From positions 1-59,560 of the forward strand of contig NZ_VJYB01000011.1 of assembly GCF_030400225.1 (NCBI RefSeq): a DNA stretch of 59,560 nt. The letters are read 5' to 3'. Under the pieces are notes generated by a model. That model ran no database searches, had not been told where the DNA came from, and saw only the letters and a program-made list of their open reading frames with translations. Of this stretch, positions 1 to 59,560 are shown in pieces. Origin of the DNA: Lactobacillus sp. UCMA15818. GTDB lineage: Bacteria > Bacillota > Bacilli > Lactobacillales > Lactobacillaceae. The translations under genes and the position numbers were made by a program. Numbering within the stretch: position 1 is the stretch's first letter; each line of letters starts with the position of its first letter.

Positions 1-127
1 TGGATTGATTTTTACAATAAACGTCGTATTAAAACAAAACTGAACGGTAAGTCACCGGTAAAGTACCGGGAACTCGCCGTTCAGAAAGTAGCATAAATCA
101 TATGTCCAATTTTAAGGGTTCACTTCA
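1..127 (+). mobile_element. 3' end of an IS3-family (IS150-type) element
   Basis: The window opens inside an IS3-type orfB. The frame from base 1 to the stop at 94-96 encodes the typical integrase C-terminus (FYNKRRI ... GKSPVKYRE). A right inverted repeat ends near base 127; its reverse complement starts TGAAGTGAACCC. The matching left end (TAAAGTGAACCC) and start of orfA lie at the far end of the window in the same orientation, so both fragments may belong to one element interrupted by the window boundary. Confidence 0.85.
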
Positions 128-205
128 ATGATAAGAATGAGTAGTAGTTATTTTTTGTTAGATTGGAGAGTATAAAATAGTTTGTGTAAATGAATAAAAA
201 TCCTA

Positions 206-729
206 TTGAAAAGGGAATCCCTTCCCCGTATGATTAAATCGTCAAACCAAACCAAAACGGAGGGATTCCCCATGGACCAGTTTACCAAAGATTTAACCAA
301 AACTCTATTATCAAATGGAGATGTTAAAGAACTTTTTCGTCAACAACTCGAAACAGCTATTAATCGAATCTTGCAAGCTGAACTAACAGCTTTGCTTGGT
401 TATGATCCTTATGACCGCTGCGGCTTTAATTCGGGCAATTCTCGCAATGGCCAGTATTATCGCTTAATTGACTCTGAATATGGTAAGTTGAAGATTGCTG
501 TGCCGCGTGACGTAAGGGCCATTTTCATAACCACCTGCTTCCAGCCTATTCTCGTCGTCAGGACGCTTTAGAAACAACAGTCATTCAGCTTTATTCCAAG
601 GGCGTTACGACCCGTGAAATTGCAGATTTGATTGAAAAAATGTATGGCTCTTATTATTCACCTACTACTGTTTCTAATATCACTGCTCAGGTAACAAAAC
701 AGATTGAAGCTTTTCATCAACGAGCTATT
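206..729 (+). pseudogene. IS256-family transposase, N-terminal part (frameshifted)
   Basis: The likely start is the ATG at 272 (MDQFTKDLTK), behind the AACGGAGGGATT ribosome binding site. The product has the IS256 N-terminal signature (LLGYDPYDR, then NSRNGQY). At about 515 a base has been lost: the annotated frame ends at 571, but another frame continues with GHFHNHLLPAYSRRQDALETT through to the IS1182 insertion at 730. The gene therefore carried a frameshift in addition to the insertion. The C-terminal half resumes after 2525. Confidence 0.85.
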
Positions 730-2373
730 GGGGCTGTGCCATAAGTCCTTCAAAATAGAAGAGATTAGTGAAAATCGTTCTTTGATTTTCACTAATCTCT
801 TCTTTTTGTTTATAAAACAGTTATAATTGGTGCCTTTCGCCACCAATTTTCTAATATTCATTGCCATCAAGGCAATTCCAGCTTCCCTTTTTACCTTCTC
901 AAGACCTCTAACCGAAAATTTTTTAAAACCCAAACAAGCCTTCAATCCACCAAAAACTGATTCAACATCTATTTTACGTTGTCCGTAAATTGAACCAGTT
1001 TGGTGATTTGAAAGCAACTTGCGTTCCTTAGCTTTGAAATACTCCCATGCGCTATTAATACTTATTTTACGAGGATTTCCGTTTTTAGTGAATGCTCGGT
1101 GATCAATTTTAAAATCGTTATCGTATTTGTTTGCCTGATACTCTTTAAATTCACGTACAAATCCGTACTTATCTTTGCGCTTACGGTAAGCATAAAAACT
1201 AAATCTAACTCCCTGCAGATCAATAAAATAATCGTCTTTAGGATGATACGCCCAATTCATGACCTTACGGTCATCACTTTTCCATTTGCGACTATTTTCT
1301 TTTAACATTGTCCCATATGGAATTAACGCTGTATGTTCAGGTAATTCATCTTCGAGATATCGATAATTTGATTCTGAACCGTATCCTGCATCAGCCACAA
1401 TATACTTACCTAAAGTTCCAGCTGCTTTTTGTTGCTGTAAAAAAGGAATTAATGTTTTGGTATCTCCTGGATTTTGAAAAATGCCGAAGGCAGTTACAAA
1501 TTGTTTACTTGTGGCGATTTGTAGATTATAAGCCGGTTTTAGCTGTCCGTTGAGCATTGGATCTTCCTTAACACGCATGAAAGTTGCATCATGATCTGTT
1601 TTTGAATAACTATTTCTTTTACCATAAATTCTGGTTTGTATTTTATGAGCTAATAATTTAGTTTGCCGTAACTTAAGTTTTCGTTTTAAAGATTTTAGTT
1701 TTCGACGCCTTGACTTGTCTGGGTTTGGAGAGATATGTTCTTTTTCAATCTTTTTATTCAAATCTTTCAAGTCATTTTCTAACCGCAAGGTAATTTCATC
1801 AAGCATTTCTAAAGTAAGATCTGTCTCTGCTGGGAGCTGACACTTAAACTTAGCGTCATTTAATTCTTCCAGAAGGGTTATAATCGCAGAGCGATTAAGC
1901 TTGTCAAAACGAATCGTATTCTTACGCCAAACAAAACTATATTTATTGGCATCAGCTAAAATTTTAGTCCCGTCAATAAAAGTAACTTCATCAATAAAAT
2001 TGTTTTGTTTCAGATATTTGGTTAGTTTTAGAATACATTGATTAATCAAGCTCTCAACTTCATCTGAAATTCTAAAACGACAAATTGTTCGGTAGGCTGG
2101 AACCTGTTCTTGTGTCAGCCAACGGGCTGCCAAATTCTCTTCTGCCAAGGTATTAATACGGCGACTACTAAAGATACCTTTTGTGTACGCAAACAAAATT
2201 AATTTTAAAAGTACACGCAGATCATACTTACGCGGTCGTCCAAAGATGTAAGGATCATTAATTTTAAGGTCTTCAACTATTTGATTAATCATCCGTGCAG
2301 GATGATTTTCTTTTGGCTCCCAGTCAGTTTTAATACTAAGTACAGTCTGATTTATGTTATAATTATTGTACAT
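658..2373 (-). CDS. IS1182-family transposase
   Basis: Full-length DDE transposase of the IS1182 family. It starts at the ATG at 2373, with an AT-rich upstream region inside the element. The N-terminal DUF772-like part contains the GRPRKYD motif, the middle carries FIDGTKILADANKYSF, and the C-terminal DDE domain has VADAGYGSE and the VESVFGGLKACLGFKKFSVRG stretch. The frame runs over the right inverted repeat at 730-748 and stops about 70 bp outside, so its last 24 or so residues come from host IS256 DNA. A related C-terminal remnant lies at 40757-41050. The gene looks intact. Confidence 0.9.
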   Translation of the reverse strand: MYNNYNINQTVLSIKTDWEPKENHPARMINQIVEDLKINDPYIFGRPRKYDLRVLLKLILFAYTKGIFSSRRINTLAEENLAARWLTQEQVPAYRTICRFRISDEVESLINQCILKLTKYLKQNNFIDEVTFIDGTKILADANKYSFVWRKNTIRFDKLNRSAIITLLEELNDAKFKCQLPAETDLTLEMLDEITLRLENDLKDLNKKIEKEHISPNPDKSRRRKLKSLKRKLKLRQTKLLAHKIQTRIYGKRNSYSKTDHDATFMRVKEDPMLNGQLKPAYNLQIATSKQFVTAFGIFQNPGDTKTLIPFLQQQKAAGTLGKYIVADAGYGSESNYRYLEDELPEHTALIPYGTMLKENSRKWKSDDRKVMNWAYHPKDDYFIDLQGVRFSFYAYRKRKDKYGFVREFKEYQANKYDNDFKIDHRAFTKNGNPRKISINSAWEYFKAKERKLLSNHQTGSIYGQRKIDVESVFGGLKACLGFKKFSVRGLEKVKREAGIALMAMNIRKLVAKGTNYNCFINKKKRLVKIKERFSLISSILKDLWHSPNSSLMKSFNLFCYLSSDIRNSSR

Positions 2374-2525
2374 TTTGATTATCCTTTCTATAGGGGTATT
2401 GTTTTTGAAAGTACTGGCTGTAACCAGTGCTTTTTTATTTTTAATTATACCAAAAGAGCTTCACCAGAAAAATCATTACTTTCTCTGGTGAAGCTCTTTC
2501 ACTTAGGGACTTATGGCACAGCCCC
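730..2525 (-). mobile_element. IS1182-family element inserted in IS256
   Basis: Perfect 19-bp terminal inverted repeats, GGGGCTGTGCCATAAGTCC, lie at 730-748 and (inverted) 2507-2525, enclosing one transposase on the minus strand. A hairpin at each end (GAGATTAGTGAAAATC repeat pair near 760-800 and the CACCAGAAA/TTTCTCTGGTG pair near 2460-2490) is typical of this group. No clear target duplication is seen, and some IS256 codons appear to be missing at the junction. Confidence 0.9.
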
Positions 2526-3224
2526 TTCTTAGATGCAACTTACCTACCTCTACGCCGTGATTCAGTTCAAAGAGAGGCAGTCTATATTGCTTTAGGTATT
2601 ACACCTGTCGGCATCAAAGAAGTTCTTGATTATCGAATCGCTCCAAGTGAAAACGCAGGAGTTTGGTCAGAAATGGCAGAAGATCTTAAACAACGAGGAT
2701 TAAAGCAAGTCCAGTTGATCATCGCAGATGGAATGGTTGGTCTGCAGCCAGCATTATTGCACGCTTTCCCGAAAGCCAAATTCCAAAGATGCCTAGTACA
2801 TGTTATGCGTAATATTGGTTCGCATGTGCGTTTAAAAGATCGTGAAGCAATCTTAAATGATTTTAAAGAATTGCATTCAGCGACCGATGTAACTGCAGCA
2901 CACAAGATCTTAAATGATTTTTATGGTGCTTGGGAGAAACTGTATTCTAATCTGATCCAGCAACTTAAATCCATTGAAAATGAACTCTTAGCTTTCTTGA
3001 GCTTTCCTCCTGCTATTCGACCAACAATTTATTCAACCAATATCTTAGAATCACTGAACAAAAGAATTAAACGCAGGACCAAACCCAAAGAACAGTTTCC
3101 AAACGAAAAATCTTTAGACAATTTTATCGGAGTTCAAGTCATAAGCTACAACGAAAAATACTTTAATCGTAGTCATCGTGGTTTTGGTCAAGTCAAAGAC
3201 ACGTTAGAATCACTTTTCGATTAA
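2526..3224 (+). pseudogene. IS256-family transposase, C-terminal part
   Basis: The frame resumes immediately after the IS1182 repeat with LDATYLPLRRDSVQ (the first catalytic Asp region), continues through VQLIIADGMVGLQPALLHAFP (second Asp, with FQRCLVHVMRN) and ends with the STNILESLNKRIKRR catalytic Glu region. All three DDE regions are readable. The piece has no usable start and is separated from its N-terminus, so it is a pseudogene. Confidence 0.9.
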
Positions 3225-3283
3225 TAGTTTAATTTTACAGGGGAAAGGGATTCCCATTTACACAAACTTCTTGACACTCCCTT

Positions 3284-3793
3284 TTTGATATTATAGAGTC
3301 TATTGATAAGCTAAGTCCAAAAAGTGATGAATTTAGATACACAACTGATGTAAGAGGTAAATATAATTTACCAATTGACTTCACTGACGATAGGGAATCC
3401 CCTAAGGTAATAAACCTAATAGTCCTTGGCCAATATTTGAACTATATATATTTACATTTATGTAGTTTGTATTTCATATTAGAAGACAACAAATGCTCCC
3501 TTTTTTCAGGTACTATTTTCGGAAACCCCCATGTTAAGGGTCTACTGTATGGTGTAGTTCATTCAAGCATTAGTAGGACACTTAATAGTGCTTCTGAAGA
3601 TCAGATTTCAGAAGAAATAAGAAACTGTATTTCAAGTGTAATAGCAAACAATAATTTAAAAATTGAATCTAGAGATATTAAAGTTGATAAATCTGATGAT
3701 GGTTATCAAGTTTTGCTGGATAGTTCAGCGCTATTTATGATTTTTGAAAATGATGAATCATGGTTTTTAAAAACAAGACCATTAATTAGATGA
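3284..3793 (+). pseudogene. Hypothetical protein, 5'-truncated by the IS256 element
   Basis: The frame is open from the IS256 right end to the stop at 3791-3793, with no credible start near the IS; the first internal ATG is at 3437. The upstream part (KLSPKSDEFRYTTDVRGKY) has the dp.g..FRYp.d..G pattern found in some HEPN-like or uncharacterised accessory proteins, but the family is not securely recognised. About 169 residues remain. The AT-rich base composition is unlike the flanking IS and suggests the remains of an independent accessory gene. Confidence 0.55.
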
Positions 3794-3894
3794 ACGCAAA
3801 GTTGAAGCTCTAAAAGAAGGGTATACTTACGTGATCATTATTCAATAAAATCAACTCCATTAACTTTTTTATCAAGTGTACCAAAGAAAACGAA

Positions 3895-4533
3895 CTATAG
3901 GGATAACCTTTCCTCCTCTGCATGATACTTTTCAATCCGATACAAAGTAATGGGAGCAATCCCTAACATTCTGGCAATCTGTCTCTTCGTGAGATCAGCT
4001 TTGCCGGTTTTTTTTTGGTCTAACAGCTTACAAGCTTCTTTGTAAATATAACGCTTTTGGCGATTAGGGGAATTGGGCCCATACTCACGGACCTTTCCTT
4101 TATACTTACCTTGTTTTTTAGCAATCTCAATTCCTTGTCGTTGGCGCTCGCGGATTGTTTCGCGTTCTTCCTGGGCAATATATTTGTAAAGCTCAACAAT
4201 AATGTTAGTAATCAGGTTTCGTAGATTAGGATCCTCAACGCCAGCAAAGCTTGGTAAATTTAAAACATTTAATGTAGCGTTTTGGCGGCGGATTGCTTCG
4301 ATAATATCGGTCAGATCTTTAGAGTTACGACCTAAGCGATCCAAGCTAACGACAATTACTTCATCATCATCACGCAAATAGTTCAGCATTTTTTGCAGCT
4401 GGGGACGATCAGCATCTTTACCAGAAATTTTTTCCTGGAAGATTTTGGTCACTCCAGCACTTTTTAGTTGTTCAAGTTGGCGTGCTAGATTTTGATCTCG
4501 GGTACTAACACGCGCATAACCAATTTTAGTCAT
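3895..4533 (-). CDS. Serine recombinase / resolvase (Pin-like), 212 aa
   Basis: Small serine recombinase acting on plasmid or inversion sites. It starts MTKIGYARVSTRDQNLARQL, with the catalytic Ser at about residue 10 and the arginine-rich SLDRLGRNSKDL block at about 64-75. The C-terminal region (ADLTKRQIARMLGI) is a Hin-like helix-turn-helix. Its length is close to that of plasmid resolvases. A good AGGTGC-type site precedes the ATG at 4533. It lies back-to-back with the toxin-antitoxin pair that follows, a common arrangement on Lactobacillus and Pediococcus plasmids, and probably resolves multimers. It differs clearly from the transposon resolvase at 36221. Confidence 0.9.
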   Translation of the reverse strand: MTKIGYARVSTRDQNLARQLEQLKSAGVTKIFQEKISGKDADRPQLQKMLNYLRDDDEVIVVSLDRLGRNSKDLTDIIEAIRRQNATLNVLNLPSFAGVEDPNLRNLITNIIVELYKYIAQEERETIRERQRQGIEIAKKQGKYKGKVREYGPNSPNRQKRYIYKEACKLLDQKKTGKADLTKRQIARMLGIAPITLYRIEKYHAEEERLSL

Positions 4534-4650
4534 TTTCAGAGCACCTCCGGGTCACTTATATGTAACTAATAATAATGCACTTTCTAGATAGTTACAATAG
4601 GGTACACTCCAAACGCACACTTATTAGTTTTTAACCATTTTACAGCAATG

Positions 4651-4667
4651 TTATAACATGTTATAAT
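4651..4667 (+). promoter_or_regulatory. Palindromic operator overlapping the toxin-antitoxin promoter
   Basis: TTATAACATGTTATAA (4651-4666) is a perfect 16-bp palindrome that contains the putative -10 element TATAAT (4662-4667), 26 bp upstream of the antitoxin ATG. An autorepressing AbrB-type antitoxin binding its own promoter would fit, but this is inference. Confidence 0.6.
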
Positions 4668-4692
4668 TTAAAGAAAAAAGAGGTGCATAAAT

Positions 4693-4944
4693 ATGCCTGA
4701 ACTAACAATACGTAGAATTGGAAATTCCACTGGTAGCATTTTCCCTAAATATCTTGGCCTAAACGAAGGAGATAAAATAGAGTACAAACAAGATGGTCAA
4801 AAATTGATTTTAGATCTTGAATCTATAAATATCAAACGTGATCGAGAAATGATTGAAAAAAGCTTTGAGGATTTTGAAAAAGGAAAATGGATTAATGAAG
4901 AAGCTATGAAACAAAAGTTTGGAAAATATGGTTGGGGCAAATAA
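4693..4944 (+). CDS. AbrB/MazE-type antitoxin, 83 aa
   Basis: The protein begins MPELTIRRIGNSTGSIFPK, the SpoVT-AbrB swapped-hairpin DNA-binding fold (IRxxGNSxG...P). An acidic tail rich in Glu, Asp and Lys probably wraps the toxin. An AAAGAGGTGC ribosome site precedes the ATG. Its stop codon overlaps the start of the downstream toxin (TAATG), indicating translational coupling, and the palindrome upstream suggests autoregulation. Confidence 0.85.
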   Translation: MPELTIRRIGNSTGSIFPKYLGLNEGDKIEYKQDGQKLILDLESINIKRDREMIEKSFEDFEKGKWINEEAMKQKFGKYGWGK

Positions 4945-5249
4945 TGTATGAACTAAGATATTCAGAATCATTTCAAAAATCATTAGAAGCTACAATATCA
5001 TATTGGCAACAAAAACTTGAACTATCAGATGATAAAATCAGCGAGTTTGTTTCTAGTATTTATAAAAGTACAGAAGCGTTGAAACGGTATCCATACCTAG
5101 CCGAAAATATAGCAACAAAATATGGTTTTAATCAACCAACATACCGTGTAGTCATAGGTAAAAGTTACGCGTTCTTTTATAGAGTTAACCAGAAAAAAGT
5201 TGAGATAGGTTCACTATATAACACTAAACAGATGAAAGTTAGCTTTTAA
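4944..5249 (+). CDS. ParE/RelE-family toxin, 101 aa
   Basis: The protein MYELRYSESFQKSLEATIS has the layout of the RelE/ParE superfamily: an N-terminal strand, two helices (KSLEATISYWQQ and a second ending EALKRYPY), then the C-terminal sheet with YRVVIGKSYAFFYRV. The start at 4944 is preferred over an upstream 4932 start because it is coupled to the antitoxin stop. Such toxins are mRNA interferases or gyrase poisons; the target here cannot be assigned. It lies immediately before the ISL3 remnant. Confidence 0.8.
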   Translation: MYELRYSESFQKSLEATISYWQQKLELSDDKISEFVSSIYKSTEALKRYPYLAENIATKYGFNQPTYRVVIGKSYAFFYRVNQKKVEIGSLYNTKQMKVSF

Positions 5250-6447
5250 GGGGTCTCCGTCAAATCGTATTGGTGAAGCCATGAAGTCCTCTGAATAGGG
5301 GGCTTCTTTATTTTACAATTAAAAGAATTCTGGCATAAAAATGATCCATGTTTTTGAATCCGTAACAGATCCGTTTAAGTGCTTTGATTTTACGATTGAT
5401 TCCTTCGATAGGTCCATTGGAAAGTGATGATTCACAGCTGTTTGAAACATATTTTAGATTTTTCTTTAGGGTTGTAATTGAAGTATCCATTGGAGATTGT
5501 TGTTTTTGGTAATTAGTTAGAACTTGTCTGAGCTTTTTTGAATCTTGTTTTTTAATTGCTTCTTGGATTTGGTGAGCTGTTTCATAGGTGTATTTAAGCT
5601 TTGAATTAGTACTAAGCCCTAAATCAATCAGGTTCTGTTGCGTCATATATTCGTTAAGCCCTCTGAAGTATTGTGTTTTTGAACGATTGATTTTTTCAGT
5701 ATCTTTATGAAACAAACGCCAATTGATTTTTAAAGCTTTGTAAATCCGGCTATACTTATCGCTTTGTTGCTTTAAAATTGTAACCCTAAGCTGATCGAAA
5801 GCCCGATTTACCAATTGAACAATGTGAAAGCGATCAATAATGATTTTAGCATGCGGGAAAAGTCGTCTGATGAAAAGCTGGTAATTGGCATTTAAATCAA
5901 TGACAACCGATTTGACAGCTGAACGTTCCTCTAGAGAATAGCGATTTTCAAAGTAAGCACAAATATTTTTAGACAAGCGGTCATCAAGAATTGAGATCAA
6001 ATTGTGTTTTTTGGCATCGATGGCAATAAATGAATACGATCTGGCAACTGATTTGAATTCGTCAAAACAAAGATGTTCAGGAAGTTTGGCTAGGCGCTGA
6101 GGCCTTTGAAAATCATGATATAAAATCCGTGTAACTGAACTAGGAGAGATCCCGACTAGTTTGGCAATCGTCGTAACAGGGAGTGATTGTTTGGCTAATT
6201 TAACAACAGCAGATTTGAGACCTCTGGTAAGAGAATGATTCTTTTCAACGATTGGAGTGTTGGCACCACAAGTAGTCTGACAAGATTTACAAAAATAACT
6301 TTGTTTTCGCAGATACAATAAATTCATTGGGCCATTGAGTGTCGGCAAACGGAGTTTTGTCAAAGTAGTACCATTTTTAATCAGCGATGCAAAACCACAG
6401 TGAGGGCAACGAGAAAACTGATAACTAAGGCGAGCATGGATTTTCGC
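5250..6447 (-). pseudogene. ISL3-family transposase, N-terminally truncated
   Basis: The long frame from about 6447 down to 5308 encodes an ISL3 transposase. It has an N-terminal zinc-finger remnant (RCPHCG, then a second pair in CKSCQTTC), a helix-turn-helix (TTIAKLVGISPSSVTRIL) and the DDE domain (FDEFKSV, VVIDLNANYQLFIRRLFPHA, SLSNGPIEGINRKIKALKR). The first 45 or so residues are missing because at about 6440 the sequence changes abruptly to an IS30 fragment. The left-end repeat seems to start directly after the toxin gene (GGTCTCCGTCAAATC). Confidence 0.85.
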
Positions 6448-6579
6448 AATTTACCAAATGCTTTAGTTCAACAAGTCAGTAGCCGGCGTAATCATATTCC
6501 AAGAAAATCATTAAATTATAAAACACCAATTGAGGTATTCATGGAAAATATCACAGATAAACAGTTATGTTATTTCTAA
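6433..6579 (+). pseudogene. IS30-family transposase, C-terminal remnant
   Basis: About 45 codons ending at the TAA at 6577-6579 read NLPNALVQQVSSRRNHIPRK, then SLNYKTPIEVF. This is the C-terminal tail of an IS30 transposase different from ISLpl1. Its left side is joined to the ISL3 remnant, and its right side abuts the truncated flavoprotein gene, so it is a footprint of a rearrangement. Confidence 0.8.
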
Positions 6580-6593
6580 CTTAATTTGACATT

Positions 6594-7678
6594 TCAAGAC
6601 TGATAATCAATATACTGTTCAAAATTGTTTTTAGTTGTCCAAATGACTCTAATTTTTCGTCTTTTAATATATTGCTGTGCCAATCCCAGTAATGGTGCAA
6701 TACCAGTGCCCATACCAATCATGATAAGCGGTGCTTGACTTTTATCTTGTTCAATGATTGATGAAAATTGTCCAAAAGGCCCTTCCAACAATACTTTATC
6801 CCCTCTTTTTAGAGTACTTAAGCTCTGTGTAAAGTCCCCTAGTTTACGAATCGTAAAAACAATTGGATGATCTATATTGGGAATATTGGTAACAGAGAAT
6901 GGATGCGGCTCACTGGAGATACCATTAACACCTTCAAAAGATAAAAAGAAGTAATCACCGGCTTGATATATTACATCATTGTTTGTCAGTTTGATTTGTA
7001 CTTGTATTACTGTTGGACTAATGCTTACGGTATCAAACACATATCCTAAAGACGTATTTCTATTACAAATTACGTGATGCCACAAATAACTACTAATAAT
7101 CACAAATGTATACGTGTCAAATAACAACATAAATGAAGTATGGATATTAATCCTACCAATAAGATGAACATGCAACCGAATTAATACAATCGCCAAAAGG
7201 TTTAAACGATGGATCCAAAGAGACAATTCATGTTTTAAAAAACTTGTAATTTTCTTTTTATATCATTTGCTATCTTAAAATGATCTACAATCCAACCGGA
7301 CATAAAGAAGATTGAATAAAGGGCAACCCCAAAGGCCATATACCAAGCTGCCTCACCTGACAAAGTAATCCATTGATCCATAGATAATAAATAATGCCAG
7401 TGAATAAATCCGAGTAACAGAGCTCCAATGCCAAGAAAACTATGCACAAAATATAATGCAGGAAGTCCAATTAATTGATCCAGCCATCTAGGTCTCAGCG
7501 ATAAATAAACTTCAAAAAGCCACCAAGAATAGGCAATTACCCCGATGTCAATCAAAAACAATTGATTGATGCTAGAAGTAAGCATTGTATGGTTAATCAA
7601 CAGAATTAAAGGTAGTGGAAATATTACCATCGCTGTGAACCAAAGAGTATATAATGCCAAAGGGTATCTTTTTAACAA
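6594..7678 (-). pseudogene. Ferric-reductase-like transmembrane flavoprotein, frameshifted and 3'-truncated
   Basis: Two frames make one gene. Frame one (7678-7235, 147 aa) holds about four membrane helices with paired His (LYFVHSFLG, IHWHY) of a ferric-reductase haem/membrane domain. Frame two (7226-6594) continues with another membrane segment (HRLNLLAIVLIRLHVHLIGRI), an FAD-binding region (GDYFFLSFEG, EPHPFSVTN) and an NAD-binding GMGTGIAPLLG. One T lost in the T-run at about 7243 restores the frame if added back. The C-terminal NAD domain is cut at 6594 next to the IS30 fragment. It probably passed NAD(P)H electrons outward, together with the adjacent flavodoxin. Confidence 0.8.
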
Positions 7679-7699
7679 ACTGTCAACTCCCTATTCAAT

Positions 7700-8359
7700 T
7701 TAATAACCGAGTTTAGCTAACCATCTATTCACACGACTATGATCATTATCCACTGCTGATCCCGTGACAGAAAAGCCTTTTAAAAAATGAGATTGTGGAT
7801 AATATCTTTTTATAATTTGTAATGAATCACCCCATCCCGATCCTTCATTTGTTGAAAACGGAATAATAGTCTTACCGTTTAAATTCTCATGATCCATAAA
7901 AGTTCTAACAATCATAGGGGGCTCATTCCACCAAATAGGATAACCAATAAAGATTGTTCGATATTTAGAAACATCATGAAGCTTTCCTTTTATTGATGGT
8001 CTCAAATTATTTTGCTGTTCTCTTTGTGCCTGATCAACAGTTCTCTGATAATTTTTGGGATATGGTTTGGCAGGAACAATCTCATATTGGTCTCCATGAG
8101 TCTTATCTGAAATAAACATCGCCAGTTGTTTTGTATGTCCGATTTTGAGATGAACATTTGGATAATTAGTTCCGGAACGTGAAAAATAAATAATTAAAGG
8201 TTTCTTTTGACTACTAGCTGATGACGTCGTCCCTTTCCTTTTAGTAGCAGAACGAATATCATTTGAATCTCGAAAATGCGTGTAACCTTGATTGATGTCG
8301 ATAACTACTACTAGAATAAAAAGAAAAGAACAAAGTACAGCAAAAACTACTTTTCGCAT
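7700..8359 (-). CDS. Membrane-anchored flavodoxin-like protein, 219 aa
   Basis: An N-terminal hydrophobic segment (FAVLCSFLFILVVVIDI, residues 5-21) is followed by a Ser/Thr-rich linker and a flavodoxin domain. That domain carries an FMN phosphate-binding start (IIYFSRSGTNYPN), a YPIWWNEPP loop and a STNEGSGWGDSL loop near the isoalloxazine. The topology predicts an extracytoplasmic FMN carrier anchored to the membrane. It is 22 bp from the flavoprotein and 41 bp from the SDR, all on one strand, which suggests one redox operon. The flavodoxin looks intact although both neighbours are broken. Confidence 0.85.
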   Translation of the reverse strand: MRKVVFAVLCSFLFILVVVIDINQGYTHFRDSNDIRSATKRKGTTSSASSQKKPLIIYFSRSGTNYPNVHLKIGHTKQLAMFISDKTHGDQYEIVPAKPYPKNYQRTVDQAQREQQNNLRPSIKGKLHDVSKYRTIFIGYPIWWNEPPMIVRTFMDHENLNGKTIIPFSTNEGSGWGDSLQIIKRYYPQSHFLKGFSVTGSAVDNDHSRVNRWLAKLGY

Positions 8360-8400
8360 TTGATTGCCTTCTTCATTCTTATCTTTGTTTTTTTACTTGA

Positions 8401-8961
8401 TCACCAAGGTTGTGTTGTTGGCCCAACAGTAAATTCATTAACATTGACATCGTTTGGTTGATCAATCGCAAAAGCAACAACTGATGCAACTCGATCTGGT
8501 GTGATACCATATTGTTCATAAATCGAATCAAAATCTTGAGCTGATTGTTTATCAGTAATAGCCCCCAACAATTCAGTATTGATAGCTGCCGGATATAATG
8601 TAGCGGTCCTAATATTCGTTTTTTCTTGCGCTGATTCCATACGCAGAACTTCCATTAAATCACGAACTGCCCACTTGGTTGCGCCATAAACGGCACCGCC
8701 TGGATAAGCTTTTAAACCGGCAACAGATGATGTAGCAATAATATGTCCTGACTTCTGAGCTATAAATTCTGGCAGAACAGCAGCAATACCATTTAAAACT
8801 CCCTTAATGTTAATATCAATCATGTTATTCCACTCATTAATTTTTAAAGCTGATAGAGGAGCGATGGGCATAATGCCAGCATTTAAAAAGATTACATCAA
8901 CATGTCCATAAATCTTTTTGGCCAATGACACGAGTACTTTATTTTCTTCAAGCTCCCAAGG
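8401..8961 (-). pseudogene. Short-chain dehydrogenase/reductase, N-terminally truncated
   Basis: The retained part carries the SDR signatures FLNAGIM (NNAG motif), IIATSSVAG with the catalytic Ser, and YGATKW (Tyr and Lys of the YxxxK motif). The TGxxxGxG cofactor loop and first strand are absent: the frame stays open to about 8961, where IS30 sequence begins. About 185 of 245 residues remain. The next in-frame GTG (8931) is not a convincing start. NAD(P)-dependent oxidoreductase of unknown substrate, probably non-functional. Confidence 0.85.
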
Positions 8962-9130
8962 TAGATTGTAAAATTAATCTGAACGCTTTTAGAAAAAATA
9001 CCAGCCCTTAAAGAATGTGCTTACCACAAACACATTCTTTAAGGGCTGGTATTTTTTCTAGTATAACCATTCTAAAAGAATTAAAATCGCATCCTTTTGT
9101 GAATTAGAACTGCCCAATTTCCGATCAGTT
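8962..9130 (+). mobile_element. IS30-family left-end remnant
   Basis: The segment starts GGTAGATTGTAAAATTAATC, as in the intact IS30 at 10221. It continues with an equivalent long hairpin (ATACCAGCCCTTAAAGAATG and its inverse at about 9030-9055) and the first codons of a transposase (TITILKELKS-like, then decayed). Sequence similarity is lost at about 9130. It removed the start of the SDR gene. Confidence 0.75.
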
Positions 9131-9723
9131 AAATCTGATGTTGCCGTCGCTTTTTCGTTATTTCCTACTTTGTATTTTATTTTTGTTGCTTGTAATCTTC
9201 ACCTAGTGCGTTAATAATGCAGCATTAAAGTTGTCTTTAGGCTAACCGGTTTGTAGTTTAATGGTTGATAACATCCTATATTTGTTTTTCGTACTGATCG
9301 TCCATATCTTGTTGCTCTTTTAATTGTTTTTAAATTTTCTCAATCTAACTAGTCTTAATAATAAGATCAGTTTTACATTCACCAAGAAAAATTTATTTAG
9401 TTTTGTCATGCTTTAAGATACGGTATGTGGTGCCTTTTCTAGCTGAACTAAGCTAAGTTGACTAGACAAATAAACTAAATCTTGTTGATGCTCTTGGGTA
9501 CTAAAAATCATTGATGGTTTTTCTTGCCATTGTCCAATCATTTCAACCTTACAGGGTTTTAAATCTGGATCATAATATATCACGGTTGCATAACCCTGTT
9601 ATTGTCTAACTAGTGAAAAATCATCTAAATTACCATTTGTAAAAAGCACGGTATTCGGTTCGAATGACTTGCTCAACTACCCTGATTACCTTTTCCTAAG
9701 CAGACTATAAACAGACTAAATTT
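9131..9723 (-). pseudogene. Degenerate MobA/MobL relaxase C-terminal remnant
   Basis: Read on the minus strand in shifting frames, this stretch matches the C-terminal third of the intact relaxase at 43990-46050. Matching blocks include IYYDPDLKPCKVEMIGQWQ, FSTQEHQQDLVYLSSQLSL, GECKTDLIIK and [11 protein letters not shown], in the same order as in the intact gene. Several frameshifts and stops make it non-functional. It is not a copy of the local gene, because the residues have diverged. It is therefore a fossil of a second mobilization region that merged into this plasmid. Confidence 0.75.
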
Positions 9724-10220
9724 TTACCGTACAAAGTTATTTTTTTTCATGGCTGTAAAAATAAAAGAAGCTGTTTTACTTGCTTTTCCATTAACAACTA
9801 GTGGATACTTATTTAAATAGTAATGGTACGTATGCACAATATCAATAACTTGTGGCTTGCTACTGCTGTTGCTAACTTTGAGCTGATAACATCCAGTAGA
9901 AAGTTGATGTCTCAATTTGTATACTGATCCTGTATCATCAAAGATAAATTTTTGGTGGGTTTTAAGATTTTGCAATGATACTTTCACCATTGACTTATCA
10001 TGAATCTGCACAGAAAAATAGTTGGCGGAGGCATGAAGGTTAACATATTCTGTTAAAATCGTACCTGGTTGTATTGTTTCCGGTCTAGCTTTATACTGAA
10101 CCGAAAGTTGACTTCTCTGTGCAGCAACTATAATATTTTTCGGTTTAGGTGTTGTTAAAGATATAAATAACCAAATAATAGTGATTAAACTAATTACTAA
10201 ATAAAAATACAATCCCGTTT
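9724..10220 (-). pseudogene. Membrane-anchored hypothetical protein, 5'-truncated by IS30
   Basis: One membrane helix (YLVISLITIIWLFISL) is followed by about 140 extracytoplasmic residues with a beta-rich pattern ending KTASFIFTAMKKNNFVR. The open frame runs on into the IS30 end, which supplies an artificial start at 10293. The native start was lost when the IS arrived. No family is recognised. It lies just upstream of the relaxase remnant on the same strand. Confidence 0.6.
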
Positions 10221-11263
10221 GGTAGATTGTAAAATTAATCCGAACGCTGTTCGGACAAAAAAGATCAGCTTCCTTTAAAATGGTGTTTACCACAAACCCA
10301 TCTTTTAGGAGCTGATCTTTTGTCTAGTATAACCTATTCCGAACGAATTAAAATCGAAACCTTTTGTGAACTAGGGCTGTCCAATATCCAAATGGGCGTT
10401 CGGCTGAACCGATCACCGTCAACAATTTCTTATGAATTATCTCGATGTCAACCTTATCAGGCTGAATTAGCACAAACAGATGCCGAATACAAGCGATCAC
10501 GATGTGGTCGGAAAACTAAGCTGAGCGATGAGTTAAAGCAAAAAATTCTCAACCATTTACGTCTAAGCTGGTCATCAGGAATGATTGCTCACGAATTTAA
10601 ACTAGCTACTAAATCTATTTATAATTGGCTAAATCAGGGGAGAATTGGTTTCTCCTTGAATGATCCACCTGAACATGGCGTACGCCAACGGCGTAACGTT
10701 GACCAACGATCCAAATATAATCAATCTTTGGGGCGATCAATTGAACAGCGTCCCATGATGATTAATCAACGTAAGCGCATCGGCGATTTTGAACTAGATA
10801 CAGTCGTTGGTCCTCGTGGGCATAGTAAGGCAGTTTTATTAACTTTAATCGATCGAAAATCACGGTTCCTTTGGGCATACCGGTTAAAAGATCGGACGAC
10901 AGCGACTGTTAATGAAGCACTAACTAAGTTCCTAACCACTTTTAATGGTCCGGTGCACAGCTTTACTGTGGACCGTGGCACTGAGTTTAGTGGGCTAGTA
11001 TCACTTGAATCACAATATGGTATTAAGACCTATTACTGCCATGCTTATACGCCAGCTGAACGTGGTAGTAATGAACGCTTCAATCGGAATTTACGTTATT
11101 TGTATCCTAAAGGGACTCGTTTTGAGCACATTAGTGCTCAAGATTTAACGACGACGTTACTCCAAATTAACCAGCGACCGCTTAAAATACTCAACTGGCA
11201 AACACCGTATCAGGTTATGCTGACAAATTTGTCCAAAAATTCGGATTAAATTTGCAATCTACC
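10221..11263 (+). mobile_element. IS30-family element, ISLpl1-like (1043 bp)
   Basis: Imperfect terminal repeats GGTAGATTGTAAAATTAATC (left) and its inverted counterpart (right, ending GCAATCTACC at 11263) enclose one transposase. A long hairpin (AAAAGATCAGCT ... AGCTGATCTTTT, 10257-10321) precedes the start. The 1043-bp length and end sequence agree with what is known of ISLpl1. Partial copies lie at 27554-27770 and 53250-53473, showing that this element has been active here. Confidence 0.9.
10320..11249 (+). CDS. IS30-family transposase, 309 aa
   Basis: Complete IS30 transposase. It has an N-terminal HTH (YSERIKIETFCELGLSNIQM, then RSPSTISYELSR), a DDE core with FELDTVVG (first Asp), FTVDRGTEFS (second Asp) and ERGSNERFNRNLRYLYPKG (Glu), and ends with QINQRPLKIL. 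A TTG start at 10320 lies directly after the hairpin. Likely functional. Confidence 0.92.
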   Translation: MSSITYSERIKIETFCELGLSNIQMGVRLNRSPSTISYELSRCQPYQAELAQTDAEYKRSRCGRKTKLSDELKQKILNHLRLSWSSGMIAHEFKLATKSIYNWLNQGRIGFSLNDPPEHGVRQRRNVDQRSKYNQSLGRSIEQRPMMINQRKRIGDFELDTVVGPRGHSKAVLLTLIDRKSRFLWAYRLKDRTTATVNEALTKFLTTFNGPVHSFTVDRGTEFSGLVSLESQYGIKTYYCHAYTPAERGSNERFNRNLRYLYPKGTRFEHISAQDLTTTLLQINQRPLKILNWQTPYQVMLTNLSKNSD

Positions 11264-11479
11264 ACTCAAATGCCATCCATGCCGTTGAAAAATATTCAAC
11301 CCGTAAGGCTGACGTCATGGTTTGTTTCTGCGTCATTGACAGTTGCTGCATTAAACGACCCTCTTTCATGTGACTGTTCATCTAAGTACAGACACATGAT
11401 ATATTCAACATATGTATATGCCAACATATAACGCCGATCAATGACTCCTTGAAAGGTCTTGCAGCAACTTCTTAACAAA
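11264..11479. other. Intergenic tract, no gene recognised
   Basis: Between the IS30 right end and the small membrane-protein gene there is no convincing coding sequence. A 77-codon frame on the minus strand overlaps the real downstream gene and has no ribosome binding site or known motif. I see no terminator or repeat. Confidence 0.5.
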
Positions 11480-11671
11480 CTAGTGCTGGTGGGCGTGTTG
11501 TTGACTTGACTGGGGCCGATAAGCGGCAACTAACCCTGTCACAGCGTCCAAAGTCATAATCAGACCCATTAACCACATCGCTGCCATATTGTGCCTGGTA
11601 CCAATTAGAATCAGCAGCACCACATTTAACGCCAGCATGAGCCAGCCCATTGTTTTCGACATTTGTTGCAT
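11480..11671 (-). CDS. Small two-helix membrane protein with His-rich tail, 63 aa
   Basis: The ATG at 11671 follows a strong site (TGAGGAGGATTTTC). The product starts MQQMSKTMGWLMLALNVVL and has two hydrophobic stretches separated by a short loop. It ends SSQQHAHQH, a possible cation-binding tail. It is transcribed divergently from the multicopper oxidase, and the 126-bp gap could hold shared control. The function is unknown; association with copper handling is inferred only from the neighbour and the His tail. Confidence 0.7.
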   Translation of the reverse strand: MQQMSKTMGWLMLALNVVLLILIGTRHNMAAMWLMGLIMTLDAVTGLVAAYRPQSSQQHAHQH

Positions 11672-11797
11672 GAAAATCCTCCTCAAGTGTATGGATAAGA
11701 CCTATACCATTTTTCGATACTACTTTAGATTAATTCTAAATTATGTTTATGGCAACCCTAAAAAGTGTTAAAATTCTTGTCAGAGGGGGAAATCACG

Positions 11798-13327
11798 ATG
11801 AAAACCTATACGGACTATTTCTTTGATGAGCCAGCGTTTGATCTCCACGATGGCGGGTACATGCCGCTTGAGGTCAGTGATGCGCCTGAGAAGCCCTTAA
11901 ATGTGCCGCCGTTGTTGAAACCGGATAAAGAGACGGCGACCGACGTTTATTACACGGTGACAGCAGAGGCTGGGGAAACGCAACTGTTACCTGGGGCGAA
12001 GACCAAGACGTGGGGCTATAATACCAGTCTGTTAGGTCAGACGATTGTGTATCGCCGTGGTCAGCATACGCATGTGACACTGAAAAACACCCTGCCTGAG
12101 TTGACCACTTTTCATTGGCATGGGGCTAATGTCAGTGGCCCTTATGTTGATGGCGGATGCCATGCGCCTGTTTATCCGGGTGAAAGTAAGCATATCGACT
12201 TCACATTGGAACAACCGGCGACGACTTTGTGGCTGCACGCGCATCCGTGCCCATCCACAGCCGAGCAGGTTTGGCATGGTTTGGCTGCCATGGTGATTGT
12301 CAAAGACGACCATGAAGCCAGCCTGCCATTGCCAAGGAACTATGGCGTTGACGATATTCCGGTCATTTTGCAAGACCGGCGTTTTCATGAGAACAACCAG
12401 TGGGACTACCGGGCTGATTATGATCCTGACGGTGTTGCTGGGCCAACTGCAATGATTAACGGTACAATCAATCCCTATTTTGATGTCACCACGCAAAAGG
12501 TCCGGTTGCGTTTTCTGGATGGTGCTAATCGCCGTGAATGGCGGTTGCATTTTTCCGATGACCTGCCATTTACGCAAATTGGCGGGGATGGCTCACTGTT
12601 ACCGGAGCCGGTCAAATTTACCCATTTGATGCTGACTTGTGCTGAGCGTGCCGAAGTGATTGTTGATTTTGGCCAATACCATGAAGGCGACGAGGTCACC
12701 TTATATACGGATGATGTGCCATTGCTAAAGTTCCGCATTCATGCGTTCAAACCGGATCAGACTACCTTGCCTGATAAGTTGTTCGATGTGAAGGCACCAG
12801 TGGTTGACCCGGCTTTGCCAGTTCGCCACGTTGTGATGCAGGGGATGGACGAAGGTGTTGCGATTGATGGTAAAAAGTTTGCCATGCAGCGGATTGATGC
12901 CACTCAACCAATTGGCAAAGCCCAGTACTGGGATGTTACCAATAGCAATGATGCGCCTGGAATGGTTCATCCATTCCATGTGCATGGAACCCAATTCTTA
13001 GTCTTGTCGCGGAATGGGCATGCGCCGTATCCAAATGAACATGGTTTCAAAGATACCGTTGGCGTGAATCCTGGTGAAACGGTTCGGCTGCTGGTTCGCT
13101 TTGATTTGCCAGGGGTTTATATGTATCACTGCCATATCATTGAGCACGAAGATGGCGGTATGATGGCACAGATTGAAACATTCGATCCAGCCAAGCCAAA
13201 GCAAGAATATAAATTGATGGATATGAATACGTTAATGATGGCCTTGGCTAAAGAACGTGGCGTCAAACCATCTGAGATTTGGATGGGCGGTATGCAGTCT
13301 TATGAAAAAATGGGAATGAAAATGTAA
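11798..13327 (+). CDS. Multicopper oxidase (CueO/laccase-like), 509 aa
   Basis: All four copper-ligand motifs are present: FHWHGAN, WLHAHPC, HPFHVHGTQF and the C-terminal YHCHIIEHEDGGMM with the type-1 Cys and axial Met. Three cupredoxin domains fit the length. There is no signal peptide (MKTYTDYFFDEPAF), as in the cytoplasmic oxidases of lactobacilli that have been linked to biogenic-amine degradation and copper tolerance. The ATG at 11798 follows CAGAGGGGGAAATCACG. The MFS gene follows after 39 bp on the same strand. GC is visibly higher than in the flanking IS region, suggesting separate acquisition. Confidence 0.93.
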   Translation: MKTYTDYFFDEPAFDLHDGGYMPLEVSDAPEKPLNVPPLLKPDKETATDVYYTVTAEAGETQLLPGAKTKTWGYNTSLLGQTIVYRRGQHTHVTLKNTLPELTTFHWHGANVSGPYVDGGCHAPVYPGESKHIDFTLEQPATTLWLHAHPCPSTAEQVWHGLAAMVIVKDDHEASLPLPRNYGVDDIPVILQDRRFHENNQWDYRADYDPDGVAGPTAMINGTINPYFDVTTQKVRLRFLDGANRREWRLHFSDDLPFTQIGGDGSLLPEPVKFTHLMLTCAERAEVIVDFGQYHEGDEVTLYTDDVPLLKFRIHAFKPDQTTLPDKLFDVKAPVVDPALPVRHVVMQGMDEGVAIDGKKFAMQRIDATQPIGKAQYWDVTNSNDAPGMVHPFHVHGTQFLVLSRNGHAPYPNEHGFKDTVGVNPGETVRLLVRFDLPGVYMYHCHIIEHEDGGMMAQIETFDPAKPKQEYKLMDMNTLMMALAKERGVKPSEIWMGGMQSYEKMGMKM

Positions 13328-13366
13328 ACGTCCCACAATATTAATATAGAAAAAGATGATTTTAAT

Positions 13367-14740
13367 ATGCACTCTCCAACGATCAAACATCGCGGGGCTT
13401 TTGTCGCCACGTTACTGACAGGTACCTTTTCGATGTCAATTTCTCAGTCTTCTTTAAGCACCGCTTATCCTGCTTTTATGAAAGCTTTTGGTTTAGGAGC
13501 GGATACAGTTGCTTGGCTGACAACCGGCTTTATGTTGGTGATGACCTTGATGATTCCGGTTAGCCCATGGCTGTTGCATAATGTTACTTTCCAACGGCTT
13601 TTCCAAGCGATTGAACTCATTTTTGCCATTGGGACAGGCTTATGTATCTGGGCACCGAGTTTTACCGTGCTCATGATTGGCCGGTTGCTTGAAGCGATTG
13701 CGGTCGGGATCATTTTCCCGAGTTTCCAGACCGTGTTGCTGACGATTACGCCGCATAGTGGGCGTGGTCGGGTGATGGGCACGGCGGGATTGGTCATGGG
13801 CTCAGCCTTGGCAGTCGGTCCGATTATTTCCGGTGTTTTGCTGACATGGTTCCCTTGGCAGGCTTTATTCTTGTTCTTCTTGGTCGTTTCGCTGCTTGTG
13901 CTGGCCGTTTCAACGGTGACCATTGCGTCTGTCATGCCATTGCAACCGACGCAACTGGACTGGGTGTCCTTCCTTTTATCCGCAAGTTTTCCAACTCTAC
14001 TTTATGCCTTGGGTGCTTTGTCGAAAAAAGGCTTAACTGTTGGCGTGGTTGGTTTGTTGATTTTAGGCGTTCTGGCAGCTGGTATTTTCGTTGTTCGGCA
14101 ATTGAATCGCCAACCACCAATGTTGCAAATGCGAGTCTTTGCCACTGGTATGTTTACTAAAGCGGTGTTTCTGACCGGAATTTCATACGTCGGTTTGATT
14201 GTCACCACTATCCTGATGCCGCTTTACTTTCAAACGCTACTTGGTTTGTCACCGTTGATTTCTGGCTTGTCCTTAGTGCCAGCTGCGGTGTTGCTGAGTA
14301 TTTTGAATCCAATTAGCGGGCGCCTACTGGATCGCTTTGGACCGCGTGTCGTGGCCATGATTGGCATGTTGTTGATTACTGGCGGCTTTGGTCTGTTAGC
14401 AGTCTTTGCCCATCATTTACCGCTGATTGGGACAATTATGTTGGCGATGGCGACTGAAGCCGGCAATGCCTTTGTGATGATGCCTTCAGTGACGGCTGGC
14501 GCGAATGCTTTGCCGAATGAGCTCGTGGCAGACGGCACTGCGGTTACAACGACGGCTCGTCAGTTATTCGGTTCTGCCGGTGTCATGTTCGCCACAGTGT
14601 TGTTGGATGGCATGCAAACCACGCTGCGAAGTCATGCTGGCGGTTTTGCTGTTACCTTCGCTGTGTTTGCTGGCGTGGGCCTGATTGGCTTGCTGTTGGC
14701 GTTGACGTTACCAAAGGAAGTCGCGAAGAAAGCGGTATAG
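13367..14740 (+). CDS. DHA2-type MFS drug/efflux transporter, 457 aa
   Basis: About 14 hydrophobic segments and typical EmrB/QacA-family motifs are visible. These include WLTTGFML in helix 2, GRLLEAIAVGIIFP (motif A/C region), a conserved GTAGLVMGSALAVGP antiporter motif and a cytoplasmic GRLLDRFGPR loop. It is probably a proton-coupled exporter. It shares a transcript with the oxidase (39-bp gap; own ribosome site weak). The substrate is unknown. The C-terminus LTLPKEVAKKAV is followed by a strong terminator. Confidence 0.88.
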   Translation: MHSPTIKHRGAFVATLLTGTFSMSISQSSLSTAYPAFMKAFGLGADTVAWLTTGFMLVMTLMIPVSPWLLHNVTFQRLFQAIELIFAIGTGLCIWAPSFTVLMIGRLLEAIAVGIIFPSFQTVLLTITPHSGRGRVMGTAGLVMGSALAVGPIISGVLLTWFPWQALFLFFLVVSLLVLAVSTVTIASVMPLQPTQLDWVSFLLSASFPTLLYALGALSKKGLTVGVVGLLILGVLAAGIFVVRQLNRQPPMLQMRVFATGMFTKAVFLTGISYVGLIVTTILMPLYFQTLLGLSPLISGLSLVPAAVLLSILNPISGRLLDRFGPRVVAMIGMLLITGGFGLLAVFAHHLPLIGTIMLAMATEAGNAFVMMPSVTAGANALPNELVADGTAVTTTARQLFGSAGVMFATVLLDGMQTTLRSHAGGFAVTFAVFAGVGLIGLLLALTLPKEVAKKAV

Positions 14741-14766
14741 CTGCGAATTCGTGCTTTGCATCTACA

Positions 14767-14805
14767 AAAATGACCGCCTACCAAAAAGTAGACGGTCATT
14801 TTTGT
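14767..14805 (+). terminator. Rho-independent terminator after the MCO-MFS operon
   Basis: A 15-bp stem (AAAATGACCGCCTAC / GTAGACGGTCATTTT, one mismatch) with a short loop is followed by T residues. Confidence 0.88.
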
Positions 14806-14837
14806 TGCAACTAAGTATACCCTATTGGCCTTTAAGC

Positions 14838-14962
14838 TTAGTGCGAATTATTAATTGAATTTATCGTTTCCCTGTATTTACCATCAAATGTTTTTTCATC
14901 TGGAAACAAGGTTTCTCGTGAATATCCTAGTTGTCTTAATTTTTTTTGGATCGAATCTTTAA
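14838..14962 (-). pseudogene. FRG-domain protein, C-terminal fragment
   Basis: The minus-strand frame reads SIQKKLRQLGYSRETLFPDE, then KTFDGKYRETINSINNSH and a stop. The L...G.s..TLFPD pattern is typical of FRG-domain C-termini. About 41 codons remain, and the frame is broken at about 14960. Remnant only. Confidence 0.45.
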
Positions 14963-15069
14963 CTTATCACGGAAACACGAGTTACATCACGGTATTTATA
15001 GTCCCGTTGTTTTCGTTAATAGCTTGGCTATTTATGGCTCGAAGATTAAAGAAAGCTGATTATGCATAG
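14960..15069 (+). pseudogene. C-terminal fragment of a membrane protein
   Basis: The plus-strand frame reads SYITVFIVPLFSLIAWLFMA, then RRLKKADYA and a TAG stop. It is one hydrophobic helix with a basic end and no start of its own. It joins the FRG remnant at about 14960, so both genes were cut by an old rearrangement. Confidence 0.4.
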
Positions 15070-15198
15070 AAACTATTCTATCCCCATTTCCCTGTATAAT
15101 AGATTAAGCAAGAAGCTTTAATGGCAATGATTGTCTTTTCCCTTGCGAGGTGAGGCTCATGGGAACATGGAATAATCTTCAGGAAGGCTTCACAGTCA

Positions 15199-15288
15199 AT
15201 GAGCGTCTTTCAGACACTCTCGTTGATGTTGCTGTTTGGCACGTTTTTAATCGCGCTACTCAGCTATATCGACAAACACCACAAATGA
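15199..15288 (+). CDS. Fst/Lpt-like (putative holin-like) type I toxin, 29 aa
   Basis: A tiny frame starting MSVFQTLSLMLLFGTFLIA and ending LLSYIDKHHK: one hydrophobic helix and a charged tail. This is the hallmark of Fst-family membrane toxins of type I toxin-antitoxin systems. An AGGAAGG site lies 9 bp upstream, and a TATAAT (about 15099) may be its promoter. The downstream AAAAAGCCGCCCC arm normally pairs with a distal GGGGCGG arm, the bidirectional terminator/antisense-RNA region. Here an IS3 insertion separates the arms (see 15306 and 16833), so regulation is probably altered. Confidence 0.75.
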   Translation: MSVFQTLSLMLLFGTFLIALLSYIDKHHK

Positions 15289-15342
15289 AAAAGCCGCCCC
15301 ACATATGAAGTGCAACACAAAAGTTAGACAAAATAGATATTT

Positions 15343-16239
15343 TTATGCTGCTAAGGTATGTTCTCGATACTCAATTGGGGACATGCCTTTTGTTTTGAGT
15401 GAAATTCGGTGATTATTATACCAACTGACATAATTCAGCGAAGCTTCTGTGAGTGACTTAATATCTTTGTAAGGGGGAAAGCCACTCAAGCATTCCGTTT
15501 TGTAAATATGAAAGAAACTCTCGATTGGTGCATTATCATGACAATTTCCTTTTTTAGACATGCTCTGGATAAAATCGTTATCTAGAAGCCTTTGTGTATA
15601 ATAACCTAATTGATAGTGCCATCCCTGATCAGAATGAATGATAGAGTTGCTTCCTTTCGGAAGCTTAGCGATTAATTCATCAAGCGTATTGGTAATCAGT
15701 TCACGGTTAGGACTATCGTTAACTTGAAAGGCCAAAACTTCTTTGCTAGCTTCATCAGTAATTACGGAAATATATGCCCATTTTCGATCTGTTAAGCGAA
15801 CTTGAGTCACATCAGTGTGTAAGGCTTCATACGGTTTTGTGTGACTAAAATCTTGTTTCAAAACGTTCTCTGCTATTTTACCAACAGTTCCTCGATATGA
15901 AGAATATTTACCATTTTTACGACGATTGTACATACTCACTTGAACGTTCAACTCATCCATCAAATGACGAACTACTTTGTCGGCAATATGAATATTCAGT
16001 TTGACTAGTTCCTCTTGAACTCGTCGATAACCGTAGGTTAATCGTCCCCGCCATTTTCCATCATTGGTGATTTTTAGAATTTTAGCTTTGATATCAATAT
16101 ACTTATCGACATGATTTTTGATACGCTTACGTTCATCATGATAGGTAGCCTTCTTGAGACCTATGGCGTCAAGAATATCACCAATTTTATAACGCTGTGC
16201 CTTTGGAAGCTGTGCTTGGTCCACCCTGATCTGATCCAC
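15343..16239 (-). CDS. IS3 transposase orfB (integrase domain), 298 aa
   Basis: The rve-type integrase domain has LHTDVTQV (first Asp), IHSDQGWHYQ (second Asp) and KGNCHDNAPIESFF (Glu). It ends HRISLKTKGMSPIEYREH. It is expressed as a fusion with orfA: an A-AAA-AAC slippery heptamer lies at 16247-16253 just before the orfA stop, giving a -1 frame OrfAB transposase. The element looks intact. Confidence 0.9.
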   Translation of the reverse strand: MDQIRVDQAQLPKAQRYKIGDILDAIGLKKATYHDERKRIKNHVDKYIDIKAKILKITNDGKWRGRLTYGYRRVQEELVKLNIHIADKVVRHLMDELNVQVSMYNRRKNGKYSSYRGTVGKIAENVLKQDFSHTKPYEALHTDVTQVRLTDRKWAYISVITDEASKEVLAFQVNDSPNRELITNTLDELIAKLPKGSNSIIHSDQGWHYQLGYYTQRLLDNDFIQSMSKKGNCHDNAPIESFFHIYKTECLSGFPPYKDIKSLTEASLNYVSWYNNHRISLKTKGMSPIEYREHTLAA

Positions 16240-16772
16240 TATTTGTGTTTTTTGACGTCCTTTGAAGGTCCGAACAGGGTCATTGATTTTTTTAGAATAT
16301 CGTTCTCCAATTTCGTATTGTAGAGTTCCTGCTTCTTCTTAACGAGCTCCGCTCGTAAACGTTCAAGTTCACTTTGCTTTTCTAATTGACGAACTTGTTT
16401 TTTCTTACGTTTCATTTTAGATGGCCTGCCTTTAGGATGAGATCTTAAGCCCATAATACCATCACGGATGAACACTTTTCGCCAAATACTTATTTGTGCG
16501 GCTAAAATATCATATTTCATAGCAACAATGGCTAAAGAATCATCATGAGTTTGGTAGTAGTCTATCACATCTAATTTAAACTCTGATGAGAAATATCGCT
16601 TGTGTCTTTTTCGATTAAAAGTTTCTACACCACCTAATTTATACAGTTGAATCCATTTTCGGACTTGACGCCCGGGTAAGTCATATTTAGAAGCTACTTC
16701 CGAGGCATTGAGATTACTATTCAAATATACGGATACAACTTCTGCTTTTAATTTTGAACTATATTTGGTCAT
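16239..16772 (-). CDS. IS3 orfA (helix-turn-helix protein), 177 aa
   Basis: Two consecutive HTH motifs (NASEVASKYDLPGRQVRKWI and the similar SLAIVAMKYDILAAQISIWR) are followed by a leucine-zipper-like coiled coil (KKQVRQLEKQSELERLRAEL). It starts at the ATG at 16772 and stops at TAG 16239-16241, within the frameshift window. This is the DNA-binding half of the transposase. Confidence 0.9.
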   Translation of the reverse strand: MTKYSSKLKAEVVSVYLNSNLNASEVASKYDLPGRQVRKWIQLYKLGGVETFNRKRHKRYFSSEFKLDVIDYYQTHDDSLAIVAMKYDILAAQISIWRKVFIRDGIMGLRSHPKGRPSKMKRKKKQVRQLEKQSELERLRAELVKKKQELYNTKLENDILKKSMTLFGPSKDVKKHK

Positions 16773-16832
16773 AAAAAAAGTACCTCACAATCATTAGACT
16801 CTTTGTCTAACAATTATGAAGCACTTCACATA

Positions 16833-16936
16833 ACTTTGACCGGTTATGGGGCGAACTAGTGTTGTTTTAATATCTGCCACCGCCTTTAACGGCTCTACAC
16901 GGGAAGTCCTGTTCACGTGGGACTTCCTTTTTCTTT
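16833..16936. terminator. Distal half of the Fst-toxin hairpin plus a second terminator
   Basis: Directly after the IS3 end, CCGGTTATGGGGCG is the partner of the GCCGCCCC arm left at 15293. A second hairpin, GGAAGTCC...GGACTTCC followed by TTTTT (16902-16936), lies just beyond. In Fst systems the convergent antisense RNA is made from this side. The insertion puts about 1.5 kb between toxin and antisense RNA, unless the promoters lie inside the remaining arm. Confidence 0.55.
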
Positions 16937-16985
16937 TTCGTTATAGCATGACTATGAAAAATTGGGTAGCAAGGCATTTTCAGCT

Positions 16986-17102
16986 TATTATTTATCTTTG
17001 TATTTTTCAAAAATAGGTTCAACTAATTCTTTTTCAGCGTTTTTCGTACTTCGCCGTATTTGTATATAGTTTCCCAATATGTTTATGTCTGGCAACGGAC
17101 CC
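16986..17102 (-). pseudogene. Short coding remnant of unknown family
   Basis: The minus-strand frame GPLPDINILGNYIQIRRSTK, then NAEKELVEPIFEKYKDK and a stop looks like protein sequence (amphipathic, Lys/Glu-rich). It has only a GTG start, with no ribosome site. Probably the 3' tail of a lost gene. Confidence 0.3.
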
Positions 17103-17149
17103 ACTTAATCTAATATTTATTATTATGATAGACCAATTTGCCTATTAAC

Positions 17150-18718
17150 TTAGTCTCGGTGTTTTTTTTCTAAAGTTGCTAATAATGCATCAATCCGTTG
17201 TTTAACTCGGGTTCGTTGGGTTGTATCAGTTAACAGTACTAACGTATCACCTTCATGAATCAAGGTGTCACCATGTGGAATCACTTCTTGTTCACCACGC
17301 CGGATTCCAATGAGCAGTGCTTCTTTAGGCCATGGCATGTCTCGGACCATTTTGCCGTTTAAGGGACTGCCAAAGAAAACCGGTATTTCCAAATGATCAG
17401 GTCGATGAAGTTGCTGAACAGTTTTAGGCATTGTCATCTGCTTAAACAATGCTTCATAGATTGGTGCACCGCCTAATAAATCAACAACAAGGTAAGAAGT
17501 TAACGATATGACTGCTAATGGCATTAAATGTGTTAAATTGCCAACCATTTCTGTTACCAGCAAGATAGCTGTGAAGGGAGCTTTTCCAATTCCAGCAAAG
17601 TAACCGGCCATGGAAAAAATGATTAGGTTCATGATATAGACATGCGATAATAATCCTAATTGATTCATTAAGACGCCATAAACCGCACCAATCACAGCAC
17701 CTAAAGAAAGAATCGGCAAAAAAATACCGCCAGGTAATCCGGAACCATATGAAATCATTGAAAAGACGAATCGTATAATAAAAATTGCAATTAGTACAAA
17801 CAAAGGTGGAACATACTGGCCAAATCCAACAATTAATCCATTACCACCACCAAGTAAATTTGGCGAAAAGTAACCAACTAAGATTACCAGCAGAAATGGT
17901 ACGATACCTTGTATTGGGCGTGGCAAATGTGTCAGTTGATGATACCACCGAGGCATAACTAACAAGACCCGTTGATATAAGTAACCAAACAATCCCAAAA
18001 CAATGCCGAGTAAAATTAAGTGCCAATAATTTGATACTGGTAAACTACGTGAATAATTTAAATGTAACACGGGAACAAGTCCGAAAACATTCAGCGAGAT
18101 AAAATTTGAACCAATTGCTCCGGCTAATGCTGTTAACCAAACCAGCGGTGAAAAATTATGGTAAATCTCTTCTAAGACAAATAGAGTTCCAGCAATGGGA
18201 GCATTAAACGCCGCTGCTAATCCAGCAGCGGCGCCTGATGCAATTAGCAGTCGGCGATCAGTTCCTGATAACTTAAACCCAGCAGCGAAACCTTGACCAA
18301 CTGACGCACCTAATTGAATCGACGGTCCTTCTCGTCCGAGAAATAATCCAGGTCCCAATGCCAGAATACCACCGATAAATTTTCGCCAAAGAATTGACCA
18401 CCAGTGCATTTCCAATTCGCCAGCCAATTGACCTTCAACTTGCGGAATTCCGGAACCAGAGATATAAGGTTCTCTCTTGAGAAGTCGAGCCACAATTAAA
18501 GCTAAACCAAGGTTGATGCCAATCAACAATGCCCATTCCCACCAAACAAATGGCGCGATTCGTAAGTATCTATATACCAATCGACTATAGTGCAGCCCTA
18601 TCTCAATACAATAGCGAAATAAGCTAACAACGGTGCCACTCATTAAACCCACAAGCAGGCCGAGTAAAACAAATCGCAAACGAGTAACGTCAAATTTTTC
18701 TTTTACAAGCTGTATCAA
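17150..18718 (-). CDS. ClC-family chloride channel / H+-Cl- exchanger with TrkA-C domain, 522 aa
   Basis: The three ClC selectivity-filter regions are present: GSGIPQVEG, GREGPSIQLGA with the gating Glu, and GSGLPGGIFLP. About 12 to 14 helices span residues 15-420. The last 80 residues (MVRDMPWPKEALLIGIRRGE, then a TLIHEGDTLVLLTD pattern) form a TrkA-C/RCK-C ligand-binding domain. The TTG start at 18718 follows GGAGGATTAGTTAT, with TATAAT just upstream. It may contribute to acid or osmotic tolerance. It stands alone between two IS elements. Confidence 0.92.
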   Translation of the reverse strand: MIQLVKEKFDVTRLRFVLLGLLVGLMSGTVVSLFRYCIEIGLHYSRLVYRYLRIAPFVWWEWALLIGINLGLALIVARLLKREPYISGSGIPQVEGQLAGELEMHWWSILWRKFIGGILALGPGLFLGREGPSIQLGASVGQGFAAGFKLSGTDRRLLIASGAAAGLAAAFNAPIAGTLFVLEEIYHNFSPLVWLTALAGAIGSNFISLNVFGLVPVLHLNYSRSLPVSNYWHLILLGIVLGLFGYLYQRVLLVMPRWYHQLTHLPRPIQGIVPFLLVILVGYFSPNLLGGGNGLIVGFGQYVPPLFVLIAIFIIRFVFSMISYGSGLPGGIFLPILSLGAVIGAVYGVLMNQLGLLSHVYIMNLIIFSMAGYFAGIGKAPFTAILLVTEMVGNLTHLMPLAVISLTSYLVVDLLGGAPIYEALFKQMTMPKTVQQLHRPDHLEIPVFFGSPLNGKMVRDMPWPKEALLIGIRRGEQEVIPHGDTLIHEGDTLVLLTDTTQRTRVKQRIDALLATLEKKHRD

Positions 18719-18842
18719 ATAACTAATCCTCCATTATAACCAATATTATATAATTTAGTGCTTAATTAAACTAGGCAATATCTCGATGAAATCTAGTAGT
18801 TATTTTTCACAGAGAAGGGGTGTCATACCGCTAAGAAGCTGT

Positions 18843-19365
18843 CTAAAATCTCTTAAGTAATAGTGCTAAAAACGCTAAAACGACCATTTGCAGACTGGTG
18901 GTTAATTGACGCTCACAATTTTTCCAAAGTCGCCGACAATTCTCTAGCCAACTAAAAGATCGTTCGACTACCCAACGTTGGGGCATGACTTCGAATCGAT
19001 GCAACTCATTGCGCTTCGCAACCTGCACGGTTGCGTTTAAATTACTGGCTACATCGAGCTGAAAATTAACGCCTGAATAACCACCATCAACTAAGACATT
19101 TTGAACCTGGCGTAAATGCATGGCATGTAAAGCGATCATTGCACTGGCCCCGTCTCGATCAGAGACGTTCGCTCGCGTCATGTGAATGGCCTGCGGAAAG
19201 CCATTGATATCAACTACCAGATGGCGCTTAATCCCCGAGATTTTCTTACCAGCGTCGTAACCTTTGTTTTCAGCAGTAGCGGTGTTTTTGACGCTCTGAG
19301 CGTCAACGATAATAAAGGAAGTTAAAGCTGAACGTCCTTGGTAAGTTCGCCGAGCAATGACAATT
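18843..19365 (-). CDS. IS5/IS427 transposase, second frame (DDE domain)
   Basis: The frame is open from the slippery A-run to the stop at 18843, although its first in-frame ATG is only at 19181. It reads TSFIIVDAQSVKNTATAENK (first Asp), GGYSGVNF (second Asp) and QRWVVERSFSWLENCRRLWK (Glu). It is made only by frameshifting from the first frame, as usual in this group. Confidence 0.85.
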
Positions 19366-19630
19366 TTTTTAAAACTTGTTCCAATAAAGAATCAGCCGTA
19401 GGCTCAGCTTTAGTTGACCAAATTTTGTAATAGTTGTAAACTGACCGCCATTCTGGGAAATCACCGGGGACTTGACGCCATTGGCAACCGGTTTTCAAGA
19501 CATATAGGACCGCACAGAAGACCTCGTAGAGGTCATATTTTCGAGGCTTAGTTCGCTTACGAAAATTTTCTAAAGCTGGTCGAATTAATTCAAATTGTTG
19601 CCGAGTAATATTGCTGGGATAATTTTTCAT
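19322..19630 (-). CDS. IS5/IS427 transposase, first frame, 102 aa
   Basis: Starts MKNYPSNITRQQFELIRPAL and contains YDLYEVFCAVLYVLKTGCQW and FPEWRSVYNYYKIWS, the DUF4096-type N-terminal domain of IS5-family transposases. It ends shortly after the poly-A slippery run; ribosomes shifting there enter the DDE frame. Confidence 0.88.
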   Translation of the reverse strand: MKNYPSNITRQQFELIRPALENFRKRTKPRKYDLYEVFCAVLYVLKTGCQWRQVPGDFPEWRSVYNYYKIWSTKAEPTADSLLEQVLKKLSLLGELTKDVQL

Positions 19631-19870
19631 AGCTTAAACTCGCTTTTTACATAGAAGTATATCAAAAATCATAGATCTTGGACAGCTTCTTACAAGTTGA
19701 AATTGCAACACTTACGAGCCAAATGGCCGCCTGATTTAATGCTTTCCAGGGTTCAAATAAGTTATTAATCGCGATTAATGATTTATTTGAGCTGTGGAAG
19801 GTAAACGCGGTTCTGAATGTCTCTTAAAACCTGTCTCAAATATTGACTTCAATCCAACGTTCAGTGCTGA

Positions 19871-19960
19871 TTATTTCTCAACACCAGAAAGTGTAGACCC
19901 CTTTTCCATTGAATAGCTTTTACCATCTTCCGAGGTAACGTCATAATCATAAATTGACAT
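19871..19960 (-). pseudogene. Glutathione peroxidase, N-terminal remnant
   Basis: Starts MSIYDYDVTSEDGKSYSMEK after an AGAAGAG ribosome site and promoter-like DNA. This is the exact N-terminal pattern of bacterial glutathione peroxidases, but the homology stops after 20 codons and the frame ends at residue 29. The catalytic Cys region is missing. Confidence 0.6.
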
Positions 19961-20050
19961 CACAATCACTCTTCTTTCTGTTTAATTCAACTATTATAAA
20001 GTTTAGCGTACCACTCCAGCCACTAGAATGTAACTTTTTAAAAGTAAATA

Positions 20051-20079
20051 AAAAAGCTGAAGTAAATTTCAAGCTTCAA
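20051..20079 (-). terminator. Terminator of the betaine transporter operon
   Basis: On the minus strand AAGCTTGAA-loop-TTCAGCTT is followed by TTTTTTATTT, 9 bp after the binding-protein stop. Confidence 0.6.
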
Positions 20080-20087
20080 CTTTGTTG

Positions 20088-20996
20088 TTATTTATTTTTT
20101 AGATCTTCAATCGAATTAATATTTTTCATATACTTTGGCACGGCTAAACCAGTTTTGGCACCCTTCAAATTCACCCGCACATCAACAAACTCACCCTTGT
20201 ACTGTCTAGCATACAATCCGTGTGTTGTTGGTAACCAAGCTGAAACAGACGCATCCGCCGCTCCAGTCGCGATTGAAGCCCACATCGGCTGTGCTTCCAG
20301 TGACTGAATCGTCGTATCGTAGCCCTTGCTGTCTAATAATTGCTTGACTAAGTTAGTCGAAGCAATCTCAGAATCCCAGGCAACGTAGGTTAGTTTGACC
20401 TTTTTTCCATGACCTTCAGGAACCCCAGCCAACCATTTTGCCACCTGTTTTGGATGTTTGCTAATATAGTTCTTCGCCGCTTTTGCAGGATCTTGCCCAT
20501 CGTTAGCCTTCAACATAATTTCAGACATTTCTGATTTAGTCCAATGAAACTGTGACAATAGTTTATAAGCGCCAGGATTGTCATGTTTGAAACCGGTTCT
20601 AGCAATGGTGTGCAAATTCTCTGTTTTACCAAAAACATTTTTCGGATCTTTCAAAAATTTTATTGGATACTTGGTGAACATCCAGTGTGGTTGCCACCCA
20701 GTAATTACAATTGCTTGGTGATTTTTGATTGCTTTATCCAATGTACTGGTCATTGCGGCGGTAGAGCTAGTTTGTAACTGCCAATTTTTACTTTTCAAGC
20801 CATAGGCAGTCAGTGCCTTTTGCGCAGCGCCCATTTCACCAGCACCCGCATCAATTCCTGTAATCGTATAGTTAATCTGCGGACCTAACTTCTTATGTGG
20901 GTTATATGCAGCAGGTTTACTACTGCAAGCGGATAACCCGATCGTCAGAAGCAACAGTGACAATCCAACTACTAAAATTCTTAGTTTACGTGTCAT
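20088..20996 (-). CDS. opuAC: Glycine betaine/proline-type ABC transporter substrate-binding lipoprotein, 302 aa
   Basis: A lipoprotein signal with lipobox (LLLLTIGLSACSSKP, Cys at about 24) is followed by an OpuAC-type periplasmic-binding fold. The sequence VITGWQPHWMFTKYP supplies the Trp of the quaternary-ammonium box, and WLPTTHGLYA is typical of glycine-betaine binders. It is last in a three-gene operon after ATPase and permease with a 9-bp gap. It captures compatible solutes outside the membrane; betaine, carnitine and proline cannot be separated from sequence alone. Confidence 0.88.
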   Translation of the reverse strand: MTRKLRILVVGLSLLLLTIGLSACSSKPAAYNPHKKLGPQINYTITGIDAGAGEMGAAQKALTAYGLKSKNWQLQTSSTAAMTSTLDKAIKNHQAIVITGWQPHWMFTKYPIKFLKDPKNVFGKTENLHTIARTGFKHDNPGAYKLLSQFHWTKSEMSEIMLKANDGQDPAKAAKNYISKHPKQVAKWLAGVPEGHGKKVKLTYVAWDSEIASTNLVKQLLDSKGYDTTIQSLEAQPMWASIATGAADASVSAWLPTTHGLYARQYKGEFVDVRVNLKGAKTGLAVPKYMKNINSIEDLKNK

Positions 20997-21005
20997 AGTT
21001 ACCTC

Positions 21006-21851
21006 CTAGTGTTTCGCACGATTAAATGCTTGTGTAATGCGGTCTAAAATAATGGCTAAAATAACAATCGCCAGACCAGCAGTAAATCCATTACCGGCAT
21101 TATTACGCCCCACAGCGAAGTAAACCTGGGTTCCTAGACCTAATGCACCAATCATTGATGCAATAACCACCATTGATAATGACAGCATCATACTCTGGTT
21201 TACCCCAGCCATTAGAGTTGATTTTGCTAATGGTAATTGCACTTTAATTAATTTTTGCCAGCTAGTGGATCCATATGAATCAGCTGCTTCAATTAAATCA
21301 ACCGGTACCTGACGAATTCCTAAGTTAGTCATTCGTACTGTTGGTGGCATCGCGAAAATTACTGATGAAATAACACCCGGAACCATTCCAATCCCAAAGA
21401 ATGCCACTGCTGGAATCAAATAAACAAAGGCTGGCATAGTCTGCATTAAATCCAAAATAGGTTTCATAATTGCTTCAAATGTATGACTTTTAGCCATTAA
21501 AATACCTAACGGAATCCCGATTACTAATGCAATCAAACTCGAGGTAAGGACCAGCGTCAAAGTTTGTGTCATATCACGCCAATAGTCTAAGTTCCAAATT
21601 AATAGCAACCCAGCTAGTTCAAAAAGTAACAGTCCCCATTTTTTACCATGGCGAGTTGCATACCAAGTAATCGCCAAAACGATCACAATGAACAACCAGA
21701 CGGGTAACAAATCAAATACCCACTGAAAGCCATTAACAATTCCACCAATAAAACTTGTAATCCCATTGAAAAAGCCTGTAAATTGCGTCAACCAAGTGAC
21801 AAATGAGTTCACCCAGTCAGACAATGGTAACTTGCTAATTAAAATTGTCAT
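21006..21851 (-). CDS. opuAB: Glycine betaine/proline-type ABC transporter permease, 281 aa
   Basis: ProW/OpuAB-type membrane protein: about seven helices and the EAA loop DLIEAADSYGSTSWQKLIKV that contacts the ATPase. An N-terminal hydrophobic extension (PVWLFIVIVLAITW) is typical of the family. Its start overlaps the ATPase stop by 4 bp, so translation is coupled. Confidence 0.9.
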   Translation of the reverse strand: MTILISKLPLSDWVNSFVTWLTQFTGFFNGITSFIGGIVNGFQWVFDLLPVWLFIVIVLAITWYATRHGKKWGLLLFELAGLLLIWNLDYWRDMTQTLTLVLTSSLIALVIGIPLGILMAKSHTFEAIMKPILDLMQTMPAFVYLIPAVAFFGIGMVPGVISSVIFAMPPTVRMTNLGIRQVPVDLIEAADSYGSTSWQKLIKVQLPLAKSTLMAGVNQSMMLSLSMVVIASMIGALGLGTQVYFAVGRNNAGNGFTAGLAIVILAIILDRITQAFNRAKH

Positions 21852-23044
21852 TCTTGTGCCACTCCATTTCCGGCAATGGCACCTAACACGGCACCACGCA
21901 CAATAATTCCGACTAGATGGTGATCGTCATCAAGGACAGCATACGGAATTGGGGTACTTGATAGTTTATCCATTAAGTCGTTAACTGGCACGTCGGGATG
22001 AGTGGTCGGGACACTAGTTTGAACGACCGATCTGAGATCACGACTCTCTTTTCTAATCAGGCCAACAACATCTTTGGCATCCGCAAAGCCAACAAATTTA
22101 CGCGCACTATCGACCACATAAACGGACGAAATTTCATTTTCTTGCATCCGTCGTAGTGCCAGCCGGGGCCCATCCTTGTCAATGTTAATTGTATTAGGAC
22201 GAATCATGACATTGGCCACGGTTAAGACTCTTGTCCGGTCCACGTCTTCAATGAATCGTTTAACGTAATCATCGGCTGGATGGGTCAAAATATCTTCAGG
22301 GGTCCCGGTTTGAACGATCACACCATCCTTCATGATCAAAATTCGATCACCAATTCTAAGGGCTTCATTCAAATCATGACTAATAAAGATAATTGTCTTA
22401 TGCATTTTTTCTTGTAAATCGAGCAATTCATCCTGCATGTCTTTTCGATTTAATGGATCCAATGCAGAAAAAGCTTCATCCATGAGCAGAATTTCGGCAT
22501 CATTAGCTAAGCCACGAGCTAAACCAACTCGTTGTTGCATTCCACCAGATAACTGTTGTGGAAATTGATGATCGTAGCCATGTAACCCGACTAACTCCAA
22601 CGCTTCATGGGCCTTTTGTTCCCGAACATTTTTTTCGACACCCTTAATTTCAAGACCATAGGCAGTATTTTCCAAAATAGTGCGATTAGGAAACAACGCA
22701 AAGTTTTGAAAGATCATACTCATCTTTTGTCGGCGCACTTCGCGTAACTCTTTTTTATTGAGTGTCATTAGGTCCTGCCCATCAATAGAAATCGTTCCTT
22801 GAGTTGGTTCAATTAGCCGATTTATCATTCGAATCAGAGTCGATTTACCACTACCAGATAATCCCATAATTACAAAAATTTCGCCCTGATTAACATGGAA
22901 ATTAGCTTGATTAACCCCGACAGTAGCACCTGTTTGTTCTAGAATTTCTGCTTTTGTTTTGCCCTGTGTAATTAATTCTTTGACGCGCGGACTACGTTTC
23001 CCAAATATTTTGGTTAAATTTTTTACTTCAACTTTTTTAGTCAT
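21848..23044 (-). CDS. opuAA: Glycine betaine/proline-type ABC transporter ATP-binding protein with CBS pair, 398 aa
   Basis: Walker A GLSGSGKST (about 61), signature LSGGMQQRVGLARGLA, Walker B ILLMDEAFSALDP and the H-loop FISHD are all present. The C-terminal 120 residues (TVANVMIRP ... VVDSARKFVGFADAKDV ... VLDDDHHLVGI) form two CBS domains, which in OpuA sense ionic strength or c-di-AMP. The ATG at 23044 follows a strong TAAAGGAGGATGC. It drives osmolyte uptake. The neighbouring antiporter and ClC gene make this an osmotic/ionic-stress block. Confidence 0.92.
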   Translation of the reverse strand: MTKKVEVKNLTKIFGKRSPRVKELITQGKTKAEILEQTGATVGVNQANFHVNQGEIFVIMGLSGSGKSTLIRMINRLIEPTQGTISIDGQDLMTLNKKELREVRRQKMSMIFQNFALFPNRTILENTAYGLEIKGVEKNVREQKAHEALELVGLHGYDHQFPQQLSGGMQQRVGLARGLANDAEILLMDEAFSALDPLNRKDMQDELLDLQEKMHKTIIFISHDLNEALRIGDRILIMKDGVIVQTGTPEDILTHPADDYVKRFIEDVDRTRVLTVANVMIRPNTINIDKDGPRLALRRMQENEISSVYVVDSARKFVGFADAKDVVGLIRKESRDLRSVVQTSVPTTHPDVPVNDLMDKLSSTPIPYAVLDDDHHLVGIIVRGAVLGAIAGNGVAQE

Positions 23045-23347
23045 GCATCCTCCTTTAGTTAAATTCAGTTACATTTAGCGTTGCTTTCATTTTGAAAACA
23101 AACATATTTAAAATGACCGGTTATGCGATATACGCAAAAAAACTAATTGGATCTATTATTACAAAAATATTCTGTATAAGTCAAATAATGTGTAATGATT
23201 AATGCCATGCTATAAGTTGTTTTTCATTTATTTCAACTACCAATTTAATCAACCCCAGCCACACAAAAAGTCTAAGCATGTGACAGCTAGGTGGAACTAT
23301 GGTAATGTTTAACTAGTAAATGAATAGGACAAATCGGTTGGCGCAAG

Positions 23348-23411
23348 CTTCAAGGACTTTACTTTCTCAGGGGTGTGAGAAAGTCTTGAAGTTTGGGCTT
23401 TTTATTTTTTG
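23348..23411 (+). promoter_or_regulatory. Hairpin leader / candidate attenuator of the antiporter gene
   Basis: CTTCAAG and CTTTCTCA (23348-23369) pair with TGAGAAAG and CTTGAAG (23376-23391), leaving an internal bulge. A T-rich tract (CTTTTTATTTTTT, 23398-23410) follows and the antiporter ATG is 38 bp beyond the stem. This layout fits a conditional terminator in a 5' leader. No known riboswitch was recognised. Confidence 0.5.
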
Positions 23412-23428
23412 TTGAAAGGAAAAAATTA

Positions 23429-24583
23429 ATGCAAGCAATTGGTGAACTATGTTTAATTTTAATTGCTACCACGATTGCTGGTCATTACAGTGTCAGAATC
23501 GGATTACCTGCAGTGGTGGGACAATTACTAGTTGGAATTATTGTTGGTCCAGCTATTTTTGGTTGGATCAAGGGTGATGAATTTACCCACCTATTTTCTG
23601 AAATTGGAGTAATCATTTTGATGTTCAGTGCTGGAATGGAAAGTGACCTCAAATTATTAAAAAAATATTTGCGACCAAGTATTCTGGTGGCCTCACTAGG
23701 AGTCATCATTCCAGTTCTGGTAGTTTATGGCTTAAGCATTGCCTTTAAACTAGACCAAACAGAAAGTATTTTTATTGGTGTCATTTTTGCAGCAACATCA
23801 GTTTCAATTTCAGTTGCAGTTTTAAAGGAATTAGATGGTCTGCACGGAAAAGCGGGAGCAACTATTCTTGGTGCAGCTGTAGTCGACGATGTTTTGGCCG
23901 TGGTGATTTTAAGTGTAATGGTCAGTTTGCTAGGAACAAAAGCAGGTGCAGCAGATAGCAGTAATTTGTTGTTCACTTTTGCAAGCCAAATTGTGTTTTT
24001 TATCGCTATTTATTTCGTGGTTAAATTTCTGGCACCTTTCTTAGCTCAAATTGGAAAGAGATTATTCATTCCAGGGGGGCCAACAATTGTGGCACTTATT
24101 TTGTGCTTAGGTATGGCATTAGTGGCGGACTCAATTGGGCTCAGTTCAGTCGTTGGCGCTTTTTTTGCAGGAATTGCAATTTCTCAAACTAGTGTAAAGC
24201 ACGAGGTTGAGCAAAACATTGAACCGATTGGCTACGCCATCTTTATTCCTGTTTTTTTCGTTAGCATTGGTCTTTCAATGTCGTTTGATGGCTTTCTTGA
24301 TGACTTTTTATTCATCGCTTTACTAACAATTTTAGCAACCATGACAAAATTAGTTGGCGCTGGTTTAGGAGCTAAATTGGCCCATTTTACCTGGAAAGAT
24401 TCTTACATTGTCGGTGCCGGCATGGTGTCCCGCGGTGAAATGGCTTTGATTATCGCACAAATTGGCTATAGTGCTCACTTACTGTCCTCTGAATATTATT
24501 CAGCCATAATCACAGCAATTATTCTGACAACATTACTTGCACCATTGATGCTCAAACATGCTTACTCATTAAAAGAAAATTAG
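23429..24583 (+). CDS. CPA2-type Na+(K+)/H+ antiporter (NapA/KefB-like), 384 aa
   Basis: About 12 helices. It has the conserved PAVVGQLLVGIIVGP in helix 2, the paired-Asp motif AVVDDVLAVVIL (residues about 155) essential for cation/proton exchange, and SRGEMALIIAQIG in a late helix. No TrkA-N domain is attached, so it resembles NapA rather than full-length KefC. The ATG at 23429 after GAAAGGAAAAAATTA is preferred over an upstream 23393 start that lies in the leader hairpin. It exports Na+ (or K+), fitting the adjacent betaine importer. Confidence 0.9.
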   Translation: MQAIGELCLILIATTIAGHYSVRIGLPAVVGQLLVGIIVGPAIFGWIKGDEFTHLFSEIGVIILMFSAGMESDLKLLKKYLRPSILVASLGVIIPVLVVYGLSIAFKLDQTESIFIGVIFAATSVSISVAVLKELDGLHGKAGATILGAAVVDDVLAVVILSVMVSLLGTKAGAADSSNLLFTFASQIVFFIAIYFVVKFLAPFLAQIGKRLFIPGGPTIVALILCLGMALVADSIGLSSVVGAFFAGIAISQTSVKHEVEQNIEPIGYAIFIPVFFVSIGLSMSFDGFLDDFLFIALLTILATMTKLVGAGLGAKLAHFTWKDSYIVGAGMVSRGEMALIIAQIGYSAHLLSSEYYSAIITAIILTTLLAPLMLKHAYSLKEN

Positions 24584-24601
24584 TTTTTTTATCAAGAAAA
24601 T

Positions 24602-24639
24602 CCCCCTGTCAGCTAAAGGTTGACAGAGCCGTTTTTTCT
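24602..24639. terminator. Bidirectional terminator between antiporter and dehydrogenase
   Basis: CTGTCA-loop-TGACAG followed by GTTTTTT on the plus strand; the convergent gene on the minus strand can use the same stem. Confidence 0.65.
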
Positions 24640-24701
24640 AATTGCTTTATTTTAGACAGTTTTACTTCAATGTAGGCAAAAGAATTCACAGACCTTTGCC
24701 A

Positions 24702-25661
24702 TTAATTGATAACGTTTTTCAGATCTCCTGATAAATATGCTTTTATATTATCAACAGTCATATGCAACAACCGTTCTCTTGTCTCATATGGTGCCCAAGC
24801 AATATGTGGGGTAATATAACAATTTTTGGCCTGTAATAATGGGCTATCACTAGCAATGGGCTCCTCTTTAACAACATCAGTGGCGTAGGCATAAATTTTG
24901 CCTTCATTCAAGGCATTCTTGATGTCCGCTTCATTAGCCAATTTGCCTCGGGCCGTATTCAATATAATAACCCCAGTTTTCATTTTGGCAATCGTATCAT
25001 TATTAATTAAATCAATTGTTTCTGGTGTTTGGATCACATGCAGACTAAGCACATCAGATTGCCTTAATAGTTCATCAAATGAAACCTGCTGAATCCATGA
25101 TTCAGGAACCTTTTTAGGACGATGATTATAGAAAATAACTTTCATAGAAAAAGCGTGTCCTATTTTAGCAACTTTTTGCGCAATATGGCCATAACCGATT
25201 AGTCCTAAAGTTTTCCCTTTTAATTCTAATAACGGTTTTTCCCAAAAAGTAAAATCAGGAGCCTGTGCCCATCGGTTTTCATGAACAAGCTGATTATGCA
25301 ATCCAACTTGGCTAGTCACTTCTAATAATAACGAGAAAGTAAATTTTGCCACTGCGTCACTTGCATATGTGGGAATGTTAGTCACCACAACCTTGTTCTG
25401 GTGTGCGCTCTCAATATCAACGACATCATAACCGGTTCCCATGATTCCGATATACTTCAATCGTGATGTTTTGCTAATCACTTCATGATCTAGGGGTGTT
25501 TTGTGTGTAATGACGATATCAGCATATTTAATTCGTTTTATGATTTCAGCGTTATCGTTAACTGGGGTACGATCATATAAAGTGCAGTCGCCTAATTCTT
25601 GCAAGCTTTTCCAATTTAAATCTTTGTTTAGTTCATATCCATCTAAAAGAACAATTTTCAT
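24702..25661 (-). CDS. D-2-hydroxyacid dehydrogenase (NAD), 319 aa
   Basis: Two-domain D-isomer dehydrogenase with the Rossmann motif GLIGYGHIAQ (about 145) and a catalytic set of Arg (NTARGKL), Glu (KEEP) and His (TPHIAWA). It is similar to glycerate/phosphoglycerate-type reductases rather than D-lactate dehydrogenase; the substrate is uncertain. The start MKIVLLDGYELN lies just after a GGGGGGTTAACACT leader. It is convergent with the antiporter and monocistronic. Confidence 0.9.
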   Translation of the reverse strand: MKIVLLDGYELNKDLNWKSLQELGDCTLYDRTPVNDNAEIIKRIKYADIVITHKTPLDHEVISKTSRLKYIGIMGTGYDVVDIESAHQNKVVVTNIPTYASDAVAKFTFSLLLEVTSQVGLHNQLVHENRWAQAPDFTFWEKPLLELKGKTLGLIGYGHIAQKVAKIGHAFSMKVIFYNHRPKKVPESWIQQVSFDELLRQSDVLSLHVIQTPETIDLINNDTIAKMKTGVIILNTARGKLANEADIKNALNEGKIYAYATDVVKEEPIASDSPLLQAKNCYITPHIAWAPYETRERLLHMTVDNIKAYLSGDLKNVIN

Positions 25662-25674
25662 AGTGTTAACCCCC

Positions 25675-26204
25675 CTATCTTTTCAATGTTTTAGCTGCAT
25701 TATGTTCTGGTTGTTTAATTGCCGGGTTTTGTTCAGAAAATGCTTTCAGTTGTTTTTGCGTTCGATTACTGATTTCATGGTGTACATCATTTAACTTATT
25801 TTTTAGTCCTAACTTTTGTTGTGGATTAGTCGCTTGCTGAACTTGTTGTTGCAAGCCTTGATAGGACTTATTAAGATCATGGGCTGATAGCTTTTTTAGA
25901 TTATGCTCAGGCTCTTTTTGGGCTTCTTGTAAGCCTAATTGTTTGGTTAAGCCATCGCTAAGTTCAATCACTTTGTTGCTCACTTGCTGGATCTCACTTA
26001 AAGCATTATGGATCACGGCTTTATCTTTGGCCCAGGTGGCCACGTAACCGAGTGAGTAGTTGCTGGTATCAACGCCAATATTTTGCATGGCAACATACGT
26101 GATCGCTTCGGCTTGGGTTTCCTGATAGGCTCATGGCCGATCTTTAAAGGCTGATTTTAAGCCGTGTAGCTGGCTATGCGCACATTCGTGGCCCCTTTTA
26201 GCGC
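25675..26204 (-). pseudogene. LtrC/ArdC-like zincin protein fragment with nonsense mutation
   Basis: The frame from about 26204 contains the zincin motif HECAHSQLHG and then AYQETQAEAITYVAMQNIGV, typical of LtrC-like plasmid proteins. A TGA replaces the probable Trp between these blocks (near 26132), and the 5' end is missing. The C-terminal 137 aa are a Gln/Lys-rich coiled coil ending EISNRTQKQLKAFSEQNPAI. A similar tail follows the Fic gene at 43034-43233. It is a relic of a conjugative or mobilizable plasmid backbone. Confidence 0.75.
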
Positions 26205-26330
26205 AGTCCGACCCCCCCTCTAAAAAGGGCACGTTTTTATTTGCATTATCACTTCTAGTTAAAATAAATTATTACTGTATCCCTTGGGACTGTAAGTATT
26301 ATGTGTTATTTGATATATGTTATGTAATAC

Positions 26331-26347
26331 ATACCCCCCTGGGGTAA
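26331..26347. promoter_or_regulatory. Orphan CsoR/CstR-type operator
   Basis: ATACCCC-CCT-GGGGTAA is an inverted repeat of the same layout, including the CCT spacer, as the site upstream of the thioredoxin/CstR-like operon (50159-50173). No intact gene follows on either strand, so it may be the promoter of a deleted sulfide- or copper-responsive gene. Confidence 0.5.
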
Positions 26348-26456
26348 AGTGTTCAAAAATAGTGCTTACGGATGAGACAGTTGCAATGTGTGCGCTCTTT
26401 CTGAATTAAAGACGGGGCGGGGGATGTTATAATTTAGTTCGTTAATTGTTTTAGAG

Positions 26457-26479
26457 AGCGCCTTTTTAGGCGTTTTTTT
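26457..26479 (+). terminator. Rho-independent terminator
   Basis: GCGCC-TTTTTA-GGCG followed by seven T residues. Confidence 0.7.
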
Positions 26480-26532
26480 AGTTCAATGAACTAATTATCA
26501 GTGCAAAATTAATCTTAATTTCACCGATAAAA

Positions 26533-27553
26533 GGCAGACTGTAAAATTTAAGTTGAACATTTAAATGGACAGAAAAACCCATCAAGGTCTTTAATGGTGT
26601 TACCACACAATCCATTAGAAAGAAGGACCTTGATGAGCACCACTATTTTATTATTCCAGAACCGTGTTGTCATTGAAACGCTTCATAATGAAGGACGTCC
26701 CTTGCGATACATCTTTAACGAACTTCACCGACTAAATGGTGAGTACCAGGCTGAGCTAGCGCAAACTGACTTTGAACGAAAGGTTAGTCAACGGGGGCGG
26801 AAGTCTTCGCTCACTAAAAACCTTAAACACTTGATCGAGGAAAAGATTCAAGTCCAGAAGTGGTCCCCTGAACGAGTTGCCCATGTGGTGGGGATTGCCT
26901 ACAAGACGGTCTATAACTGGATTAATCAAGGATGGCTTGATATACAGTTGCCCGATTTGCCTGATCATGGAATTCGTCGTCATCATGCTAAAGAAAAGCG
27001 TGGTACGTTCAATCACGGCCGCTCCATTGAGGAGCGGCCTCATAAAGTCGAAACTCGCCAGGAATTCGGCCACTTTGAAGCTGATACCGTACTTTCTGGT
27101 AAACGTAAAGGTCAAGCTGTGGCTACTTTTGTGGAGCGTAAGAGTCGCCTGACAATTCTTAAACGGCTCCATGGTCGCGACAGTCAGTCCATGACTCAAG
27201 CCGTACTTGAACTAGCTAGTCAACTTCAAGACAAGCTCAAGACGCTTACCGTAGATCATGGTAAAGAGTTCGCTAACTATCAGACAATTGAACGGCGAAC
27301 TGGTACACAGGTTTATTTTGCCCATGCCTATTCACCGCTTGAAAGAGGCAGTAATGAGAACCGTAACCGAGTTTTGCGGCGCTTTATTCCCAAAGGCCAA
27401 GCCATTGAAGAACTAAGTGATTACCAACTGGTTCAAATTAATTGGTATCTGAATTCACGGCCACTTAAATGTCTTAATTGGCATACACCAATCGAGATCT
27501 TCTTGCTTAATTTACGTCATTAAATTCGTTCAAATTATTTCTTGCAATCTGCC
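26533..27553 (+). mobile_element. Second IS30-family element (about 1.02 kb)
   Basis: Ends GGCAGACTGTAAAAT (left) and the inverse of GGCAGATTGCAAGAAAT (right) enclose a transposase different from the ISLpl1-like one. An ATCAAGGTC/GACCTTGAT hairpin precedes the start. It was inserted into, or recombined with, an ISLpl1 copy, whose left end remains on its right side. Confidence 0.85.
26633..27523 (+). CDS. IS30-family transposase with shortened N-terminal HTH
   Basis: The ATG at 26633 (MSTTILLFQNRVVIETLHNE) follows AGAAGGACCTTG. The DDE core is complete: FEADTVLSG, LTVDHGKEFAN and LERGSNENRNRVLRRFIPKG. In the N-terminal HTH the sequence runs RPLRYIFNELHRLNGEYQAE. Compared with relatives, about a dozen residues between RYI and FNELHR seem deleted, which would remove the recognition helix. 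The element may therefore be inactive. Confidence 0.85.
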   Translation: MSTTILLFQNRVVIETLHNEGRPLRYIFNELHRLNGEYQAELAQTDFERKVSQRGRKSSLTKNLKHLIEEKIQVQKWSPERVAHVVGIAYKTVYNWINQGWLDIQLPDLPDHGIRRHHAKEKRGTFNHGRSIEERPHKVETRQEFGHFEADTVLSGKRKGQAVATFVERKSRLTILKRLHGRDSQSMTQAVLELASQLQDKLKTLTVDHGKEFANYQTIERRTGTQVYFAHAYSPLERGSNENRNRVLRRFIPKGQAIEELSDYQLVQINWYLNSRPLKCLNWHTPIEIFLLNLRH

Positions 27554-27770
27554 ATTCATAAGAAATTGTTGACGGTGATCGGTTCAGCCGAACGCCCATT
27601 TGGATATTGGACAGCCCTAGTTCACAAAAGGTTTCGATTTTAATTCGTTCAGAATAGGTTATACTAGACAAAAGATCAGCTCCTAAAAGATGGGTTTGTG
27701 GTAAACACCATTTTAAAGGAAGCTGATCTTTTTTGTCCGAACAGCGTTCGGATTAATTTTACAATCTACC
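27554..27770 (-). mobile_element. ISLpl1-like left-end remnant
   Basis: This is the exact reverse complement of the first 217 or so bases of the element at 10221, including the terminal repeat at 27751-27770, the hairpin and the first transposase codons. It is cut by the second IS30 element and lies directly against the parB-like stop codon. Confidence 0.88.
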
Positions 27771-27779
27771 ATATAAAGG

Positions 27780-28058
27780 TTATTTCTCGTTTTCTTTGAT
27801 CATTAGTAATATTGTTTCTTTTTGGCGTTGCGATACATTATTGTCCAGATAAACCTCACACATTTGTTTAACTAAATCATACATTTTTGTGTTTGTAACA
27901 ATGGACATACTTTTGATTAAATCATAAACTGGTGGATCAACTTTAATTGTTTTTCGTTCAGTAGCTTTATATTCTTTTTTTATTGACAAGTCTCTACTAA
28001 CATCAGCAGTGTTTTTGATATTCGGTTGTACATTATTATCCCTTTTCAGTAAAGCCAT
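27780..28058 (-). CDS. ParB-like / CopG-type plasmid partition protein, 92 aa
   Basis: A small basic protein whose central part (YKATERKTIKVDPPVYDLIK) resembles a ribbon-helix-helix DNA-binding strand followed by helices (NTKMYDLVKQMCEVYLD). Its start overlaps the parA stop by 23 bp, as in other par operons where a small RHH protein binds the centromere. Assigned from position and fold pattern, not from strong family identity. Confidence 0.7.
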   Translation of the reverse strand: MALLKRDNNVQPNIKNTADVSRDLSIKKEYKATERKTIKVDPPVYDLIKSMSIVTNTKMYDLVKQMCEVYLDNNVSQRQKETILLMIKENEK

Positions 28059-28941
28059 CTAATTTCAACTTCTTTCCCTTTTCAGTTAGTCTATTCCCAT
28101 TAATGAATTCATGTTCATAATGGAAACCTTCAACATCTCCAGTGCTTTCAAACGATTCAATACGTTTTAGAAGTTCATTAAATATATCAGCATACAGTGA
28201 AAATATTCGCTTATCATGATAATCTTCAAATTGAACCCCTTGAGCTGTATACCATTCTAATCTGGCATGGTTATTAATAATATTATTAAATACATTATCA
28301 CGTCCAAAATATTCAATAGTTTCATCAACTATTTTTTGCTGTAGAGGCCTACGTGCCTGCAATAAGACTGGTAACACACCAGCAACTTGTACATTGATTA
28401 AATCTCCAAAATCATTAACTAGTGTTTGTAAATATGTAAGTATTAAGCGTTTTGAACCATCAAAAGAGAATTGTTGGGTCTCTTGAATAACGATAACGTA
28501 ATCAGCACAAACCATTGCATTATCAACTTTAATATCCGTTGATGGTGGAACATCAATAAAAATGAAGTCGTAAGAATCTTTTATTTTGTCTAAAAGCTTT
28601 TTCAGATAAAATGTTTTGTCAGCTAATGATTTAAATTTTTTGTCTAAAAACTCTGTATAGTTACGCATATCATAATCGCAACCAATCATATCAATTTTAG
28701 GTGATAAATTAACAATGCCTAGAGATAAATCTTCTTTTTCTAAACAAGCCATTAATGTATTCGGTATTTCAGGATTTCCAAATGTTTTTGACAAGAATTG
28801 AGTTGCATTTCCTTGTAGATCAGTATCTATAACTAGAACTTTTTTATTAAATATAGTAGCAGCTACTATAGCTTCCATTACAGTATCAGTTGTTTTTCCT
28901 ACTCCGCCCTTTTGCTGGGCATTTATGATCGTATATGTCAT
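28036..28941 (-). CDS. parA: ParA-family partition ATPase, 301 aa
   Basis: Deviant Walker A KGGVGKTTDTV (about residues 11-21), switch region DTDLQGNATQF and Walker B FIFIDVPPS are all present. There is no N-terminal HTH, as in type Ib ParA proteins that are regulated by their small partner. The ATG at 28941 follows GGAGGTGGCATA. A promoter lies at 28972-29000 and purine-rich repeats upstream probably act as centromere. It moves plasmid copies to daughter cells. Confidence 0.92.
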   Translation of the reverse strand: MTYTIINAQQKGGVGKTTDTVMEAIVAATIFNKKVLVIDTDLQGNATQFLSKTFGNPEIPNTLMACLEKEDLSLGIVNLSPKIDMIGCDYDMRNYTEFLDKKFKSLADKTFYLKKLLDKIKDSYDFIFIDVPPSTDIKVDNAMVCADYVIVIQETQQFSFDGSKRLILTYLQTLVNDFGDLINVQVAGVLPVLLQARRPLQQKIVDETIEYFGRDNVFNNIINNHARLEWYTAQGVQFEDYHDKRIFSLYADIFNELLKRIESFESTGDVEGFHYEHEFINGNRLTEKGKKLKLDGFTEKG

Positions 28942-28971
28942 TATGCCACCTCCAAAAATAAATATAACTCA

Positions 28972-29000
28972 ATTATAAGGGAATGTAAAATAAAATGTAA
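28972..29000 (-). promoter_or_regulatory. Promoter of the par operon
   Basis: On the minus strand TTACAT, a 17-bp spacer and TATAAT lie 31 bp upstream of the parA ATG. Confidence 0.7.
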
Positions 29001-29028
29001 TAAATCTCCTTTTGATATTTTTGTCTAA

Positions 29029-29283
29029 AGGAGAAAAGGAGAATAGTCTCTTAGGAGAAAAAGAGAATAAGAGACTAGGAGAATAATACACTAAGAGAAA
29101 AGGAGATTAGGAGAAAAGGAGACTTTTCGGCTTGTAATTGTTCTTAGATAGGCTTTTTTAATAAAAAAAGGAGAAAAGGAGATTAGGAGAAAAGGAGAAT
29201 AGTCTCTTAAGAGAAAAAGAGATTAGGAGAAAAAGAGATTAGGAGAATAAGAGATTAGTACACTTTTTGTAAAAAGGAGATTT
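29029..29283. repeat. Purine-rich direct-repeat arrays (candidate parS/iterons)
   Basis: Two blocks (29029-29124 and 29167-29283) are built from tandem copies of a degenerate unit such as TTAGGAGAAAAGGAGA. They also carry AGTCTCTTA and AAGAGACTA inserts that form short inverted repeats. They are separated by about 40 bp containing GGCTTTTTTAATAAAAAA. Position directly upstream of parA suggests the partition centromere. Origin iterons are an alternative, since no rep gene is seen. Confidence 0.75.
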
Positions 29284-29299
29284 TTTGCATTTTAGCTTT

Positions 29300-30275
29300 A
29301 CAAAAAGGCTGTAAGGGTGTATATTTTAAGCATAGAAAAAAGGCTATCTCAAAAGAGATAACCTTCATAAAAAGAAAAGCCACCTGATATTGGCGTATCA
29401 GACAGCAACCAAATTCAATATTATGTAGTTGTATTATACAATATTTTACCGATATTGTAAATGTGTGTGATTTCAAAGACTTAGGAGACAAGCTAAGTAG
29501 GTAATGCTAGTATATTGTAGGTTTCATATTTCGATATGTGACAGCTGCTTACAGTTGAAAGTAATTCAAGTAGACAAGTCGTGAACTCAGCGACTACTTC
29601 ACAAAAAAAATTGAGTGCTCTTAAGATTGAACAATCCAGTTTTAAGGGCAAGCTTGACCTTGCTTGTAGGCTAGAAACTACTATTAAAAGGTTGGTGGTA
29701 AAACGGTAGAAATACAGAATCATGTAACTGTCATGATCGAACAAATAAAAATAATGATTATGACGTCTGCTAGGGCGTTTTTTAGTAGATAGATACGCAG
29801 TTGAAAGTTACATGATTAGCAGAAATGCTAGAAATTGATTGTTAAATGAGTGACGACTATACTTCGAGAAAGTAAAGTAGATTAAATTTTTCTCTTTCAA
29901 AAACAAGGGAAAAATTTTGCTTTCGTTCAGAACTACCATCTCAAAAGTAAAGCAGTCTACATTCCAGTTGTCAATGAATATTGTTGAATATATTGAAAAA
30001 ATTTGAACAAATATATAATGAAATTCACAAAGTCAAAAGGTTGTTAAATTAAGTAGTTTAGAGGTATACCAATTTATGTTTAGTTTGTGAAAAAATAGAA
30101 TGAATTAAATTGTTAGATAGAGGTTGGTAATAGGGATATAGTTACTTTTTCTAATCGGGATTATGTAAACTTTTAAATTTCAACAGAATAAAAATTCAAT
30201 ACATTGTATAAAGATAGTAAGTTTATTTTTCATTTTTTTTATATGGAAATTATAACGTAGAAAGGGGGTTAGAAG
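29300..30275. other. Long AT-rich non-coding tract, possible origin or leader region
   Basis: No convincing gene is present in nearly 1 kb between the par repeats and the Fic gene. Visible structure: a GGTTATCTC-AAAA-type hairpin (GGCTATCTC / GAGATAACC, 29342-29363), a CTGATA-TTGGCG-TATCAG type palindrome (29384-29401), a GCCCTAGC/GCTAGGGC-like element near 29770 and an AT-rich tract at 30000-30250. It could hold a replication origin whose initiator is lost or outside the window, or be a decayed backbone. Confidence 0.45.
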
Positions 30276-30980
30276 ATGAATGAAATACAAAAGTATATCG
30301 ATAAGTATTGTTTTACTTCTGAAGAGAACCGACGTTTTGCACGCTCGAATTTTACAAAGTTAGTGCATACGAATGCTCGTTTTGAGGGGGTTAATACCAC
30401 TTTACCGCAAACACAAACTATTATGGATGGTATGAGTGTTGCAGGGGTGCCAGTAGAAGATGTTTTAACTATTGTTAATTTAAAGCGTGGTTGGCAGTAT
30501 GTGACTGTCCAAGATGAACCTTTAACGTTAGCAATGGAAAAGCAGATTAACAAAATTGTGGCGGCGGAAGATGCCTTAGTTCCTGGTGATTTACGACAGG
30601 GTCAAGGTGGGGTTAATTTAGGTGGTGAAGAATTTTTTGAACCACCATTAATTGATGAACAACAGGAACAAGTTTTTTTACAAAAAATATTGACTGATTC
30701 ACAGATAACAACTACTGATAAGGCTCTGACAGTCATGTATCATAATATGCGCCAACAAATCTTTTGGGATGGTAACAAAAGAACAGCTACTTTAAGTGCT
30801 AATAAAATTATGATTGATGGTGGTGCTGGTTTGATTAACGTTCCTTTGGATAAGTGGGATAAATGGAATGAGTTAATTGCTGATTATTATCGTACCAATG
30901 ATATGACAAAAATTAAACAGTGGACGTATGATAATGCTATTCAAGGTTTAGATGTGCGAAAAAACAAAGAAAAAGATTAA
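30276..30980 (+). CDS. Fic/DOC-family protein with non-canonical active site, 234 aa
   Basis: The N-terminal part holds an inhibitory-helix-like NARFEGVNTTLPQT. The Fic core is QIFWDGNKRTATLSANKIMI (Q161 to about 180). The DGNKR phosphate-binding loop is intact, but the catalytic His of HPFxDGNxR is Gln here. An AGAAAGGGGGTTAGAAG site precedes the ATG. The 69-aa frame beginning at 30952 overlaps its 3' end. AMPylation activity is doubtful; an inactive or altered-chemistry Fic is possible. Confidence 0.85.
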   Translation: MNEIQKYIDKYCFTSEENRRFARSNFTKLVHTNARFEGVNTTLPQTQTIMDGMSVAGVPVEDVLTIVNLKRGWQYVTVQDEPLTLAMEKQINKIVAAEDALVPGDLRQGQGGVNLGGEEFFEPPLIDEQQEQVFLQKILTDSQITTTDKALTVMYHNMRQQIFWDGNKRTATLSANKIMIDGGAGLINVPLDKWDKWNELIADYYRTNDMTKIKQWTYDNAIQGLDVRKNKEKD

Positions 30981-31161
30981 CCCAGATTTGAAACAACCCA
31001 GAGTTAAAAAAGAACAGCTAAATAGGTTGGGATATAAAGATACTGATATTGATTATTTGATACTAAGCCAATTAATTGCGAAGAAATATCCATGAAATTA
31101 GTTAGTCAAAAACGTATCACGACCAAAAAAAACAAAATAAATAAAATCAAGTGGAAATTGA
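30952..31161 (+). CDS. Possible small basic protein overlapping the Fic gene, 69 aa
   Basis: The frame from the ATG at 30952 (MCEKTKKKINPDLKQPRVKK) overlaps the Fic 3' end by 29 bp. It contains a helix-rich GYKDTDIDYLILSQLIAEEI and ends in a basic tail. A weak AAGG lies upstream. It could be the Fic partner or antitoxin, but no family is recognised. Confidence 0.4.
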
Positions 31162-31195
31162 ATTAAACGTAATAATATTAATTGGAGAATAAATA

Positions 31196-31716
31196 GTGAA
31201 AAATAGAACAGTAGGCATTTGGTTAGCAATCATTGGTGAATTTTTTTGGGGCGCTGCAGGGACGGTAGCTCAATTTTTATTTAATAATTATAGTCTATCT
31301 CCACAGTGGTTGGTAGGTATAAGATTATTAACATCAGGTTTTTTACTATTGGCGTTTGTATTATTTATTAAAAAGGAGCCTATATTAAATATTTGGCAAA
31401 ATAAAAATAGTGTTATGTTACTGTTAGCCTTTTCATTTTTGGGAATGCTTCCATCACAGTTCACATATTTTATGGCAATTAAGTATGGGAATGCTGCAAC
31501 TGCTACTATTTTACAATTCACTGGTCCACTGTTCATTATAATTTTTATTGCATTAAGACAATTAAAGTTTCCCCGTAGAATAGACTGTATTTCAATTATT
31601 ATTGCAATGATCGGTACAATTTTGTTGGTAACCAAAGGACATTTAAATACATTATCTTTAGCACCTATGGCTGTTTTTTGGGGGTTATTGGCTGGACTTA
31701 GTCAAGCGTCCTATAC
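31196..31716 (+). pseudogene. EamA/DMT-family transporter, interrupted by the Tn3 transposon
   Basis: Five to six helices of a DMT permease start at the GTG at 31196 (MKNRTVGIWLAIIGEFFWGA) after ATTGGAGAAT. The frame is cut after SQASYT by the transposon end. Removing the transposon and one TATAC copy, it continues at 40154 with LVPKKLLSDFSSL, the expected family sequence, before a second breakpoint near 40190 joins it to an FtsX-like fragment on the opposite strand. About 185 of 300 residues survive. Confidence 0.88.
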
Positions 31717-31843
31717 GGGGTTAATGGAACATCCATACGAAAAGTAGCGGTAGGAAGCCGAACACTCAGAATGTTTGTTATCTGAATATACGGTTTTCTA
31801 CCGCTATTTTAAAATTCGTATTGGTTACGGACCTACTGATTCC

Positions 31844-32263
31844 TCAGAGGTTACCGACTTTTGCTAAGTCAATAATCTGCTGCTCAATTTGATCTCTGAC
31901 CTTCCGAAAAACTACTATTCTATCCTGTTCGGATCCAGCTGCTAAAGCCGGGTCTGGAAGTGGCCAATGCTTTTTCTTGACCGTTGGTGGGGTGACTGGA
32001 CAGCGATCACGAGCGTCTCCACATAAGGTGACAACTAGGTCACTGTGAAGCAAATAATCGGGATCAATTAACTTTGATGTTTGCTGGGAAATATCTATTC
32101 CTTTTTCAGCCATAACTTTAACAGCCAATGGATTCAAGCCATGCACCTCGACTCCCGCACTGGCAACGCGCCAATCATTGCCTAAAATTTTTTTAGCGAA
32201 TCCTTCAGCCATTTGACTTCGACAAGCATTTCCAGTACATAGAAAATAAATTTGTGTCATCAT
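31844..32263 (-). CDS. arsC: Arsenate reductase, thioredoxin-coupled, 139 aa
   Basis: Low-molecular-weight phosphatase fold with the P-loop CTGNACRS (catalytic Cys about 10) and the redox pair in [11 protein letters not shown] (about 82 and 89), the signature of pI258-type ArsC. It reduces arsenate to arsenite for export by ArsB, recycled by thioredoxin; a thioredoxin gene lies on the same DNA (49799). Last gene of the operon, 19 bp after arsD. Starts MMTQIYFLC; either Met may serve. Confidence 0.95.
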
Positions 32264-32282
32264 TAATCCTCCATCTAAACTA

Positions 32283-32618
32283 TTAGTGAACCAAAGCAGC
32301 TACTAAATCCATGTCTAAGTAACTGCTAAACTCGTTAATGGTTGGGTATTCACCGGTTTTTACCAACTGACCATCCACTAACGTAATTGGTAAAGCATTT
32401 ATACCCTGACGTTTTAGTTCTTGGGCAACAATCGGATTTCGAACAAAGGCATCGGGGTTCTGGGCTAAATTACGACGAATGAACATGGCCTGCCCCTGTG
32501 CATTCACACTGACATACCGCTGAATGGCCGTTGTTTGAATCAATTCCTTATCAACGCTGGGACCACAAACACCGGTTGAACAACACATTGCTGGTTCAAA
32601 AAGCTCTATTTTTTTCAT
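32283..32618 (-). CDS. arsD: Arsenite metallochaperone and weak repressor, 111 aa
   Basis: Starts [20 protein letters not shown]. The three Cys (12, 13, 18) needed to hand arsenite to ArsA are present. The ATG at 32618 is preferred because GGAG lies 8 bp upstream; a start five codons earlier would overlap that site. It sits between arsB and arsC, unlike the more usual arsR-arsD-arsA-arsB order. Confidence 0.93.
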
Positions 32619-32654
32619 TCTATTCATCTCCAAAGTAATTGTGATTTATATTTT

Positions 32655-33950
32655 CTAACCAAAAATCGATAATGATAACCAGAGGCCACATAGGGTAATA
32701 AACAACACTGGGATCGTGGTTACAATTCCAATTTTAAAATAAGTCCCCCATTTAATTTTAACTCCCTTTTGAGCTAACACATGTAGCCAGACTAATGTAG
32801 CCAAAGAGCCAATTGGGGTAATCTTAGGTCCCAAATCTGAGCCGATTATGTTTGCGTACACTAACGTATGATGGATGAGCCCTGAAACGTCAGCGCCTTT
32901 GATTGATAGTGCATTAATCATGACGGTCGGCATGTTATTCATTAATGACGATAAAAGTGCTGCTAAGTAGCCCATGCCCATTGTGGCAGCAAACCGACCA
33001 CCTTTTGCGATTTCGGTAATGACACCTGATAATAATGTTGTTAGACCAACGTTCTGAAGGCCGTAGACTACGACATACATACCGATTGAGAAAAAGACAA
33101 TGTTCCAAGGAGCTCCTTTAATCGCTGCCATCGCATTAACATGGGAACTTCTTTGACCAACTATCAGAAAAATAGCCGCAATACTCAGTGCGATAAAGGA
33201 GACGGGGATTCCTAAGAAACCGCTACTAAAGTAACCAATCAATAGGAGGATTAAGACGACCCATGAAAACTTGAAAAGTCGCTGATCTTTTAGTGCAGAA
33301 CTGGGTTCCGCAACCTGAGTGGCATCAAATTTTCGTGGCAATGCTTTTCGAAAGTAAAGATACAGGATACCAATACTACCTAACAGCGAAAATAGATCAG
33401 GAATCCACATTCTTAACGCATACGCTGAAAAGGAAATTCCAAAAAAGTCTGCAGAGACAATATTTACCAAGTTACTAACAATCATTGGTAAAGAAGTGGT
33501 ATCGGCAATAAAGCCACTGGCAATAATAAAAGGGAAAACTTGCTTTTCATCAAAGTGTAAGGCACGAACCATTGCTAAAACAATGGGGGTAAGAATCAGA
33601 GCAGCCCCATCATTAGCAAAAAGGGCAGCAACGACGGCGCCTAAGGTGGTCACCAAAATAAACATGCGAATACCGTGACCGTTTGCCCAGCGAGCCATGT
33701 GTAAGGCGGCCCATTCAAAAAATCCGATTTGATCTAAAATGAGTGAAATCAGAATAATAGCCACGAAAGATAAGGTGGCATTCCAGACAATTCCGGTAAC
33801 TGTTCCAACATCTTTAAAACTCACCACGCCAAACAATAATGCTAAAATTGCACCACCAACGGCTGTCCATCCAATTGATAATCCTCTAGGTTGCCAGATA
33901 ACGAATAATAATGTGAGTAAGAAAATTCCAACGGCAAAAAAGACTTGCAT
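32655..33950 (-). CDS. arsB: ArsB-type arsenite efflux permease, 431 aa
   Basis: About 12 membrane helices in two repeats. Typical ArsB sequences include [29 protein letters not shown] and [14 protein letters not shown], plus [17 protein letters not shown] near the end. It works alone with the proton gradient or with ArsA as an ATP-driven pump. The gap to arsA is 42 bp on the same strand. Confidence 0.93.
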
Positions 33951-33992
33951 GATACCTCCTAAACTGATTAATTATTTTTTTCCTTTAATTAA

Positions 33993-35726
33993 TTAAACCG
34001 TTAAAAGCGTTTTTTCGTAATTTGGTTGCCATTGCATAACAGCAAAATGATTATTCGAAAGCTCTTTTACCTGATCAATCCATTTAACTTCGCTTTGCAC
34101 TCGAGCCAGCAAACATGGATCAGTGGTTTGAGTTGCCAACATACTTTGGTTGACCACCCACCAAGTATGAGCTAGACTGGCTCGCTTCAAATCGTCATCT
34201 AACCGCATTGATTCATAAACCGGCGTGGCTTCTGGTAGCGTTACCATAACAATTTCAGTTTGCTTAGGATCTTGTAGTCTTGGTAACAGATTAACGACTG
34301 CTTGTGGGACGCTGCCGGAGGTATGGGCAACTTCTTGAGCATAGCTTTGGGTCGAGTTTAACAGTAAGAGTGTATGACCAGTCGGAGCCGTATCAACCAC
34401 AACGACGTCACTATCATTTTGGGCGACTAACTCAGCAAAAGCTCGGAAGACAGCAATTTCTTGAGTACATGGTGAACGCAAATCTTCAGCGACATAATCA
34501 ACATCATTAGACTTCATGGTCTTTTTAGCAGTAGTGAGAACTTCGTTTTGATATTCTTTTAAAGACTTTTTCTCATCAATATGGCTCACCTTGATCAGCG
34601 GACTTGTGATTTTGAAGTATTTCAAATGATCAGCTGGGTCAGTGGTAGCCAAGTGCACGGTTTTGTGTTGAGCAGCTATCTTTTGGGCAATTTGAACGGC
34701 AACGGTTGTTTTACCAACGCCACCTTTGCCCATGGTGAAGATAATTTTTTTATTTGACTGCACTAAATTCTTCACGACAACATCCAGATCAGGAAAGTGA
34801 CTAGCAGTAACCGGTTCCTCAGTGATTTGCGGCTGCTGGTCTTTCAATAGTAGTCGTAAATTAGCTAATCCCAATACGTTGTATGCTCGCAATGGGATTG
34901 CTAACTTGGGTAGCTGGTCTAAAGTGACTGGCATATTCTGCAAATCAGCTTGCTGTTGTTTAAAAATAGTCTGAGAAACTGCGTCGGTTGGCTGATTTAA
35001 GATACCGTTAATGATTAGTTGCTGGTTCTTAATGTTTAAGGCTGCCAACTCATGTGAAGCGCGTTGTGCCTCCAGAAGGGCGCCTTTTTGTGGTCGGGTA
35101 ACTAAAAACAAAGTCGTCGCTTGAGGATTGCCTAAAGTTTCAACCGCTTTTTGATACATAGCTTTCTTATCATTTAAGCCAGCTAGTTGGCCGAGACAGG
35201 ATGCACCACGATCATTCTTATCCAGGTAATTACTCCAAGCAGAAGGCAATTGCAGCATTCTTAAGGTATGGCCGGTCGGCGCGGTATCAAAAATAATATA
35301 GTCAAATTGCTGATTAATCTTGGAACTAGTTAGAAAGTTGGCAAATTCATTAAATGCAGCAATTTCAACCGTACACGAGCCTGATAATTGTTCAGCCATA
35401 TTCTGAATGGCTTCTTTGGGCAACACGCCTCGATAAGGTTGAATAACCTGCTCGCGATACTCGTTCGCAGCAATGACCGGATCAAAGTTGGCAGCAAACA
35501 AACCGGAAATGTTTGGAATCGGCTTTGGCTGATTGGTTAAACTAACTTTAAAAACGTCCTGCAAGTTACTAGCTGGATCAGTGGAAACGATCATAACTCG
35601 GTGACCAGCATCAGCTAAGCTAATTGCAGTGGCACTGGCAACCGTGGTTTTGCCAACCCCACCCTTGCCGGTAAAAAATAGGTACTTGGTTAAATTAATC
35701 TCTTGTGGCGAATACTTTTCCATCAT
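33993..35726 (-). CDS. arsA: ArsA arsenite-stimulated ATPase, 577 aa, two ATPase halves
   Basis: Two tandem P-loop halves: FFTGKGGVGKTTVASA (about 16) and FTMGKGGVGKTTVAVQ (about 330). Each has the DTAPTGHTLR/L signal-transduction motif (about 148 and 450). Metal-site Cys are visible in SGSCTVE and SPCTQE. The full two-domain form pairs with ArsB and ArsD for ATP-driven arsenite export. It starts MMEKYSPQEINLTK after AAGGAGCTGAAAA. An ArsR-type operator lies just upstream (35742-35757). Confidence 0.95.
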   Translation of the reverse strand: MMEKYSPQEINLTKYLFFTGKGGVGKTTVASATAISLADAGHRVMIVSTDPASNLQDVFKVSLTNQPKPIPNISGLFAANFDPVIAANEYREQVIQPYRGVLPKEAIQNMAEQLSGSCTVEIAAFNEFANFLTSSKINQQFDYIIFDTAPTGHTLRMLQLPSAWSNYLDKNDRGASCLGQLAGLNDKKAMYQKAVETLGNPQATTLFLVTRPQKGALLEAQRASHELAALNIKNQQLIINGILNQPTDAVSQTIFKQQQADLQNMPVTLDQLPKLAIPLRAYNVLGLANLRLLLKDQQPQITEEPVTASHFPDLDVVVKNLVQSNKKIIFTMGKGGVGKTTVAVQIAQKIAAQHKTVHLATTDPADHLKYFKITSPLIKVSHIDEKKSLKEYQNEVLTTAKKTMKSNDVDYVAEDLRSPCTQEIAVFRAFAELVAQNDSDVVVVDTAPTGHTLLLLNSTQSYAQEVAHTSGSVPQAVVNLLPRLQDPKQTEIVMVTLPEATPVYESMRLDDDLKRASLAHTWWVVNQSMLATQTTDPCLLARVQSEVKWIDQVKELSNNHFAVMQWQPNYEKTLLTV

Positions 35727-35741
35727 TTTTCAGCTCCTTAT

Positions 35742-35757
35742 ATAGACACGCGTCTAT
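35742..35757. promoter_or_regulatory. ArsR-type operator upstream of arsA
   Basis: ATAGAC-ACGC-GTCTAT, an inverted repeat of the same design as the one upstream of arsR, lies in the arsR-arsA gap. It may give a second, internally controlled start for arsABDC. Confidence 0.65.
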
Positions 35758-35774
35758 GTATTGCTTAAAAAAAC

Positions 35775-36098
35775 TTAATTGGCAACATCTTTTTCACAAT
35801 CAGACCGTTGGCAAAGGCAGTGCTCATCAGCGGCTAACAGTTGGTCGGTATTCTGTTTAAACTCTTGGACAAACCTTTTTTGTAGGGAATAGTGTTGCCA
35901 TTTCCCATCCTTTACCGCAAACACAATACCTGCATTTTGCAAAACCTTCATATGATGAGACAAAGTGGGTTGAGAAAAATCAAAATGCTGGAGGATATCA
36001 CAAGCACAAAGTGATCCACATGAAAGCAGATCAATGATTTTTAGGCGGTTCGGGTCAGCCATTGCTTTTAGCATTTGAACGTAATTTTGATAATCCAT
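35775..36098 (-). CDS. arsR: ArsR/SmtB-family arsenite-responsive repressor, 107 aa
   Basis: The winged HTH (FSQPTLSHHMKVLQNAGIV) carries the As(III)-binding motif LCACDIL in the preceding helix (classically ELCVCDL). Further Cys sit in the C-terminal tail (EHCLCQRSDC). The start MDYQNYVQML at 36098 follows GGAAGGAGAAAAA; longer starts lie in the operator. It represses the operon until arsenite binds. Confidence 0.93.
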   Translation of the reverse strand: MDYQNYVQMLKAMADPNRLKIIDLLSCGSLCACDILQHFDFSQPTLSHHMKVLQNAGIVFAVKDGKWQHYSLQKRFVQEFKQNTDQLLAADEHCLCQRSDCEKDVAN

Positions 36099-36116
36099 TT
36101 TTTCTCCTTCCATTAC

Positions 36117-36132
36117 ATAGACGATCATCTAT
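36117..36132. promoter_or_regulatory. ArsR-type operator upstream of arsR
   Basis: ATAGAC-GATC-ATCTAT (arms extend to ACATAGA/TCTATGT), overlapping the arsR leader next to the TATAGTATAA promoter-like sequence. It matches the second copy at 35742. Confidence 0.7.
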
Positions 36133-36220
36133 GTATAGTATAAGAGCTACTCCAATGGCTTGTCAACTTTGTTAAAACTAAAGGTCGTAAATCTTTTTTG
36201 GAATCCATAATATTTAGAAG

Positions 36221-36817
36221 TCAGTTGTGAGAAGCAGATGGGTCATCTTTTCTTTTAAGCTTTTTTAGTTTTAACCGATTCACTTCGCGGTAAAAAGTTC
36301 CTGAGGAAATTTGGTTGGTGGCCAAAATTTCTTTAACTGAATAGTCACCACTTTGATACATCCGAATGGCAATATCCAACTTTTCTTGGGCGATTCGTGG
36401 TCGGCCAACTGTCACGCCACGCCGACGACTGGCCGCAATCCCTTCTTTAACCCGATCAGCTAATAAATTCCGCTCCAGTTCCGCAATCACACTCATCATT
36501 TGCAGCATGGCTCGACCAGTTGGGGTCTCGGTGTCCATCTGCTCCTTTAAAGAAACAAACTTAATTTGTTTTTGGTGCAGTAATTGAATCAGATTTAAAA
36601 TGTCCAACGTATTGCGGCCCAAGCGGGAAATACTTTCAACGACCACGACATCATGAGCCCGAATGGTTTGGAGAAGCTGGGTAATTCCCGGTCTTCTTTG
36701 CCGGGTCCCGGTAAACTTTTCTTGAATGATTTTTTCGGCACCATAAGCCATTAATTGATCAATTTGGCGATTGAGATTCTGATCATCTTTTGAAACCCGT
36801 GCATATCCAATAATCAT
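36221..36817 (-). CDS. tnpR: Tn3-family resolvase TnpR, 198 aa
   Basis: Serine recombinase with MIIGYARVSKDDQNLNRQID (catalytic Ser 9), VESISRLGRNTLDIL and the E-helix RAMLQMMSVIAELERNLLADR. A C-terminal HTH (YSVKEILATNQISSGTFYRE) follows. Divergent from tnpA, with the res region between them. It resolves cointegrates after replicative transposition. Confidence 0.94.
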   Translation of the reverse strand: MIIGYARVSKDDQNLNRQIDQLMAYGAEKIIQEKFTGTRQRRPGITQLLQTIRAHDVVVVESISRLGRNTLDILNLIQLLHQKQIKFVSLKEQMDTETPTGRAMLQMMSVIAELERNLLADRVKEGIAASRRRGVTVGRPRIAQEKLDIAIRMYQSGDYSVKEILATNQISSGTFYREVNRLKLKKLKRKDDPSASHN

Positions 36818-36837
36818 GAGTGACTCCTTAGTTTTTT

Positions 36838-36990
36838 GATAGCCAGGGTAAATTTAGCTATCTTTTGGCAATGGTTTATTATAAACTTTTTGATAATGAG
36901 TTTTTGAAAACTCAAAACCCGGTTAAATCAACCTAATCAAAGTATAGCGAAACCTTTCCAAAAACTATAGTTTTTTAAAAACATTGGAGA
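36838..36990. promoter_or_regulatory. Candidate res site and divergent tnpR/tnpA promoters
   Basis: This 150-bp gap contains GAGTTTT-TG-AAAACTC (36898-36913), a perfect-arm palindrome, and several TTTTGATA-like half sites. It is the expected location for resolvase subsites. Confidence 0.6.
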
Positions 36991-36995
36991 ATAAT

Positions 36996-39989
36996 ATGCC
37001 GACTAACCCGCATCACCAACAAAGCTTCGGAACTTTTGAGGGCATCTCTTCTGCCGATCAACTGCGGCTGTATTTTCAATTAACTGATTTTGATCGCGCG
37101 TTAATTGATGAAATGCGTTCCGCAACGACTAAATTAGGCTTTGCCGTTCAATTGAGCTCAGTTAGATTTTTAGGAACTTTTCCAACTAATCTACAACAAG
37201 TCCCAGCTGAGGTAATTGATTATTTAGCTAAACAGTTAACTATTGATGGTCGGGCATTAGCAGGCTACACGCGAAAAATGACCATTAGCCAACATATGGC
37301 GCTGATTAAGCGAAAATATCATTATCAAGCCTTTACTGATCCCGCGGTCAAAGCGAGCCTGAACGACTGGCTGCTTGAGCGAGCGCGTTTTACAAACGAA
37401 ACCGAAAAACTACTTTTTGATATGCTGCTAAAAAAATGTTTGGATGAAAAAATTCTCTTACCAGGGGTGACCACCTTTGAACGCTTTGTTAATGGGGTCA
37501 CGGAGGTTGCCGCCGACCTTTTGGATAGTCAATTAGTGGCCGTCCCTTCAGCGGAAGAAACGGACCGACTTTTAAATCTGTTAACTGCCGTTGGGGAACC
37601 CATCTATGGGGCCACCATTAAAATGGATCTCTTAAGAAATCCTTTGATGGATGAAAGCCGCAAAGAAATTAACCGTGGCTTTACTCGATTAAAACAGTTT
37701 CAACAATTTAAAACTGAGGATTGGCAATTAGGCGCAATTCCAGCAGGAAAGTTAAAGAATCTGGCCAACTATGCTTTTAAAGCCAAGGCCAGTCTGATTA
37801 AACGGATGTCCGTCAAAAGACAAACGGCGTTATTGGTCGCTTTTGTTTCCGAGTATCGCAAACGAGCGATGGATGAACAATTACTAGCTCTTTCACGCTT
37901 CTACGAGACGCTTTTTAAACGGGCCAAAAATAAAGAAGCCAAGGAACGGCTGCGAACCATTAAAGATTTTGATCATGCAGCTTTAACGCTCTCCCAGATT
38001 GTCAGGTTATTGATGGACGAAACGATCAGCAGTCAAGATCTCAGAAACAAAGTTTTAGCAACTTATCCACCTGAAATAATTGAGTCAGCCGTTACCCAGG
38101 TTAATCAGTTAGTGCGTAATGAGCGAGAACCAATTGCCATTGAAGAACTGTTAAATGCTTATCGAAAATTCCGGAAATTCATTCCGGATATTTTAGCCAC
38201 TATTGTTTTTGAAGGGACTACCAATGGCCAAGATTGTCTGATGGTTGGGGAGTTTATTCGCCAACGGTTTCCGCGCCCGGTTACCTATCGGATGTTTGAA
38301 CAGATCGTCGAAAAACTACCGAAAAAATGGCGTTATTATATTCGTGAGAACCCCCAAGTAACCAATCAGTGTGTGTTGATTGCCGGCATCGAGCTTCTGG
38401 TTCATGGTCTTAAGCGTCATGATATTTACGTCCGGCAAAGTAATCGCTATCTTGATCCCATGGCCTGCTTAATTGATAAGTCTACTTGGCGTCAACAAAA
38501 GGCCGTTTTGATTCAACAACTTGATTTACCGCAGACTGGTCAAGCAGCCGTTGAAGCGGTGAAACAGGATTTAGCTTTATCCTATGCCGAGGCCCTAAAA
38601 AATTGGGCTGATTCAGAAATGGCCCAGGTCAAAGAGGTTGACGGCCAAGAAAAAATTATTGTGGCCAAATTACGCAAAGTCCGTGAACAAAAGGACGAAG
38701 CGGCCTTTAAAAGTCGGGTTCGGCATTTAATTCCCAAAATTGATTTATCGGATATTCTCTTGGAGGTTAACCAACAGTTACAGTTAACACAATGTTTTAG
38801 TCACGTTAGTGAAAGTGGGACGAAGATGAAACACGTTGATATTAGTATTTTAGCGGTTTTATTAGCTGAGGCTTGTAACATTGGCCTTTCGCCAGTGGCT
38901 AAAAACAGTTCAAATAGTCTAAAATACGATCGGTTAATGTACGTGGACCATCAATACTTGCGAATTGATACCCTTGCCGCCGCCAATCGCCGCATTATTA
39001 ACGCGCATAAAAAATTAAAAAGTGCGCTCATCTGGGGCGACGGTCAAATGGCTTCGGCCGATGGCATTCGTTACGTTACCCCCCAAAGGTCTTTATATTC
39101 TCGTAGCAATCCAAAATACTTTGGCCGCGGTCGCGGGGTTACTTTTTACAATTTTGTTTCTGATCAATATATCGGCTTTCATGGCATGGTGGTTGCAGGG
39201 ACCTTACGAGATTCTCTCTACCTATTAGAAGGCTTTTTAAATCAAGGCAGCAGTTTGGAACCCACTCAGATTATGACCGACACCGCCGGTTATAGCGATT
39301 TAGTCTTTGGCTTATTTGGCCTATTAGGTTTTCAGTTCAGTCCCCGAATTGCTAATAGTCAGGGAACCAAGCTATGGCGGATTGATTCGACCGCTGATTA
39401 TCAAGTCTTAAATGGGGTGTCTCAAAACCGCATTAATTTAAGGTTGATTGAAGAACATTGGGAGGATATTTTACGCGTGGCCGGTTCGTTAAAGTCTGGT
39501 AAGGTCAATGCGACAGAATTAACTCAGGCCTTGCAACGTGAAGGCCACCCAACCGCTTTGGGTAAAGCGATTAATGAATACGGCAAAGTCTATAAAACGA
39601 AACATCAATTACGCTATCTTTCAGATGAGATTTATGCGCGTCAAATTTTGGAACAGCTAAATAAAGGTGAAGCTCGGCACGCGCTTTGTCGAAACATCTT
39701 TTATGGTCGGAAAGGGAAGCTTTATCAAACGTATTTTGATGGTATGGAAGAACAACTAAACGCTCTCAGTTTAGTCACGAATGCCATTATTTATTGGAAT
39801 ACCGTTTACCTGGAAAAGATTGTGACGCAGATGCAATCAGAAGGGTTTGATTGTTCTGACGACATGATCGGCAAATTATCGCCACTGATGTTTGAACACA
39901 TTAACTTTGTCGGTAAGTACACGTTCCAATATAATGAAGCGTTAGAAAATGGTCATTTAAGACCATTGGATGAAGCAGACGAAAAATAA
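36996..39989 (+). CDS. tnpA: Tn3-family transposase TnpA, 997 aa
   Basis: DUF4158 N-terminal domain (QLRLYFQLTDFDRALIDEMR) and C-terminal DDE_Tnp_Tn3 domain: SALIWGDGQMASADGIRY (first Asp), IMTDTAGYSDLVFGLFGLLG (second Asp) and the C-terminal Glu region (KLSPLMFEHINFVGKY precedes the end). The length of about 1000 aa is normal. The ATG at 36996 follows TTGGAGAATA. No interruption is seen. Confidence 0.95.
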   Translation: MPTNPHHQQSFGTFEGISSADQLRLYFQLTDFDRALIDEMRSATTKLGFAVQLSSVRFLGTFPTNLQQVPAEVIDYLAKQLTIDGRALAGYTRKMTISQHMALIKRKYHYQAFTDPAVKASLNDWLLERARFTNETEKLLFDMLLKKCLDEKILLPGVTTFERFVNGVTEVAADLLDSQLVAVPSAEETDRLLNLLTAVGEPIYGATIKMDLLRNPLMDESRKEINRGFTRLKQFQQFKTEDWQLGAIPAGKLKNLANYAFKAKASLIKRMSVKRQTALLVAFVSEYRKRAMDEQLLALSRFYETLFKRAKNKEAKERLRTIKDFDHAALTLSQIVRLLMDETISSQDLRNKVLATYPPEIIESAVTQVNQLVRNEREPIAIEELLNAYRKFRKFIPDILATIVFEGTTNGQDCLMVGEFIRQRFPRPVTYRMFEQIVEKLPKKWRYYIRENPQVTNQCVLIAGIELLVHGLKRHDIYVRQSNRYLDPMACLIDKSTWRQQKAVLIQQLDLPQTGQAAVEAVKQDLALSYAEALKNWADSEMAQVKEVDGQEKIIVAKLRKVREQKDEAAFKSRVRHLIPKIDLSDILLEVNQQLQLTQCFSHVSESGTKMKHVDISILAVLLAEACNIGLSPVAKNSSNSLKYDRLMYVDHQYLRIDTLAAANRRIINAHKKLKSALIWGDGQMASADGIRYVTPQRSLYSRSNPKYFGRGRGVTFYNFVSDQYIGFHGMVVAGTLRDSLYLLEGFLNQGSSLEPTQIMTDTAGYSDLVFGLFGLLGFQFSPRIANSQGTKLWRIDSTADYQVLNGVSQNRINLRLIEEHWEDILRVAGSLKSGKVNATELTQALQREGHPTALGKAINEYGKVYKTKHQLRYLSDEIYARQILEQLNKGEARHALCRNIFYGRKGKLYQTYFDGMEEQLNALSLVTNAIIYWNTVYLEKIVTQMQSEGFDCSDDMIGKLSPLMFEHINFVGKYTFQYNEALENGHLRPLDEADEK

Positions 39990-40009
39990 GATTGTTCGGT
40001 TTTTAAAGT

Positions 40010-40038
40010 CTACCGCTACTTTTCGTACGAATGTTCCA
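40010..40038. repeat. Internal copy of the transposon end
   Basis: CTACCGCTACTTTTCGTACG, then AATGTTCCA, differs at two positions from the terminal repeat about 85 bp further on. It lies inside the transposon, between tnpA and its terminator. Confidence 0.8.
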
Positions 40039-40064
40039 GAGCTCTTTTTAAATAAAGCCAATAT

Positions 40065-40108
40065 AAAAAATCAGAAACGCTGTTAAATCAACGTTTCTGA
40101 TTTTTTGT
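40065..40108 (+). terminator. Terminator of tnpA
   Basis: AAAAAATCAGAAACG-loop-CGTTTCTGATTTTTT, a 15-bp perfect stem with terminal T run. Confidence 0.9.
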
Positions 40109-40152
40109 TCGGGATCCTACCGCTACTTTTCGTATGGATGTTCCATTGACCC

Positions 40153-40620
40153 CTATACTTTAGTTCCAAAAAAATTATTGAGTGACTTTAGTTCCTTAAT
40201 ATCCTTATCAACTGAGTCAGCGAGGACGACTTCGTTAGCTGCCTTTGGCAAGTGCCCCTTGGTTAATTGTAGGTTTTTAGCGATGTACTCGTCGTTATTC
40301 ATCCCAACGAATTGTGCGGATTCACGTTTTCCGCCAATTTTCATATTAACTGGTGTAATGCCAAGTGTTGCGGTTTTGTCGTCGCTTAACTGATCCACCT
40401 GTTTCGTTGTCAGTAATGACTGTCCGGCATTGCCATTAGCGTCTTTGGTCATTACAAAGGACTTAGACTGCCAGCTGTCCACCGCAGCGGTGTTAGCTGT
40501 TGCCAGCCCGAGCGCCAGGGCACTTAAAATGAAAATCAAATAACTGATTAAGACGACGACTGTTAGAATCAAGCCGTACCGTAGTTTTTCTTTTTTAATC
40601 TCTCTCATTGCTAAAAACAT
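40153..40620 (-). pseudogene. FtsX-like ABC transporter permease, N-terminal fragment
   Basis: Starts MFLAMREIKKEKLRYGLILT at 40620 after ACAGGAGGAACAA. One membrane helix is followed by a MacB-PCD-like extracytoplasmic domain (KGHLPKAANEVVLADSVDKD). At about 40190 it passes into reversed EamA-gene sequence, so its last 12 or so codons are junk and the other helices are missing. It belonged to a MacB/FtsX-type exporter whose ATPase is not here. Confidence 0.8.
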
Positions 40621-40756
40621 TTGTTCCTCCTGTATTTGTTGCAGTTCAGCAAACTTACTATACACAAGTATACATGCTCTTATGATGAGATTCCGGACTA
40701 GTTTTGCTAGTTTGGTAAAATATCATCATAGGAGCATTTTTATTTAGGGTTACACG

Positions 40757-41050
40757 TTATGAAGAGGGTCCGTGCCATAAGTCCTTCAAAACAAAAGAGA
40801 TTAGTGAAAATCGTTCTTTGATTTTCACTAATCTCTTCTTTTGTGTTATAAAATAATTATAATTGGTGTTCTTCGCCACCAATTTTCTAATATTCATTGC
40901 CATCAAGGCAATTCCAGCCTCCCTTTTTACCTTTTCAAGCCCCCTAACTGAAAATCTTCTAAAACCTAAACAAGCCTTCAATCCACCAAAAACTGATTCA
41001 ACGTCTATTTTACGTCGACCGTAAATTGAACCAGATTTTATTGATTCCAT
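40757..41050 (-). pseudogene. IS1182-family transposase C-terminal remnant
   Basis: 97 codons nearly identical to the C-terminus of the transposase at 658-2373 (VESVFGGLKACLGFRRFSVR). The right inverted repeat is degraded to GGGTCCGTGCCATAAGTCC (from 40765). The rest of the element is missing beyond 41054. Confidence 0.88.
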
Positions 41051-41054
41051 AAAT

Positions 41055-41291
41055 AATTTACTAACAGAGAAGGATTTAGCACCGACTAGTTCAACTGAGA
41101 AGGGAAATTATTTTCTTAATTATGAAAGCAAATAATAAAAAGGACACTATTCCATTATTTGCAAACCGTTAAACGTAACCTAGAAAATCTTGGATTTAAC
41201 GTAACTTGGGCGTTGAGCGATAGATAAATTTCCAATAAGCAGTTTAAGAGGGTCTATAAGTAATTAAATAACCCCTTAAAAACATTGTTAA
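41055..41291. other. Non-coding tract, nothing recognised
   Basis: Short broken frames only; no promoter, repeat or gene could be supported between the IS1182 remnant and the MazEF terminator. Confidence 0.4.
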
Positions 41292-41340
41292 AATAGCACC
41301 CCTATATCTATAATGTATATATAGGGTGTTATTATTTTTC
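41292..41340 (-). terminator. Terminator of the mazEF-like operon
   Basis: AACACCCTATATATAC pairs with a GTATATAGGGTGTT-like arm through an AT-rich stem at 41292-41332. T residues follow on both strands. Confidence 0.7.
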
Positions 41341-41366
41341 TTTCATTAACAAATAACGTCTATTTT

Positions 41367-41714
41367 TCAGAAAAATTGTTGGATCTTTGTACTAATTGAA
41401 CTAATTTCTTGCTGAGATAAAGTGGCCACAACTTCGCCATCTGATCGTTTTGTTGGATCGATGGCACGAACATGTTGCAATAATGCTGTGCCGTGAATTT
41501 CTTCCTTGTCTACCCCGATAAATAACGGTGATTTAACATACTTTTCCAGGGTACGATATTTATCAGATGTACTTATTGGTACAACAAGGATCGTATTAAA
41601 ATAGCGATTATAGTGATCGTTGCTCACAATTAAACACGGTCGCTTTTTCTTAGTTTCAGTGCCTTTAGCCGGATCTAAATTAATCCACAAAATAGCGCCT
41701 TGTTTTAATTTCAT
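41367..41714 (-). CDS. PemK/MazF-family toxin, 115 aa
   Basis: MazF fold with the KQGAILWINLDPAKGTETKK start, KKRPCLIVSNDHYN (conserved RP..IVSND) and VVPISTSD. An Arg in HVRAIDPTK is typical of the catalytic site. It is an endoribonuclease cutting mRNA when free of antitoxin. Its start overlaps the antitoxin stop by one base (coupled). Confidence 0.93.
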   Translation of the reverse strand: MKLKQGAILWINLDPAKGTETKKKRPCLIVSNDHYNRYFNTILVVPISTSDKYRTLEKYVKSPLFIGVDKEEIHGTALLQHVRAIDPTKRSDGEVVATLSQQEISSISTKIQQFF

Positions 41715-41977
41715 TAATCAAAGTCTTCACTTTCTACGTCTTTACCCCAATCAACTTCTGTTGTACTGAGATTTCCAAACTTTTTTTCTTGTTCATCAAC
41801 AAGTTGCCATAGATCCGGTTTACTACGAACAATCATTACTTTACCATTTGGTTCAATCTGCCATTCAATTGTGTCAGTAGACCGAACTTTTAACAGTTCA
41901 CGTACTGTTTTAGGAATTGTAATCTGATTTTTACTTGTGATCTTCGAGCTAACCTTAGTTACATTGCCTGCACTCAC
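41714..41977 (-). CDS. AbrB/MazE-type antitoxin, 87 aa
   Basis: SpoVT-AbrB domain (SSKITSKNQITIPKTVRELL) followed by an acidic C-terminal tail (WGKDVESEDFD) that probably blocks the toxin. The GTG start at 41977 follows AAGGAGATGATATT. Operon order is antitoxin first. Confidence 0.92.
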   Translation of the reverse strand: MSAGNVTKVSSKITSKNQITIPKTVRELLKVRSTDTIEWQIEPNGKVMIVRSKPDLWQLVDEQEKKFGNLSTTEVDWGKDVESEDFD

Positions 41978-42054
41978 AATATCATCTCCTTACTTTTTCC
42001 TTACAAAAATAATAACATAACTGCTTTAATATTTCAAGAAAAGGAGAAAAGACT

Positions 42055-42159
42055 ATGCAACAAGTTGTCTTACCAATCAAAGATTCAAATGTTCTCAAAG
42101 AGGTTCAAGATTCGTTACTCAATAATTTCAAAGCTGGCCAGCGTAACTATACAATCTAA
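42055..42159 (+). pseudogene. Tyrosine site-specific recombinase, N-terminal stub (34 aa)
   Basis: MQQVVLPIKDSNVLKEVQDS, then LLNNFKAGQRNYTI and a stop, after AAAGGAGAAAAGACT. The pattern is that of XerC-like plasmid integrases of lactobacilli, which continue for about 150 more residues. Only the start survives. Confidence 0.55.
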
Positions 42160-42265
42160 AAAATGTAGCGTAGCGACGTTCTTATTTGATTCTATTAAAA
42201 GGATGTGACGAATCTAAAATTTGCTGAATGGTCTTTAAAGCAAGAATAAAAGGGAGTAGAAGATT

Positions 42266-43033
42266 ATGTATAGTCCATAAAGTGAAGAATACTTAAAAGA
42301 TGTGCTAATTCGTTTTGCGTATCATTCGACAGGAATTGAGGGAAATACACTAACCTTAAATGATACTAGATTAATTTTAGCGTATGGCCAACTTCCAAGT
42401 GAAAAAGGGCATTCTTTAAAAGAGGTTTTTGAGGTAGAAAATCACCGACAAGCTTTTGACTATCTTTTTAAAGAAGCAACAGACAAAAGACCCTTTTTGC
42501 CGTTAATAGTGCGTAATTTTCACAGATTATTAACCGATCACATACTACCAGACGGCGGACAGTATAAGAGTCTGCCGAACTATATTCAGGGTGCGGAGTT
42601 TAAAACGGCAGAACCCTTTGAGGTATCTAACAAAATACAAGCCTGGTGTGATCAACTTAATCAAGCATTTCAAACTGATAAAAGCCTTGATGATACTTTG
42701 ACTACTTTAATGGAAAAACATATTGAATTTGAAAGAATACACCCATTTAGTGACGGTAATGGTAGAACAGGAAGGATGTTGATTGATTATGGCTTGGTTC
42801 TAAAAAAAGAACCGATATTGGTTATTGAAAGAAAAAATCGTGATGAATATATCCAATATGAAGTTAACGAAGATGTACCAGGACTAGTTGAATATGCAAA
42901 AAACAAATTAACTAATGAACGAGAACGTATGCTAAATTTTTATCAAACGTCCGAGAGGATAAAAGCATTTCAAAAGAAAGAGTTCAATTTACTTCAAAAG
43001 ACCACGAAGCCGTTTCTAAAGAACAACGAATAA
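42266..43033 (+). pseudogene. Fic-family AMPylase gene with an early nonsense codon
   Basis: The natural start is the ATG at 42266 (AAGGGAGTAGAAGATT upstream), giving MYSP, then TAA at codon 5 (probably CAA before), then SEEYLKDVLIRFAYHSTGIE. The first later start is GTG at 42302. The catalytic motif HPFSDGNGRTGR is intact, and HSTGIEGN matches the inhibitory (S/T)xxxE(G/N) motif. The 3' end is also unusual: after the stop at 43033 another frame stays open to 43233, reading EISNRTQNQLKEFAKKNPEI, similar to the tail of the LtrC-like remnant at 25675. Confidence 0.8.
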
Positions 43034-43222
43034 AGAAATTAAATGATACCCAATTGAATGAAGAGTATACTAAGCTGAATCAGGCAAATACTAAGCAACA
43101 AAAAGAAATAGATTTAATTAGAAAAGAAATCAGTAATAGAACTCAAAATCAACTTAAAGAGTTTGCTAAAAAGAATCCAGAAATAGGCTTACAAAAAAAC
43201 AAAGAGAACAAAAAATACAGCC

Positions 43223-43501
43223 CTAGTTTGTAGGATTGTCTTTTTTGAACTTATCAGGCTTTTTGTTTTTCACATAGTCAGAAAAAATTTTCAAAAATTG
43301 TTCTGTTTCATCAGTATTAAGATTGTCGATTTCAAAGTATTTATCTAAGAGTGCTCCTTTTTGAATTAATAATCTAGTTCGTTCTTTTCTTTTTTTAGCA
43401 TTTTCATAATATTCTGATTGGCGAAGTTTGAAATTCTCTTGTTCTATTTTTTTCTTTAAACGTGCTTGCTGGTTGACCAACTTTTCATATTGATTAGTCA
43501 T
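43223..43501 (-). CDS. Small coiled-coil mobilization accessory protein, 92 aa
   Basis: Starts MTNQYEKLVNQQARLKKKIE. The Lys/Glu-rich coiled coil is followed by RKERTRLLIQKGALLDKYFE, the pattern of small proteins (DUF3847/MobC-like) encoded next to MobA/MobL relaxases. It lies 16 bp from the next gene and divergent from mobA. Probably a relaxosome helper. Confidence 0.65.
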   Translation of the reverse strand: MTNQYEKLVNQQARLKKKIEQENFKLRQSEYYENAKKRKERTRLLIQKGALLDKYFEIDNLNTDETEQFLKIFSDYVKNKKPDKFKKDNPTN

Positions 43502-43517
43502 TTGAAACACCACCAAT

Positions 43518-43721
43518 TTAGGCTTGATTATTTTTTAGAAAGTTAGAAACTTTTTGAGCGAGGGCTTTTATTTCAGCATTAGATAAATTAGCATAGTCTA
43601 AATTAGCTTGCTTAATAATTTGCTTACCTAAGTTCTGTTCAATCTTAACTTTTTCAGCCTTTATTTTTCGGTTAAGTTCTTCAAATTGTTGTTGTTGTTT
43701 TTGAAATTTGGTTAATGACAT
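43518..43721 (-). CDS. Small coiled-coil protein upstream of mobA, 67 aa
   Basis: MSLTKFQKQQQQFEELNRKI begins a Gln/Lys-rich helix; the C-terminus AEIKALAQKVSNFLKNNQA is amphipathic. A TTAGGAGGAAAC site precedes the ATG. It forms a two-gene unit with the preceding protein, divergent from the relaxase across the oriT candidate. Confidence 0.65.
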   Translation of the reverse strand: MSLTKFQKQQQQFEELNRKIKAEKVKIEQNLGKQIIKQANLDYANLSNAEIKALAQKVSNFLKNNQA

Positions 43722-43867
43722 AACAGTTTCCTCCTAAATCGCTTAGTAAAGTCACTTAAATATTATCACTAAAAATAATTAATGACAACTGGTTAGTTGA
43801 ATACCCACTAAAAAAATAGTAAAATAATAATAGATATTAAGGAATCATTGTTCGAGTTAAACGAGGT

Positions 43868-43946
43868 CAATGCGCACTTACACGTCATCAAAAATGACGT
43901 TGTGCTAAACCCATTAAAACCTGTATTAGAAGTCGCCGATGGCGAC
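43868..43946. other. Candidate origin of transfer (oriT)
   Basis: The reverse strand reads GTAAGTGCGCATTGACC at 43868-43883, resembling the TAAGTGCGCCCT nick region of pSK41/pIP501-type MOBQ origins. Beside it are two hairpins: ACGTCAT-CAAAA-ATGACGT (43882-43900) and GTCGCC-GAT-GGCGAC (43932-43946). It is directly upstream of the relaxase. Confidence 0.6.
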
Positions 43947-43989
43947 AACAAAGTTAAACCCATAGAACCAAAGTGAGAAGGTGACTGAT

Positions 43990-46050
43990 ATGGCAATCTT
44001 TCATATGAGTTTTAGTAATATTAGTGCCGGTAAAGGACGAAGTGCCATTGCCAGTGCTGCTTATCGAAGTGGTGAAAAGCTATTTGATGATAAGGAAGGT
44101 CGCCACTATTTTTATGCCCGATCGATCATGCCAGAAAGCTTTATTTTGACGCCAAAAAATTCACCTGAATGGGCGAGTGATCGAGAGCAGTTGTGGAATG
44201 AAGTTGAAAAGAAAGACCGTAAATCAAACTCACGGTATGCAAAAGAGTTTAACGTGGCTTTACCAATTGAGTTAAGTGTAGATGAACAAAAAACATTATT
44301 AACTAAATACGTGCAAGAAAACTTTGTTGATCAAGGCATGGTAGCCGATGTAGCGATTCATCGTGATCACCCAGATAATCCACACGCACACGTGATGTTA
44401 ACCAATCGCCCATTTAACCCCGATGGTACTTGGGGACAGAAAACAAAAACAGAATACATTTTAGATAGTCATGGTAATAAAACTAAGACCCCTGCAGGGA
44501 ATGTGAGAAACCGAAAAATTTGGTTGGTTGATTGGGATAAAAAAGAAAAAATAACTGAATGGCGGCACAATTGGGCGGCAAGTGTAAATCAGGCTTTAGA
44601 GCAAAAAAACATTCCTGATCGGATCAGTGAAAAATCATTTGTGGAACAGGGAATAGCTGACACACCAATGCAACACGAGGGAATCAATAGCAAACGGCAT
44701 GAAAGAAAGGCATTTAATCAACAAGTTAAGAACTATCGTAAGTCCAAAGCTAGCTATAAAAATATGCAGGAAAAAGTAGCTAATCGAGGTCACTTAGATA
44801 GCCTAAGTAAACACTTCTCGTTTAACGAGAAAAAAGTGGTCAAAGAGTTAAGCCACGAACTGAAAACTTATATTAGTTTGGAAAGTTTAGATGATAAGCG
44901 GCGCATGCTATTTAATTGGAAAAACAGTACCTTAATTAAGCACGCTGTTGGTGAAGATGTCACTAAGCAATTATTGACAATTAACCAACAAGAAAGTTCA
45001 CTAAAAAAAGCAGATGAGCTCTTAAATAAAGTAGTTGATCGCACGACTAAAAAACTTTATCCAGAGCTTGATTTTGAACAGACAACCGCGGCTGAACGAC
45101 GGGAATTGATTAAAGAAACTAATAGTGAACAAACGATTTTCAAAGGCAGTGAATTAAACGAACGTTTAATGAATATTCGTGATGATTTATTGACCCGACA
45201 ATTATTGACCTTTACCAAACGGCCATACGTTGGCTGGAAGTTATTAATGCAACAAGAAAAGGAAGTCAAAATCGAGCTTAAATATACGCTGATGATTCAT
45301 GATGATAGCTTAGAAAGTCTAGAACACGTTGATCAAGCTCTACTAGAAAAGTATTCACCAACCGAGCAGCAAAAGATTACTCGCGCAGTCAAAGATTTGC
45401 GAACAATCATGGCTGTTAAGCAAGTTATTCAAACCCAATACCAGGAAGTTTTAAGAAGAGCCTTTCCTAACGGCAATTTTAATGAATTACCAATGATTAA
45501 ACAGGAACAAGCCTATACAGCCGTGATGTACTATGATCCTGTTTTAAAGCCATGTCAGGCTGAAACAATTGAACAGTGGCAAGCAAATCCACCACAGGTG
45601 TTCAGTCCCCAAGAACATCAACAAGGACTAGCTTATTTATCGGGACAGCTGAGCTTAGATCAGTTAGAGAATCATCACCTACAACGGGTTTTAAAGCATG
45701 ATGGTACTAAACAACTCTTTTTTGGCGAATGCAAAGCTGATCCGACGATTAAGAACAGTCAAATCGAGAAAATCCAAAAGCAGTTAAAAGAGCAACAAGC
45801 CAAGGACGACCAGTACAGAAAAGCAAATATGGGGCATTATCAACCGCTAAATTACAAGCCAGTTAGTCCAGACTATTACTTAAAGACGGCCTTTAGTGAC
45901 GCGATCATGACTGTTCTATATGCTCGTGATGAAGATTACGAACGACAAAAACAGGCACGCGGCTTAAAAGAGACTGAGTGGGAAATGACGAAAAAGCAAC
46001 GGCAACACCAAACTCGAAACCGGCATGAAGATGGGGGTATGCACTTGTAA
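43990..46050 (+). CDS. mobA: MobA/MobL-family (MOBQ) relaxase, 686 aa
   Basis: N-terminal relaxase domain [20 protein letters not shown], then [11 protein letters not shown]. The metal-binding triad motif is [19 protein letters not shown] (about 120-138). The remainder, without a recognised helicase domain, is helical. The ATG at 43990 after GAGAAGGTGACTG is preferred over an upstream GTG. It nicks oriT so a helper conjugative system can transfer the plasmid; no type IV secretion genes are in the window. A diverged fossil copy lies at 9131-9723. Confidence 0.93.
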
Positions 46051-46145
46051 TTTAAATGTAAAACGGCGAATTGACAAACCGTTGCACTTAGTTTGACAAT
46101 TCGCCCTTTAAACTATTCAAAATAACTGCTACAATTTGTGACATG

Positions 46146-46212
46146 GAGACCGTTCTTCTTTCCTAATTGTTTGTAGTGACTCAATTAGAAGATTAACGGT
46201 CTTCTTTTAATT
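46146..46212 (+). terminator. Terminator after mobA
   Basis: GACCGTTCTTCTTTCCTAATTG folds back on CAATTAGAAGATTAACGGTC, followed by TTCTTTTAATTT. A separate GGCGAATTG/CAATTCGCC inverted repeat lies just before (46065-46108). Confidence 0.75.
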
Positions 46213-46471
46213 TGTTAAGGCCGAACGTCCTACCGAGTAAAATTTTACACTAACACTGGAGTTATCGAACTCTCTTAACTTATTTAATGCAGATACACTG
46301 CACAATAACAAGAAAAATATTGGCAGCATAAATCTACCATCTTAATAGTCCTGAATTAGTAGCTGATGGGTTGTGAATGTTAATGTAAAGGTCAAGATTA
46401 CTTCTGAATTATCGGCATGCAGGAGCTGTTAGTGCCTGTAAATCACCTTATGAGGCAGCGTGATGGTTGAC
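46213..46471. other. Intergenic tract without recognised features
   Basis: No gene, repeat or promoter can be supported between the mobA terminator and the convergent regulator terminator. It probably marks the junction between the mobilization block and the redox/metal island. Confidence 0.4.
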
Positions 46472-46520
46472 GTAAAAGCCCCCGGATGACTAACAGTGAT
46501 TTCGCTAGTCATCCGGGGGA
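46472..46520 (-). terminator. Terminator of the FLP-like regulator gene
   Basis: CCCCCGGATGACTA / TAGTCATCCGGGGG, a 14-bp perfect stem followed on the minus strand by CTTTTACG. Confidence 0.88.
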
Positions 46521-46545
46521 TTAAGGATAATTTAATTAGTAGTCA

Positions 46546-47211
46546 TTATTCAGTTAATAATAGCTGGTCGGCATCGTTAATTTCGATGACCTTGCCAGGC
46601 TTTTGCGTAATTAGGCCTTGACGCTCGAATAAGGCGAGCTTACGGCTGATGCTTTCAGGGGTGGTGCCGAGGAACGTCGCCAGGTCCTTTTTCTTTAATG
46701 GTAGTTTAAACGTGTCGGTTTTGAGCGCTGCCGCTGTTTCAGTGATATAGTTCGCTAAACGGGCTTCGACGGATTCAGTGGCCGTGCTGGTTGTTTGACG
46801 TTCCAGTTGACTGAGACGTTTGCCAAAGACGTTTAAGACGTTGATGCTGATACTGGGATATTTTTGCATCAAGTCTTGAAAGTCTGAACGGCGAATACTG
46901 CAAACATCCGTCGTTACTAAGGCTTCACCGAATGAGGTTCGCCGTTGATTTTTAAATAAGGCAGCTTCGCCATCGATATCACCAGTTTGTAATAGGTATA
47001 GTAACTGCTCGCGACCATTGGCAGCTAGCTGATAGACTTTAACCTGCCCATTGGCAACAATCATCAGTGAATCCAGTGGATCGTCAGCACCAAATAAAGT
47101 GCTGCCGGCTGGATAGTGGTGGTGACGAACGATCGATTCGATGGTGTCTAATTGTTCACTACCGAGTTCGCTAAAAATTGGGACTAACTGCACACATTCA
47201 TGTTCTGCCAT
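46546..47211 (-). CDS. Crp/Fnr-family regulator, FLP-like redox sensor, 221 aa
   Basis: Cyclic-nucleotide-binding-type sensor domain (PIFSELGSEQLDTI ... GDIDGEAALF), dimer helix (SINVLNVFGKRLSQLE) and a C-terminal winged HTH with recognition helix TTPESISRKLALFERQG. From the ATG at 47211 (GGAGGTGGGCCTT upstream) Cys occur at 6 and 104. In L. casei FLP, Cys5 and Cys102 form a reversible disulfide that controls DNA binding, so the spacing matches. There is no N-terminal iron-sulfur cluster. It is divergent from the HMA/Dps operon, whose promoter carries an FNR-like box. Confidence 0.88.
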   Translation of the reverse strand: MAEHECVQLVPIFSELGSEQLDTIESIVRHHHYPAGSTLFGADDPLDSLMIVANGQVKVYQLAANGREQLLYLLQTGDIDGEAALFKNQRRTSFGEALVTTDVCSIRRSDFQDLMQKYPSISINVLNVFGKRLSQLERQTTSTATESVEARLANYITETAAALKTDTFKLPLKKKDLATFLGTTPESISRKLALFERQGLITQKPGKVIEINDADQLLLTE

Positions 47212-47336
47212 AAGGCCCACCTCCTGAATAAATTCACCCTAACTATAACAGATTTTGCTTGGTAGATAGGGTTTGACGTTTTAAATTTCCTACTGTTTTA
47301 ATAACTATATTGTAGCGTAAAACTTTTTTGAATTTC

Positions 47337-47378
47337 TTGACGGCCGTCAAGTTCTGATCAATCAAATCCGGTTATGAT
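47337..47378 (+). promoter_or_regulatory. FNR/FLP box and -10 element of the HMA-Dps operon
   Basis: TTGAC-GGCC-GTCAA (47337-47350), a perfect palindrome close to the FNR consensus, is followed by 22 bp and TATGAT (47373-47378). The box centre is therefore about 41.5 bp before the likely transcription start, the class II activator position. The same arrangement occurs before the P-type ATPase. Confidence 0.8.
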
Positions 47379-47414
47379 GGAACCATCAAATGAACGACAC
47401 GGAGGTAATTGATT

Positions 47415-47633
47415 ATGAAAATTATTATGCAATTAGGAACGTTGACTTGCCCATCATGCATGACCAAGATCGAAAAGGCCGTTGCTAACCATGACGGCGT
47501 TGAGAATGTTAAGGTGCTATTCAATGCCAGCAAGGTCAAGGCTAACTTTGATCCTGAAGTGACGAATGCCGATGATTTGGCACAAGTTGTTACCGGACTT
47601 GGTTACGAAGTTGAAAACGTCAAGGTTAAGTAG
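47415..47633 (+). CDS. Heavy-metal-associated (HMA) domain protein, CopZ-like, 72 aa
   Basis: A single HMA fold: MKIIMQLGTLTCPSCMTKIE contains the CxxC site (CPSC, about 12-15), followed by the VENVKVLFNASKVKANFDPE strand-turn pattern. The ATG follows CGGAGGTAATTGATT. Residues around the Cys (TCPSC instead of MTCxHC) differ from classical copper chaperones, so the metal could be another soft ion. It is the first gene of an operon with the Dps-like gene (12-bp gap) and could deliver metal to the ATPase, which lacks its own HMA domain. Confidence 0.88.
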   Translation: MKIIMQLGTLTCPSCMTKIEKAVANHDGVENVKVLFNASKVKANFDPEVTNADDLAQVVTGLGYEVENVKVK

Positions 47634-47645
47634 GAGGAATAAACG

Positions 47646-48200
47646 ATGAGTGAACTGACGATCGACGAACAATACGCAGCGGAATTAAAACAGAGTGACA
47701 TTGATCACCATGTCCCAACAGCGGGCGCAATGACGAATCACATTTTATCTAACTTAATGGTTGCTTATGTTAAGTTGACCCAAGTGAAGTGGTACGTTAA
47801 AGGACCACAATCATTGGCATTGCGGACAGCATATCAACGTTTGTTAGATCAGAATGTCCGTCAGTTTGCTGAATTAGGCGAATTACTCCTAGATGAAAAC
47901 CAGAAGCCATCTTCCACAACGGCTGAATTAACCAAGTATTCCATGTTGGAAGAAAATGGGGCTTTCAAGTATCAATCTGCTGATGAACTCGTGGCTGCAA
48001 CAATCAAGGATTTTGATACGGAAAACCTATTCGTTGACCGGGCTATCAAGCTTGCTGAAAAAGAAACCCGGCCGGCACTGGCGGCTTGGTTAGTTGCTTA
48101 TCGTGGCAGTAACAATTGCAATATTCGGGAATTACAAGCTTATCTTGGTAACGATGCTCGAACTGGTTTGGAGGAAGAAGATGAGGATGACAACGATTAG
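47646..48200 (+). CDS. Dps-like ferritin-fold protein lacking canonical ferroxidase ligands, 184 aa
   Basis: Four-helix Dps/ferritin-like protein (TAGAMTNHILSNLMVAYVKL, WYVKGP, then DENQKPSSTTAE). Canonical Dps uses two His of the H..HW and LH.. motifs plus Asp and Glu. Here the aligned positions are Thr (KLTQVKW), Arg (ALRT) and Ala (QFAELGE), with only the Glu retained. The C-terminus is strongly acidic (GLEEEDEDDND). Related LAB proteins are annotated as DNA starvation proteins. It may bind DNA or protein, or store metal by another route. Co-transcribed with the HMA gene; terminator at 48221. Confidence 0.82.
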   Translation: MSELTIDEQYAAELKQSDIDHHVPTAGAMTNHILSNLMVAYVKLTQVKWYVKGPQSLALRTAYQRLLDQNVRQFAELGELLLDENQKPSSTTAELTKYSMLEENGAFKYQSADELVAATIKDFDTENLFVDRAIKLAEKETRPALAAWLVAYRGSNNCNIRELQAYLGNDARTGLEEEDEDDND

Positions 48201-48220
48201 GTCGTTGTCGCTGAAAAATT

Positions 48221-48269
48221 AAACGCTCTGGATAGCGACTGTGTGGGCAAACTATCCAGGGCGTTTTTG
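48221..48269 (+). terminator. Terminator of the HMA-Dps operon
   Basis: AAACGCTCTGGATAG-loop-CTATCCAGGGCGTTTTTGC, a long stem with T run. Confidence 0.88.
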
Positions 48270-48327
48270 CTATTACAACGGGCCTGCGCTATACTAACGA
48301 CAATTAAATTAATGGGAGAGCCCCGAG

Positions 48328-48516
48328 ATGGCGATTAGCGATATTGTGATGTGGACATTTGTCTTTATTATTGCGACTGGGTTCGTAACGGTGGTTTCAA
48401 CGGCGGTGCTGTTGAAACGAGCAAAACGAGCGCCCAAGGATGCTGAGCAGTCCCACAGTGATGACGACGATGATTGGAACCATGATGACTGGAAAAAGGG
48501 CGATTGGAAAGATTGA
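48328..48516 (+). CDS. Small membrane protein with Asp/Trp-rich tail, 62 aa
   Basis: MAISDIVMWTFVFIIATGFV begins one membrane helix (to about residue 29). A basic KRAKRAPK stop-transfer stretch then leads into a 25-residue tail with SDDDDDWNHDD and WKKGDWKD, i.e. repeated DW units. TGGGAGAGCCCCGAG precedes the ATG. The N-terminus is probably outside and the tail cytoplasmic. Unknown family; divalent-cation binding by the Asp tail is a guess supported only by the metal-rich neighbourhood. Confidence 0.7.
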   Translation: MAISDIVMWTFVFIIATGFVTVVSTAVLLKRAKRAPKDAEQSHSDDDDDWNHDDWKKGDWKD

Positions 48517-48658
48517 CTCGATAAGTTGCCTGACAGATACGATGTTTAACTGCGTCAACTGGTACTAAAAAGACGGTATAACCAAAACTCCACAAGATTC
48601 CAGTACACCTAACAGAATTCACAAAAAGATGATTGCAAATAGAAAGTAGGCAACTTCA

Positions 48659-49123
48659 ATGGGAACTGATTATATAAGGTCTTTGAGAAAAAGTGTTGGA
48701 CACCAACCGATTATTTTAGCATTTTCGGGTGGTATATTAGAAAATGATAAACATGAGATTCTCTTACAAAGACGAACAGATTTTGATGCATGGGGTCTCC
48801 CAGGTGGTGCAATTGAATTTGGCGAGACAGCCCCAGAAGCATGTAAAAGAGAATACCTAGAGGAAACTGGTCTCTCTGTTGAAGTCAATTCTTTACTTGG
48901 AGTCACTACTAATCACATCCAAGAATATCCAAATGGTGATGTTGCACAGGCCGTTGTTATCGAATTTGTTGTGCGGTTAATTGGTGGGCATGAGAATGTG
49001 ACTAGCCCTGAGACAAGCAAGTTGCAATATTTTGCTCAAGGGGATTTACCAGAAATCTTTAATAAACAACATTATCGAAGCATTCAGCGATATTTTGACA
49101 AAAAATTTCCGTATTATGATTAG
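48659..49123 (+). CDS. NUDIX hydrolase, 154 aa
   Basis: The NUDIX box is complete: GGAIEFGETAPEACKREYLE followed by ETGL (about 56-80), with upstream LLQRRTDFDAWGLPGG. It is similar to ADP-ribose or (d)NTP pyrophosphatases; the substrate is not assignable. Start MGTDYIRSLRKSVG after AGAAAGTAGGCAACTTCA. AT-richer than the preceding genes, so possibly a separate insertion in the island. Confidence 0.9.
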   Translation: MGTDYIRSLRKSVGHQPIILAFSGGILENDKHEILLQRRTDFDAWGLPGGAIEFGETAPEACKREYLEETGLSVEVNSLLGVTTNHIQEYPNGDVAQAVVIEFVVRLIGGHENVTSPETSKLQYFAQGDLPEIFNKQHYRSIQRYFDKKFPYYD

Positions 49124-49419
49124 GAAGATTTAAATGAATTTTTTTCATGATATTGTTTCCCAGAAAAGTTTAATCTGTGACTTTGATAGTTACTCTGAGC
49201 AGTTATGGCTTCTTTCGCCGGGTTTAATGGTGGCTTGGAAAGCGTAGATATTTTTGATTTTCTGCACAGAATACTCCGGCTAAGAAAATGTTTATAAGAG
49301 ATCAGAATCATTCATTTTATAGGACAGGCCTGCAAATATAGTGTGAACACATTTGTAGATTTGTGAGAATTCACGAGACGAATGATTGATAAATCTGGAG
49401 CAAAAAATTGTTTTCTTCG
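49124..49419. other. Intergenic tract, no gene recognised
   Basis: A 63-codon minus-strand frame here has no ribosome site or known motif. The tract separates the NUDIX gene from the convergent CstR-like operon. Confidence 0.45.
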
Positions 49420-49467
49420 GAATAAAATAAACCCCCTGAGTTTGGATTTACTCCAGATCAGGGGGTT
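49420..49467. terminator. Terminator of the thioredoxin-CstR operon
   Basis: AACCCCCTGA-loop-TCAGGGGGTT; on the minus strand it is followed by TATTTTATT. It can also stop plus-strand transcripts. Confidence 0.8.
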
Positions 49468-49505
49468 CGCTTTACCGCGAGATTGACGACACCGTCTTTT
49501 TTGCG

Positions 49506-49775
49506 TTATTTGGTTTTTAGCAGTAGATCCAAGGAGTGTTCAAGATTCTGAACATCAGCCGTGGTCATCGCATCTACACAATTATTAATATTACGGGCGA
49601 TGACGAGTTTCATGGCCTTGTCGATACTTGATTTCACTGCTGAAAGTTGAACCAAGACATCTTCGCAAGGACGATTTTCGTCCATCATACGTAAAACGCC
49701 GTCCAGTTGACCAGCCGAGCGTTTCAGCCGGGTCTTGATCTGCTTGCTAGTGACATATTCTTCAGTAGTTGCCAT
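49506..49775 (-). CDS. CsoR/RcnR-family regulator of CstR type, 89 aa
   Basis: Four-helix DUF156 protein (QIKTRLKRSAGQLDGVLRMM). In CsoR, copper is held by Cys-His-Cys (spacing 25 then 4). Here Cys37 and Cys66 are kept (NRPCEDV and NINNCVD), but residue 62 is Asn, so the copper site is missing. Two Cys 29 apart without His is the CstR pattern of persulfide sensors that form di- or trisulfide bridges. It is co-transcribed after thioredoxin (23-bp gap), with a matching operator at 50159. A formaldehyde or other FrmR-type role seems less likely. Confidence 0.82.
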   Translation of the reverse strand: MATTEEYVTSKQIKTRLKRSAGQLDGVLRMMDENRPCEDVLVQLSAVKSSIDKAMKLVIARNINNCVDAMTTADVQNLEHSLDLLLKTK

Positions 49776-49798
49776 GATTCATGATGCCCCCTTCGTAA

Positions 49799-50119
49799 TT
49801 AGGCAAGTGCTTTTTTGAGTTCGGCTTCAAAATCAGGCTTAGGACGTGCTCCGACCATGTGACTGACGACTTGGCCATCTTTCTTAATCAGGAAGGTTGG
49901 AATTCCTTGAACTTGGAATTGACTGGCCGTAGCTTGGTCATGGTCAATGTTCAATGAAACGAAGTTGACCTGATCCTTGTAAGCTGGGTCTTCAGAAAGG
50001 GACTTAAGAATTGGGTCCATCATGCGACATGGTGGGCACCAGTCTGCGCGAAAATCAATAACGGCGATACCAGTATCTGTTTCTTTGGCAAAATCTTGGT
50101 CATGTATTTCTTTAATCAT
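49799..50119 (-). CDS. Thioredoxin with WCPPC active site, 106 aa
   Basis: Complete thioredoxin fold: DFRADWCPPCRMMDPILK (active Cys about 32 and 35), the cis-Pro in QGIPTFLIKKDGQ and a Gly before the last helix. WCPPC replaces the usual WCGPC, which shifts redox potential in known variants. The start MIKEIHDQDFAKE lies after AAGGAGTCATTCAAA. It is first in the operon with the CstR-like sensor, fitting a thiol or persulfide stress role; it could also reduce ArsC. Confidence 0.92.
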   Translation of the reverse strand: MIKEIHDQDFAKETDTGIAVIDFRADWCPPCRMMDPILKSLSEDPAYKDQVNFVSLNIDHDQATASQFQVQGIPTFLIKKDGQVVSHMVGARPKPDFEAELKKALA

Positions 50120-50158
50120 TTTGAATGACTCCTTAGTAATTATTATTCATTAAACAAT

Positions 50159-50173
50159 ATACCCCCTGGGTAT
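50159..50173. promoter_or_regulatory. CsoR/CstR-type operator of the thioredoxin operon
   Basis: ATACCC-CCT-GGGTAT, a perfect inverted repeat 40 bp upstream of the thioredoxin ATG, matches the TACCC...GGGTA operators known for this regulator family. A close copy sits at 26331-26347. Confidence 0.75.
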
Positions 50174-50209
50174 TTATAAGAAAGTTATTTGTCCAGATGT
50201 GACCAGTCC

Positions 50210-50254
50210 TAAAACGGCCCCCCGACTAGCTGGGAAGACTAGTTGGTGGGCCGC
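50210..50254 (-). terminator. Terminator of the P-type ATPase gene
   Basis: On the minus strand CGGCCCACCAACTAG-loop-CTAGTCGGGGGGCCG is followed by TTTTAGG. Confidence 0.78.
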
Positions 50255-50294
50255 TATTGGTGGCTAGGCCTGTAACCAAGTTGGGGAGACTTGA

Positions 50295-52199
50295 TTAAGC
50301 TGTGGCTGCTTGAATGGTTTTAGTTGGTTGGTGCTTGTCGAACCTGGTTTGGAAATTGATTAACCGCATAGCGTTGAAGATAACGGCTAAGATACTAGCT
50401 TCATGGACAAACATCCCACTGGCCATGTAGATATAACCGAAGATTAGCCCAATCAGTAGGAAGGCCACGGTGGCAATGGCGATGAAGATGTTTTCACGAG
50501 TGTTCGAGACAGTTTTCTTGGCGAGACCGTGGGCGTGTACTAATGCGGGGAAGCTTGATTGCATCAAGACGACATCGGATGTGTCGATGGCAACATCAGT
50601 CCCACTACCCATTGCGATTCCGATATCGGCGTTAGCGATTGAAGGACTGTCGTTGATTCCATCTCCAATAAAGGCGACCGTGTTACCGGCTGCTTTTAGT
50701 TTCTTAACGTATTCGACTTTTTCTTCTGGCAAGAGGTTGGCGTGAACTTCATCTAGGTTCAATTCGTTAGCAACGGCTTGAGCGGTGAGTTCATTGTCTC
50801 CAGTTAGCATAATGAGCTTTTTGATTCCTTGGGCTTTTAATGCGGCGAGGGAATCCTTCACGCCTGGACGAATCGTATCGGCAATACCGAAGATGAGTTG
50901 AACTTGTCCGTCGACTGCCATGATAACGGTTGATTGACCAACAGCTTGTAAATCATTGAGATCTTTGAGTTGGGTAGGATTTAGTTTGATATTATGAGCT
51001 GTCAACATCTTTTGATTACCAATGACAACTTCTTGCTTACCGACTTGTGCGCAGATTCCTTGGCCCTTAACGGTTTCAGTGTCATCTAGGACGGGAGCAC
51101 CCCCCGCTGACTGCTGGTCGGCATAACTGGCGATTGCTTGGCCTAACGGATGGTCGGAAACCCCCTCAATAGCGGCGGCGATAGCTAGTTGATTATCCGC
51201 ATTGTTTGTGTAAGTGTGCATGGTTGTAACGGCAGTGTTACCTTCCGTTAAAGTACCGGTCTTATCGAAGACCAGGGTATCGACTTTGGCAAAAGTATCG
51301 ACGACTTCACCACCCTTGATCAGGATACCGCGCTTGGCGCCATTCCCAATTCCGGCAACGTTTGACACTGGGGCGCCGATAACTAAGGCACCTGGGCAAC
51401 CGAGAACTAGTACAGTGATTGCTAAGCGGAAGTCACGGGAGAAGGCGAAGACTAGGACTGCTAAAACGAGGACAGCAGGCGTATAATATTGAGCAAAGCG
51501 GTCGATGAACTTTTCAGCTTTGGACTTGGTATCTTGAGCTTCTTCAACCAATTCAATAATTTTTGCAAAAGTCGTGTCGTCGCCAACCTGAGTCGCTTTG
51601 ATCTTCAGATAGCCATTTTCAACCATTGTTCCGGAGTAAACCGAGTCCTTGAGTTGCTTGTTGATTTGGCGTGCTTCACCCGTAATTGAGGCTTCGTTAA
51701 GGTAGCCGTTACCTTCAACAACAATCCCGTCAACGGGAACCTGACTCCCGGTTTTAACTAGGACAACGTCACCTTCGTCCACATCATCAACGTCGACCTC
51801 TTCGGTGCCATCATCAGTAACTAAAGTTGCGGTAGTTGGTGACATGTCAGTCAAGCCTTTGATTGCGGTCCGCGTCTTCTGCAAGGTCTTGTTTTCGAGA
51901 TAGGAGCCAAACAAGAAGAGGAAAGTAACGATTGCGGATTCGTTGAATTCACCAATAATGAATGCCCCAATCACTGCGATACTAACTAACAGTTCAATAC
52001 TGAAAACTTTGTTCCGAAGTGCGCTCCAAGCACGAACCGCAATCGGAATGACGGCAATAATTGAAGCAACTGCTAAAATGACTTGGTAACCGAGCGTAAA
52101 TTGTAAGAGATATTTACTGAGCATCCCAAGAACAATCAGAATCCCCGTAACTAATGTAATTTGATTCGTATGTTTAGTGAGAAATAATTGGAATTTCAT
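50295..52199 (-). CDS. P1B-type heavy-metal ATPase with unusual CPG motif, 634 aa
   Basis: Actuator loop SITGEA, phosphorylation site DKTGTLT, SDHPLGQ (HP motif) and GDGINDSPS hinge are present, with about eight membrane helices. There is no N-terminal HMA domain. The ion-path motif in helix 6 is GCPGAL (others have CPC, SPC or CPH), and helix 8 carries HEASILAVIFNAMRLI, nearest to the HEGS-type motif of P1B-4 pumps for Co, Fe or Zn. The ATG at 52199 after AAGGAGTTGCAAATT. An FNR-like box lies at 52261. It probably exports an excess transition metal; the ion cannot be fixed. Confidence 0.9.
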   Translation of the reverse strand: MKFQLFLTKHTNQITLVTGILIVLGMLSKYLLQFTLGYQVILAVASIIAVIPIAVRAWSALRNKVFSIELLVSIAVIGAFIIGEFNESAIVTFLFLFGSYLENKTLQKTRTAIKGLTDMSPTTATLVTDDGTEEVDVDDVDEGDVVLVKTGSQVPVDGIVVEGNGYLNEASITGEARQINKQLKDSVYSGTMVENGYLKIKATQVGDDTTFAKIIELVEEAQDTKSKAEKFIDRFAQYYTPAVLVLAVLVFAFSRDFRLAITVLVLGCPGALVIGAPVSNVAGIGNGAKRGILIKGGEVVDTFAKVDTLVFDKTGTLTEGNTAVTTMHTYTNNADNQLAIAAAIEGVSDHPLGQAIASYADQQSAGGAPVLDDTETVKGQGICAQVGKQEVVIGNQKMLTAHNIKLNPTQLKDLNDLQAVGQSTVIMAVDGQVQLIFGIADTIRPGVKDSLAALKAQGIKKLIMLTGDNELTAQAVANELNLDEVHANLLPEEKVEYVKKLKAAGNTVAFIGDGINDSPSIANADIGIAMGSGTDVAIDTSDVVLMQSSFPALVHAHGLAKKTVSNTRENIFIAIATVAFLLIGLIFGYIYMASGMFVHEASILAVIFNAMRLINFQTRFDKHQPTKTIQAATA

Positions 52200-52232
52200 A
52201 ATTTGCAACTCCTTATTTGATTTGATGACCCT

Positions 52233-52274
52233 AGTATAGTGAGTTCAGCTTGATGGCAACTTGATAGGCGTCAA
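52233..52274 (-). promoter_or_regulatory. FNR/FLP box and -10 element of the P-type ATPase
   Basis: On the minus strand TTGAC-GCCT-ATCAA (52274-52261), 22 bp, then TATACT (52238-52233). Box-to--10 spacing is identical to that at 47337, placing the box at about -41.5. This is good evidence for common control by the FLP-like regulator. Confidence 0.8.
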
Positions 52275-52404
52275 GTTTTGCAAAATAACAGTATTAATTT
52301 CGGATGGGCTGATTATTGCTGACAGTGATTATGATTAAAACGTGCTATTTTTTAAATCCAAAAGCAGCCAGCTTAGGCCCGCTGGAAAAAGTCCGAGTTA
52401 GCGT

Positions 52405-52955
52405 AAAATTGCTTAGTTGGCGCGTCCTACACCGACTTCCAGGAATTTCTGCCAATTGCTGGAACGCGGTGGACACAGATTTAAGCCGAAGACCACGTCT
52501 TAAATACTGGTCTTCCACTAACCAAGCCAAGGACGCTTGCTAAGTGGAATTTCACCGCTGAGCATTGGCCGAAACGCCTTCCAGTCGGGACAGTGTTCGA
52601 ATGGCGGACAAAGATGTACCTAACATTTGATGGCTTTGTCGTTGCTTTTCATAACCGGTAATTGTGTCAATCGACTGTCAGACTGAAATTGATATTGAGA
52701 TAACTCACTAATTCTGAATCAGCGTAGTAAGATTTAATCTCCCGACAAAGTGCTAATGCACCTAACACTTTGTTTAAAGTTCCAGTATCAAAATAGTCAA
52801 CGATAAATTGCGCTAAGTTCGGTGGTTGTTTATCAGCCATTCGAGCGGCTTACCGAAACGTGCTCGGTGCCACTGAAGCCTGCGTTAGCTCAAATCGACG
52901 TCGGCTTACGTTCCAGCAATTGGCACCCAGCCCAGGAAGTCGGCATAGGACGCAC
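52405..52955. repeat. Imperfect long inverted repeat in a non-coding tract
   Basis: A segment at about 52420-52475 (GCGTCCTACACCGACTTCC, then CCAATTGCTGGAACG) recurs inverted at about 52904-52955 (CCAGCAATTGG ... GGAAGTCGGCATAGGACGC). Between the arms lies a 57-codon minus-strand frame. The layout suggests a chromosomal intergenic repeat or a mobile cassette carried onto the plasmid. Confidence 0.6.
52667..52840 (-). CDS. Possible small protein inside the inverted repeat, 57 aa
   Basis: Starts MADKQPPNLAQFIVDYFDTG and continues NKVLGALALCREIKSYYADS, ending in TVD. Composition is protein-like, with helices. No clear ribosome site lies before the ATG, and no family is recognised. It may be the 3' remnant of a longer gene cut by the repeat. 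Confidence 0.35.
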   Translation of the reverse strand: MADKQPPNLAQFIVDYFDTGTLNKVLGALALCREIKSYYADSELVSYLNINFSLTVD

Positions 52956-53076
52956 ATCGGCTGACGAACAGTAAGCCAACTAAATAACACGTTTTAACCA
53001 TGTTTCATGACAAGTTAACGGAAGAATAAATAGGATGATCGAGTTTGAGTAAACAAGAGGTATAGGAGGGAAAAAC

Positions 53077-53457
53077 GTGGATTATCAAATAACGCAGGCC
53101 AATCAACCCTTGATGCCGGCATACTTTCAGGGGCGTTGGGCGGTCAAGCAAATTGCGGATCGAGACGTGATGTATAGCACTAATTTGGGTGCTGAAATCG
53201 ATTTTCAAGTCACTGATGCTAGTTATGTGCGGTTGACATTCTTGCCGTTGGCGTATACTCCAGCTGAACGTGGTAGTAATGAACGCTTTAATCGGAATTT
53301 ACGTTATTTTTATCCTAAAGGGACTCGTTTTGAGCACATTAGTGCTCAAGATTTAACGACGACGTTACTCCAAATTAACCAGCGACCGCTTAAAATACTC
53401 GACTGGCAAACACCGTATCAGGTTATGCTGACAAATTTGTCCAAAAATTCGGATTAA
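53077..53457 (+). pseudogene. Chimera: esterase-like N-terminus fused to IS30 transposase tail
   Basis: Codons 1-58 (YFQGRWAVKQIADRDVMYST, then NLGAEIDFQVTD) resemble the beta-sandwich start of SGNH/GDSL carbohydrate esterases and follow GTATAGGAGGGAAAAAC. At about 53250 the frame passes without a stop into the last 66 residues of the ISLpl1 transposase (YTPAERGSNERFNRN). The IS30 right end lies at 53473. Neither half can be functional. Confidence 0.75.
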
Positions 53458-53495
53458 ATTTGCAATCTACCTTTTAAAAATAAGAAGGAATCTAA

Positions 53496-53545
53496 AAAAG
53501 CGGTAACTACAAAGTTAAAAGGTTTGACTTTGTAGTTACCGCTTG
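53496..53545 (-). terminator. Terminator of the glucosidase operon
   Basis: AAGCGGTAACTACAAAGT-loop-ACTTTGTAGTTACCGCTT, 18-bp perfect stem, followed on the minus strand by TTTTAGATT. Confidence 0.92.
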
Positions 53546-53554
53546 AAAACAATT

Positions 53555-55234
53555 TTAATCCGTTTCAAAAACAACCGCTTGATAAGGATGCAAAATTAAA
53601 TTAGTAGCATCTTGAACTAAGTTGGTTTGACTGTTAAGTAGAAGTGAGCCGGTAGGAAGGGAGACTTTTTGACTTTCGGCAGACAAATTAACGAAAACAC
53701 TAATTATTTGTTCTCCCAGTTGGCGTTGATAGGCGATGACGTCATCAGGAACCGGGAGTTCAATTAATTTGCCATCGATTAAGGTTGACCGATAGTGCGG
53801 ATTATGCCGTAATTTTCCCATTGCTCGATAGAAGTTCAGTACAGATGTAGGATCTAAATTTTCATCTGTTACGTTAATTTTTTGGCGATCATTTCCCATG
53901 CTTAACCAAGGCTGAGTCCTTGAGAAACCACCAAAGCTGGTATTATCCCATTGCATTGGTGTCCGAGCATTATCACGAGAACGATCATTTAAAAGCTCTA
54001 GTGCTTGTTGTGGCTGGAAGCCAGCTTTGAGAGCCATTTGATAATTGTTAATTGATGAAACATCATTAAACTCAGAAATTTTAGTTCGCTGAAAGTTCTT
54101 CATGCCAATTTCTTGACCTTGGTAGATGAATGGAACTCCTGGTAAGAAATAGTACATGGCCGCTAAAGCTTTGGCAGCTTGAGGAGTTTGTTCAGCTTTG
54201 TTGCGAATTAGTTTTGATAGAACGCGAGGTTGGTCATGGTTTTCTAAGACATTGGCCGTCCAGCCACCAGCTTGCTTAATTGATTTTTGGGCCGAAAAGA
54301 TGGTGTCTTTCAACTCTTTAATCGACCAGTCAGCCTTACCACGATACCATTCGTCAACATTGGCAATATCAATATTAAGGTAACTGAAATCAAAAATCAT
54401 CGAGAAATAGCCATCAGGACCAATGAATTGTGGTAAATCACCTGCCGGAACACCATAGGCTTCACCTACTGTAACGGCATTATATTTATCAAAAGTAGCT
54501 GCCTTTAATTCATCAAGGAACTTATTTAAACCAGGTCGGTTTTGCCCCTTTTTAGTTACAGCAACTAGACCATCATCACCGTCTGGTGGTAGACTAGCCC
54601 AATCAAGATCCTTTTTCAGGTGAGTAATCGCATCAATTCGGTAACCAGCAATTCCTTTATCGAGCCACCAATTTATCATTTGATAAATTGCGTGCCGTAA
54701 TTTAGGATTTTCCCAATTTAGTTCCGGTTGTTGCGGAGCAAATGTATGAAAATAATAAGTTCCGGGCTCATTGGGGACCTCTGTCCAAGTAGAACCGCCA
54801 AAAATACTGCGCCAATTATTCGGAACTTTTCCATCGGTAGTTTTTTTGAAGATATAATATTTACGATAAGGACTGCTTGGATCGGCCAATGCTTGTTTGA
54901 ACCAAGTATGTTGATCTGAGGTATGGTTGACAACTAAATCCATAATCAATTTGATTCCTCTTTTTTTGGCTTCGACCAACAGTTGGTCAAAGTCAGCCAT
55001 AGTACCAAATTGCGGATCAATTGCTTGATAATCGGAAATATCGTATCCCATGTCGACCATCGGTGATTGGTAAACAGGAGAAAGCCAAATCATGGTAACT
55101 CCCAGTGATTTTAGATAATCTAAATGCTGAATGACTCCTTGTAGATCACCAATTCCGTCATTGTTTGTATCCTGAAATGAACGTGGATAAACTTGATAGA
55201 CAATCTCACCTTTCCACCAACGAGTATTTGTCAT
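53555..55234 (-). CDS. GH13 alpha-glucosidase / oligo-1,6-glucosidase, 559 aa
   Basis: (beta/alpha)8 GH13 enzyme: VYQVYPRSFQDTNNDGIGDL, DLVVNH (region I, about 99-104), GYRIDAI with nucleophile Asp201, VTVGEAY with acid/base Glu258 and ENHDQPR with Asp334. A QPELNWENP motif is typical of subfamily 31/29 enzymes. Ala follows the nucleophile, whereas many alpha-1,6-specific enzymes have Val, so an alpha-1,4 or mixed specificity is possible. There is no signal peptide; it acts on imported oligosaccharides. Second gene of an operon behind the transporter (26-bp gap). Confidence 0.94.
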   Translation of the reverse strand: MTNTRWWKGEIVYQVYPRSFQDTNNDGIGDLQGVIQHLDYLKSLGVTMIWLSPVYQSPMVDMGYDISDYQAIDPQFGTMADFDQLLVEAKKRGIKLIMDLVVNHTSDQHTWFKQALADPSSPYRKYYIFKKTTDGKVPNNWRSIFGGSTWTEVPNEPGTYYFHTFAPQQPELNWENPKLRHAIYQMINWWLDKGIAGYRIDAITHLKKDLDWASLPPDGDDGLVAVTKKGQNRPGLNKFLDELKAATFDKYNAVTVGEAYGVPAGDLPQFIGPDGYFSMIFDFSYLNIDIANVDEWYRGKADWSIKELKDTIFSAQKSIKQAGGWTANVLENHDQPRVLSKLIRNKAEQTPQAAKALAAMYYFLPGVPFIYQGQEIGMKNFQRTKISEFNDVSSINNYQMALKAGFQPQQALELLNDRSRDNARTPMQWDNTSFGGFSRTQPWLSMGNDRQKINVTDENLDPTSVLNFYRAMGKLRHNPHYRSTLIDGKLIELPVPDDVIAYQRQLGEQIISVFVNLSAESQKVSLPTGSLLLNSQTNLVQDATNLILHPYQAVVFETD

Positions 55235-55260
55235 CTAAATCAGCTCCCTTTTTCTCTATC

Positions 55261-56598
55261 TTATATTTTTTCTTTAATTAATGAAACTGAAAGACTACCA
55301 ATTAACATTAAAATTCCTGAGATTAAAATCATTGCAGGAAATTTACTTCCAACTGCTGGAAAAATTGCAAACGAAGCGACTGAAGCAACAATTTGTGGTA
55401 AGCAAATTGAACCATTGAATAGACCAAGGTAAGTTCCCATATGTGAATAACCATCAAGTGCGTTGGTAACCATAATGAAAGGATAAGCCATCATGCCAGC
55501 CCATGAGATACCAATCAGGATAAATGAGAATAACAAGCCAAATTGTGAATGAATGAAGAAAACTGAAATAAAGCCGATTGCACCTAAAAATAATGATAAG
55601 GTGTAGCCAAGTTTATTTTTACCAGCCGGAATTTTTGATAAAACCAGTGACCAGATAACAGCAGCAACTGCATAAACGGCTGATAAGATTCCAAACCAAT
55701 TAGCACCAGCTTGATAACCAGAACTGGTTGGATCAGCAGCATGATAGACTGTTGCCGCAACGTCGCCAGCACCATAAGTCCAAAGATACTGGAAAGCCAT
55801 CCAGCAGAAAAATTGAGTTAAAGTAACACTCCAAAAAGTTTTTGGTGCTTCTTTTAATAACTGCAGCATACTTTTGCTTTTTTCGTTAGCGTTGTCTTCA
55901 TTTAAAGCTACACCATGATATTTCTTGTAAGTATCATTATCATATTCATGGACTGAAAAAACTGAAATTAAAGAAAAAATAACCAGAATTACTGCTCCTA
56001 CATAAAATGAAATTCGAACAGAATCAGGAACTTGACCTGCAGCTGCTGTATTAGCCACACCGATAGCTGTCAAAAGGTAAGGAAAAATTGTTGCTAAAAC
56101 AGAACCGGTATTGGACAAAAAGCTTTGAATTGAATAAGCATATGATTTTTGCTTTTCGTTGACCATATCACCAACAACCATCTTAAATGGCTGCATAGCA
56201 ACATTTGAACTCAAATCCATAAATAAAATAGCAATTGCGCCAAACCATAAGGCAGTTGAAGTTTTGAAGCCGAAACTGCCTGAATTTGGTAATAAAAACA
56301 TTACAATAACTGAGACTAAAGCGCCAACTAGCAAGTAAGGCATTCGCCGTCCAAAGCGTTTACTCCATGTTCGATCAGATAAATAGCCAACGATTGGTTG
56401 GACAACCATTCCTGCTAATGGGGGTAAAATAAAGAAGAAGCCAAGCTTGGTTGGGTCTGCTCCAAGAGTTTGAAAAATTCTTCCCATTTGAGAACTTTGT
56501 AAAGAAAACGCCATTTGAACTCCGAGAAAACCAAAACTTAACATCCAAATGGTGGATAATGGCAAATTAGGCAAAGTAGTTTTATTTTTGTTTTCCAT
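55261..56598 (-). CDS. SLC45/GPH-type MFS sugar transporter, 445 aa
   Basis: Twelve membrane helices. GYLSDRTWSKRFGRRMPYLL (loop 2-3, the G[x]SD..W..R.GRR motif of SLC45/sucrose-type symporters) and GFLGVQMAFSLQSSQMGRIF in helix 1 are characteristic. The ATG at 56598 after AGGAGTGTCTACA is preferred over an upstream GTG. It probably imports maltose, isomaltose-like sugars or sucrose with protons for the adjacent glucosidase. Divergent from the LacI gene. Confidence 0.9.
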   Translation of the reverse strand: MENKNKTTLPNLPLSTIWMLSFGFLGVQMAFSLQSSQMGRIFQTLGADPTKLGFFFILPPLAGMVVQPIVGYLSDRTWSKRFGRRMPYLLVGALVSVIVMFLLPNSGSFGFKTSTALWFGAIAILFMDLSSNVAMQPFKMVVGDMVNEKQKSYAYSIQSFLSNTGSVLATIFPYLLTAIGVANTAAAGQVPDSVRISFYVGAVILVIFSLISVFSVHEYDNDTYKKYHGVALNEDNANEKSKSMLQLLKEAPKTFWSVTLTQFFCWMAFQYLWTYGAGDVAATVYHAADPTSSGYQAGANWFGILSAVYAVAAVIWSLVLSKIPAGKNKLGYTLSLFLGAIGFISVFFIHSQFGLLFSFILIGISWAGMMAYPFIMVTNALDGYSHMGTYLGLFNGSICLPQIVASVASFAIFPAVGSKFPAMILISGILMLIGSLSVSLIKEKI

Positions 56599-56623
56599 TG
56601 TAGACACTCCTAAAATAAATAGT

Positions 56624-56699
56624 TGAAATCGATTTCACAAATTAATTGTAGCACGCTAATTTTATTTCGAAAACGCTTAAAACTCTGTTAGCGCTAACA
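56624..56699. promoter_or_regulatory. Operators and cre-like site between sugar operon and LacI gene
   Basis: Two perfect 14-bp palindromes, TGAAATCGATTTCA (56624-56637) and TGTTAGCGCTAACA (56686-56699), fit LacI/GalR-type operators. Between them CGAAAACGCTTAAA (56668-56681) matches the CcpA cre consensus at about 12 of 14 positions. Both divergent transcripts can be controlled. Confidence 0.8.
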
Positions 56700-56749
56700 A
56701 GATTTTTCGGCTAACAGAGTATAGTAAAATAATTTTGGAGGTGAGGTTC

Positions 56750-57700
56750 ATGATAACATTAGCTGATGTTGCCAAAGAATCACATGTTTCAACGATGACG
56801 GTCTCAAGAGTGTTGCATCATCCCGAACAGGTTTCAGATGAAGTCAGACAAGCTGTTCAGCAAGCTATTAGCAAGTTAGGTTATAAGCCTAGTCGAGTTG
56901 GACAAGCTTTATCACAGCAACGCCAATTTGCTATTCAATTTCTAATTTTAGAAGATATTCAACAAGTCGATCCATACTATGCCAAGCTATTGTTATATAT
57001 TGCAGATTATTTGCGTGAACAAGGTTATACATTGGAGATTAGTCATGATTTGACTGATCATTCTAGTCAAGTTGATGGAACCTTTGTCAGCGGTGCAAGA
57101 CAACAAGACTTGCCATTATTAACCAAGTCATCTGATCCGATCGTATCTTATGGTCAGCTTGATCAAACGATTAAATATGTTGATATTGATAATTTCCAAG
57201 GCACCTATCAAATGACACACTATTTAGCAAAGTGTGGGTATCAAAACTTGCTTTATTTTGGACTTGATTTGAACGAGGCTTTTGCGATTTCGCGTGAGGA
57301 AGGGTATTTGCAAGCCATGACGGAATTAAATAAAATGCCAACTATTTTTCGGATCGATAATACTGAACAGACAGCAGCCAACCTAATCGAGCAATTAATT
57401 ATAACTGATAATAGTGCGATTGTTGCGGCCACTGATCGGATTGCAATTGGAGCTTTACAACAACTTTTACACTTGGGTATTAAAATTCCCGCTGACGTTG
57501 GAGTAACTGGCTTTGATGGCGTCTTTATTAATCAGATTTCATTACAATACTTAACCACGGTACAGCAACCGCTTAAAAAAATTGCCCAATCAATGGTTGA
57601 ACTGCTGTTAGGAATGATTGAAAAACGCCCTGGAAAGTCAACTTTAATTCCCCCACAATTATCAATTGCACAAACAACTCGAGCATTAGAAGAGAAATGA
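56750..57700 (+). CDS. LacI-family sugar-responsive repressor, 316 aa
   Basis: N-terminal LacI HTH and hinge (MITLADVAKESHVSTMTVSR, then VLHHPEQVSDEVRQAVQ), followed by a periplasmic-binding-like sensor with SGARQQDLP and the typical VAATDRIAIGALQQLLHLGI, then DVGVTGFDGV. Start 56750 after TTTGGAGGTGAGGTTC. It likely represses the divergent transporter-glucosidase operon through the palindromes. Confidence 0.92.
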   Translation: MITLADVAKESHVSTMTVSRVLHHPEQVSDEVRQAVQQAISKLGYKPSRVGQALSQQRQFAIQFLILEDIQQVDPYYAKLLLYIADYLREQGYTLEISHDLTDHSSQVDGTFVSGARQQDLPLLTKSSDPIVSYGQLDQTIKYVDIDNFQGTYQMTHYLAKCGYQNLLYFGLDLNEAFAISREEGYLQAMTELNKMPTIFRIDNTEQTAANLIEQLIITDNSAIVAATDRIAIGALQQLLHLGIKIPADVGVTGFDGVFINQISLQYLTTVQQPLKKIAQSMVELLLGMIEKRPGKSTLIPPQLSIAQTTRALEEK

Positions 57701-57791
57701 ATCTAATGCGGTCTTGACAAGTTGTTTTCAAAATCCCACTATTACAACTGTTAACTAGTTAACTAATTTTTTGGAAGTGGGAGACGGTCAC

Positions 57792-58727
57792 ATGAATATA
57801 GGGCTGTTGTTTAATCAAATTTTTTTGATGTTTTGTTTAATGTTATTAGGCTTATTGGCCAACAAGATAAAATTTATTCATGAACAAACTGCTAATGATT
57901 TAACTAATATTTTATTATATTTAGTTTCACCTTGTTTAATTATCAAATCTTTTGAAATTCACTATTCAGCTCAGCGTTTAGATCAGTTATTATTGATTGC
58001 CAGTTCAATGCTGATTATCTATTCATTGCAGATTTTGTGCTCAAAGTTGATCTTTCATGCAGTTACGGATCCACGGTTGCAGCGAATTACAAAATTTGGC
58101 AGCATCTATTCAAATGCTGGTTTCATTGGAATTCCGCTAGTCAGTTCGTTGTTTGGTGATCGGGGTGTTTTTTATGCAGTAGTACCGATTGTCTTTTTTA
58201 ATCTTTTTAATTGGACTCATGGAGTTGCTTTATTTAACAAAGAAGAAAGTAAAATCGGAATCAAGCAAGAATTTTTTCGGGTCATATTTAATCCTAACAT
58301 TATAGCAATTTTGCTAGGTGGGTTAATTTTTGCTAGTTCACTGCAACTTCCAGGAATTTTAAAGCAATTGATTAACGATATCAGTGCAATTAATACACCA
58401 CTATCAATGTTGGTAATTGGTAATAGTTTTGCTAATATCACTTTAAAAGATTGCCGTTTGAGTTGGGAGTTGGTAGCAGCAGTTTTTTTACGGAATTTGA
58501 TTTATCCATTGTTGACAGTAGTGGTTATCTCATTTTTAGGAATTACCGGAATGGCTCAAGCGGCAGTTGTTTTGATGATGGCTTGTCCAGTTGCCGGAAT
58601 TGTTGTGTTATTTACACTGCAGCAACATGAAGACCCATCGCCGGCAATCACTCTAATGAGTTTATCAACTTTGTTGAGTGTGATCACTATTCCATTAGTA
58701 TTTATTATCAGTCGGAAATTTTTTTGA
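57792..58727 (+). CDS. AEC-family (auxin efflux carrier-like) permease, 311 aa
   Basis: Ten hydrophobic helices in two repeats. KFIHEQTANDLTNILLYLVS, then PCLIIKSF in the first half, and GSIYSNAGFIGIPLVSSLFG are typical of AEC/malonate-malate permeases. The ATG at 57792 follows GGAAGTGGGAGACGGTCAC. The substrate is unknown, probably an organic acid. The MarR gene follows at once. Confidence 0.88.
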   Translation: MNIGLLFNQIFLMFCLMLLGLLANKIKFIHEQTANDLTNILLYLVSPCLIIKSFEIHYSAQRLDQLLLIASSMLIIYSLQILCSKLIFHAVTDPRLQRITKFGSIYSNAGFIGIPLVSSLFGDRGVFYAVVPIVFFNLFNWTHGVALFNKEESKIGIKQEFFRVIFNPNIIAILLGGLIFASSLQLPGILKQLINDISAINTPLSMLVIGNSFANITLKDCRLSWELVAAVFLRNLIYPLLTVVVISFLGITGMAQAAVVLMMACPVAGIVVLFTLQQHEDPSPAITLMSLSTLLSVITIPLVFIISRKFF

Positions 58728-58744
58728 AAAAGGAGCTGGAGTAT

Positions 58745-59158
58745 TTGCAAGCAGCAATTCAAAAAGACTTAACGCATGCGCTTAATCAATCAGCACGAAG
58801 GATTAATAATTTATTAAATGAGGAACTGAAAAATTATCATATTTATGCTTCACAATATCAACTTTTGGTCAATATTAAACGCTATCATGGAGAAAGCTCA
58901 CAGAAATTAGCCCAAATTCTAAATATCAAGCCAGCGGCTGTTAGCCGGACGCTAAAAGTGTTGGTCGATAAAGAGTTGATTACTCGGCAAACAGCAACAG
59001 ATCACCGAACTTATCAACTTGAAATTACTAACAAAGGTAATTCTTTATTACAAGAATTGGCAAAGCGAGATACGACTATTTTTGCTAATTATTTTGGCCA
59101 TTTAACAGCCAGTGAAGTTGAACAACTGTTATCTTTAGTAAAGAAACTTAATTACTGA
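58745..59158 (+). CDS. MarR-family transcriptional regulator, 137 aa
   Basis: Winged HTH: SSQKLAQILNIKPAAVSRTL, then KVLVDKELITRQTATDHRTY (wing) and LEITNKGNSLL. A TTG start at 58745 after AAGGAGCTGGAGTA is preferred; a longer frame starts at 58724 overlapping the permease stop. It follows the permease by 17 bp and probably regulates it. Confidence 0.87.
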   Translation: MQAAIQKDLTHALNQSARRINNLLNEELKNYHIYASQYQLLVNIKRYHGESSQKLAQILNIKPAAVSRTLKVLVDKELITRQTATDHRTYQLEITNKGNSLLQELAKRDTTIFANYFGHLTASEVEQLLSLVKKLNY

Positions 59159-59161
59159 TTT

Positions 59162-59308
59162 TTAAAAGTGGTTTTTTTGCCGCCAAAATCCCCAAAGGGC
59201 AATTAAAATTAATAATAAGGCAATGACAATAGAAATTACTGGTCGTTGAAGGGTTAGATCTCGTAGTAATAAAAGAATGCCACGAATTAGTTTTAAAAGA
59301 TGATACAT
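59162..59308 (-). CDS. Small membrane peptide, 48 aa
   Basis: MYHLLKLIRGILLLLRDLTL is followed by one strong membrane helix (VISIVIALLLILIALWGFW) and a basic end RQKNHF. A CAGGAGGTTTACT ribosome site before the ATG at 59308 is excellent. Convergent with the MarR gene. Function unknown. Confidence 0.65.
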   Translation of the reverse strand: MYHLLKLIRGILLLLRDLTLQRPVISIVIALLLILIALWGFWRQKNHF

Positions 59309-59433
59309 AGTAAACCTCCTGAAGTGCTTGTTTTTAGCTCTATATTTAGCATTTTATCTCAACTAAATAATTTATGTTGACTGGAAACTTTGGTGTCGTT
59401 AATAATAAAATGGACTTTAGAAAATTTTATATG

Positions 59434-59560
59434 TAAAGTGAACCCCCAAGATTGGACGTAAATCCAATCTTGGGGGTTTTACTATAATGAAATTTAATTT
59501 GAACTTCAAAATAAAAGTTGTAACCGAATATTTAAGTGGTATCGGTTCTACCACATTAGC
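59434..59560 (+). mobile_element. 5' end of an IS3-family (IS150-type) element
   Basis: A left inverted repeat TAAAGTGAACCC at 59434 and a stem of CCCCCAAGATTGGA with TCCAATCTTGGGGG (59443-59477) precede an orfA start at 59487 ([20 protein letters not shown]). The frame is cut by the window end. The complementary 3' end of the same type of element begins the window. Confidence 0.85.

Follow-up and report, generated by a model that had tools for sequence, protein, structure and literature searches.

A putative FLP regulon for metal export on a Lactobacillaceae island and its recurrence in other genomes

A stretch of 59,560 nucleotides from Lactobacillus sp. UCMA15818 (contig NZ_VJYB01000011.1, assembly GCF_030400225.1), referred to here as the window, was found to carry two FNR-like boxes close to genes for an FLP-type regulator, an HMA metal-binding protein, a Dps-like protein and a P1B-type ATPase (Table 1). 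We regard it as highly probable that the island holds a conserved FLP regulon, that is, a redox-switched metal-export module activated by FLP. The first-pass annotation had proposed a regulon of this kind, and the proposal is strongly supported by the boxes, their 22-bp spacing, the gene neighbourhood, the co-occurrence of regulator and pump and the FNR-type recognition helix. The boxes, spacing, conservation, gene association and motifs were read directly from the sequences.

In the proposed mechanism, the island would be a complete, mobile copy of the regulon. FLP would act as a two-cysteine CRP/FNR-type dimer that binds AAACTTGAY-N4-RTCAAKTT and, from a constant class II position at about -41.5, activates promoters that have no -35 element. 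The genes under its control would be those of the P1B ATPase and the HMA-Dps operon, and probably flp as well, for which the HMA-Dps palindrome would act in the opposite orientation. The HMA protein would carry a transition metal, the ATPase would export it and the Dps-like protein would bind DNA, metal or both; the trigger would most likely be a Cys6-Cys104 disulfide formed under oxidative stress. We infer binding, activation, the redox signal, the metal and the division of labour, and the purpose of the regulon is probably metal export.

Table 1. Features of the predicted regulon in the window
Feature	Position	Strand	Remarks
Probable intrinsic terminator	46479..46519	minus	17-pair stem, after flp
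flp, FLP-type CRP/FNR-family regulator	46546..47211	minus	221 aa; cNMP_binding (PF00027), HTH_Crp_2 (PF13545), CRP/FNR fold
-10-like hexamer TACAAT	47314-47309	minus	faces flp; exactly 22 bp from box 1
Box 1, TTGACGGCCGTCAA (TTGAC-GGCC-GTCAA)	47337-47350		perfect palindrome between flp and HMA gene
HMA-Dps promoter -10 element TATGAT	47373-47378	+	22 bp from box 1
HMA metal-binding protein	47415..47633	+	72 aa; CPSC motif; PF00403; soluble metallochaperone type
Dps-like protein	47646..48200	+	184 aa; nearest relatives of known structure: L. lactis DpsA and DpsB
Small predicted membrane ORF	48328..48516	+	acidic D/W/H-rich tail; module membership uncertain
P1B-type ATPase	50295..52199	minus	634 aa; CPG in TM4, HEAS in TM6 (helix numbers by homology)
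ATPase promoter -10 element TATACT	52238-52233	minus	22 bp from box 2
Box 2, TTGACGCCTATCAA (TTGAC-GCCT-ATCAA)	52261-52274	minus	

Operator boxes and promoter geometry

The exact 22-bp distance between each box and a -10 element, as given in the first-pass annotation, was confirmed in the sequence. Both boxes centre on about -41.5 if the last -10 base is taken as -7, which agrees with the class II CRP/FNR position that it had assigned to them. The genes downstream start with the ATG at 47415 (HMA) and the ATG at 52199 on the minus strand (ATPase). Transcription would be expected to begin near 47385 for HMA, 47302 on the minus strand for flp and 52226 on the minus strand for the ATPase. Box 2 with its flanks reads AACTTGAC-GCCT-ATCAAGTT and no other site in the whole 2.58 Mb assembly fits the extended palindrome without a mismatch. 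Exact matches to TTGACNNNNRTCAA on both strands of the window numbered three, at two places, against 0.54 expected, and at least three were reached by 6 of 200 shuffles. When the box (Y allowed) was followed at 22 bp by TANNNT, three matches were found in the window against 0.02 expected, and none of 200 shuffles reached three. The box alone with one mismatch allowed was not significant in the window (19 matches against 12.4 expected, with 7 of 100 shuffles reaching 19). For the whole assembly, the box with TANNNT at 21-23 bp gave seven matches, three of them in the window, against six for a reversed-pattern control; the pattern is therefore not above background inside its own genome, and its use to find more targets there was rejected. 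The support for the boxes as putative regulatory sites comes from the comparison across genomes.

Across genomes the same geometry was recovered. Among promoters with a perfect core before HMA or ATPase genes, to which the count was confined, 199 were distinct; TANNNT lay exactly 22 bp off in 194 of these and at 21 or 23 bp in none. The core was present upstream of 105/112 HMA genes and 114/127 ATPase genes, and a perfect core preceded 65/67 HMA and 55/57 ATPase genes among the window, plasmid and named genome loci, although these counts overstate independence, since the majority of the loci are related to one another and a few are almost identical. Some rows are near-identical copies, and loci L007-L046 were excluded from several promoter and motif counts as duplicates or pattern hits. 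Among 295 genomes of the order, a perfect core preceded all 30 best ATPase loci, the window's own included, and lay within 420 bp of 33 of 40 further ones (part of these 33 boxes being more than 300 bp distant). Of the seven further ATPases without a perfect core, three are immediately preceded by a Dps or HMA gene in the same orientation, two have an HMA gene downstream and two have neither.

An alignment of 191 promoters showed no TTGACA-like columns around -35; a site at -41.5 with no -35 consensus, as indicated by the 22-bp spacing and this alignment, is the class II arrangement. Likewise, a sigma-70 scan placed no promoter end at the -10 element of HMA or of the ATPase, and a shuffle control gave 0.003 or less per promoter. 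A separate box with its -10 element stands before each of dps, flp, hma and atp on plasmid L247 of Listeria. The pattern exceeded its control in each of ten hand-picked genomes, for which few individual sites were inspected, so more targets may exist there.

The regulator gene is probably itself a target of the regulon. The TACAAT hexamer faces flp at the same distance from box 1, and one palindrome may therefore serve both divergent promoters; a flp-facing -10 at 22 bp was likewise found for 26 of the 31 boxes located at most 420 bp upstream of flp. The first-pass annotation had overlooked this hexamer. Against autoregulation, it is overlapped by a sigma-70 match no better than chance (TTCAAA/TATAGT, with its end at 47304), and the HMA palindrome of 14 Companilactobacillus loci also has TAATCT at 22 bp on a side from which no gene begins. 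For L. lactis, a different motif is reported upstream of flpA and flpB, and the proposed FlpA site is absent upstream of flpB (PMC3547956).

The regulator and the reading of its signal

FLP-type regulators carry a cysteine close to the N-terminus and a second about 97 residues further on. In the window FLP, Cys6 and Cys104 are the only cysteines and lie 98 residues apart; these positions, already named in the first-pass annotation, are correct for a start at the ATG at 47211 (MAEHEC...), which the residue numbering assumes. Cys6 was kept in 87/88 FLP rows and Cys104 in 86/88, with gaps in the remainder, and exactly two cysteines were found in 78/88. A cNMP-binding-like domain and a Crp-type HTH were both recovered in a domain test. 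The recognition helix reads E-S-I-S-R, and the residues E, S and R (E-x-x-S-R of FNR) were each present in 86/88 rows. A reversible Cys6-Cys104 disulfide that changes DNA binding is predicted from the conservation of the two cysteines; in the structural model, residues 1-10, the Cys6 end, have a low-confidence mean pLDDT of 59.

As an alternative to a redox switch, FLP could sense metal directly, with the metal held by Cys6, Cys104 and other ligands. In its favour, the core targets belong to families of metal proteins, the two conserved cysteines mostly have no others beside them, His4 lies near Cys6 in the window FLP and a number of acidic residues show conservation of at least 90%. However, His4 occurs in only 36/88 rows, for which reason a His4-Cys6-Cys104 site was rejected, no histidine reaches 90% conservation and the L. 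casei FLP is reportedly a redox switch, so that direct metal sensing seems unlikely, while deserving some weight. An FNR-like oxygen sensor that uses an iron-sulfur cluster and activates anaerobically or on an oxygen shift is improbable. A structure comparison ranked A. fischeri FNR first for the window FLP, with CRPs at a nearly equal score, and L. lactis FlpA is described in PMC5039431 as having an oxygen-labile cluster with non-cysteinyl ligands. Against this, FLP has two cysteines 98 residues apart in place of the four that FNR uses for its [4Fe-4S] cluster, and metal export and Dps are untypical as anaerobic functions.

That some other CRP/FNR paralogue of the cell recognises the boxes, with the adjacent flp incidental, is very unlikely. 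Further CRP/FNR candidates do exist in the genome (seven on first look, one match at E<=1e-40), CRP/FNR proteins have half-sites in common, 20 of 80 named FLP loci lacked further module genes within the sequence retrieved and one genome (G022) has the ATPase and a box with no FLP match. On the other side, at least one other module gene accompanied FLP in 60/80 loci and all four genes were present in 52/80, boxes stand on flp's own promoter, and FLP and the ATPase co-occurred across the 295 genomes (both in 117, FLP only in 7, ATPase only in 1, neither in 170). It would be harder still to ascribe the matches to plain similarity of related islands in place of selected regulatory sites, which has almost no probability left and is close to refuted: many of the loci are related and sister plasmids are about 81% identical, but the box and -10 element are kept across loci that differ in the four central bases and over most of the spacer, and identical geometry precedes different genes in different gene orders. 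A redox-switched FLP regulon for metal export remains our preferred explanation.

Predicted targets and spread of the module

The window ATPase lacks an N-terminal metal-binding domain. CPG was present in 57/57 ATPase rows with residues, and the SPC expected in TM4 of P1B-4 pumps was not found in them; a stricter text pattern over 70 ATPases returned CPG in 64 and CPW in 1, with the other 5 unmatched, and a looser pattern returned CPG in 30/30 best ATPase loci and 39/40 further ones. HExS, the HEGS(T)-type motif of P1B-4 pumps, was found in TM6 of 59/59 ATPases and 69/70 further ones, although the window sequence is HEAS and so the glycine of HEGS(T) is not kept. By its motifs the ATPase is P1B-4-like in TM6 but CPG replaces SPC, and iron(II), cobalt or zinc is the likeliest ion. 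The annotated iron exporter gene fetB adjoins the module in Listeria and Enterococcus plasmids; it was rejected as a direct FLP target there since it has no box, and the link to iron is thus one of association only.

The CPSC motif was conserved in 67/67 HMA proteins. The Dps-like protein matched DpsA and DpsB with E values of 1.2e-36 and 1.1e-28, against 1.7e-9 for the next. Its residues at the ferroxidase positions, aligned via 2chp, are T45, R60, A75 and E79, and only E79 is canonical with respect to the ligand set H, H, D and E. A complete ligand set was found in 5/65 module Dps proteins. The window protein is therefore unlikely to be a normal ferroxidase, and this Dps branch seems mostly to be without the usual iron-oxidation site. 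In S. suis, expression of the dps-like gene dpr was altered in an flpS mutant, according to PMC5039431. The small ORF is associated with the module in Lactiplantibacillus; it has no box of its own in the window, and in the control set a core box was found before 0/27.

Other neighbouring genes did not share the boxes. The core box preceded 0/30 thioredoxin neighbours and 2/30 CsoR-like neighbours, neither of the two with a -10 element at 22 bp; on these counts both were rejected as FLP targets, and they probably form a separately controlled unit. Pyruvate oxidase, an idea that arose from sites in two genomes, was rejected as a conserved target, with a perfect core in 2/30 promoters and a -10 element in one of these.

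The module is not confined to the Liquorilactobacillus contig and is present in many Lactobacillales and some Bacillales. Plasmids spread it among food bacteria and also to Listeria, Enterococcus and Staphylococcus, so its function bears on the stress survival of starter and food-borne bacteria. More tentatively, and with somewhat less than an even chance, the ancestral and main job of FLP across the Lactobacillales may be that of a self-activating metal-export switch and not anaerobic metabolism. Its core target would then be a P1B subclass not described before, with CPG at the metal site and a separate HMA chaperone to supply it, with Dps proteins mostly without a ferroxidase centre serving as a DNA shield or metal buffer, and the circuit would move between genera on plasmids.

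Relation to known systems

Lactic acid bacteria were recognised to possess FLP proteins in the 1990s, to our knowledge without an agreed regulon. The present analysis gives FLP one that is testable in harmless laboratory species, with a defined operator, a fixed promoter geometry, few core targets and probable autoregulation. It also draws attention to P1B ATPases that share a CPG motif and to a Dps branch seemingly mostly without an iron-oxidation site. The L. casei FLP of Gostick et al. (1998) is reported to be a disulfide redox switch with cysteines about 97 residues apart. The window FLP resembles that protein in its CRP/FNR fold, two cysteines 97-98 apart and FNR-like recognition helix; we know of no regulon of this kind for L. 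casei FLP. The L. lactis FlpA and FlpB operons were reportedly described by Gostick in 1999 and Scott in 2000. Two L. lactis plasmids carry the ATPase followed by HMA-Dps-flp, with the same boxes and 22-bp -10 elements before ATPase and HMA as in the window, and the Dps of one is closely similar to the solved DpsA (structures DpsA/DpsB 1zs3/1zuj). Unlike in these plasmids, flp in the window is divergent from HMA-Dps, with one palindrome in common.

The description of the module as little described, made in the first-pass annotation, proved only partly true. No whole-regulon description was found in the open PMC literature by title and abstract start, with the 1998-2000 FLP papers lying outside it; on the other hand, a 2013 reconstruction for lactic acid bacteria by Ravcheev et al. 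had placed a FlpA regulon in its metal homeostasis group (PMC3616900). The predicted regulon of the window is similar in that an FLP-type regulator is tied to metal homeostasis. A table for the Listeria plasmid pLM58 gives Dps, a Crp/Fnr regulator, a copper chaperone and a P-type ATPase in a row like that of the window module, as annotation only, and the part of the article available proposes no regulon, boxes or function (PMC5663981). According to PMC7012047, the P1B-4 iron/cobalt exporters PfeT, PmtA and FrvA have the HEGS-type motif in TM6 and a link to oxidative stress, and the window ATPase would resemble them in both respects. It differs from them in having CPG and not SPC in TM4, in being accompanied by a separate HMA protein and in its FLP box, whereas PfeT, PmtA and FrvA are under PerR/Fur control.

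Promoter geometry

The window is an entire contig of 59,560 bases, and features in and around the island are listed in the table. Both boxes and both −10 elements described in the first-pass annotation were confirmed by sequence check, with exactly 22 bases between box and −10. Box, 22 bp and TANNNT (the composite site) occurred three times in the window, compared with 0.02 expected from shuffled windows. The third match is a TACAAT exactly 22 bp from the box at 47337, a perfect palindrome, on its flp-facing side. Across the whole genome, box plus 21–23 bp plus TANNNT gave seven matches and the control six, i.e. not above control, so one genome alone is no proof. In 2.58 Mb the extended palindrome AACTTGAY-N4-RTCAAGTT was matched exactly at a single place, the ATPase promoter; the HMA site differs from it at two positions.

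Features of the contig
Feature	Position	Strand	Remarks
Multicopper oxidase-like	11765-13327		translation, by eye only
Match to RatA (RNA antitoxin)	16855-16943	minus	66.2 bits, gathering score 49; no other Rfam match in the window at that threshold
ArsB/ArsA-like pair	32655-35726		translation, by eye only
MobA-like relaxase ORF	43981-46050		translation read by eye
flp	46546-47211	minus	
HMA gene	47415-47633		
Dps-like gene	47646-48200		
Small ORF	48328-48516		62 aa; one likely membrane helix, acidic D/W/H-rich tail
NUDIX ORF	48659-49123		within island
CsoR-like gene	49506-49775		adjoins thioredoxin gene
Thioredoxin gene			in island, beside CsoR-like gene
Palindrome ATACCCCCTGGGTAT	50159-50173		upstream of CsoR-like/thioredoxin pair
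P1B-type ATPase	50295-52199	minus	
Inverted repeat, 45 nt	52422-52466 / 52909-52953		82% complementary, 442 nt apart; upstream of ATPase promoter

Among distinct HMA or ATPase promoters having a perfect core (TTGAY-N4-RTCAA), TANNNT lay at 22 bp in 194/199 and at 21 or 23 bp in none. In the consensus of 191 aligned promoters, AAACTTGAY-N4-RTCAAKTT precedes a −10 of the type TAnaaT/TAnacT and a −35 hexamer is absent; in a sigma-70 scan no promoter ended at the HMA or ATPase −10. This layout matches the class II CRP/FNR arrangement, as had been proposed.

When 260-bp upstream regions of a larger pool were scored, the perfect core was found for HMA (105/112), ATPase (114/127), flp (28/105), Dps (7/97; usually behind HMA in an operon) and CsoR-like genes (2/30), and for none of 30 thioredoxin genes and 27 small ORFs; shuffles gave at most 0.003 perfect cores per promoter. 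The fetched loci (1.42 Mb) contain 166 composite sites; 145 precede module genes (flp, HMA, Dps, ATPase), and we read 19 of the remaining 21 as the same palindromes in the opposite direction. On a Listeria plasmid (L247), dps, flp, hma and atp form four units with four boxes.

Of the boxes within 420 bp upstream of flp, 26/31 had a −10 at 22 bp, mostly of the divergent Lactiplantibacillus type. Two observations call for caution: in 14 loci of Companilactobacillus a TAATCT also stands 22 bp from the HMA palindrome, on a side with no gene start, and the window's flp −10 is overlapped by a sigma-70-like match (TTCAAA-17-TATAGT) at shuffle level. Autoregulation of flp, as read from sequence, is still favoured because separate boxes precede flp in L247 and another fetched locus, L251.

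At two loci from different genera, genes recognized by eye as pyruvate oxidase-like follow a perfect FLP-type box that has its −10 at 22 bp (L234 and L240; more than 400 bp from the box in L234). This arrangement was not more widely conserved and was set aside.

Distribution of the module

The FLP alignment, used as query, yielded 80 named loci. At least one other module gene was present in the fetched stretch at 60 and all four module genes at 52; 20 had flp only. A perfect core precedes 65/67 HMA and 55/57 ATPase genes of the window, plasmid and named loci, and at five Lactiplantibacillus loci where HMA genes stand in tandem (L060–L064) each copy has a separate box.

Sister islands approximately 81% identical in DNA were located on Lactiplantibacillus and Leuconostoc plasmids. 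Their promoters have diverged with box and −10 kept, the central bases and the half-site C/T being variable. Lactiplantibacillus assemblies have the same gene set, and in Lactiplantibacillus loci the small ORF, which had no Pfam or NCBIfam match, is retained next to the module. Instead of the NUDIX ORF, four sister plasmids (L001–L004) have a PbsX-family gene, joined in L001, L003 and L004 by an aquaporin gene, between thioredoxin and ATPase. Companilactobacillus has ATPase-HMA-Dps-flp in one direction, and in Pediococcus flp and a nearby Dps gene mostly converge. Further FLP loci occur in Enterococcus, Staphylococcus, Weissella and Leuconostoc. In two genomes (G071 and G258) the contigs that carry flp measure 2.4 and 3.2 Mb, indicating a chromosomal location. 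Paucilactobacillus (G002) has an isolated flp (L027), and the ATPase locus elsewhere in its genome carries the box.

Among 295 genomes of the order, FLP was found in 124 and the ATPase in 118: 117 had both, one ATPase only, seven FLP only and 170 neither (Fisher p 1.6e-72, without kinship correction). All 30 best ATPase loci of the order, the window's own included, had a perfect core upstream, as did 33/40 further down the list within 420 bp. Of the other seven, three have Dps or HMA immediately ahead of the ATPase on its own strand, two have HMA downstream and two have neither arrangement.

Beside the module, the CsoR-like repressor has a metal site reading Cys-Asn-Cys by eye, against Cys-His-Cys in CsoR, and we take it to be CstR-like. 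The CsoR-like/thioredoxin pair seems independent of FLP. On a Staphylococcus equorum plasmid (L250, 1-2486), the module adjoins annotated persulfide genes cstR/cstA/cstB. The multicopper oxidase-like and ArsB/ArsA-like translations hint at possible additional roles of the contig in metal or metalloid handling.

Module proteins and predicted function

The FLP model showed a CRP/FNR fold (mean pLDDT 83), and A. fischeri FNR ranked first in the PDB, with CRPs close behind. The first-pass description of an FLP-like regulator with Cys6 and Cys104 held across the alignment (87/88 and 86/88 rows, the rest gaps); exactly two cysteines were present in 78/88. Recognition-helix residues E, S and R were each found in 86/88 rows and His4 in just 36/88. 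Low confidence at the Cys6 end leaves the model mute on a disulfide. Activation through a Cys6–Cys104 disulfide is plausible; the signal may differ, since L. lactis FlpA has been described as having an iron-sulfur cluster (PMC5039431).

HMA proteins contained CPSC in 67/67. The Dps-like protein is closest to L. lactis DpsA and DpsB and, aligned to B. subtilis MrgA (2chp), has T, R, A and E at the four ferroxidase positions, where the usual ligands are H, H, D and E; just 5/65 module Dps proteins had this full set. The ATPase had CPG in all 57 rows with residues at that site and HExS near the end in 59/59, plus 69/70 more distant ones. P1B-4 pumps export Fe(II) and Co(II) and carry the signatures SPC and HEGST (PMC7012047); the module ATPase has only the second, HEGST-type signature and was not assigned to P1B-4.

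Overall, an FLP-box regulon with promoters of class II architecture very probably covers ATPase and HMA(-Dps), and probably flp too. Its purpose is likely metal export. Iron is the favoured metal on account of the TM6 motif, Dps and the fetB gene adjoining the module in Listeria and Enterococcus plasmids, upstream of which no box was found.

Relation to known systems

Two L. lactis plasmids carry the ATPase followed by HMA-Dps-flp. ATPase and HMA are each preceded by a box with its −10 element at 22 bp, and one of the two plasmids has a Dps closely resembling the solved DpsA. In L. lactis, flpA and flpB each end a three-gene operon, which the HMA-Dps-flp order fits. A transcriptome paper reports a different motif upstream of both (PMC3547956). 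A gene table for Listeria plasmid pLM58 lists Dps, a Crp/Fnr regulator, a copper chaperone and a P-type ATPase in a row (PMC5663981), and a 2013 reconstruction in lactic acid bacteria places an FlpA regulon under metal homeostasis (PMC3616900). This kind of system is thus already known, and the first-pass view of a little-described module holds only in part. The present analysis adds an order-wide regulon definition, the fixed geometry, an operator that probably works both ways and, as core target, the CPG pump.
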